Virus record (IMG/VR): IMGVR_UViG_3300046007_008659
Location: 1 to 28,976 of that record
From: a virus
DNA length: 28,976 bases
Reading direction: 5' to 3' (one strand)
A model generated the notes under the pieces. It was given only the letters and a program-made list of their open reading frames with translations, did not search any database and was not told the DNA's origin. Of this stretch, positions 1 to 28,976 are shown one piece after another. The translations under genes and the position numbers were made by a program. Numbering within the stretch: the stretch's first letter is position 1; each line of letters starts with the position of its first letter.

Positions 1-1
1 G

Positions 2-1051
2 CTCGCGTCGGCGACTCGGCTCGCCGAAGCTCGTCGCACCCTCGACGGCGACATTCTCGAGGTACGCCTCGGCAATGGTCGGGTGCAATGGGTCGAGGGC
101 GATCGCATTCGCGACCCCATCGGCGGCGACACGACGCGGCCTGGCGACGCGGCTCGATTGTTTCACGGCGTTCAAGTCGATGAAGCGGGCGCGGCTCTGG
201 CGTACGCGGTCCACAAGCGACAACGTCGCGTCGGCATGCAGTTCGAGCGTTGGCTCGACGCTCGTAATTGTTACCTGCACGGCTACTTCGATCGATTCGA
301 CCAAGTTCGCGGAATCTCACCCCTCGCCCCCGCGCTCAACACGTTACGGGACACATATAAGGGCATCGACTACGCGCTCGGGAAATTGCTCGTCTCGCAG
401 TTGTTCGCGCTGGCGATCTATCGCGAGAAAAGCGAGGACCTAGGCTCTGCGGCCGAGGATGACGACACGGGATACAAGATTGATTTTGGACGCGGGCCGA
501 CGCTGCTCGACCTCGAACCGGGCGACAAAGCCGACTTTCTCGAGAGCAAGTCGCCGTCGACCGAGTTGCAAAGCTATTTGCAGTCGACGATCGGAATGTC
601 GATCAAGGCGCTCGACATTCCATACAGTTTCTACGCGGAAAACTTCACGAATTATTCCGGCGCTCGCCAGGCGTTATTGCAGTATCAGATGAGCGCAACG
701 ACCAAGCAGGGGCACAACCGGGCACGCCTCGACGATTGGACGCTGTGGCGCATGCGGCTAGCGGCGATCGATGGCGAGTTGCAGCTCGATCGAGACCCGG
801 CTGAGTTGAATTGGGACTGGGTGCCGGCCGGCATGCCCTGGATCGACCCATTGAAGGAAATTCAGGCACAGAAAGAAGCGATTGCGGCGGGCCTCGGCTC
901 GCGCACGGAGTTCGCCAAAGCTCGCGGCCGATCGCTCGATGAGGTGCTCGACGAGCTGGCAGCGGAAGAGGAAGCGGCACGCGAGCGCGGCATCACGTTT
1001 GACAAGACTCTAACCCAATCGCAACAGCTCGAGGTAGTGACGAATGGCTAA
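2..1051 (+). CDS. Phage portal protein, lambda family (3' part; gene starts before the window)
   Basis: The frame is open from the first bases of the window, so this is the C-terminal part of a larger protein; a typical portal is about 500 residues and about 350 are seen. The portal is the dodecameric ring at the capsid vertex through which DNA is packaged and ejected. Family features visible are an H-G-Y-F-D-R-F-D-Q-V-R-G-I-S-P-L-A-P segment (around base 280-330), which matches the portal core 'RGxxxLAP', then a helix-rich stretch with K-G-I-D-Y-A-L, and a C-terminal W-x-P-x-G-M-P-W-I-D-P motif followed by an acidic/basic helical tail. The latter is typical of lambda gpB relatives just before the C terminus. 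The stop overlaps the start of the head protease gene by 8 bases. The identity is a family inference from motifs and gene order. Confidence 0.9.
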   Translation, partial: LASATRLAEARRTLDGDILEVRLGNGRVQWVEGDRIRDPIGGDTTRPGDAARLFHGVQVDEAGAALAYAVHKRQRRVGMQFERWLDARNCYLHGYFDRFDQVRGISPLAPALNTLRDTYKGIDYALGKLLVSQLFALAIYREKSEDLGSAAEDDDTGYKIDFGRGPTLLDLEPGDKADFLESKSPSTELQSYLQSTIGMSIKALDIPYSFYAENFTNYSGARQALLQYQMSATTKQGHNRARLDDWTLWRMRLAAIDGELQLDRDPAELNWDWVPAGMPWIDPLKEIQAQKEAIAAGLGSRTEFAKARGRSLDEVLDELAAEEEAARERGITFDKTLTQSQQLEVVTNG

Positions 1052-2237
1052 CACAACCAAGAAGCAAGTTCCCGTCGAGGCGTTGCGGTTCGCGGCCGAG
1101 ATTACCCAAGGCGATAACGGCTCGGGCTCAAAAACGGTGCCGATCAAGCTCGTTGCGCGAAGCGCTCAACCGATCGAGCATTGGTACTGGGGTCGGGTGG
1201 CTCACGACCTGTCGGGCATGACCAGCAAGTCGAGAGTTCCCCTCGACTACTGCCACAACGAGGCCGAGGTGATCGGCTACGCGAACAAATTTACAGTTGA
1301 CGGCGACGGCCTGGTCGCAAGCGGGGCGCTCACTCCCTACGCCGACGGCGATCGAGCGTCGGAAGTGATTCACAAGTCACGCGAGGGCGTTCCTTACGAG
1401 GCGTCGATCTTTTTCGACCCCGATAATTTGGTGATCGAAGAGATACCCCGAGGTATGTCGGCGACGGTCAACGGTTACGACCTCGAGGGACCCGCGGCCG
1501 TTATCCGTCAATGGACTCTCCGCGGTATCGCCGTATGTCCGTACGGGGCTGACGGATCAACTAGCGTTCAGTTTTCAAAGAGCGGGCGCGACGTCGCGGT
1601 CGCCGTGTTTTCAAAGGAGCAAAAAACGATGGCAACCAATGCCACTGAGACCGATACGACCGACGGCAACGCGGACAAGCAAGCCGAGGCGATGACCCTC
1701 GAACAATGGTGTGAGAAAATGGGCCTCGACCCGACCAAGCTCGACGACGCGCAAAAGAAGATGGCCGAGGCGGCCGTCGCTGCGGCCAATGCGGCGACCT
1801 CGGAAACCGAAACCGAGACGGAGGTCGAGACCGAAACGGAAACCGAAACACAGCCACCCGAGAAACCAAAGGCCGACGATAGCGCCCTGTCGGCCGGTGG
1901 TGTCGAATCGGGCAAGACCGACGGCAAGCGATTTTTGTCGGCGTTCGGCGATCAAGGCGGCGTTTGGTTCGCGCAGGGGCTCACGTTCGAGCAATCGCAG
2001 GCCAAGTTCACCGAGGCGAATCTCGAGCGGATCAAGAAACTCGAGGCCGACAACAAGGAATTGTCGGGCAAGCTCGCGAAGCTCCGCGGCGAGTCGTCGC
2101 CGGTGAGTTTCTCGACGGCCGACGACGCGGACGACGCGGACGACAAGCCAGCGCCGACCAAGCAGCAAGAGGCGGCGGTCGGTCCCGGTCTCGCCAAGTT
2201 TGCCGCGGGGATTCGTATGCCGACCAAGAAAAGCTAG
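1044..2237 (+). CDS. Head maturation protease fused to scaffold domain
   Basis: A 397-residue protein in the position where lambda has gpC. The N-terminal ~190 residues look like a prohead (S78/U35-like) serine protease: H71 lies in L-D-Y-C-H-N-E-A and S121 in V-P-Y-E-A-S-I-F-F, the expected spacing and local sequence for the His and Ser of the catalytic site. Residues ~196-397 are acidic and low in hydrophobics. They contain a Glu-Thr repeat near 255-270 and a coiled coil (L-E-R-I-K-K-L-E-A-D-N-K-E-L) near 325-350, which is scaffold-like. The protease would cut scaffold and head proteins during capsid maturation. An internal start with a good ribosome site lies at 1629 (separate entry). The gene overlaps the portal gene by 8 bases. 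A third catalytic residue was not assigned. Confidence 0.8.
   Translation: MANTTKKQVPVEALRFAAEITQGDNGSGSKTVPIKLVARSAQPIEHWYWGRVAHDLSGMTSKSRVPLDYCHNEAEVIGYANKFTVDGDGLVASGALTPYADGDRASEVIHKSREGVPYEASIFFDPDNLVIEEIPRGMSATVNGYDLEGPAAVIRQWTLRGIAVCPYGADGSTSVQFSKSGRDVAVAVFSKEQKTMATNATETDTTDGNADKQAEAMTLEQWCEKMGLDPTKLDDAQKKMAEAAVAAANAATSETETETEVETETETETQPPEKPKADDSALSAGGVESGKTDGKRFLSAFGDQGGVWFAQGLTFEQSQAKFTEANLERIKKLEADNKELSGKLAKLRGESSPVSFSTADDADDADDKPAPTKQQEAAVGPGLAKFAAGIRMPTKKS
1629..2237 (+). CDS. Nested in-frame scaffold protein (internal start)
   Basis: An ATG at 1629 is in frame with the protease gene (codon 196) and is preceded by AAGGAG at 1614-1619, with nine bases between. It would produce a 202-residue protein made only of the acidic, Glu/Thr-rich and coiled-coil part. 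This mirrors lambda, where the scaffold Nu3 is translated from an internal start inside gene C. The start falls just at the boundary between the protease-like and scaffold-like parts, which supports a real second product. Separate scaffold is usually needed in large excess over protease, which such a start would supply. Translation from this site is inferred, not shown. Confidence 0.65.
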   Translation: MATNATETDTTDGNADKQAEAMTLEQWCEKMGLDPTKLDDAQKKMAEAAVAAANAATSETETETEVETETETETQPPEKPKADDSALSAGGVESGKTDGKRFLSAFGDQGGVWFAQGLTFEQSQAKFTEANLERIKKLEADNKELSGKLAKLRGESSPVSFSTADDADDADDKPAPTKQQEAAVGPGLAKFAAGIRMPTKKS

Positions 2238-2315
2238 CGCACGTCGCGCGACGCTGGTCTCGGCCGGGTTCAGTTTTCAAACCAACCAACAACCGAACAT
2301 AAGGGATAGCCAACT

Positions 2316-3230
2316 ATGGCAGTTACAACGCTTTTGGACATTGCAAAGGCCAACGGCTCGGACGCGGCCGTCGGTCTGATCGAGGAAGTCGTAACGTACT
2401 CGCCCGAGGTTCAGCTCGGCGCGGCTCGCTCGATCAAGGGCCTCAACTACAAAACGCTGGTGCGCACCGGCTTGCCGTCGGTCTCGTTCCGCGATGCGAA
2501 CGAAGGCACGACCCCGAGCAAGTCGACATGGGAAAATCGCCTGGTTGAGGCGTACTTGCTCAACCCGCGTTGGGAGTGCGACAAGGCGGTCGCCGACGTC
2601 TACGAGGATGGCGCGCAAGCGTTCATTGCTCTCGAGGCGGCGGGCATTATGTCGGCCTCGATGATGGCGCTCGGCTCGCAGTTCTATTACGGCGTCTCGA
2701 ACGACGCGAAGGGCTTCCCCGGTCTGCTCGCGGCGTACGACTCAACGAATATGGTCGTTGACGCTGGCGGCACGACCGACAACACGGCGTCGAGTGTTTG
2801 GGCCGTGATGTGGGGGCCGCAAGCGGTGCAATGGGTCATTGGCAATAATGGCGCGTTGACTGTCACGGATGTGACCGAACAGCGGGTGCTTGATTCCAAC
2901 AACAAGCCCTACACGGCCTACTGCCAAGAGTTGATGAGCCGTATCGGTTTGCAAGTCGGCAACCGGTATGCCGTGGGCCGGATCAAGAAGCTCACGGAGG
3001 ACTCGGGCAAGGGATTGACCGACAGTCGCTTGTCGGCGCTGCTCGCCAAGTTCCCGGTTGGTTTCCGGCCGTCGCATTTCTTGATGAGTCGACGCTCGCA
3101 GATGCAGTTGCAGCAGTCGCGCACGGCGACCAATCCGACGGGCGCGCCGGCTCCGGTGCCGTCGGAAGCGTTCGGAGTGCCGATCATTGCAACCGATTCG
3201 ATTGTCGACACTGAGGCTCTCGCGCTGTAA
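2316..3230 (+). CDS. Major capsid protein, gp7 (epsilon15-type) family
   Basis: A 304-residue protein directly after the protease/scaffold gene, where the major head protein is expected. It starts M-A-V-T-T-L-L-D-I-A-K and has R-T-G-L-P-S-V-S-F-R, P-S-K-S-T near residues 50-70, a F-Y-Y-G-V-S-N-D-A-K-G-F-P-G-L segment near 122-140, and D-A-G-G-T-T-D-N-T-A-S-S-V-W-A-V-M-W-G near 148-168. That run of motifs is characteristic of the gp7-like major capsid family with the HK97 fold. It would form the icosahedral shell. There is no obvious cleaved N-terminal delta domain, consistent with a separate scaffold. The start is supported by AAGGG about ten bases upstream. This is one of the most secure assignments in the window. 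Confidence 0.9.
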   Translation: MAVTTLLDIAKANGSDAAVGLIEEVVTYSPEVQLGAARSIKGLNYKTLVRTGLPSVSFRDANEGTTPSKSTWENRLVEAYLLNPRWECDKAVADVYEDGAQAFIALEAAGIMSASMMALGSQFYYGVSNDAKGFPGLLAAYDSTNMVVDAGGTTDNTASSVWAVMWGPQAVQWVIGNNGALTVTDVTEQRVLDSNNKPYTAYCQELMSRIGLQVGNRYAVGRIKKLTEDSGKGLTDSRLSALLAKFPVGFRPSHFLMSRRSQMQLQQSRTATNPTGAPAPVPSEAFGVPIIATDSIVDTEALAL

Positions 3231-3315
3231 GCGGCCGAGCTGCTAACCCTATCGCTGCCAGCGTTCCATTTTGAAGTTCGCCGAACAAACTCACACATAA
3301 CAGGAGGTCCCAACG

Positions 3316-3723
3316 ATGGGCCTAGCATTACGAGATACACAGCTCAAGGTCACGAAAGCGCTGCCCAACGGCGCGACCAATGTCACTAGCGACGCGATCG
3401 ACCTCGGGCACGGTTCCCGCGGTGACTTTCTCGCGCTCGCCGAGGTCAAGATTAGCGCACCCGCGTTGGTCGTTGGCGACCTGGCAAACTCGGAGACCAT
3501 GAAATACGACCTCATTCACTCCGACAACAGCGACTTGTCGAGCCCCTCGACGCTGATCACTTCGGCGATCACGCAAACGGGCGCCGCCTCGGCCGGTGCG
3601 GTCGCGGCGACGTTCACGGGTCGATTGTCGCTCGACGTCAAACGCTATATCGGCGTCAAGGCGACCAACAGCGGCGCGGGCGACGCGAGCGACAAGTCGG
3701 TGACCCTCGAGCTGCTGCTCTAA
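3316..3723 (+). CDS. Small capsid decoration (cement) protein candidate
   Basis: 135 residues, immediately downstream of the major capsid gene with a strong AGGAGG at 3302-3307. The sequence is beta-rich and low in Cys and Trp, with I-D-L-G-H-G near residue 28 and a central D-N-S-D-L-S-S-P-S-T-L segment. This resembles the Bbp16-like cement proteins that sit next to gp7-type capsid genes and bind the outer capsid surface to stabilise it. Position, size and strong translation signal all fit a protein made in high copy number. Sequence similarity is only recognisable in short stretches, so a generic structural protein remains possible. Confidence 0.55.
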   Translation: MGLALRDTQLKVTKALPNGATNVTSDAIDLGHGSRGDFLALAEVKISAPALVVGDLANSETMKYDLIHSDNSDLSSPSTLITSAITQTGAASAGAVAATFTGRLSLDVKRYIGVKATNSGAGDASDKSVTLELLL

Positions 3724-3729
3724 GCCACA

Positions 3730-4095
3730 ATGAGCGACCTGGACGACGCACTGGCCGACGCTGCCGATTCGCTGTTGAGTGTCGCGGGTAACGCGATTAC
3801 TTACACGGCGAAAGGCGGCGAACCGATCGAAACGACGGGCTATCGCACGGGCGAGGCTCAACAGTCGGTCGACGTCGGCGGCGTGGTGCGCGTGCTGGTC
3901 GATGAGTGCGACTATACGGTCCCCTTTGCCGACCTCGACGACGAGCCTCGGCGAGGGGACCAAATAGTCGAGACGATTCGCGGCGTCGAGCATTGTTTCG
4001 AGGTGCTGCCGGTCGACAAGTCGCAATGCTTTGTTTGGGTCGATCCCAAGCGAACGCAGGTCATGATTCACGTTAAGAGGATACCGACACAGTGA
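3730..4095 (+). CDS. Head-tail joining protein candidate
   Basis: 121 residues, six bases after the decoration gene. Predicted mixed alpha/beta with R-R-G-D-Q-I-V near residue 78, followed by H-C-F-E-V-L-P. The pattern 'xxxxGDxIxxxGxxyxV' is common in head-closure/head-tail joining proteins of the lambda FII and SPP1 gp16 type, where a short beta-barrel closes the portal channel and receives the tail. Gene order (after decoration, before a tail-terminator-like gene) supports this. Its stop overlaps the GTG of the next gene. There is no enzymatic motif. The call rests mainly on context. Confidence 0.45.
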   Translation: MSDLDDALADAADSLLSVAGNAITYTAKGGEPIETTGYRTGEAQQSVDVGGVVRVLVDECDYTVPFADLDDEPRRGDQIVETIRGVEHCFEVLPVDKSQCFVWVDPKRTQVMIHVKRIPTQ

Positions 4096-4559
4096 CCGCC
4101 GTACCTCGATCGCCGCATGTGCTGCTAGCCAAAGCGGTCGAGCGCATTCTCTACGTCGGCAGTTACCAACCCCCGATGATTCATCGGGCCTACATAAACC
4201 AACCCAAGTTAGAGCAGCTCGAGCCGTCGTCGCCTTACTTCGCGATTGTGCTCGGGCCTCGAACCGTCAACGCCAAAGAGTCGACCCGAGACGCGATTGC
4301 CTACCTATGTCAGCTATCCTTGCAATTCGTGTTTCGAGTCGACGCCGAGGATGCGAGCGCCGTCGACGAGCTGCTCGAGCTGACCGAGGCGAATCTCGAC
4401 CGAATGCAGACGACTCGGCTCGACGGTGTTCAATCGCTGTTTGTGCCCGAGTCGATGGTCGTCAATGCTTACGACGAGCCACTATTGAGAGACTTTGGCA
4501 TTTTCGCGAGCCGAATCAATGCGGCCTGGATTGTCACCCAACCCTACGAGGTGACTTAA
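4092..4559 (+). CDS. Tail terminator / head-tail connector-like protein
   Basis: 155 residues starting at a GTG that overlaps the previous stop (GTGA), indicating translational coupling. The protein has no membrane segment or catalytic motif, and its C-terminal part is predicted to alternate strands and helices. In lambda-like layouts this slot, between head-closure and tail tube genes, usually holds the tail completion or terminator protein that caps the tail and joins it to the head. I do not recognise a specific family, so the name rests on position. The stop overlaps the next ATG (TAATG). Confidence 0.4.
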   Translation: MTAVPRSPHVLLAKAVERILYVGSYQPPMIHRAYINQPKLEQLEPSSPYFAIVLGPRTVNAKESTRDAIAYLCQLSLQFVFRVDAEDASAVDELLELTEANLDRMQTTRLDGVQSLFVPESMVVNAYDEPLLRDFGIFASRINAAWIVTQPYEVT

Positions 4560-5260
4560 TGGGGTTGCTGAGTGTCGGCCTCAAGAGCGCCTATCAAGGC
4601 GGGCTCGCGGGTAAATCCTGGTCTTTGTTTCGGCATCGTGCGATGAGGCGGGCAAAAGTCAGCGTCGGCCGCAAAGCGTCGATTGCTGTCACCTCGGCGG
4701 CGGCTGGCGTCGCGGCCGAGAGTGCGGCCAAGGCAGCGGCCAATAAAGTGCAACAGCTCGACAGCGCCGGGCCCAACGAGCAAACGCTCTGGGCCGATGG
4801 CTCGACCTGGTCGCTCACGGGGATGTTTTTGCCCGACGAGACCCTTGAGCTAATTGGTCGCCTGGTGCTCGAGCTCAACCCGGTCGCGATCGGTTCTCGT
4901 ATCGCCGCGGCGGGCATCAATGCGAGCGGTCGACTAGCAGAATCGGCCGCGGGCCTGGTGTCTCGCAAAACAGCAAACCGCCTGAGAATCAGTCGTATGA
5001 ATGCGGTTCGTCGGGTCAACAAAATCGGCCGTTTCGGGCTGTCAAAGAAAGGGCATCGACGACTAGCAAAAGGTATCGGCCAAGCGGCCGACGTCGGCCT
5101 CGCGGTCGCCGAGACAGTCGGCACGGGCGGGCTAGGGCTTGCCGGTAAAGCTGGGGCCAAGGTCGCGACGAGAGTCGCCGCGGTGCAATTGCGATCGGCA
5201 ACGCGGAAAAGTGTGGCGCGTCGAGTTGCTCGAGCCACCATGCGGGCGTCAGTGAAGTAA
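4559..5260 (+). CDS. Unknown basic, alanine-rich structural-module protein
   Basis: 233 residues from the ATG at 4559, which overlaps the previous stop; a much longer upstream extension of this frame only shadows the previous gene. The N-terminal 50 residues are strongly basic, followed by an Ala-rich helix (A-A-A-G-V-A-A-E-S-A-A-K-A-A-A-N-K). A central L-T-G-M-F-L-P-D-E-T-L-E segment comes next, and the C-terminal 90 residues are rich in Arg, Lys, Ala and Gly. It is neither a clear membrane protein nor an enzyme. Its place between connector and tail tube suggests a virion or tail assembly role. The basic ends could bind DNA, but that is only a guess. Confidence 0.6.
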   Translation: MGLLSVGLKSAYQGGLAGKSWSLFRHRAMRRAKVSVGRKASIAVTSAAAGVAAESAAKAAANKVQQLDSAGPNEQTLWADGSTWSLTGMFLPDETLELIGRLVLELNPVAIGSRIAAAGINASGRLAESAAGLVSRKTANRLRISRMNAVRRVNKIGRFGLSKKGHRRLAKGIGQAADVGLAVAETVGTGGLGLAGKAGAKVATRVAAVQLRSATRKSVARRVARATMRASVK

Positions 5261-5296
5261 CCAACAACCAAACAACGATATAGGGAGACTCTACCG

Positions 5297-5770
5297 ATGG
5301 CAGAGAGCGACAATCAATACACACAGTCGGCCAAGTGCAAAACGCAAATTGCCGCGGCGTCGGCCTCGCCAACGTGGAAAGTGCTTTACGACATTGTCGG
5401 CGACGTCGACAACAACCTTGACAAGAAGTTTGAGACGTTCGCCGTCCAAGGTGAGGACAAGGCCAACAGCGCGCCGGTCGGTGGCGACGAGCAGAAATTG
5501 ACGTTCCGAGTCAAGCCGAAGAAAACCGGCACCGAGCGCGAGGGGTTCACGCTGCTACAAGATGCGTTTGACGACGTAACGGTCGTATTCTTGCGATCGT
5601 TCGACGGGCCGATCGCAACCGGGACCCGCTACAAGCAGCACGCCTATTATGTGCGGCAATGCAAGAGAGTCGAGTCGCGTGGCGGCAATCTCGAATATGA
5701 CATTGAATTGCTGCGAACTAAGCACGCGGATTGTGTCGAGGTCGACGGCGACTCGTACACGGCTCCCTAG
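5297..5770 (+). CDS. Major tail (tube) protein
   Basis: 157 residues located just before the tail assembly chaperone, the usual position of the tail tube subunit in long non-contractile tails. The sequence starts with a short polar arm, then an alternating beta pattern with F-E-T-F-A-V-Q-G-E-D-K and T-F-R-V-K-P-K-K-T-G-T-E-R-E-G-F-T-L-L. The latter resembles tube subunits that stack as hexamers around the tape measure. A GGGAG-type ribosome site precedes the ATG. I infer a single tube protein, since no other candidate of suitable size lies nearby. The family is recognised by context more than by signature residues. Confidence 0.6.
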   Translation: MAESDNQYTQSAKCKTQIAAASASPTWKVLYDIVGDVDNNLDKKFETFAVQGEDKANSAPVGGDEQKLTFRVKPKKTGTEREGFTLLQDAFDDVTVVFLRSFDGPIATGTRYKQHAYYVRQCKRVESRGGNLEYDIELLRTKHADCVEVDGDSYTAP

Positions 5771-5821
5771 TCGTCGGTGGGTTGTATCGCTGCCAAGTTC
5801 TGTTTTTCTGAGGGTTCGTAG

Positions 5822-6343
5822 ATGGCAAGTTTCACAGACAGGAATGGCCTCGAGTGGGAGGTCGGCGAGATTGATAACCTCGACGTCGAGGCGATCGATC
5901 AAGAATGCGGGCTCGATCTGCTCGACGAGTTCGACTCGAATCGGCTTAACAAGTCGCTATTCGAGTTGGTCTCGACGGATGTTTGGCTCAAAGTGCTCAC
6001 GTACTTGCTACGCGAGCAGCTCGCCGCGCGAAACATGACGGCGAGCCAGATACGTTTGACGGCGTCGCTGTCGCGCATAGCGCGGGAGGTGGTGCTCGAT
6101 GCGTTCGCGGATTTTTTCCAAGGCCGATCGACGTTGCTTTTCCTTCAGTTTGCCGAGCTGCGGAAAGGGACGGCGACGGCGATCGTCGAGAGAATGCTTG
6201 CCTCGCGTGCGAAGCTGCTACAGACAATGGACCTGTCGGCGCTCAACTCCGCCGACTTGGCCTCGCTCGAAAGTGCGATGAGTGCCGGCGTCGCCGCACT
6301 ACCGAAACGCGAGCCTGGATCTACGGACTCGGCGGCAAAGTAG
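5822..6343 (+). CDS. Tail assembly chaperone, short form (gpG-like)
   Basis: 173 residues placed between the tail tube and tape measure genes. It is helical and acidic at the N terminus (W-E-V-G-E-I-D-N-L-D-V-E-A-I-D), with a long helical middle and a flexible tail ending P-K-R-E-P-G-S-T-D-S-A-A-K. In lambda-like phages the gene in this slot makes G and, by -1 ribosomal slippage near its end, the longer GT form; both guide tail tube assembly on the tape measure. Here a conserved-looking domain continues in the -1 frame right past the stop at 6341-6343 (next entry), which supports the assignment. Confidence 0.65.
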   Translation: MASFTDRNGLEWEVGEIDNLDVEAIDQECGLDLLDEFDSNRLNKSLFELVSTDVWLKVLTYLLREQLAARNMTASQIRLTASLSRIAREVVLDAFADFFQGRSTLLFLQFAELRKGTATAIVERMLASRAKLLQTMDLSALNSADLASLESAMSAGVAALPKREPGSTDSAAK

Positions 6344-6573
6344 GCGTCGACCCGCGGTCGTTCAGTTGGCGTAAACTCAATTGGATGTACCTAGGTAAGC
6401 TCAAGTACGACTGGGAAATTGCGGCCGAGCTGCGACGAGATATTCGGATATTTAGCGGGCTCGAGCTGGATCGCTCGCACCTCGATTACGAATGGCTAAA
6501 CCCGACGTTTGATCCCGAGGCCGACGACGGTCGACCGAAACGCGAACCGCGAACCATGTTTGAGGCGATGTGA
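6338..6573 (+). CDS. Tail assembly chaperone, -1 frame C-terminal extension (gpGT-like)
   Basis: The -1 frame relative to the chaperone gene is open through this overlap and encodes V-G-V-D-P-R-S-F-S-W-R-K-L-N-W-M followed by D-W-E-I-A-A-E-L, ending at the TGA that overlaps the tape measure start. This is the familiar 'PxxFTxxELxWMxxG...W' pattern of T-domains. No ATG, GTG or TTG occurs in this frame just upstream; the first ATG (6385) would cut off the motif, so an independent gene is unlikely. A slip candidate is A-AAG-TAG at 6337-6343, where a Lys tRNA could shift from AAG to AAA at the stop codon; no canonical XXXYYYZ heptamer is present. The exact slip site is inferred. Confidence 0.6.
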
Positions 6574-8345
6574 TGGACGAGACGGGCCCAATTGTTGAGA
6601 CGGTGCAAATCGACGCCGACGACTCGCTCGCCAAGTCGAAAATGGAGTCGTTCGGGTCGTGGGTGCAAGGGTGGGGGAAGAAACTCACGATCGCCGCGGG
6701 CCTAGTGTCGGGCCTCGCCGGATCGGTGCAAGCGGCGTTTGCCAAGAGTGCGGCCGACCTGTCGTCCTATTCGGTCTCACAAGCCAAACTCGCCGAGACT
6801 CACAGCCTCACGACCGACGAGCTGCAAGCGATGCAGCTCCAAGCGCAGCAAACCGGCGTCTCGCTCGACAAGTTGATCGAGAGCGGACAAGGGGCGTCGG
6901 CGGCGTGGCTCGCGGCCGGTAACGCTCTCGGAACTGCAATCAGTCCCGAGGCAATCGCGGCCGGCGTCAATCTGTCGCGGGCGATCGGTCTCGCAAAAGA
7001 TCAAGTGCGGGCGCTCTGGATGAATATCGGGGCCCATTTAGCGCCGTCGATGACGGAGTTCTGGAAGATCGCGCAAGGCGTTCTCTCGGTCGTGATTCGC
7101 TGGGTAAAGGAAAACGGGCCCCTAATCCAAACCGTCTCGAAAGTCGCCTCGGCCGCGGCGGTCGTCGCCGGTGCTCTCGCCGGTGCCGGTTCGGTGCTGT
7201 GGGGCGTCGGCGCGGCGATCGGATGGCTCACGCCAATTGTGGGCACGCTCGGCGGTGCTTTGGTGACGTTCCTCGTCTCGCCTATGGGTATGGTTGCGGT
7301 GGCGGCGGCGGCGGGTGTCGCGGCGTTGCTCTATTTCTCGGGCTCGGCTCGACAGATGGTCGCCGGCGTGGGTGGCGACTTTGGCGCGATGTGGCAAGCG
7401 GCCGTTGAGGCGTTCGGGAAAATCTATCAGTTTGTGATGACAACCGTCGGCGGCATCAAGCAAGCATTAGCGGCCGGCGATATGGCGCTCGCGGCCGAGA
7501 TTGGTTGGTCGGCGGTCAAGGTCGCCTGGTACAAGGGGGCCTCGGAGGTTGTCGGCCTGGTGCGCGCGGTGATCGGCGGCGACTGGTTGTCGACGGCGAT
7601 CGCGGGCGTCGGTTCGGCGTGGACGATGTTGCTCGACGGGTTCGATGCGGTTTGTGTGGCTATTGAGAATTCATGGGACACGCTTTGGACCAACGCGCGA
7701 AATATGGTCGCCCTGGCTATGGCCGAGGTTCTCAAGGCCGTCGACGCGATGAAAGGGGCGTTAGCGATTCTTGCCGTTATGGCCGACCCACTCGACTCAA
7801 TGGAAGGCAAGAACGAAAAGATTGCAATGATCGGTAAGGGTGGCACGATGGCGGCTAAGGGGCTCGACGTCGTCACGGCAAACCAAAACGCGAATAGATC
7901 GGTTGAGTTGTCGGATCGGGTCGCGGGTCGCAACGCGGAGGCTACCGCAAACCGAGCGGGAAACGCGGCTAGTGGTGAAGCGGTGGCGGCTCAATTGCGA
8001 GGGCTTGCCGACGCGAGCCAGGGCTACGTCGAGGAAATCGGCCAAGGTCTACGCGAGTCGCTCGAAAACGCTACTGAGCAGTGGCAGCAAGGGCTAGCCA
8101 ATGCGGGCCAACTCCCGGGCCTGGTGCCTGGCGCTGGCGGTATCGCTGGCGGCGGCGGCGGTTCACCCGATCAGGTTCGGCAATCCGCAATGGCGACGTT
8201 CTCGGCCGTCGCCGCGGGCCAAACCGGCGCGACGAGTTCTACGGTCCCGACGCAACAGCTACAGACGCAACGCACGATTGCGGACAACACGGCCGAGACC
8301 AATCGACTACTACGAAACCCGCGGCCGTTGACGGTGGGAGTCTAA
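6573..8345 (+). CDS. Tail tape measure protein
   Basis: 590 residues from the ATG overlapping the previous stop (TGATG). The protein is long, Ala/Gly-rich and helical, with several hydrophobic stretches (around residues 180-260) that resemble the membrane-active segments of tape measures. The C-terminal part is rich in Gln, Asn and Gly. It is the longest protein in the virion module and directly follows the chaperone, as expected. It sets tail length; at the usual ~0.15 nm per residue it would suggest a tail of roughly 80-90 nm, short for a siphovirus. No lysozyme or peptidase domain is visible within it. Confidence 0.8.
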   Translation: MDETGPIVETVQIDADDSLAKSKMESFGSWVQGWGKKLTIAAGLVSGLAGSVQAAFAKSAADLSSYSVSQAKLAETHSLTTDELQAMQLQAQQTGVSLDKLIESGQGASAAWLAAGNALGTAISPEAIAAGVNLSRAIGLAKDQVRALWMNIGAHLAPSMTEFWKIAQGVLSVVIRWVKENGPLIQTVSKVASAAAVVAGALAGAGSVLWGVGAAIGWLTPIVGTLGGALVTFLVSPMGMVAVAAAAGVAALLYFSGSARQMVAGVGGDFGAMWQAAVEAFGKIYQFVMTTVGGIKQALAAGDMALAAEIGWSAVKVAWYKGASEVVGLVRAVIGGDWLSTAIAGVGSAWTMLLDGFDAVCVAIENSWDTLWTNARNMVALAMAEVLKAVDAMKGALAILAVMADPLDSMEGKNEKIAMIGKGGTMAAKGLDVVTANQNANRSVELSDRVAGRNAEATANRAGNAASGEAVAAQLRGLADASQGYVEEIGQGLRESLENATEQWQQGLANAGQLPGLVPGAGGIAGGGGGSPDQVRQSAMATFSAVAAGQTGATSSTVPTQQLQTQRTIADNTAETNRLLRNPRPLTVGV

Positions 8346-8349
8346 GCCT

Positions 8350-9234
8350 ATGCCATTGTCGCCAGAAACGTTTTTCGAGTCGTCGCCTCGCAAGGTGAAA
8401 TTCACGCCGGCGAGCGGTGCGCAGACGATCACGGCTGTTTATAAGGTCACGGGGACCGATGATTATAACGAAATCATCAACTACGCCATCGAGAATGATA
8501 ACATTCCGTACCTAGTGACAGGGGCGATCGGTTTCGCGGGTGTGATGACCGACGTCGAGGCACAACAGCACGGCAAAGGCTCGTTTTGGACGGTGCAGAT
8601 TACTTGGGAGGTGCCACCATTCCGCGCGGACGACGGCGAAACCCCGCCCGACTCTCTCGCTTTCAGTTGGGACACGACGGGCGGCTCGGCGCATATCACA
8701 CAATCGCTCGAGGTGATCGATCAAGAATGGGCCTCGGGGATTCCTCACACTGACCGATCGATCACGATTGGCGAGGATGACCAAGGCAATGTCACGGGGG
8801 CCGATATTCCGGTCCCGTCGTGTCGGTTCGAGGTCGTTGAGATTAAGACCCTCGACGCTTACTCGCCGTCGTCGGCAATCGATCACTATCGCAAAACGGG
8901 GAAAGCAAACTCGAGCGACCTCACGATCGCTGTGAGCGCAACCAAGTCGTTTACGTTCTCGGCCGGCGAGGCGATGTTCCTCGGCGCGCGGACGTCGTAC
9001 GACCCAAGCTCGGGCAATGTGCAGACCGTGTTTGTGTTCCTGGGCCAGGCCAATAAGACGTCGATCACGGTCGGCGATATGACGGTCGCGAGCAAGAAAG
9101 GCCACGACCTACTCGTTACGCATTTTGTCGAGAAGGTCGACGCAACCACGAAGGTTAAGACCAAAAAACCTTCAGAGGTCGTGATCCATCGGGTTGTTGA
9201 GTTCATCGACCTCAACGGAATTTGCGGGCTATAA
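8350..9234 (+). CDS. Putative distal tail protein
   Basis: 294 residues, four bases after the tape measure gene. Mostly beta-strand by pattern, with a polar middle (W-D-T-T-G-G-S-A-H-I-T-Q-S-L-E) and a C-terminal F-I-D-L-N-G-I-C-G-L. No signal peptide, membrane segment or catalytic motif is seen. Genes here in tailed phages usually encode the distal tail or hub proteins attached below the tape measure tip. I do not recognise a specific family, and the name is a positional inference. Confidence 0.5.
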   Translation: MPLSPETFFESSPRKVKFTPASGAQTITAVYKVTGTDDYNEIINYAIENDNIPYLVTGAIGFAGVMTDVEAQQHGKGSFWTVQITWEVPPFRADDGETPPDSLAFSWDTTGGSAHITQSLEVIDQEWASGIPHTDRSITIGEDDQGNVTGADIPVPSCRFEVVEIKTLDAYSPSSAIDHYRKTGKANSSDLTIAVSATKSFTFSAGEAMFLGARTSYDPSSGNVQTVFVFLGQANKTSITVGDMTVASKKGHDLLVTHFVEKVDATTKVKTKKPSEVVIHRVVEFIDLNGICGL

Positions 9235-9250
9235 CACGCGAGCGAAATCA

Positions 9251-10153
9251 ATGGACCTCGGTCAAGACATTTTGCCGGGCGGCAAGTATCCCCTATCGGC
9301 CTCGCGGATCAATCAGACCTCGCGAGCGGTGCAGGCTGTTCGACTCCCTCGAGGTGCGCCGAGCGCCAACGGACAAAGCGGGTTCGAGCAGCGTCGCGCG
9401 GTGGTCGTCTCGGTGCTCAACAAGACGAATCGAGACATTGAGCCAGGCGACCCGGTATTGATCGAGCGGTCGACGATCGACCCCGAGGATTATCCCGATG
9501 TTTACGAGTCGGCGGCGCTCGTCTCGTCGACGCTCGGGCTCACGGCCGGCAACACGGGGACCTGGGGCATTGCGCTTCAGTTCATCAAGAAAGAGGGGGC
9601 GGCGGGCTCGTTTTCTGGGCCGGTACTACTCAAGGGCATTGCTCGCGTTAAGGTTCGCAAACTCGCCGGCGACGACAATCTCGTCGATATGGCTTGCTTT
9701 AGAAACAAGGGCGCAACGGGCGAGGATCACAAGCTCTACACCTCGGCCGCGGGCTGTGCGAGCATTCTCGCGATGAGCTCGACGGTAAGCGACTGGACCG
9801 ACGAATCTACCGACGACGACGAGGTCGACGCGATTGTCGAGGTTCACGGGTTTCGGATCGTCGAGCCGGCATGTCGAGTTCACCTCAACGCCAAACTGAG
9901 GAAAACCGGGGAATTTAGTGTCGCTACCGCAAATGTGCAACAGCACGACGTAACAGGATCGGGCCGCACGGCCAACGGGTTTACAGACACAGCGCCGGGC
10001 CGGCGAGCAGCGCCTCGCGTGATTCGGGTCTATGGCGACTCGATCACGGGCGGCATGGAAGCGGCGAGCGGTTCCGAGGGGTGGGCGACGGTTTGCCCAT
10101 ACTCCGGTGACTGGATATTTACCTCGCTCGTCGGTTGCCTCACGCCGATCTAA
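9251..10153 (+). CDS. Unknown tail-region structural protein
   Basis: 300 residues from the ATG at 9251; an extension of this frame further upstream only overlaps the previous gene. The N terminus (Q-D-I-L-P-G-G-K-Y-P-L-S-A-S-R-I-N) is followed by a beta-rich domain with V-V-S-V-L-N-K-T-N-R-D-I-E-P-G-D-P-V-L-I. This looks like the small barrel folds found in baseplate and head-fibre proteins. The acidic D-E-S-T-D-D-D-E-V-D-A segment near residue 180-190 could bind metal. The C terminus is short and Gly-rich. It lies in the tail-tip gene cluster and is probably a virion protein, with no firm family. Confidence 0.55.
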   Translation: MDLGQDILPGGKYPLSASRINQTSRAVQAVRLPRGAPSANGQSGFEQRRAVVVSVLNKTNRDIEPGDPVLIERSTIDPEDYPDVYESAALVSSTLGLTAGNTGTWGIALQFIKKEGAAGSFSGPVLLKGIARVKVRKLAGDDNLVDMACFRNKGATGEDHKLYTSAAGCASILAMSSTVSDWTDESTDDDEVDAIVEVHGFRIVEPACRVHLNAKLRKTGEFSVATANVQQHDVTGSGRTANGFTDTAPGRRAAPRVIRVYGDSITGGMEAASGSEGWATVCPYSGDWIFTSLVGCLTPI

Positions 10154-10156
10154 AAC

Positions 10157-11425
10157 ATGGTCACGATCAACAGCCTCGACACGCTCAACGGCTCGACCTG
10201 TTGCACGGTCGTTAATGATTCATTCGCAACCGACACGGCCGATCTATATCAATTCTGGGGTATCAACCCCGACGACGCCGGCACGGTCGCCGCGGGCGTA
10301 ATGACATTGCCGTCTGGGTGTCGTGCTCGTCGCCTCAATTGCCCTGATAGGCTCGCCGGCGTGCGGATCACGCTATCGGCAACCATAGATTTTACTCACA
10401 GCGTTTGCGCGTTCTTTTGGTGCAACGCGGATTTATCGGCCGGTTATATGGTTCGCGTTCGCTCTAACTCTGGCGCAGGTGGCGAGTCGTCTCGCCGCGG
10501 GTGCCTGGTTGAGTTATGTACGGCGGGCGGCTCGGTGCTCAAAAGCCGATACGCGGGCGGCGGTGCTACGCCGTTAGTCGTCGAGGCTTGGGCCGATCAA
10601 GACAGCGGAGACGCTTTTATAACGGTCAACGAGGCGTTCTCGTGGAAGATAACCTATGCGGCGGCAACCGCCGAGGATGGATACTTCGGTTTTGGTGCCG
10701 ACGACGCCGGCGACGAACTCGACGTCTCGAGTTACGCGGCGGCGGTGGTGGGCTCGGTGGACGTAGAGCAAGGTTGCATTGCTGGTTGCTCGGTCACGAC
10801 GCCGATCAACGCTTGTACGCACACTGAGTCATGCAACGGCGGCACGCTCGACGAGGACTTTTACGACACGTCAACGACTGGCTCGGCGTATTGGATTACG
10901 GCAACCGATCGGACGTTAAACCCGGGATGGGCTCATTCCGTCATCAACGACTGTCTGGTCCCTTTGACTGATCGATGGTCGACAACCGACCTCTCGGCAA
11001 CGGTTGCGATCACGGGCGGCGGCGGCGTTGAGGCGTGCGGCGATCAACCTTGGCGGGCGTGCGATTCGGTCGCGGTTCGGCGGTTCGTTAGGGTGTCGTC
11101 GTGTGCGAACGAAATCACGCTCACAATTGAGATGAGCAAATCGACGACGTCGTCTATCGTCACGTCAATTCAACTCGTGCCGGTTTGCGGGACTAACTTC
11201 AGTGATTCGCTATCGGCATCGTGGGAAGAAACGGCATCGGCACCACCCTTGAATTGCACGGCATCAGAGACCGACACGGCAACTAAGACTATTCTAAATG
11301 TCCCTGTCGGCATCTATGCGGTCGTGTTCTCGGCGTCGCCTGAGGATAGCTCATTCTGGGGCTCGCCGTTTAGCGTCGCCATGAGCATCGACGGCGTCGA
11401 GGTCTACGAAATCAATTGCCCATGA
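10157..11425 (+). CDS. Cys-rich putative tail surface protein
   Basis: 422 residues with about 19 cysteines, very unusual for a phage tail protein. The first ~200 residues have a pattern like a concanavalin A/LamG-type beta sandwich (I-T-L-S-A-T-I-D-F-T near 70-80, then an 'AEDGYFGFGADD' stretch near 175). The second half is Ser/Thr-rich beta sequence with repeated C-x(n)-C pairs and ends C-P. As the last large gene of the tail cluster it may be a receptor-contact or tail-tip protein stabilised by disulfides. Its stop overlaps the next ATG (ATGA). Function is inferred; no enzyme signature is visible. Confidence 0.5.
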   Translation: MVTINSLDTLNGSTCCTVVNDSFATDTADLYQFWGINPDDAGTVAAGVMTLPSGCRARRLNCPDRLAGVRITLSATIDFTHSVCAFFWCNADLSAGYMVRVRSNSGAGGESSRRGCLVELCTAGGSVLKSRYAGGGATPLVVEAWADQDSGDAFITVNEAFSWKITYAAATAEDGYFGFGADDAGDELDVSSYAAAVVGSVDVEQGCIAGCSVTTPINACTHTESCNGGTLDEDFYDTSTTGSAYWITATDRTLNPGWAHSVINDCLVPLTDRWSTTDLSATVAITGGGGVEACGDQPWRACDSVAVRRFVRVSSCANEITLTIEMSKSTTSSIVTSIQLVPVCGTNFSDSLSASWEETASAPPLNCTASETDTATKTILNVPVGIYAVVFSASPEDSSFWGSPFSVAMSIDGVEVYEINCP

Positions 11426-11883
11426 ATCACGACTGGCAACCGTTGCCCGAGCATGGTTTCATGTGTGCCGGTTGCGGTGCTCGCTCTCGTAAGGGCACGG
11501 CGGCGGGTGAGTGCTCGCCGCGGCCGGCATTTGAGCCAAGCAAGCCGGCTGAGCCTCGACCCGAGGTTGACGTCGAGCAGCTCGTCGCCGCGGCCGGCGA
11601 TTCGGCCGGCGAGGTCTGGGGCCTGTTGCGTCGAGCGACGTCGCTCGCTCGCGAGGTGACACGCTGGGCGCTTGCTGGGTGCCCGATTCGATCAGTCGAC
11701 GAGCAACGGCGAATTGTGGCGATCTGCCGGGCCTGTCCGTTGGTGCGTATCGGCGATGCGGGCGGCGTTGGGTGCTCGATCTGCGGTTGCCGAGCTGCGG
11801 GCCGATCGCTGTCGCCCGAGGATCACGGGCTCAAGATCAAGCTGGCAACGACTCGTTGTCCCGACTCGCCGGCGAGGTGGTAA
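11422..11883 (+). CDS. Zinc-ribbon phage protein
   Basis: 153 residues from the ATG at 11422, overlapping the previous stop. It has an N-terminal C-A-G-C knuckle near residue 15-18 and a C-terminal cluster C-R-A-C-P ... G-C-S-I-C-G-C ... R-C-P ... R-W, separated by a Pro-rich linker and a helical middle. The C-terminal spacing (CxxCP, then CxxCGC, then CP near the end) is a pattern I associate with small phage zinc-binding proteins found near tail or lysis genes. Two zinc sites are likely. The role is unknown; protein-protein contact in tail assembly is one possibility. Confidence 0.6.
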   Translation: MNHDWQPLPEHGFMCAGCGARSRKGTAAGECSPRPAFEPSKPAEPRPEVDVEQLVAAAGDSAGEVWGLLRRATSLAREVTRWALAGCPIRSVDEQRRIVAICRACPLVRIGDAGGVGCSICGCRAAGRSLSPEDHGLKIKLATTRCPDSPARW

Positions 11884-11887
11884 CAGG

Positions 11888-12070
11888 CTACAGAAACCAA
11901 CGCACGACGAGCCAGGCCGAAACGATCAAGGCGCCGGCGATCGTCGCGAGCGACACAAGGCAACAGCAACCGACGCCGGCCGATTCAATCTCGCGGCCGG
12001 GCCCCTGGTAGTAAAACACTTTGGCGATCAGTCGCAAGAATCGACGAATCGGGCCGGGTTTAGTTTGCAT
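11888..12070 (-). CDS. Small membrane protein in integrase cassette
   Basis: 60 residues beginning at an ATG that overlaps the end of the preceding gene on the minus strand by 11 bases. The N terminus is basic (M-Q-T-K-P-G-P-I-R-R-F-L-R). The C-terminal half is one hydrophobic segment with three adjacent cysteines (G-C-C-C-L-V-S-L-A-T-I-A-G-A-L-I-V), so one membrane span is expected. It is the last gene of a three-gene minus-strand unit behind the integrase. A prophage-expressed membrane protein could act in exclusion or lysogenic conversion, but nothing in the sequence proves this. Confidence 0.5.
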   Translation of the reverse strand: MQTKPGPIRRFLRLIAKVFYYQGPGREIESAGVGCCCLVSLATIAGALIVSAWLVVRWFL

Positions 12071-12281
12071 TGATCGATTCGAGCAAGCGGTCGCGTAGTG
12101 ATTCAAAGAACGGCCGGGCGGACGCGCGAAGCGACTCGAGGTTCTGTCGATCAACCTCGCGGCGGCGGCGTTCAATCTCACAGTACGGGCACGCGGACGG
12201 CGTCGGCCGGTCGTTGCTTTCAGGTTCGAGCGGTACGCCGAGATTGTCGGCGATGGTCTGCAAGAGCTGTTGAGGGTTCAT
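12060..12281 (-). CDS. Small CxxC protein in integrase cassette
   Basis: 73 residues starting at an ATG that overlaps the integrase stop (ATGA on the minus strand), which points to co-translation. It has one C-P-Y-C motif near residues 31-34 followed by a long charged helix (E-I-E-R-R-R-R-E-V-D-R-Q-N-L-E). A single CxxC could bind zinc only as a dimer or with other ligands. I do not recognise the family. It sits between the integrase and a small membrane protein in one operon. Confidence 0.5.
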   Translation of the reverse strand: MNPQQLLQTIADNLGVPLEPESNDRPTPSACPYCEIERRRREVDRQNLESLRASARPFFESLRDRLLESINAN

Positions 12282-13156
12282 GGTCGGAATATCTTACCGA
12301 CGGGGCTCGGCGGTGTCACGATTCGAGGGTCTAGGTAGCGTTTGGTGACTTTGGCCGACGAGTGCCCGAGCAGCTCGGTAGCGTTATGACCGGCCGCGGC
12401 GTAGTGCGAGGCAACCGAGCGGCGCAAGCGGTGAAATTTACTCTCTCGGCCGTGGGGCAAGCCGGCTCGCTCGAGCAATTTGTCGTATCGGTTCCAAAGG
12501 TATGTTTTCGAGTAGGGCCAGGTGAGCACGCTCGGCGACTCTCGAGGGATAAGTCGCAAGGCTGCGACGGTCTCGGCCGCGAGCGGGTAACAACGATCGA
12601 GCCGACCTCCCTTGCGGGTCTCGGCTCGGCACACGGCGACGGCCTGGTCGAGGTCGACGTCGGGCCATTTGAGCCCGACGATCGCGGCGATACGCTCGCC
12701 GGTATCCCAAGCGATCAAGTGTAGGCATTGCCACCATACCGACGCCGGGCAACGGCTGATCGACCCCTCGGCGAGCCGGCATGCGTCGAGTAGTCGATGG
12801 ACGTCGGCCTCGGTCCAAGCCAACGCGACACGCTCGGGGATGACCTCGGGCTCTATCTCGGGCCAGGTGTCGACCATGCGGCGACGATTCAAGAATCGCC
12901 ACACGGCCAAGAGGTTGTAGCGATCGCGCTCGACGGTGCTCGCGGCGACTCCGGTCGAGCGTCGCCAGGCGAGAAACGAGCAGACGACAACCTCGTCGAG
13001 GTCGCCGATCCTAGCACGCCGGCCGAGGTACTCGTCGAAACGATCGAGCGAGAATCGGTAGAGCCGTTTGGTATTGGCGGCGCGAGACCTGAGTTTAATC
13101 GGCAGATAGAGTTGCTCGAAAGCATCGCGCAGATTTGCAATGGTTGCTGCGATCAC
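12278..13156 (-). CDS. int: Tyrosine recombinase / phage integrase (first of two)
   Basis: 292 residues from the GTG at 13156, chosen because AGGAG lies eight bases upstream; another GTG at 13165 would touch that ribosome site. The N-terminal half is a SAM-like core-binding domain (T-K-R-L-Y-R-F-S-L-D-R-F-D-E-Y-L). The C-terminal catalytic domain has every expected residue: R155 in T-G-E-R-I-A, K182 in T-R-K-G-G, H242-x-x-R245 in F-H-R-L-R, H265 in L-L-G-H-S and Y274 in K-R-Y-L-D-P. It should therefore be active in site-specific integration and, with a directionality factor, excision. It is transcribed away from the likely attP region and leads a three-gene minus-strand operon. Confidence 0.92.
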   Translation of the reverse strand: MIAATIANLRDAFEQLYLPIKLRSRAANTKRLYRFSLDRFDEYLGRRARIGDLDEVVVCSFLAWRRSTGVAASTVERDRYNLLAVWRFLNRRRMVDTWPEIEPEVIPERVALAWTEADVHRLLDACRLAEGSISRCPASVWWQCLHLIAWDTGERIAAIVGLKWPDVDLDQAVAVCRAETRKGGRLDRCYPLAAETVAALRLIPRESPSVLTWPYSKTYLWNRYDKLLERAGLPHGRESKFHRLRRSVASHYAAAGHNATELLGHSSAKVTKRYLDPRIVTPPSPVGKIFRP

Positions 13157-13289
13157 GGTAGTCACTCCTGGGCTGAGCTATAGTATCGCTCGAGCTAGTT
13201 CGATTGGCGGCAAACAGCGCCATTTTCGCGCGGCTTCGTGCCGTGGAGTGTTCGGAGAGTGCGGTTTGTAGGGGTCCTACGGTCAAGCC

Positions 13290-13309
13290 GTCGAATCCTG
13301 TCCCCGCCA
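13290..13309 (+). other. Candidate attP core resembling a tRNA 3' end
   Basis: The 20 bases read like the end of a tRNA gene without encoded CCA: T-loop remnant GTCGAAT, T-stem 3' strand CCTGT, acceptor 3' strand CCCCGCC and discriminator A. The matching 5' parts (ACAGG before the loop, GGCGGGG at the 5' end) are absent, so it is not a tRNA gene itself. Tyrosine-recombinase phages often integrate into tRNA 3' ends and carry that end in attP. It lies about 130 bases from the integrase start. Confidence 0.5.
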
Positions 13310-13422
13310 TTTGACCCTCGAGTCGGTATCCTTTGCCGGCTCGGGGCGTCTCATTCTTCGCTCGGCCGGTGAGGTTTCCCTTGCGGGTTTTCCTGTATCA
13401 ACACTGGCCGAGCGTTTTCGTG

Positions 13423-13450
13423 TTGAAAACTGTTCCGTTAACGCTACGAT
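13423..13450 (+). promoter_or_regulatory. Possible promoter for the excisionase-like gene
   Basis: TTGAAA at 13423-13428 and TACGAT at 13445-13450 are separated by 16 bases. The ATG of the small HTH gene follows at 13457, so the transcript would be almost leaderless. The motif is close to sigma-70 consensus, but in this setting it is only a candidate. Confidence 0.3.
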
Positions 13451-13456
13451 AGGTAT

Positions 13457-13666
13457 ATGGCAATGTCAACCGAAATCAATGGTTTCTTTACGGTTCCCGA
13501 GGCGGCCGGGATTATTGGCGTTACAGATAGCCTAGTCCGTCGATGGGTGCGCGACGGCCGACTACCTCATAAGAAAATCGGCGAGAAGGTTCGCGTTATC
13601 CCTGCGCAAGCGGTCGAGAAAATGCGAAAAACCGCCCGAAAACCGGGCCGACCGAAAGCCTCGTAG
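13457..13666 (+). CDS. Small HTH protein, excisionase/MerR-like
   Basis: 69 residues made of one winged helix-turn-helix of the excisionase/MerR (HTH_17) kind: F-F-T-V-P-E-A-A-G-I-I-G-V-T-D-S-L-V-R-R followed by W-V-R-D-G-R-L-P-H and the wing K-I-G-E-K-V-R-V-I-P. The C terminus is basic (R-K-P-G-R-P-K). It is divergent from the integrase across the attP candidate region, the classic place for a recombination directionality factor. It could instead be a small transcriptional regulator. A second ATG two codons downstream is also possible. An adjacent T-run (TTTTTT) follows the stop. Confidence 0.75.
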   Translation: MAMSTEINGFFTVPEAAGIIGVTDSLVRRWVRDGRLPHKKIGEKVRVIPAQAVEKMRKTARKPGRPKAS

Positions 13667-13684
13667 TTTTTTCCTGGTCTGGGC

Positions 13685-13713
13685 TTGTAAATTATTCCGA
13701 TAGCGGTACTATT
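13685..13713 (+). promoter_or_regulatory. Possible sigma-70-type promoter
   Basis: TTGTAA at 13685-13690 and TACTAT at 13708-13713 with 17 bases between lie in a locally AT-rich stretch, 80 bases before the next gene. This is among the better promoter matches in the window. Confidence 0.4.
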
Positions 13714-13743
13714 GTCACTCGTTGCCGGGTTGGCAACACGCGA

Positions 13744-13760
13744 GCGACGGCGGCCGTCGC
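13744..13760. repeat. Perfect 17-bp palindrome (possible operator)
   Basis: GCGACGGC and its exact reverse complement flank a single central base, just downstream of the possible promoter at 13685-13713. Size and position suit a dimeric repressor site, though a GC-rich hairpin in the leader RNA is equally possible. Confidence 0.4.
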
Positions 13761-13794
13761 GGTTTGGCCTCGCAAGGGCCTGGGAGTACGGAAA

Positions 13795-14073
13795 ATGTCG
13801 ACCAATGTTTTCGAGCAGTCGCTAGAGCTTGATCAGGGCGTCGGGTTAGGTGGTCGGGTTTTTGGTTATGATCACGAGCGCCGAAATTTTGTTGTGTGGG
13901 ACGTCGACGGCGACAGAATTTGCGTTCATCGGGTCGACCACGACGAAACCGAGAGCGATTGCGGGCCCCTTAGCGAAACCCTCAAACTCGCCGAGTGTTT
14001 TCTATCTAACCCGAATACAAGCCAGTACCGGACATTGTTGCGAGCTTGCAAAATGGGATACTCGCGAGCCTAA
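13795..14073 (+). CDS. Unknown early protein
   Basis: 92 residues with a GGGAG ribosome site upstream of the ATG. The first 60 residues look like a small beta domain (L-G-G-R-V-F-G-Y-D-H-E-R-R-N-F-V-V-W-D) with many acidic residues and H-R-V-D-H-D near 45-50. The last 30 residues form a helix (L-K-L-A-E-C-F-L-S-N). There is no DNA-binding or catalytic motif that I recognise. It is the first gene after the excisionase-like gene and may be under the promoter at 13685-13713. Confidence 0.5.
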   Translation: MSTNVFEQSLELDQGVGLGGRVFGYDHERRNFVVWDVDGDRICVHRVDHDETESDCGPLSETLKLAECFLSNPNTSQYRTLLRACKMGYSRA

Positions 14074-14300
14074 TCGACTCTCCGCGCTCGCCCGGTGTCG
14101 GCATCAGCAACCGACCGAGAAAAGCCGGGCGAGCGGACTTAATACCCACTGACGAGCCCGAGGCATCGGGCGAAACGGCAAAGCTGGTGCCGTATGGGAA
14201 GCACAAAGCAACCCGCGAGGATTGATACCCTCGAGAGAAAAACCCGCATGTTTGCCGCATTCTGCGGCCGGCGTGCGCATGCGTCACGGAAGTTTAGAGC
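14074..14300. other. Structured non-coding stretch with 11-bp inverted repeat
   Basis: 227 bases with no supportable gene but several hairpins. CGCTCGCCCGG at 14085-14095 pairs exactly with CCGGGCGAGCG at 14125-14135 (29-base loop), and a GCCCGA/TCGGGC hairpin follows near 14157-14172. None is followed by a T-run, so these are not standard intrinsic terminators. A leader RNA, attenuator or small RNA is possible; I can name no riboswitch class. Confidence 0.45.
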
Positions 14301-14549
14301 ATGGCTAGTTGCGCGCTGTCGGCGATCATGCCGACGATCATAGAAACCGCGGCAATGGGTCTCGTCGTCGTGATCGCGCTCGCGGTTCTCATTGCGACAC
14401 TGGCCTATCGGCCTCGTCTCTCACAATCAAATCAGGTGCCGGCGTCGCGTCGTTCGCGGCTGCGGGTTGTCGGCCGAGACGGTCAACGGACTGCCGTCTC
14501 GGCCGGTTGTTTTCACGCGAGCAGCTCGTCGCCGCGGGGTGAAGCATGA
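14301..14549 (+). CDS. Small membrane protein
   Basis: 82 residues with a single long hydrophobic segment (I-I-E-T-A-A-M-G-L-V-V-V-I-A-L-A-V-L-I-A) at about residues 13-35, followed by a basic, Ser/Arg-rich tail, so one membrane span with the tail likely inside. Its stop overlaps the next ATG (ATGA), supporting a real coupled gene. Function unknown. The upstream region is the structured non-coding stretch just described. Confidence 0.45.
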   Translation: MASCALSAIMPTIIETAAMGLVVVIALAVLIATLAYRPRLSQSNQVPASRRSRLRVVGRDGQRTAVSAGCFHASSSSPRGEA

Positions 14550-14791
14550 GCCAAGCGACAACCGTCTCGATCGAGCGGCAAATTCTGCGGGCTTTAACCT
14601 GGCTACGCTCGGCCAATCTCGCCGGCGCAACGGTTCCCGAGCTGCAAGCCTGTCTATCGAGGCTCGCGGCTCCCGAAACCGTTCGACACGCGGTCGCCCG
14701 GTTGCGTCGGCGTGGTTCGGTCGTGCCGGGGCCTCGCGGTATGTCGCCGCGCGGTCGGCCGGCTCGCGTTTGGGTTTTAGCGAGGGTTTAA
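14546..14791 (+). CDS. Small winged-helix-like protein
   Basis: 81 residues overlapping the previous stop. The pattern I-E-R-Q-I-L-R-A-L-T-W-L then V-P-E-L-Q-A-C-L, E-T-V-R-H-A-V-A-R-L-R-R-R-G-S-V-V and R-P-A-R-V-W-V-L fits a winged helix: helix, helix, recognition helix, then a beta hairpin ending with a 'vW.L' strand. It is probably a DNA-binding regulator of early genes. The next gene follows three bases later, so the two are likely one transcript. No close family recognised. Confidence 0.5.
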   Translation: MSQATTVSIERQILRALTWLRSANLAGATVPELQACLSRLAAPETVRHAVARLRRRGSVVPGPRGMSPRGRPARVWVLARV

Positions 14792-14793
14792 CG

Positions 14794-15144
14794 ATGGCAA
14801 TTCACGAGTTCGGATTTAACGACGTTGCGACAGTCGACGGCGGCGCGATCAAGATCGCGATGGATGATGCGTTGCAGCAAGTAATTAAAGACTGTGTCGA
14901 TCGGCCGTTGGTGAGTGGTTCGCGTAGCGTCACGCTCGAGTTGAGAATCAAGACAATCTCGAGCGAGACGGAAATCGAAGAGGTGGCGATCGCGTTCGTC
15001 GTCAAGCACAAAGTTCCGGCGAAGTCGACGCGGTCAATCCGCATGAAACCTCGGGCAAATGGGAAACTTGTTTTCAACGACGACGCGCCCGATTCGCCGT
15101 TACAACACACAATCGACGAAATGGAGAACGATTCAGATGATTGA
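14794..15144 (+). CDS. Conserved phage protein paired with DUF2303 gene
   Basis: 116 residues from the ATG at 14794; the same frame upstream only shadows the winged-helix gene. It has A-L-Q-Q-V-I-K-D-C-V-D-R-P near residue 26-38, then S-V-T-L-E-L-R-I-K-T and H-K-V-P-A-K-S-T-R-S-I-R-M. This helix plus 'RxxTlxlxixP...lap...t' beta layout resembles small proteins in many temperate phages sometimes labelled replication terminator, but I know no proven function. It overlaps the following DUF2303-like gene by eight bases and is probably functionally linked to it. Confidence 0.6.
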   Translation: MAIHEFGFNDVATVDGGAIKIAMDDALQQVIKDCVDRPLVSGSRSVTLELRIKTISSETEIEEVAIAFVVKHKVPAKSTRSIRMKPRANGKLVFNDDAPDSPLQHTIDEMENDSDD

Positions 15145-15913
15145 CGCGACATTTGTCGAGGCGATCGCAAGCCTCAAGGAAAAGGCGGCCGAGGTAACGG
15201 TCGCGAAGCTCGAGGGGTTTCATCGTAAAACGATTATTGCGCAGGGCGATGACTACGAAATCCTTGAAACTCCAGCGCCGGTGATCAATTGCGTTGCAAA
15301 GTCAATCGGCTCGCTCGCGCGAATCGTCAACGACTACGCGGTCGAAATTGAGACCGACGCGAAATGTTCGGTTTGGCATACCGAGGGCGCTATCGTGGGC
15401 GTTCTCGATGACTCCGAGCGATTGCATCGGGTGACGATGAAGCTCACGACCGACTCGCGGTTCTCGGCTCTGCAAAAGATCGAGAGCGGCGCGACGTTCG
15501 ATCAAAAGGCGTTTCGTCAATGGTTGTTGCTGGTGATCGGCCGGCGAGCGATTCAAACCGTCGGGATACTCGATGCGATTCAGCGGGTTAAGTTCGACAA
15601 GACCGAGGGCGGCGAGGGGACGATCAACGCGACAAGCGTCGGAATGGGGCGTTCGATCATGGCGAAAGCGACGGGCGCGGCCGACATTCCCGAGACGTTT
15701 GTCGTGCGGTCACAAGTCTACGTCGAGCTGCCGGCGATCGTCGTCGAGGTCGAGCTGCAAGTCGACGTTGACCCGATCGAGCAAGTTTTTCGCGTGCGGC
15801 CGATCCCTGGCGAGCTGCAACTAGCGTTGCAAAAGACTCACGCGGAAATCGAGCGAAACTTGATCGACGAGCTCGACGATATGTCGACCCGCGTTTTGTA
15901 CGGGTCTCCGTAA
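15137..15913 (+). CDS. DUF2303 (YfdQ-like) phage protein
   Basis: 258 residues. Features shared with DUF2303 proteins are a central V-N-D-Y-A segment, an acidic strand with G-V-L-D-D-S-E-R-L-H-R-V-T-M-K-L-T, then F-R-Q-W-L-L-L-V-I-G. A later region has I-P-E-T-F-V-V-R-S-Q-V-Y and V-F-R-V-R-P-I-P-G, ending in a long helix (A-E-I-E-R-N-L-I-D-E-L). The family occurs in the early regions of temperate phages (YfdQ in the E. coli CPS-53 prophage) and has no proven role. Here it overlaps its partner gene and is followed directly by a tRNA-like sequence and a second recombinase. Confidence 0.7.
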   Translation: MIDATFVEAIASLKEKAAEVTVAKLEGFHRKTIIAQGDDYEILETPAPVINCVAKSIGSLARIVNDYAVEIETDAKCSVWHTEGAIVGVLDDSERLHRVTMKLTTDSRFSALQKIESGATFDQKAFRQWLLLVIGRRAIQTVGILDAIQRVKFDKTEGGEGTINATSVGMGRSIMAKATGAADIPETFVVRSQVYVELPAIVVEVELQVDVDPIEQVFRVRPIPGELQLALQKTHAEIERNLIDELDDMSTRVLYGSP

Positions 15914-15917
15914 GCGT

Positions 15918-15988
15918 CGGGGCCGGTGTGTGGGCACGGCGAGGCCCTCCAAAGCCTCGCAAGCGCGGTTCAACTCCGCGGGCCTCGA
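15918..15988 (+). tRNA. tRNA-like cloverleaf (Trp-type CCA anticodon; atypical) or attP copy of one
   Basis: The sequence folds as a tRNA: acceptor CGGGGCC (15918-15924) pairs with GGCCTCG (15981-15987, one G-U), anticodon stem GAGGC/GCCTC, variable GCAAG, T-stem CGCGG/CCGCG with T-loop TTCAACT, discriminator A. The loop contains CTCCAAA, the usual loop of tRNA-Trp(CCA), but has one extra C, making eight bases. The D-arm is reduced (GTG/CAC, six-base loop), positions 8-9 lack TA, and CCA is not encoded. So it may be a degenerate phage tRNA or the attP copy of a host tRNA 3' half beside the second recombinase. Confidence 0.45.
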
Positions 15989-16002
15989 TTCAAGGTGTTG
16001 AA

Positions 16003-16671
16003 ATGACAAGCGACAAGCAAGCCAAGAGACGCGAGGGGGTCAAGTATATCCCCTGGTCACGCTACGACGACCTGGTCGCGGAGTTGCGAAAGATGATCGA
16101 CGGCGGCGACTGGTGCGAACAACGCGACGCGCTCGCAATGGTGCTCGGGTTGCATGGTCTGCGGGTCTCCGAGGTGTCTCGGTTGTTGGTGAGCGACCTA
16201 AGAAGCGCGGACGAGGTTCTCAACGTGGACACGATCAAACGCGGCCGGCATCGACTGATAGAGCTCGGCGTCGGCGTCTGTTCGGCTATTCGACGTTGGC
16301 GCGACGGTAGTCGGGTGCGTTGGTTGCTGTTCACCTCGAGCGGCGCACGGGTGCAACCGAGCCACTGGCAGCGGTTTGCGAGAGCGATCACGGGAAAGGT
16401 GCAAGAGTTCGACGGCCTGGTCGGAGAATCGCCGAGCGACTGTTTTCACTCGCTGCGACATACCTACGCGATGCGGTTACTACATGCGACGGGTAACGCA
16501 ACGCTAGTGATGGGTCGCCTCGGGCACCGAAAGCTAACGTCGACACAAGAGTATATCGGGTCCTACGGTCAATTGGGCGACAGGCAGCTCGCTCGGATTG
16601 GCAAGTCAATTGAGGTTGTGCCGTCGCTCGACGTCGAGCCGGCCGAGCGTTTGAAACTATTTGCGGGATGA
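16003..16671 (+). CDS. Second tyrosine recombinase
   Basis: 222 residues from the ATG at 16003 (AAGGTG upstream); a longer frame would run through the tRNA-like sequence and is unlikely. All catalytic residues are present: R54 in H-G-L-R-V-S-E, K79 in T-I-K-R-G, H149-x-x-R152 in F-H-S-L-R-H-T-Y, H175 in L-G-H-R and Y184 in Q-E-Y-I-G. The N-terminal part is only ~45 residues, so the usual core-binding domain is mostly missing. This resembles minimal XerC/D-like or IS/integron-type enzymes. It may resolve multimers, drive an inversion, or act with the first integrase. It is on the opposite strand from the first integrase. Confidence 0.85.
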   Translation: MTSDKQAKRREGVKYIPWSRYDDLVAELRKMIDGGDWCEQRDALAMVLGLHGLRVSEVSRLLVSDLRSADEVLNVDTIKRGRHRLIELGVGVCSAIRRWRDGSRVRWLLFTSSGARVQPSHWQRFARAITGKVQEFDGLVGESPSDCFHSLRHTYAMRLLHATGNATLVMGRLGHRKLTSTQEYIGSYGQLGDRQLARIGKSIEVVPSLDVEPAERLKLFAG

Positions 16672-16680
16672 GGTGAAGCG

Positions 16681-16926
16681 ATGGCAAGGAAAGCACACGG
16701 CAACAAGAAGCAACCGCGGCTGTTCGCGTACGTCGAGGGTGTTACTCGCGACGGGTTCTTGCTTTGTGGCGGTCCCGACGTCGACGACGCGATCGAGGGC
16801 CTCAACAAGATTATTTATGGAACGGTCGATTCGGCGATTAGAAACGGCGTTCGGTTGGTTCCGAAGATACAGTTGCGAGTCGAAAGAATGACCGACGGCG
16901 AGCTCGAGTTACTCGACATGGGCTAG
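16681..16926 (+). CDS. Unknown small protein after recombinase
   Basis: 81 residues, nine bases after the recombinase stop, with a GAGGTGA ribosome site. The basic N terminus (M-A-R-K-A-H-G-N-K-K-Q-P-R) is followed by a compact alpha/beta region with G-G-P-D-V-D-D-A-I-E-G-L-N-K. The end is acidic (L-E-L-L-D-M-G). No known motif. It is probably co-transcribed with the recombinase and ends just before a strong hairpin. Confidence 0.5.
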   Translation: MARKAHGNKKQPRLFAYVEGVTRDGFLLCGGPDVDDAIEGLNKIIYGTVDSAIRNGVRLVPKIQLRVERMTDGELELLDMG

Positions 16927-16937
16927 CGGGTGGTGTC

Positions 16938-16965
16938 AATGTTGCTTTTAGATAAAAGCAACATT
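16938..16965. terminator. Perfect 12-bp AT-rich hairpin (terminator or protein site)
   Basis: AATGTTGCTTTT (16938-16949) pairs exactly with AAAAGCAACATT (16954-16965) around the loop AGAT. It sits right after the recombinase unit. No T-run follows on either strand, so termination would be atypical; a binding site for a dimeric regulator is the alternative. Its low GC stands out against the surroundings. Confidence 0.5.
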
Positions 16966-17014
16966 CGGGCAACCTGTTCGGCGGGGTTTTGTTTCAAACA
17001 TGGGAGTTGAAGTT

Positions 17015-17227
17015 ATGAGCGTTGACCAAGAGCCGATCATGCGTTTTTTCGCGTACGAGCATTTGAAGGGCGAGCTTCGAGAGGTGTCGGCGATGTTCGC
17101 GACCGTCGCTCGGCATATACACGACACACTACCTCGATCGGCTGAGAAGTCGGCCGGATTGCGGAAGTTGCTCGAGGCAAAAGACTGTTTCGTGCGGGCG
17201 TCGCTTCCCCCCGTCGCCGGCGAGTAA
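17015..17227 (+). CDS. Small helical-hairpin protein, Acb2/Tad1-like candidate
   Basis: 70 residues from the ATG at 17015, chosen because GGGAG lies eight bases upstream; another ATG at 17000 has no such site. The pattern F-x-Y-x-H-L ... V-S-A-M-F-A-T-V-A-R-H-I ... L-P-R-S-A-E-K-S-A-G-L-R-K-L-L-E-A-K-D matches a family of very small phage proteins with 'lPxxxExxxaLxkLxEAxd', which includes the Acb2/Tad1 hairpin group. Characterised Acb2 and Tad1 proteins bind cyclic nucleotides and block CBASS or Thoeris defence. I cannot verify the ligand-binding residues here. The same fold also occurs in uncharacterised actinophage proteins, so the defence role is a hypothesis. Confidence 0.5.
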   Translation: MSVDQEPIMRFFAYEHLKGELREVSAMFATVARHIHDTLPRSAEKSAGLRKLLEAKDCFVRASLPPVAGE

Positions 17228-17285
17228 ATCAACAACGCGGCGACGGTGAGTCGCGGCGGTTCTATTCTCGAAAGGATTCGGCAAC

Positions 17286-17525
17286 GTGGCAAAGAAACAG
17301 GCGAAACCACAAGCGAACAACCCGCGCGGCGACTATCAAGTCGGCGCATACCTCGACCCCAAAGAGGGCGACGAGTTGTTCGACGATCCCGAGGCGGCGC
17401 TCGAGTGGTGCGAGCAAGCCTCGCGGGTCGATCACGGCGGCGTTTATGCCGTTTGGAAGATTCGCGGCAAGGTGAAGTTGTTGCGAGTGTATATCGGCGG
17501 CAACGCATTTGTTGAGGCGGCTTAA
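17286..17525 (+). CDS. Unknown small protein
   Basis: 79 residues starting with GTG, with AAGGA about ten bases upstream. The N terminus is basic and polar; then comes an acidic helix (E-A-A-L-E-W-C-E-Q-A) and a beta part ending V-K-L-L-R-V-Y-I-G-G-N-A-F-V-E. It looks like a small alpha/beta domain, but I do not recognise it. Its stop overlaps the next ATG (TAATG). Confidence 0.5.
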   Translation: MAKKQAKPQANNPRGDYQVGAYLDPKEGDELFDDPEAALEWCEQASRVDHGGVYAVWKIRGKVKLLRVYIGGNAFVEAA

Positions 17526-17776
17526 TGTCGGCCGAGTCGCCGCGGGCGATCCCGCGAGTCAGCGGCGAGCTAGTCGCCGGCGTGATGGGCTTGTTGGCTC
17601 GCTATCACGGGCCGCGAGACGTCAACGGCGACGAGTGGTTCGTCGAGCTGCTGCTCGAGCGACTCGGCCAGCTCGAGCGAGCGTATCGCGACGAGCTGCG
17701 GCCGGTCGAGCCCGACGAGCTGCTCGAGGTGATTCGGTTGCGGCCTGGTCAAACTGGTTTCGATTCTATCTCCTAA
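17525..17776 (+). CDS. Unknown small helical protein
   Basis: 83 residues overlapping the previous stop. The protein is acidic and helical, with W-F-V-E-L-L-L-E-R-L-G-Q-L-E-R-A-Y and E-L-L-E-V-I-R-L-R-P-G near the end. No catalytic or DNA-binding motif. It lies in a run of small early genes between the Acb2-like and HD-domain genes and is probably co-expressed with them. Confidence 0.5.
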   Translation: MSAESPRAIPRVSGELVAGVMGLLARYHGPRDVNGDEWFVELLLERLGQLERAYRDELRPVEPDELLEVIRLRPGQTGFDSIS

Positions 17777-17787
17777 CAGGTGCTTTG

Positions 17788-18336
17788 ATGGCTCAATTGA
17801 TGCGAACCGTAAGCGGGCGAATGATCGACGTCGAGCGGTTCGAGGTCTCGGCGTTCAATCCGAAAGACGTCGCGCATTCGCTCTCGATGCAATGCCGGTT
17901 TAACGGTCACACGAATAGATTCTATAGCGTCGCCGAGCATTGTTTGTACGTCGCCGACCTTTGTCACGGGGCCGGCGTTGACGCCGAGTTCTGGGGCCTA
18001 ATGCACGACGCGGCCGAGGCGTATATCGGCGACGTTACGCGGCCGATGAAGTCGCTCGCCCCTCGCCTCGACGAAATCGAGGTCAAGATTCTGCACACGA
18101 TCGCCAAGGCGTGCGGGTTGTCCTGGCCGGCTCCCGCGGTGGTTTGGGCGTCAGATAATCGCATGCTCGCGGCCGAGGCCGAGCAGTTGCTCGAGGCGAC
18201 GGCGATCGAGTTCCCCTTGATCAATCAAGTCGAGCCCGTCAATCGCGCGTTTCATTGCCTCGGGCCTGAGCGGGCATGCGAGGCGTGGCTAAGTCGGTTT
18301 TATGTGCTGCGAGAGACGCTCTCGCGCGTGTCGTAG
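17788..18336 (+). CDS. HD-domain phosphohydrolase (YfbR-like 5'-nucleotidase)
   Basis: 182 residues from the ATG at 17788. The metal-binding HD signature is clear: H51 in S-V-A-E-H-C, H73-D74 in L-M-H-D-A-A-E-A-Y and a later D123 in W-A-S-D-N-R. The start (R-T-V-S-G-R-M-I-D) and F-x-G-H-T-x-R-F-Y-S-V-A-E-H match the family of phage and bacterial HD hydrolases related to E. coli YfbR, which removes phosphate from deoxynucleoside monophosphates. A phage copy would alter nucleotide pools during replication. The substrate is not shown by sequence alone. It is soluble, with no membrane segment. Confidence 0.8.
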   Translation: MAQLMRTVSGRMIDVERFEVSAFNPKDVAHSLSMQCRFNGHTNRFYSVAEHCLYVADLCHGAGVDAEFWGLMHDAAEAYIGDVTRPMKSLAPRLDEIEVKILHTIAKACGLSWPAPAVVWASDNRMLAAEAEQLLEATAIEFPLINQVEPVNRAFHCLGPERACEAWLSRFYVLRETLSRVS

Positions 18337-18375
18337 GTTGTTGTTTCTATTTCCCGAGAACATGAGGTTCTGACC

Positions 18376-18576
18376 ATGTTGGTGTTATCACGGAAGAAGC
18401 GGCAAGAGATTGTGATCGACACGCCGGCCGGGCCGGTGCGAGTGTCGGTCGAGTCGATAAAGGGCAACCAAGTGCAGCTCGGCGTGATCGCCGACGCCGG
18501 CACGAAAGTCTATCGCCGCGAGGTGTGGGACAAGATCACGGCCGGCGAGCCTCGGCCAACGCCTCGAGCAGCGTAG
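18376..18576 (+). CDS. csrA: CsrA-family RNA-binding regulator
   Basis: 66 residues, full length for the family. The N terminus M-L-V-L-S-R-K is nearly invariant in CsrA; I-K-G-N-Q-V-Q-L-G-V matches the second strand region of E. coli CsrA, and V-Y-R-R-E-V-W-D aligns with V-H-R-E-E-I-Y, keeping the RNA-binding Arg. The C terminus has a short Pro/Arg-rich extension. CsrA dimers bind GGA motifs in hairpin loops of mRNA leaders and change translation or stability. Phage copies may redirect host metabolism or time phage genes. GGA-containing motifs lie right behind this gene (next entry). Confidence 0.93.
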   Translation: MLVLSRKKRQEIVIDTPAGPVRVSVESIKGNQVQLGVIADAGTKVYRREVWDKITAGEPRPTPRAA

Positions 18577-18579
18577 CGA

Positions 18580-18640
18580 CCGTGGGAGGCTCACGGATCG
18601 GGCCGTCGTCGCTGTCGTATCCCGTCGCTGCTCAACGGAA
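18580..18640 (+). promoter_or_regulatory. Candidate CsrA-binding sites in the csrA-rep spacer
   Basis: CCGTG (18580-18584) pairs with CACGG (18592-18596) and puts GGAGGCT in a seven-base loop, the standard CsrA target form. An ACGGAT at 18593-18598 (the core of the CsrA consensus) and an ACGGAA at 18635-18640 follow. They begin four bases after the csrA stop and precede the initiator gene start by about 100-160 bases. Confidence 0.4.
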
Positions 18641-18662
18641 TGAGCGGCGGCGGTGCTTTTGG

Positions 18663-18682
18663 GCCTGTTTTCAGGCGGTTTT
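18663..18682 (+). terminator. Weak hairpin with T-rich end
   Basis: GCCTG-TTTT-CAGGC is followed by GGTTTTA. The stem is only five base pairs and the T-run is interrupted, so termination would be partial at best; it may act with the possible CsrA sites just upstream. Confidence 0.3.
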
Positions 18683-18742
18683 ATCTCTCAACGCATTTTT
18701 TGCCATGTTTCGGCCTCGTACCCTGGGGGCCGACGGTGTTTT

Positions 18743-19852
18743 ATGAGCCTAGCACTATCAATCCACAATCCCGAGTCGATTCGAGTCGCCGATCGACTCG
18801 ACGAGCGGGCTACGTTGCTGCTCTCGCGGGTCGAGATACAACGCTCGAGCCATGCCGGGAAGTTGTTCGCCTGGTTGTTCGGTCGCGTCGGCGGTCGGGC
18901 CGGTGAGGTCGCCGGCGTCACGCTCGGCGCGATCGTCGCCGAGGTCGAGTGTTCAGAGTCGGGGGCGCGGAAGTGGCTCAAGCTGCTCGAGGCTCGCGGT
19001 CTGATCGCAATCGCCGAGCGAGCCAAGCGTCTTGACCCGTACACGATTCACGTTCTCGAGTCGCCGGTCGTCGCTCAACGGACTTTCGACTTCATGCCCG
19101 AGCCGACACTCGCGCCGGCCGTCGTTCGCGTGGTCGGCCGGGATGTTCCCGAAACCGATTGCGGGAACATCGGCGACGAATCTCGCGCACCAGCGGTACG
19201 CACCAACGGTACGCACCAGCGGTACGCACCAACGGTGCGCGAGATTGTATCGCCGGTGATCGAGCAAAAACCGACAATCTCGATCGAACCGAAACCCGTT
19301 GACGGCAAGCAGTTTGCCGAGCCTGTCGACGCGGCCGACGAGCAGCTCGACGCGCCACTGGCACAACAATTGCGACGCGGGCGCGCGTCAAGCCATCAAA
19401 CAAACAATCAATCTATCTCAATTCAAACTCAACCCATTAAACCGGTTGAGTATCTATCTCGAGAGACTGCTCGACGGCCTGATCGCGATCGCCGCGGACA
19501 CGATGAGCGGTTGTCGACGCCGGCGACGCTTGGGTCGTCGCTCGCTGAGTCGCTATTGGCTCGCCTGGCCTCTCCGGAGGCCGTCCAAAGGTCTATCGAG
19601 CAGCTCAAGGGCCAAGTGATCGAGTTGCTCGCCGGCGAGCCTACGCTCTCGCGGCGGCTCGTTGATCGGGTTTGCCAAGTGGCGATGACCGAGGCCGACG
19701 CCGATCGGTTGCCGTTCGCGCCGTCTCACGTTCTCGCGATCGCTCGCAAGGCAAAGGGAAACCGATCGCCGGCCGCATACTTTCATGGCGCGGCTATCAA
19801 CGAGCTGCGCAAGCGTGGCATCGACTGGAAGGTCGGCGGGGGTGCGAGATGA
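18743..19852 (+). CDS. Replication initiator-like protein (lambda O-type organisation)
   Basis: 369 residues from the ATG at 18743; the frame further upstream is not protein-like. Residues ~55-105 look like a winged helix-turn-helix (G-E-V-A-G-V-T-L-G-A-I-V-A-E-V, S-G-A-R-K-W-L-K-L-L-E-A-R-G-L). Residues ~110-270 are a polar, Gln/Pro-rich linker. Residues ~275-369 form a helical domain ending S-P-A-A-Y-F-H-G-A-A-I-N-E-L-R-K-R-G-I, a motif seen near the ends of phage replication proteins. The linker DNA holds four direct 13-bp iterons and an AT-rich tract, the same layout as lambda gene O and ori. It therefore probably binds its own origin. The helicase loader or helicase partner is not identified. 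Confidence 0.65.
   Translation: MSLALSIHNPESIRVADRLDERATLLLSRVEIQRSSHAGKLFAWLFGRVGGRAGEVAGVTLGAIVAEVECSESGARKWLKLLEARGLIAIAERAKRLDPYTIHVLESPVVAQRTFDFMPEPTLAPAVVRVVGRDVPETDCGNIGDESRAPAVRTNGTHQRYAPTVREIVSPVIEQKPTISIEPKPVDGKQFAEPVDAADEQLDAPLAQQLRRGRASSHQTNNQSISIQTQPIKPVEYLSRETARRPDRDRRGHDERLSTPATLGSSLAESLLARLASPEAVQRSIEQLKGQVIELLAGEPTLSRRLVDRVCQVAMTEADADRLPFAPSHVLAIARKAKGNRSPAAYFHGAAINELRKRGIDWKVGGGAR
19187..19238 (+). repeat. Four tandem 13-bp iterons (origin candidate)
   Basis: Four adjoining copies of GCACCARCGGTAC occupy 19187-19199, 19200-19212, 19213-19225 and 19226-19238; copies 1 and 3 are identical, copy 2 differs at one base, copy 4 at two. The array is bounded by TCTCGCGCACC and its inverse GGTGCGCGAGA. 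They lie in frame inside the initiator gene (about residues 149-165). An inverted pair GAGATTGT (19241-19248)/ACAATCTC (19274-19281) follows. Confidence 0.8.
19393..19443. other. G-free AT-rich tract (candidate DNA-unwinding element)
   Basis: Fifty-one consecutive bases contain no G on the + strand. Bases 19395-19440 are 28% GC, against a strongly GC-rich background. It lies about 155 bases after the iterons and encodes part of the initiator's polar linker. Iterons followed by an AT-rich tract are the elements of lambdoid origins. Confidence 0.6.
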
Positions 19853-20319
19853 GTGGCGAAACGATCGAAATTCGCTGGATGGTGCGCGGCGACGTTGCCG
19901 ACGCGGCTCGGATCGAGGCCGAGTGTTATAGCGAGCCCTGGTCGGCCGACGAGTTTCTCGCCGAGCTGTCGATCCACAACGGCTACGGGCAAACGCTGTT
20001 GATTGGCGGCGCGATCGTCGGCTATGCGATCTATCGTATCGGTGAGAATGTCGAGCTCAAGAATATCGGGATAGCACGCTCGCGGCGTCGTCTCGGCCTC
20101 GGGTCGTTGCTGATCGACAAGCTCAAGGCGAAATGCTCGCCCCATCGTCGGCCAAAGCTCGCGGCGATGGTCTGCGAGAACAACCTCACGGCGCAATTGT
20201 TTCTCCGGTCGCTCGGGTTTCGGTGCGTCTCGATCGAGCATCGCCCTTACTGGGGCTCGGCGCAAGATGGGTATCGGTTCGAGTGGTCAACAGAATCGGC
20301 GAGGTGCAGCAATGCTTAA
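19849..20319 (+). CDS. GNAT N-acetyltransferase, RimI-like
   Basis: 156 residues, ATGA-coupled to the initiator gene. It has the GNAT acetyl-CoA motif: V-E-L-K-N-I-G-I-A-R-S-R-R-R-L-G-L-G-S-L-L near residues 68-88, with the R-R-x-G-x-G phosphate loop. Next come E-N-N-L-T-A-Q-L-F-L-R-S-L-G-F (motif B) and a C-terminal Y-W/Y strand. The order and the E-C-Y-S-E-P-W-S start resemble RimI, which acetylates ribosomal protein S18. A phage version may modify a host protein or antibiotic-like compound. The substrate is unknown. Confidence 0.75.
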   Translation: MSGETIEIRWMVRGDVADAARIEAECYSEPWSADEFLAELSIHNGYGQTLLIGGAIVGYAIYRIGENVELKNIGIARSRRRLGLGSLLIDKLKAKCSPHRRPKLAAMVCENNLTAQLFLRSLGFRCVSIEHRPYWGSAQDGYRFEWSTESARCSNA

Positions 20320-21052
20320 ACCATTCACGGGCCTCGGGCTCGTTCGTCGCCGCGGCGAGGTGCCGTCGGCCGTCGACAACTATCGGACCTCGAGCGACCC
20401 GAGCAAGCGGCGACGCTGGAAACCTCCCGCGCAAGGCTGGGCCGACTTTTCCCCGTGCGGTGCGTACCGATACACGCTCGGCCGAGATTACTCGATCGAG
20501 CATCGGATCGACGGCGTCGAGTATCGGCCGGGCTGTATCGTTTGGCTAATGCTGAACCCGAGCGAGGCTCACGAGTCGCACGACGACCCGACGGTCCATC
20601 GGTGCTTTGTTCGCTCCCGGTCGATGCTGATCGGCTATCGTGGCGGCGTCGAGCATCGTATCGGCTGGGACTCGGCTGTCGTGCTCAACCTGTTCGCGTT
20701 GCGTGCTACCAATCCCGAGGTAATGATCGCGGCCGATGATCCCGTCGGGCCCATGAATAACCCGGTGTTGCGAGAGGTCTGCGGCGGTGCCGATTTTCTT
20801 GTCGTTGCGTGGGGGTGCGACGGCCGGCATCGAGACCGAGACGTCGAAGTCTTAACGAAGCTGCGGACACAATGGCGCGTTGAGGGTGGTACGCCTCGGA
20901 ATATCTACGCACTGGGCCTCAACGACGCATTTGGCGAGCGGCCGTCGCCTTGCCACCCTCTCTACCTCGGCTACGACAAGCGAGCGATTCCCCTCGGTCT
21001 CGAGTTCGACGCCGAGCATCGAATCATCGGGATAGAACGGGGGCCGGCATGA
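20312..21052 (+). CDS. DUF1643 protein
   Basis: 246 residues overlapping the previous gene by eight bases. The family signature is strong: Y-R-Y-T-L-G-R-D, then I-V-W-L-M-L-N-P-S-E-A with D-D-P-T-V-H-R-C, V-V-L-N-L-F-A-L-R-A-T-N-P, P-V-G-P-M-N-N and V-V-A-W-G, ending H-P-L-Y-L. DUF1643 proteins occur in phages and bacteria; the fold and function are not established to my knowledge, although the conserved Asn, Asp, Trp-Gly and His residues suggest an enzyme. The first ~45 residues are an extra basic extension before the family core. Confidence 0.85.
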   Translation: MLKPFTGLGLVRRRGEVPSAVDNYRTSSDPSKRRRWKPPAQGWADFSPCGAYRYTLGRDYSIEHRIDGVEYRPGCIVWLMLNPSEAHESHDDPTVHRCFVRSRSMLIGYRGGVEHRIGWDSAVVLNLFALRATNPEVMIAADDPVGPMNNPVLREVCGGADFLVVAWGCDGRHRDRDVEVLTKLRTQWRVEGGTPRNIYALGLNDAFGERPSPCHPLYLGYDKRAIPLGLEFDAEHRIIGIERGPA

Positions 21053-21486
21053 GTAGCAAAAGACGGCCAGTTCTCGACCTCGCGGCGATCATGGCGGCGA
21101 GTCGCAAGTCGGCGGCGGGCTCAATGCCTGGCGTTAAGGCGCTCGCGCGGCCTGGTCACGTTCGCGGCAGAATGAACGGCCTTGAGCGTTCGTATTCTGA
21201 GTATCTCGACGGCGAGGTCGCGGCGGGCCGGGTGATCAAGTATCGATTCGAGTCGGTGTCTCTGGTGCTCGCTCGACCTCCCGCGGGCGGCAAGGCGGTT
21301 ACGTGGACGCCGGACTTTTGGGTTGTGCTCGCCGATCGGTCGATCGAGCTAGTCGACACGAAAGGCGGGCTCGAGCGAGCTGCACAGCGGGCAAAAATCA
21401 AGATTGCGGCCGATGTGTTCGACGAGTTCTTCGTCGTCGTCTTGCGCCGAATCAAAGGGACCTGGCAACGCGAGGTGATCAGTTGA
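21049..21486 (+). CDS. PD-(D/E)xK nuclease, DUF1064-like
   Basis: 145 residues, ATGA-coupled to the DUF1643 gene. The nuclease core is readable: E46 in L-E-R-S-Y-S-E-Y-L, P88-D89 in T-P-D-F-W-V-V, and D103-x-K105 in E-L-V-D-T-K-G-G, which gives the E...PD...(D/E)xK arrangement. The basic N terminus could help DNA contact. Similar phage enzymes (DUF1064 and relatives) are proposed to be recombination or junction nucleases acting during replication. Position behind the initiator supports a DNA-processing role; the exact substrate is not known. Confidence 0.75.
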   Translation: MSSKRRPVLDLAAIMAASRKSAAGSMPGVKALARPGHVRGRMNGLERSYSEYLDGEVAAGRVIKYRFESVSLVLARPPAGGKAVTWTPDFWVVLADRSIELVDTKGGLERAAQRAKIKIAADVFDEFFVVVLRRIKGTWQREVIS

Positions 21487-22061
21487 GCGAAGCGCCAAAC
21501 GTACAACCAAAACACGCAACCGAGGCCGGCGAGTTGGTTCGGCTCTATCTCGGCCGTGATCGTTACGACCTGGCTCGGCAAGTGGTAACGAACTATCGAC
21601 GCTCTCGATCGACCGACGACGAGCGGTTCGGTCGCCTCGACGAGTATCTCTCAAGGATCACAATACACGCCGAGCGAGCCATTCTCGGCGAGTCGGTCGA
21701 ATGGTTACTGGCGGCGCGAGTGCTGCGAGAGCTCCAAGACAGCGTCGGGCGCGGCGTCGAATCACTCGCCAGAAACCCTAAGGCGGTTTGGGATATTCGT
21801 ATCGTCGAGCTGCCGGTCTGCGCGATCACGATCAACCTGCTCGAATCACGCGGCGTTGAGTTGATGCGCCAATTGCTGGCAAAGTCGCCTGGCGATCTGC
21901 TCGCCATTCCTGGGCTAGGCGAGAAGCGTCTCGACGAGCTGCTCGTCGCTGTGCTCGGGTTTGCCGGTGATCTGACCCACAACAGCAACCGCGGGCAGTA
22001 TGCGAACTACGTCACGCCGGCATGGCGTTATGCGATCGAAAACGGCGAATTCCGACGCTAG
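21483..22061 (+). CDS. Protein with RNA polymerase alpha-CTD-like domain
   Basis: 192 residues from a TTG that overlaps the previous stop (TTGA). Residues ~1-100 are helical and charged. Residues ~104-162 match the alpha subunit C-terminal domain: I-V-E-L-P-V-C-A-I-T-I-N-L-L-E-S-R-G-V, then L-L-A-K-S-P-G-D-L-L-A-I-P-G-L-G-E-K-R-L-D-E-L, the same order as the bacterial 'L-x-vR-x-N-x-L-k ... vqdLv ... dLl-x-i-x-n-l-G-x-K-s-l-x-E-I'. In RNA polymerase this helix-hairpin domain contacts promoter UP elements and activators. A stand-alone phage copy could bind DNA or compete with host alpha. The helix-hairpin-helix also exists in other DNA-binding proteins, so alpha kinship needs checking. Confidence 0.6.
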   Translation: MSEAPNVQPKHATEAGELVRLYLGRDRYDLARQVVTNYRRSRSTDDERFGRLDEYLSRITIHAERAILGESVEWLLAARVLRELQDSVGRGVESLARNPKAVWDIRIVELPVCAITINLLESRGVELMRQLLAKSPGDLLAIPGLGEKRLDELLVAVLGFAGDLTHNSNRGQYANYVTPAWRYAIENGEFRR

Positions 22062-22080
22062 AGTCTCGAGGGTGTCACGG

Positions 22081-22269
22081 ATGAAGAAAACAGCGGCCGA
22101 AACAATTGAGCGTCTCCGCGAGTTGTACCGACGGCAAGCCTCGGGCATTGACCGAGAGATAACTCATACGGACATAGCTCGCCGGCTCGGCGTCTCGACG
22201 GCGACAGCTCGACGGGTGAAAGAGTGCCTCGGGCTGCCGTCTCGGCGACCTGGTCGCAAGCCTGGTTGA
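22081..22269 (+). CDS. Small helix-turn-helix protein
   Basis: 62 residues with one clear HTH: E-I-T-H-T-D-I-A-R-R-L-G-V-S-T-A-T-A-R-R followed by V-K-E-C-L-G-L. The C terminus is basic (S-R-R-P-G-R-K-P-G). It is likely a transcriptional regulator, and it is the last gene of the early block just before the proposed late promoter, which could be its target. The same protein style (HTH plus basic GRK/GRPK tail) occurs in the excisionase-like gene. Confidence 0.65.
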   Translation: MKKTAAETIERLRELYRRQASGIDREITHTDIARRLGVSTATARRVKECLGLPSRRPGRKPG

Positions 22270-22295
22270 CATTGAGCCGAAATCAACGCGACTAT
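22266..22295 (+). promoter_or_regulatory. Consensus-like late promoter candidate
   Basis: TTGACA (22266-22271), a perfect -35 box, is followed after 18 bases by GACTAT (22290-22295). It overlaps the end of the small HTH gene and precedes the lysis-region genes by about 185 bases of non-coding DNA. Confidence 0.45.
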
Positions 22296-22479
22296 GCGCG
22301 GGTGCTCCCCTCAACCACTAGCAAACACTCGACGACACGCCGTTCGCGGCATATCGGCTATGCATGAAGCGGGCCAGCGCGTCGAGAATCTCGCCATTCG
22401 TTGAGGGATGAGTTGAGGCTCGCCGGTTGGGTAAAACTGGCCGGCGAGCCAGCTCCCTCACAATGTCGAGTTTCTAACT
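22270..22479. other. Non-coding leader before the late module
   Basis: About 210 bases with no supportable gene. It contains the -10 part of the promoter candidate, and a perfect 10-bp inverted repeat GGCTCGCCGG/CCGGCGAGCC at 22417-22426/22441-22450. No T-run follows the hairpin. I see no other signal. Confidence 0.5.
22417..22450 (+). repeat. Hairpin of the TCGCCGG/CCGGCGA type (copy 1)
   Basis: Ten-bp perfect stem with a 14-base loop beginning TTG, ending 29 bases before the first gene of the module. A very similar stem-loop (copy 2) lies at 23711-23742, also just before a gene. Confidence 0.55.
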
Positions 22480-22920
22480 ATGGCGATCGCCGACCAATCT
22501 TTTGCGAGTTATCCCGAGGTGCTCGAGGAAGTTCGCGCGGCGGTTGCCTACGGTCGCTCTCTCGCGGCCGACGCCGACGGCCTGTCGCGGCAAGACTTGC
22601 GGTCGATCGTTGCTCGCTCGGCTCCCGTGTTGATCGAGATTCTCCGCGGCTATGAGTCGATGAAGAAGCAGCAAAAGAAAGCGATCGTCGACGCGGCGCT
22701 CGCCGAGGTGCTTTTGCAGCTCAAGCCGTATTTGATCGACACGGCCGCGGCGATCATTGCGTCGCTGTTGCCGTGGTATCTCGCCTGGTTGCCGTGGGTT
22801 TTGTCGCTCCTGATCGACGTCGACATTGTCGGCCGGCTCTCGGCCGAGATTCCCGGTATATCCCAAGCCGTGTTCGACGGCCTTAAATCAATTTGGTCAC
22901 GTTCCAGCAAATCGGAGTAG
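22480..22920 (+). CDS. Membrane protein, holin-like candidate
   Basis: 146 residues. The first 75 residues are soluble and helical; residues ~88-115 form a long hydrophobic, Trp/Leu-rich part (A-A-A-I-I-A-S-L-L-P-W-Y-L-A-W-L-P-W-V-L-S-L-L) that could form one kinked or two short spans. The C terminus is amphipathic. It is the first gene after the late promoter candidate and leads a group that includes a lysin-like peptidase, so a holin or lysis regulator is possible. Holins are usually shorter and lack such a long N-terminal domain, so confidence is limited. Confidence 0.5.
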   Translation: MAIADQSFASYPEVLEEVRAAVAYGRSLAADADGLSRQDLRSIVARSAPVLIEILRGYESMKKQQKKAIVDAALAEVLLQLKPYLIDTAAAIIASLLPWYLAWLPWVLSLLIDVDIVGRLSAEIPGISQAVFDGLKSIWSRSSKSE

Positions 22921-22926
22921 GTTCCT

Positions 22927-23682
22927 ATGCGTTCCCTTGTGTTGTTGTTGGTGTTGTGCCTGTTCGCTTCGGTCGTTGCTGCGGCCGATCAACCCTCGCC
23001 TCGGGCCTCGGATCATTACGCGACGGCCTACCAAGCTGCGCAGTCGTGCGGCAAACTTTGCGTGCTGGTAACGACCAGTAATTGTGAGCCTTGCGAGCTG
23101 GCTAAATTATGGTTTGGCAAGATGGCTCGCGACAAGTCGGCCGGCGCTTGCGTCATTCTCGACGCCGAGACCGACGCGAAATACGTCGCCGACATTGCCG
23201 ACGACTTTAAGGGCTACCCTCAATTGATCGTCTACCGAGACTTGGCGACCTCACCTCGCCGCGAGTGCCTGGTCGGTTGGCAAGCTATCAGTTCCCGCGG
23301 CCTGGTCGCTGTGGTCGGTATGGTGATCGACGACGACTCGAGGGGAGTCGCCGCGGTGCCGGCCGAGCAGCTCGTCGAGGTGTCACACTCGGCCGATACG
23401 TGCAAGGGTTGCCGGAATTGCCCGAGCGATTGCTCTGCTCACGGTTGCCATTGTGCCGGCTCGCATGCTGCCGGGGCATGTGGGGCCGGTTGCGGCCTGG
23501 TGCGAGGTCAACCCGTTAGAAACATTGCTCGAGCCGCGGCCGGTGCTGCGGTTTGGGTAAAGGAAAGCAAGCCGGTGCGACGAGCAGTCGCCGGCGTCGC
23601 CATTGGCTCGGCAAAGGTCGTGCGGGCCGTCGTGTGGCGTGCGTTCCATCCGTTGGGCGGTCGCTGTCGCGGCTGCCGTTGA
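22927..23682 (+). CDS. Secreted thioredoxin-fold protein with Cys-rich C terminus
   Basis: 251 residues. Residues 1-20 are a signal peptide (M-R-S-L-V-L-L-L-V-L-C-L-F-A-S-V-V-A-A-A). Residues ~30-140 look like a thioredoxin fold with the redox pair C53-E-P-C56 in T-S-N-C-E-P-C-E-L-A-K and a later F-K-G-Y-P-Q-L-I-V-Y cis-Pro region. Residues ~168-200 hold a dense Cys/His cluster (C-K-G-C-R-N-C ... C-H-C), then a basic helical tail. It would work in the periplasm, perhaps forming or breaking disulfides in Cys-rich phage proteins such as the one at 10157. It could also bind metal. Confidence 0.65.
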   Translation: MRSLVLLLVLCLFASVVAAADQPSPRASDHYATAYQAAQSCGKLCVLVTTSNCEPCELAKLWFGKMARDKSAGACVILDAETDAKYVADIADDFKGYPQLIVYRDLATSPRRECLVGWQAISSRGLVAVVGMVIDDDSRGVAAVPAEQLVEVSHSADTCKGCRNCPSDCSAHGCHCAGSHAAGACGAGCGLVRGQPVRNIARAAAGAAVWVKESKPVRRAVAGVAIGSAKVVRAVVWRAFHPLGGRCRGCR

Positions 23683-23710
23683 TTGTTTGCCGTCGTGGTC
23701 GAGTGCTTGT

Positions 23711-23742
23711 CGGGTCGCCGGTTGAAGGGTGCCGGCGACCCG
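23711..23742 (+). repeat. Hairpin of the TCGCCGG/CCGGCGA type (copy 2)
   Basis: CGGGTCGCCGG pairs exactly with CCGGCGACCCG around a ten-base loop starting TTG. It shares its inner stem and loop start with copy 1 at 22417-22450 and ends 28 bases before the next gene, the same spacing as copy 1. Confidence 0.55.
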
Positions 23743-23770
23743 ACTCGCTCACCAATCGAAAGGGTCGAAA

Positions 23771-23992
23771 ATGCAAGGGATTCTCGAATTTTTCGCCAAA
23801 GTGCCGTGGGTCGGGTTTCTGGCTGCGGTCTCTCTGGTGTTGATGCTCTTTTGGCCGGCGTTTGCCGGCATGCTCTACGGGTTTGTCGGTAAGGTCGTCA
23901 CGTTCGCGGACAAGCCGAGTCGAGCGGCGCTCGCGGCGATCAAGCAAGCTGAGGCCGACAAGCAAGCGGCCTCGCAACCTCCAAAGGTCTAA
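23771..23992 (+). CDS. Small membrane protein, holin candidate
   Basis: 73 residues from the ATG at 23771. One or two hydrophobic segments at residues ~8-45 (V-P-W-V-G-F-L-A-A-V-S-L-V-L-M-L-F-W-P-A) are followed by a charged helix with Lys/Ala and a polar tail (S-Q-P-P-K-V). Small size, N-terminal hairpin-like membrane part and charged C terminus fit a class II holin. It lies upstream of the peptidase gene. Direct proof needs lysis tests. Confidence 0.5.
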   Translation: MQGILEFFAKVPWVGFLAAVSLVLMLFWPAFAGMLYGFVGKVVTFADKPSRAALAAIKQAEADKQAASQPPKV

Positions 23993-23995
23993 ACC

Positions 23996-24439
23996 GTGGA
24001 AAACAACGGGTTTTTGATCGTTCTTGTGATCGCCGCGGCGTTGGTGTTTGGCGGCTATGGGGCAGGCGTTACGCCGAGCCCGAGCCCGACGCCGGCCGTC
24101 GTGCAACCGAGCGCCGACACGCAAGCGGCATTTGCGGATCTGCGGGCAACCATGTCGCGATATCCCGAGGCGGCTCGGTTTGGTGCCGAGTGGCGAGACC
24201 TTCACGCGGTAATCGGTTCGACGGGCACGAAGATCACGACGAACCAACAATTGCGCGACCTGGTCGACAAGTTCTCGCGGTTGCTGGTCACGCAACGATA
24301 CGCCGGCTCGCCGTTCATTGGTTTTACCGACGGGGCAAACAAAGCGTTGACGAAACTGTTCGGCGACGAGTCGGTCGCGATCGACCCGAACAAAGCGTCG
24401 GACTATATCCTCGGTATCGCCTGGGCTTGCGGGGGGTAA
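23996..24439 (+). CDS. Membrane-anchored protein of unknown function
   Basis: 147 residues from GTG. Residues ~5-22 form an N-terminal membrane anchor (F-L-I-V-L-V-I-A-A-A-L-V-F-G-G). Next comes a Pro/Ser spacer (P-S-P-S-P-T-P-A) and a helical domain with W-R-D-L-H-A-V-I. It is probably exported to the periplasm while held in the inner membrane. It directly precedes the peptidase gene (two bases) and could anchor or regulate it, but no family is recognised. Confidence 0.5.
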   Translation: MENNGFLIVLVIAAALVFGGYGAGVTPSPSPTPAVVQPSADTQAAFADLRATMSRYPEAARFGAEWRDLHAVIGSTGTKITTNQQLRDLVDKFSRLLVTQRYAGSPFIGFTDGANKALTKLFGDESVAIDPNKASDYILGIAWACGG

Positions 24440-24441
24440 TT

Positions 24442-25563
24442 ATGGGCTACAAGTTCTACAACCCGGGCGGGCAGCTATGGTTGCCGTCGATGGTTGGCCT
24501 CGCGGCCGATCAAATCGCGACGGCATACGAGAATGGTTTTGTCGGCGCTTACTTCGACCCCGACGAATGGGATAGGCGTCGAGGTGAAGCTCTAGCGGCA
24601 ACGGGTTATGCAACCGTTGGCGACGCTGCGACGGCTAACGGGTGGGCCGGCTCAGCCGCGGGCCAATTGGTAATTCCGTTCGTTCATGTTCTCGAGCAGT
24701 ATCCCGGCTGTTGGCCTGGGCCGGCTCAAGAGCGTGGCGACTGTGTGTCGCACAGTGACAAAAATACATGCTTATTGACGACGGTTTGCGACGTCGTCTC
24801 GGGCTTGCCTGATCCACGAACAGGCAACCTCGAGGGGTTCCCCGAGATAAGCGCCGAGGGTATTCGACAAGGTTGTATCTCGTCGGAATGGGTCTATTGG
24901 TTCCGAGGCTCAAACGGCGACGGTTGGTCGTGCGATGCGTCGGCATCATGGCGAACGAAAATCGGCATCATGCTGCGGCAAGCGTATCCCGAGTTGGGTA
25001 TCGACTTGACTCGATACTCGGGCTCGCTCGCAGGCAAGTACGGCGGTCAAAAACCGCCCGAGGCGATGCAAGTCGTCGGCCGCGAGCATGTTCTATGGTC
25101 AACGGCCAATGCTGACACGTTCGAGGAAAGTCGCGACGCTCTGGCCAACGGTCACGGTCTGCACACTTGCGGCGGCGAGGGTATCTCGAGCACGCGCGAC
25201 GAGAACGGCGTCTCGCGTCGGTCGGGTTCATGGTCTCACGCGATGAGCTGGATTGGGGCCGACGATCGACCCGAGACGCATAAACTCTACGGCGAGGGCC
25301 TCGTCCTAGACTTGAATTCTTGGGCCAAGTGGAACAATGGGCCGCGAGACATTCGAGACTCGGCTCGGTATGTTCCCGCGGAGAAGCGCGACGCATGGGT
25401 CGCCGCGGGCATCGTTAACCATGCGACGGGAAATATCATGATTCCCGATGGATCGGCCTGGATTCGCTACAGTGAGTTTAAGAATCGCCAGGTGATCGCG
25501 TTCTCGGGTGTTCAGGGTTGGAAGCCGAAAAAATGCAACCCTTTACAAACGGTGTTCGGATGA
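24442..25563 (+). CDS. Papain-like cysteine peptidase (lysin candidate)
   Basis: 373 residues from the ATG at 24442; longer upstream reading only shadows the previous gene. The papain-type active site is recognisable: Q96 and C101 in A-Q-E-R-G-D-C-V-S-H, corresponding to papain's Q-x(5)-C; H266 in S-W-S-H-A-M; and N292 in L-D-L-N-S-W-A-K-W-N-N-G-P, the usual 'NSWGxxWG' site. About eight further cysteines could form disulfides. No signal peptide is seen. A phage enzyme in this gene neighbourhood could cut peptide cross-links of the cell wall, or a surface protein layer, for lysis or entry. Families that share this layout are mostly proteases, so a virion-associated protease is the main alternative. 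Confidence 0.65.
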   Translation: MGYKFYNPGGQLWLPSMVGLAADQIATAYENGFVGAYFDPDEWDRRRGEALAATGYATVGDAATANGWAGSAAGQLVIPFVHVLEQYPGCWPGPAQERGDCVSHSDKNTCLLTTVCDVVSGLPDPRTGNLEGFPEISAEGIRQGCISSEWVYWFRGSNGDGWSCDASASWRTKIGIMLRQAYPELGIDLTRYSGSLAGKYGGQKPPEAMQVVGREHVLWSTANADTFEESRDALANGHGLHTCGGEGISSTRDENGVSRRSGSWSHAMSWIGADDRPETHKLYGEGLVLDLNSWAKWNNGPRDIRDSARYVPAEKRDAWVAAGIVNHATGNIMIPDGSAWIRYSEFKNRQVIAFSGVQGWKPKKCNPLQTVFG

Positions 25564-25814
25564 TTCGCCTCGCGTTGATCGCCGTTCTCGTTTCGCTGTC
25601 GGGTTGCTCGCCGGCGTCGCCTGGTCGTGATCGCGACGCAAAGGCGCTCGCGTGCGGAGTGCTCGCGGTTATGCCGGCCGGCGTCGCGCCGCGCCCGTCG
25701 CCGCGGCCGAGCCCGACGCCGACGAAGTGTGACAATTGCAATGGCACGGGCCGGGTTGGCGATGGTCGTGTTTTCGTTCCTTGTCCGGTTTGTGGGGGTG
25801 ACAGGATAAAATGA
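25560..25814 (+). CDS. Proline-rich lipoprotein with DnaJ-type zinc motif
   Basis: 84 residues, ATGA-coupled to the peptidase gene. The N terminus has a lipoprotein signal with lipobox L-S-G-C (Cys 16). The middle is Pro-rich (P-R-P-S-P-R-P-S-P-T-P-T), and the C terminus has C-D-N-C-N-G-T-G-R and C-P-V-C-G-G, like one half of the DnaJ zinc finger. Size, lipobox and proline content recall Rz1-type outer-membrane spanins, but the zinc motif is not part of known spanins. The following gene could be the inner-membrane partner. Confidence 0.6.
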   Translation: MIRLALIAVLVSLSGCSPASPGRDRDAKALACGVLAVMPAGVAPRPSPRPSPTPTKCDNCNGTGRVGDGRVFVPCPVCGGDRIK

Positions 25815-26224
25815 GCGATGCGCCAACAGTTTCACCGAATCGGCTCGAATCGTCGGAAGATTCAATTCGGGCAACCGTCGCCGGCGTTTCTATGTCTATC
25901 GATAAGCAAACCGCGATTGCGGCCGGTGGTCGATTGGCATCGGTTCATCCCGGTTACTGGATCGCCGCGGCAACGATCGGCCTTGCGGTGTATGTGGTCG
26001 AGCGTGCTTTCCCTTATCACATTGGCTTGGCTGTTGAGTCGGTCATGGTGCCGATCAACGAGCAAGGCGAGCGACAACGGGTTCAGGGTGAGAAACTTGA
26101 CCGGACGGTCGAGAAACTCGTCGAGGTCACGGGAGACCTAAAAGACCAAGTCAAAGAGCTGCGAGCGGAAGAGCGCGAGCGTCGCGCCCCTATCCCGGTC
26201 GGGCCGGTAGTTGGTGGGTCGTAG
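25811..26224 (+). CDS. Membrane protein with coiled coil (possible inner-membrane spanin)
   Basis: 137 residues, ATGA-coupled to the lipoprotein gene. One membrane span at residues ~48-66 (Y-W-I-A-A-A-T-I-G-L-A-V-Y-V-V-E) is followed by a long charged coiled coil (E-R-Q-R-V-Q-G-E-K-L-D-R-T-V-E-K-L-V-E) ending in a Pro/Gly tail. Inner-membrane spanins have a membrane anchor and a periplasmic coiled coil, and their outer partner is a small lipoprotein; here the order is reversed relative to Rz/Rz1. The long N-terminal domain is unusual for a spanin. Confidence 0.5.
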   Translation: MSDAPTVSPNRLESSEDSIRATVAGVSMSIDKQTAIAAGGRLASVHPGYWIAAATIGLAVYVVERAFPYHIGLAVESVMVPINEQGERQRVQGEKLDRTVEKLVEVTGDLKDQVKELRAEERERRAPIPVGPVVGGS

Positions 26225-26225
26225 C

Positions 26226-26379
26226 ATGCCGCGGCTCGAGTAGATCGTCGCCGAGACAATCGAGAAACTCGGTCGAGCGATCGACTAAGTCGGCAACCTC
26301 CCGACCTCGAGCGACGTCGAGACTCTCGTCGCGGCAATTGCGGTTTTGGTGTTTGTGATGTTGCAAAAGGTCGTTAATC
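26226..26379 (+). pseudogene. Broken small reading frame with two in-frame stops
   Basis: From the ATG at 26226 the frame reads like protein but is broken by TAG at 26241-26243 and TAA at 26286-26288. Between and after them are I-V-A-E-T-I-E-K-L-G-R-A-I-D and a hydrophobic A-A-I-A-V-L-V-F-V-M-L-Q-K-V, probably one membrane span. Similar third-base GC choice to neighbours suggests a former gene for a small membrane protein that has lost function, and the reading continues into the next gene. Suppressed stops would be the alternative but nothing supports it. Confidence 0.45.
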
Positions 26380-26712
26380 ATGCCGGACTATGTAAAACAC
26401 GCGGTTGCAGCTCTCGCCGGCGCGGTGCTGTCGGTTGCGCTCGGCATGCCGGCGAAGGTTGGCGACTTGCAACCCGTCGAGCCTCACGATCGAGCCGGCC
26501 TATTGTCTCGGCTACGGCGCGACAGCGGGTCGCTAGCTGCCGGGCCGGCGACACTCCACGTTATCCGCGCGAACGATTCACGGGCTACGATTCACGTTTC
26601 GACCGACTCTCATGAATGGCTGTTGACCGTTGGCGGCTCGGCGTCGATCACGCCTATCGACGTCGGCGGCTCGTTTCCCCCTCGGCCTCGCATTGGAGGC
26701 GCTGCGCCATGA
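26380..26712 (+). CDS. Exported small protein of unknown function
   Basis: 110 residues. The N terminus looks like a signal or anchor (H-A-V-A-A-L-A-G-A-V-L-S-V-A-L-G-M-P-A), then comes a polar domain with beta-type repeats (A-T-L-H-V-I-R-A-N-D-S-R-A-T-I-H-V-S). The C terminus is Gly/Pro-rich. No known motif. Its stop overlaps the next ATG. It lies between lysis genes and surface-protein genes. Confidence 0.5.
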   Translation: MPDYVKHAVAALAGAVLSVALGMPAKVGDLQPVEPHDRAGLLSRLRRDSGSLAAGPATLHVIRANDSRATIHVSTDSHEWLLTVGGSASITPIDVGGSFPPRPRIGGAAP

Positions 26713-26852
26713 GTTGGGAGAATTTGCCGGCGTATGTGCTTTGGTGGCTGTTCGCGCCTCGACCTGATCACGCGCTCGCGTCGGCCGTGTGGGGCCTCGC
26801 CGGCGCTGTTGCGTTGCTGGTGATCGTTCTCGTTTTCGGTTCCAAGAAGTAG
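26709..26852 (+). CDS. Tiny membrane protein
   Basis: 47 residues, ATGA-coupled to the previous gene. A Trp-rich N terminus (W-E-N-L-P-A-Y-V-L-W-W-L-F-A) and one C-terminal span (A-V-W-G-L-A-G-A-V-A-L-L-V-I-V-L-V-F-G) ending S-K-K. Likely an inner membrane protein and possible holin or antiholin by size. It is short, so confidence rests mainly on the overlap with its neighbour. Confidence 0.45.
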   Translation: MSWENLPAYVLWWLFAPRPDHALASAVWGLAGAVALLVIVLVFGSKK

Positions 26853-26892
26853 GGGCTAGTGTCGTCTATATCAACGTGCAAAGGGTCGTTCG

Positions 26893-27150
26893 ATGATTAT
26901 GCAAATCAGCGTTAGTGAGGACCTCGAGGCCGAGGCCGTCGCCGCGTGGGGTTCGGTCGTTTCGGCATTGCCTGGCGAGTCGGCCGCGGATCGCGCAAAA
27001 CGCGGCGTTGCGGCGATGTTGCGCGCCAAGATTGGGGAAGTGTCGCGGATTGCGGCACAGTCGAGCGTCGCCTCGACCATTATCGCCGGCCAAAATTCGG
27101 CGCTCGCTCGGGCCGATGCGCCAGGCGCGTTTACTGTCACGCTGCCCTAG
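26893..27150 (+). CDS. Unknown small protein
   Basis: 85 residues starting at ATG 26893, with AAGG about twelve bases upstream. It is mostly helical and Ala-rich (L-E-A-E-A-V-A-A-W-G-S-V-V), with a basic middle (A-D-R-A-K-R-G-V-A-A-M-L-R-A-K-I) and a C-terminal strand (G-A-F-T-V-T-L-P). No motif is recognised. It is followed by the Calx-beta protein and may belong to the same surface-structure group. Confidence 0.5.
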   Translation: MIMQISVSEDLEAEAVAAWGSVVSALPGESAADRAKRGVAAMLRAKIGEVSRIAAQSSVASTIIAGQNSALARADAPGAFTVTLP

Positions 27151-27180
27151 TTTCTTCCAGGATAAAGGACTCGCGAAACC

Positions 27181-28653
27181 ATGCCAACTAGCGGCGGAAT
27201 ATACTACGCAGACGCGGCAACAGGTTCAGAAACTAACGGCTACGCCGATATAGTCAACATTGCGCCGAGCATTGCGTTGAGTCCGTACAATCAAGCGGGC
27301 GACAACACAGCGTTTTTAAGCACGATCGAGGCGGGCTGGACGTTTCGACTGCAAATCGACGCGAGTAACTATATTGAGTTTGTGATTACCTGGTGTGCTC
27401 CCGTCAATGCGCACTACGAGTTTCATTGTTCTTCGCGCACTACGGTCGGCACTTGTCCCGACTTGGAATACTACGAGCTGTTTGCGGATGCGCCTGGGCC
27501 ACCTACCCCGACGGTATCGATCGCTTTGGCCTCGAGCTCGATCGCCGAGAACGGCGGCGAGACGGCCGTGATCGCAACGCTCGACATTACGTCGAGCAGC
27601 ACGGTAACGGTTAACCTTGCGTACACGGGGACGGCGAGTAACGGGGCCGACTACAGTCGCTCGGGTACGTCGATCACAATCTCGGCCGGTGAGACCTCGG
27701 GCTCGGCGTCAATCACTTCGATCGACGACACGACGTTCGAGGGTAGCGAGACGGTTATCGTCGACGTCTCGTCGGTCACCAACGGGACCGAGAACGGGAT
27801 CCAACAAGTCACGTTGACGATCACGGACAACGACACAGCGCCGACGGTGTCGATCGCCCTGGCCTCGAGCTCGATCGCCGAGAACGGCGGCACGACGGCC
27901 GTGATCGCGACGCTCTCCAATCCCTCGACGCAAGAGGTTACGGTCAATCTCGGCTACACGGGGACGGCAAGCAACGGGACCGACTACTCTCGCTCGGGCA
28001 CGACGATCACGATTGCGGCGGGCTCGACCTCGGGCTCGGCCTCGATCACAAGCATCGATGACACGACGTTCGAGGGTAGCGAGACGGTGATCGTCGACGT
28101 CTCGTCGGTAACCAACGGGACCGAGAACGGGATCCAACAAGTCACGTTGACGATCACGGACAACGAACAAACCGCGAGGTATGGTCACGTTGTCGCGCTG
28201 GGTGTCGATGGCGAGTGTGTGATCCCTCGCGCGTTTGCTGGCGAAACATTGCGAGGCGGCGAGTTGATTGGCGGCGACCCGGGCCCAACGATCTGCGCTC
28301 GCGTGATATCAGAGCCCGAGAGTCTCGGCGGCGCTGGTCGCAACCTGTTGCGGTATGACGTCGCCTCGGCTCGCGTTTGGGCGGGCGTTCATGATGGCAC
28401 GGGTAACGATCCCGAGGCGCTCTCGGGATGGTCGAATAAAACCGACGCGATCGACCTCGATGAAGCGATCACTACGGCGCTGCCGTGGTCGGGCGATCAC
28501 AACGGCTACAACTTTGCCTGGCAAATCCCCGACGAGCTGCTCGACCTGGTGAGCGTTGGCGACTGGCTCGTCGTTGACATTGCTCTCGACCTCGAGAGCG
28601 GCGACGTATGTCGCGTGCGGTTTACTGCTCGTATGGTTTCCGAGGGTGTTTGA
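27181..28653 (+). CDS. Surface protein with two Calx-beta domains
   Basis: 490 residues. Residues ~1-108 are an N-terminal beta-type domain; residues ~111-218 and ~222-329 are two Calx-beta domains, each with S-I-A-E-N-G-G near the start, G-T-A-S-N-G-x-D-Y-S-R-S-G in the middle and a strongly acidic end (D-D-T-T-F-E-G-S-E-T-V ... I-T-D-N). Such domains bind calcium and are used in adhesion. Residues ~335-490 form a separate C-terminal domain with Trp/Gly/Asp content (F-A-W-Q-I-P-D-E-L) that may be the receptor-contact or capsid-attachment part. The two Calx-beta units are a tandem duplication at DNA level. Probably a tail fibre or decorating adhesin. Confidence 0.75.
   Translation: MPTSGGIYYADAATGSETNGYADIVNIAPSIALSPYNQAGDNTAFLSTIEAGWTFRLQIDASNYIEFVITWCAPVNAHYEFHCSSRTTVGTCPDLEYYELFADAPGPPTPTVSIALASSSIAENGGETAVIATLDITSSSTVTVNLAYTGTASNGADYSRSGTSITISAGETSGSASITSIDDTTFEGSETVIVDVSSVTNGTENGIQQVTLTITDNDTAPTVSIALASSSIAENGGTTAVIATLSNPSTQEVTVNLGYTGTASNGTDYSRSGTTITIAAGSTSGSASITSIDDTTFEGSETVIVDVSSVTNGTENGIQQVTLTITDNEQTARYGHVVALGVDGECVIPRAFAGETLRGGELIGGDPGPTICARVISEPESLGGAGRNLLRYDVASARVWAGVHDGTGNDPEALSGWSNKTDAIDLDEAITTALPWSGDHNGYNFAWQIPDELLDLVSVGDWLVVDIALDLESGDVCRVRFTARMVSEGV
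27511..28168 (+). repeat. Tandem duplication, 333-bp unit (Calx-beta coding)
   Basis: The units start at 27511 and 27844 (offset 333 bases, 111 codons). The first part has diverged (GETA versus GTTA, and different inner loops) while the last ~110 bases are almost identical, including synonymous positions. That pattern suggests recent duplication or gene conversion of the 3' parts. Confidence 0.85.
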
Positions 28654-28655
28654 TA

Positions 28656-28949
28656 ATGACTGTGGGAATGTATCCGCGAGTGTTCGCGCCGATGTTGCAG
28701 CCTCCCGTGCTCTTAGATGGCGAGGTCGTCGTCGCGTTTGACCCGACGCAAGCCTATATGCTGGTCGTTCCCGAGCAAGGCAAGCGGGCATTGCTCGCCA
28801 AGCCGACTCACTCAAAACTCGGGCCGACGACGCAAGCCGAGGCGCAAGTCGAGGCGGCGGTCGCCAAGCATCTGCTAGCGGAATTGTCGCGCGACGACTG
28901 GCCGAGCTGGCTCGAAAGTCGATTACAAGGCGTTGTGGGTCCCTCCTAG
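28656..28949 (+). CDS. Unknown small protein after the adhesin
   Basis: 97 residues from the ATG at 28656 (GAGGG upstream); a second ATG four codons later is possible. The N-terminal half is beta-type (V-L-L-D-G-E-V-V-V-A-F-D-P-T), the C-terminal half helical with A-E-A-Q-V-E-A-A-V-A-K-H-L-L. No motif is recognised. It follows the Calx-beta protein by two bases and may be a fibre assembly helper. The last 27 bases of the window after it hold no visible feature. Confidence 0.5.
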   Translation: MTVGMYPRVFAPMLQPPVLLDGEVVVAFDPTQAYMLVVPEQGKRALLAKPTHSKLGPTTQAEAQVEAAVAKHLLAELSRDDWPSWLESRLQGVVGPS

Positions 28950-28976
28950 GGCTGTGTTTTTGCGTTCGTTCCCTCT

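Follow-up and report, generated by a model that had tools for sequence, protein, structure and literature searches.

The exit enzymes of cultured phages are mostly peptidoglycan hydrolases. Papain-type enzymes are protein-cutting enzymes of the meat-tenderiser type, and in papain itself the oxyanion Gln lies 6 residues ahead of the catalytic Cys. Phage lysins that have a papain fold (CHAP, NlpC/P60 and Amidase_5) are the subject of a review (PMC10318531), and in our literature searches we came across no account of thioredoxin in connection with papain-family phage lysins. Here we analyse a papain-like gene in the window, by which we mean the whole 28,976-nucleotide stretch of viral DNA that was studied (IMG/VR record IMGVR_UViG_3300046007_008659). 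The gene belongs to a papain-type family with many members in environmental phages and none in 50,697 phage records, and the family is tied to thioredoxins and membrane proteins; standard annotation has missed this gene family, which can now be named.

The papain-like enzyme and its family

The gene occupies window positions 24442..25563 on the + strand, starts with ATG, and encodes 373 aa, as seen in a check of the open reading frame. A first-pass annotation had proposed Q96, C101, H266, and N292 as a C1 peptidase active site, and all four residues are indeed present at those positions, within the motif stretches 'PAQERGDCVSHS', 'GSWSHAMSWIG', and 'LDLNSWAKWNNG'. When the window protein was shuffled, a papain-like Q/C/H/NSW motif set arose in just 21 of 200,000 shuffles, so the set found in the window enzyme is not a product of chance. 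Searched alone, the window protein gave no match in Pfam, PHROG, or a PDB sequence search, and it did not reach the curated Pfam cut-off of Peptidase_C1 (PF00112). We saw no signal peptide in its 373 residues, and a Pfam search found no wall-binding domain in it.

Relatives were collected by scanning IMG/VR with a degenerate DNA pattern for Q..GDCVSH. At least 120 IMG/VR stretches matched this Cys-motif pattern, and relatives are encoded in 117 among the matches listed, the closest of those being L179, L150, L181, L128, L163, and L166 (phmmer E 4e-109 to 5e-56). Proteins of about 310 aa form a large group within the family, which reads 'ERQTTGDCVSHSTRNAVDITRAVE ... HAMAWIACDDT ... LFLVQNSW'. 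The earlier description of the enzyme as rare thus does not hold for environmental phages, with at least 117 loci in IMG/VR, and does hold for public phage records, since tblastn with the window protein found no match in any of the 50,697 phage records. The same search found none in 72,556 plasmid records, strict peptide-pattern scans of IMG/VR and genomes for the window protein returned nothing, it had no match among 46 capsid-kin records, and a 309-aa relative was likewise without a match in phage records. Downstream of the enzyme in L150 (9181-9744) is a 187-aa protein that looks YiiX/permuted-papain-like by eye ('GDMIFSSGHSAFSKIIKEVTGTPWSHLCV') and has no Pfam match.

The search pattern imposed Q96, G99, D100, C101, V102, S103, and H104. 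Because Cys101 was imposed, its invariance is no evidence of activity, and because Gln was imposed at -5, its presence there throughout the family alignment gives no independent support for the role of Q96. Residues outside the pattern are invariant at the other two catalytic positions: H266 was found in 111/111 aligned members and N292 in 109/109. S293 is kept in 108/109, and W264 and W294, also outside the pattern, are conserved too. A C-terminal-only alignment, in which conservation of the Cys could be followed free of selection, contained no stretch conserved enough for scanning. Q96 lies at -5 from C101, and the corresponding Gln of a second phage subfamily, described below, lies at -6 (L046 'QGSVRSC'); Q96 is a plausible oxyanion Gln.

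Profile searches of 52 family members gave weak matches to Peptidase_C1 in 10, the best at E 7.7e-4, and matches to C39_2 in 2, the best at E 0.0067, and none of the 52 had a Pfam match to CHAP, NlpC/P60, or Amidase_5. The family profile also matches the plant papain-family protease 1CQD (E 9.6e-4) with the His and Asn in register. One family member matched Pfam TAT_signal (1.8e-5), and twin-arginine-type RRxF export N-termini occur in 4 of 113 relatives (L108, L109, L131, and L158).

AlphaFold2 run on the single sequence, with no alignment, returned a useless model (pLDDT 32), and run on the 52-sequence family alignment it returned one with pLDDT 90.6 and pTM 0.90. In the family model, a long helix (101-120) starts at C101, H266 lies within a strand (257-274), and N292 directly follows a strand (287-291), which is the papain arrangement as judged by position in helix and strand. 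Structure prediction had been suggested as a check in the first-pass annotation, and its result, together with the fold match and the invariant unselected His and Asn, supports the papain-family identity proposed there. Foldseek against the PDB gave the C1 protease xylellain (3OIS) as the best match, at E 9.1e-8 and probability 1.00, followed by cathepsins and papains, and in the viral library BFVD it matched phage proteins named Peptidase_C1. The TM-scores are modest, at about 0.3-0.44 by query length and 0.4-0.6 by target length, as would be expected given the extra N-terminal region. Taking model and alignment together, we regard it as almost certain that the window protein is an enzyme of papain fold whose active site is intact.

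The gene module around the enzyme

The enzyme gene lies among genes that span window positions 22480-26852, all on the + strand and head to tail, with overlaps at 25560 and 25811:

22480..22920, + strand: 146-aa protein with a hydrophobic C-terminal half, at the module start
22927..23682, + strand: 251-aa secreted Cys-rich protein with CEPC and a signal peptide, probably thioredoxin-like
23771..23992, + strand: small hydrophobic protein of 73 aa, holin-like by size and hydropathy only
23996..24439, + strand: 147-aa protein with an N-terminal signal-anchor-like segment, whose homologs adjoin the enzyme in relatives
24442..25563, + strand: papain-like (C1-type) enzyme, with Q96 as oxyanion Gln candidate, C101 as nucleophile, H266, and N292 (in NSW)
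25560..25814, + strand: 84-aa lipoprotein-like (LSGC) secreted protein with a CxxCxGxG zinc-knuckle-like motif, overlapping the enzyme stop by 4 nt
25811..26224, + strand: 137-aa protein with one hydrophobic segment and then a coiled coil (by eye), holin-/spanin-like by anatomy only
26380..26712, + strand: 110-aa protein with an N-terminal hydrophobic segment; in 7 loci its relatives lie upstream of the enzyme
26709..26852, + strand: 47-aa protein with a single hydrophobic segment, overlapping the preceding gene by 4 nt

Three of these neighbours can be followed into relatives by sequence. The 147-aa protein has direct phmmer matches in L128 (1.6e-6), L150 (1e-4), and L147 (1.2e-4), and of its iterative search, which drifts past two rounds, only the first rounds were used. 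In 49 relatives a homolog of the CxxCxGxG protein stands downstream of the enzyme, and the 110-aa protein has the relatives listed above. The remaining module genes match those of relatives by position and anatomy only, as searches for sequence homologs of the window's thioredoxin-like, membrane-plus-coil, and small membrane genes found none, and the 73-aa protein has no sequence homolog in the neighbourhoods of relatives. The 251-aa protein has no Pfam match, and in a profile comparison its CEPC aligns with the WCxPC of the cassette thioredoxins (probability 38%, E 3e-4, in a single comparison), so that we call it thioredoxin-like with a weak "probably."

Membrane and thioredoxin-type proteins recur around the enzyme in relatives. 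By hydropathy, a small hydrophobic protein lies within 1.2 kb of the enzyme in 57 of 59 fully flanked relatives, and such proteins (170 aa or less) make up 267 of the 548 genes within 1.2 kb (49%) vs. 124 of the 975 genes farther away (13%), in counts that are not independent events. Of 118 loci, 15 have a thioredoxin-fold ORF close to the enzyme; 14 of these ORFs lie no more than 400 nt away and one lies at 771 nt. Pfam confirmed the thioredoxin in both loci tested, L158 and L112. In L112 the thioredoxin and the CxxCxGxG part form one fused protein, and the CxxCxGxG-type protein of L113 runs on into a thioredoxin domain in the same way. Right after the module, the window encodes a protein with two near-identical Calx-beta repeats (27181-28653, + strand).

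A different papain-like gene occurs in the capsid-kin phages L043 and L046, where the two proteins are 50% identical to each other. The profile of these papains matches xylellain 3OIS at 3.4e-9, and relatives of this type are found in 24 IMG/VR loci, mostly in the order small protein, secreted thioredoxin-like protein with no CxxC, enzyme, and one-TM coiled-coil protein; the cassette takes in L043, L046, and L081-L103. The window enzyme was kept apart from this xylellain-type subfamily, because the subfamily's profile does not detect the window protein. There are thus two papain lineages in similar modules. An NSW-centred pattern scan gave one remote case only, in the 75-kb contig L076, where a third papain-like gene (8032-8922, P0002) directly follows a lipoprotein-like gene and has no clear sequence relation to the other two papain types.

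Possible roles at the host envelope

Among cultured phages, Akkermansia phage Chantilly has the nearest capsid protein (35% identity, E 5e-39), the next best match being at 2e-14. This is a hint that the host may belong to the Planctomycetota-Verrucomicrobiota group; scans of bacterial genome contigs for a host assignment gave no match. A passage of one paper (PMC2754498, citing Liesack 1986) describes the planctomycete envelope as a protein sacculus with disulfide bonds, and an envelope of this kind would suit a protease combined with a thioredoxin. Planctomycetes also have lysozyme-sensitive peptidoglycan (PMC4432640).

Several other features of the window were recorded. It encodes a CsrA-type global regulator (18376-18576, + strand, PF02599 E 7.9e-15), a protein whose C-terminal domain resembles the one in the RNA polymerase alpha subunit (21483-22061, + strand, PF03118 just over the cut-off), and a DUF1643 protein (20312-21052, + strand) of a family that is common on enterobacterial and also found on haloarchaeal plasmids. 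This 29-kb record carries two tyrosine integrases on opposite strands (12278-13165, - strand, and 15928-16671, + strand). Positions 1-2584 of the window are 100% identical to L055 2883-5466, and L055 extends the phage leftward into a terminase adjoining the portal.

Classical wall hydrolases were searched for in contigs that carry the enzyme. Neither the window nor any of 36 carrier contigs (44-226 kb each, together about 3.3 Mb, and some perhaps incomplete) had a match to Amidase_2, M15_4, Phage_lysozyme, SLT, Amidase_3, or M23, and the same was true, for the window and 19 of those contigs, of M15_3 and the wall-binding domain PG_binding_3. The search set comprised these seven hydrolase families and PG_binding_3; control genomes matched in each search, PG_binding_3 being matched in Akkermansia phage Chantilly. 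Related phages in which the enzyme gene was not found lack the tested hydrolase families too, so the absence is not specific to carriers.

On balance we lean towards a reading in which the window protein is a catalytically active cysteine peptidase of papain fold, belongs to a lysis module, and is directed at the host envelope when infection ends. The Cys101-His266-Asn292 peptidase would attack the envelope late in infection after release to the periplasm, perhaps through one small holin-like membrane protein, and in four relatives the twin-arginine-type export signals may serve instead of holin-type release. Once in the periplasm, the enzyme could cleave wall cross-links or structural envelope proteins; we favour a protein or a peptide bridge as the substrate and make no choice between them. 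The secreted thioredoxin-like and CxxCxGxG proteins might help by keeping the catalytic Cys reduced and/or by opening disulfide-linked envelope proteins.

How the original proposal fares follows from these points: the family is broader than it foresaw, and the function more tentative. Its placement of the gene in a lysis region is supported by the small hydrophobic proteins in 57 of 59 flanked relatives and by the lack of any tested wall-hydrolase match in carrier contigs. "Rare lysin" survives in part: the papain family and the lysis-region module speak for it, and against it stand the abundance of the family, the window enzyme's lack of a wall-binding domain, and the related non-carriers that are also without the hydrolases. 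The proteinaceous-envelope target offered with it would fit the thioredoxin partners, and also a host among the Planctomycetota/Verrucomicrobiota, if that is where the host belongs. A more specific version, in which protease and disulfide reductase together lyse a protein-rich, disulfide-linked envelope of such hosts and replace a peptidoglycan hydrolase, seems doubtful to us.

Since the window module stands at a distance from the structural genes and has the Calx-beta protein after it, other envelope roles are possible as well. Among these, the enzyme might modify the envelope rather than lyse it, changing or protecting the host surface (as in superinfection exclusion) or maturing secreted phage proteins such as the Calx-beta protein encoded right after the module. 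There are more secreted and membrane proteins here than a minimal lysis cassette needs, and the two integrases would allow lysogenic expression. However, no wall hydrolase of a tested family is present to carry out lysis instead, and the gene is also found in carrier contigs of up to 226 kb, so we hold this to be unlikely, if the best of the alternatives.

Slightly less likely still is a virion-associated protease, packaged or linked to the tail, that cuts host surface proteins at entry. Papain-fold proteases suit protein targets, the second-subfamily gene comes shortly after the head genes in both L043 and L046, and the BFVD matches include long phage proteins with a papain fold; but about 12 kb separate the window gene from the end of the structural block, its neighbours are small membrane proteins, the export-type N-termini of relatives point to secretion by the host cell and not to packaging, and we saw no tail-domain fusion in the enzyme family. 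Many effectors are found among papain-fold enzymes, and the window protein has no signal peptide, as would befit a cytoplasmic protease or transglutaminase-like enzyme directed at host proteins for takeover or anti-defence; the RRxF export-type N-termini in four relatives and the constant association with secreted and membrane proteins make such a role improbable. That the protein is a catalytically dead papain fold serving in binding, as its unusual Gln-Cys spacing of 5 vs. 6 might suggest, is very hard to square with the strictly invariant unselected His and Asn, the NSW motif, and the position of C101 at a helix start in the model.

An envelope-directed peptidase acting at lysis would have several consequences. 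Because the enzyme is frequent among viruses that have been seen only as environmental DNA, it may represent an unusual route of exit from the host cell. If it lyses cells, it would form a new class of lysins, one that has an unusual redox requirement; it would also supply enzymes for use against poorly studied bacteria and help to mark out uncultured phages whose hosts have unusual envelopes.

Comparison with known systems

With Peptidase C1 (papain, PF00112; 3OIS), the window enzyme shares the predicted fold, the order and identity of the Cys, His, and Asn, and the NSW motif. It differs in having 11-13% identity to 3OIS, in falling below Pfam detection, in a Gln-Cys distance one residue shorter, in an N-terminal region of about 95 residues, and in being phage-specific as far as seen. 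The CHAP, NlpC/P60, and Amidase_5 lysins belong to the same distant superfamily, use Cys-His catalysis, and are phage genes directed against the envelope, the proposed target of the window enzyme; they are other families of that superfamily than the window enzyme. Akkermansia phage Chantilly (ON453895) has a PG_binding_3-type endolysin just upstream of its portal gene, and this is unrelated to papain.

Closer in fold are the BFVD proteins of uncultured Caudovirales named 'Peptidase_C1' (such as A0A6J5TCZ4 and A0A6J5QDM8) and A0A6J5MXS7, whose name 'Peptidoglycan binding-like' is the depositors' label. They share the predicted papain fold but are other sequence families, with 11-15% identity to the window enzyme and a putative function. 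The xylellain-type phage cassette differs from the window in that its thioredoxin-like proteins have no CxxC, and it resembles the window in that the papain-like enzyme comes after a secreted thioredoxin-like protein and before a one-TM coiled-coil protein.
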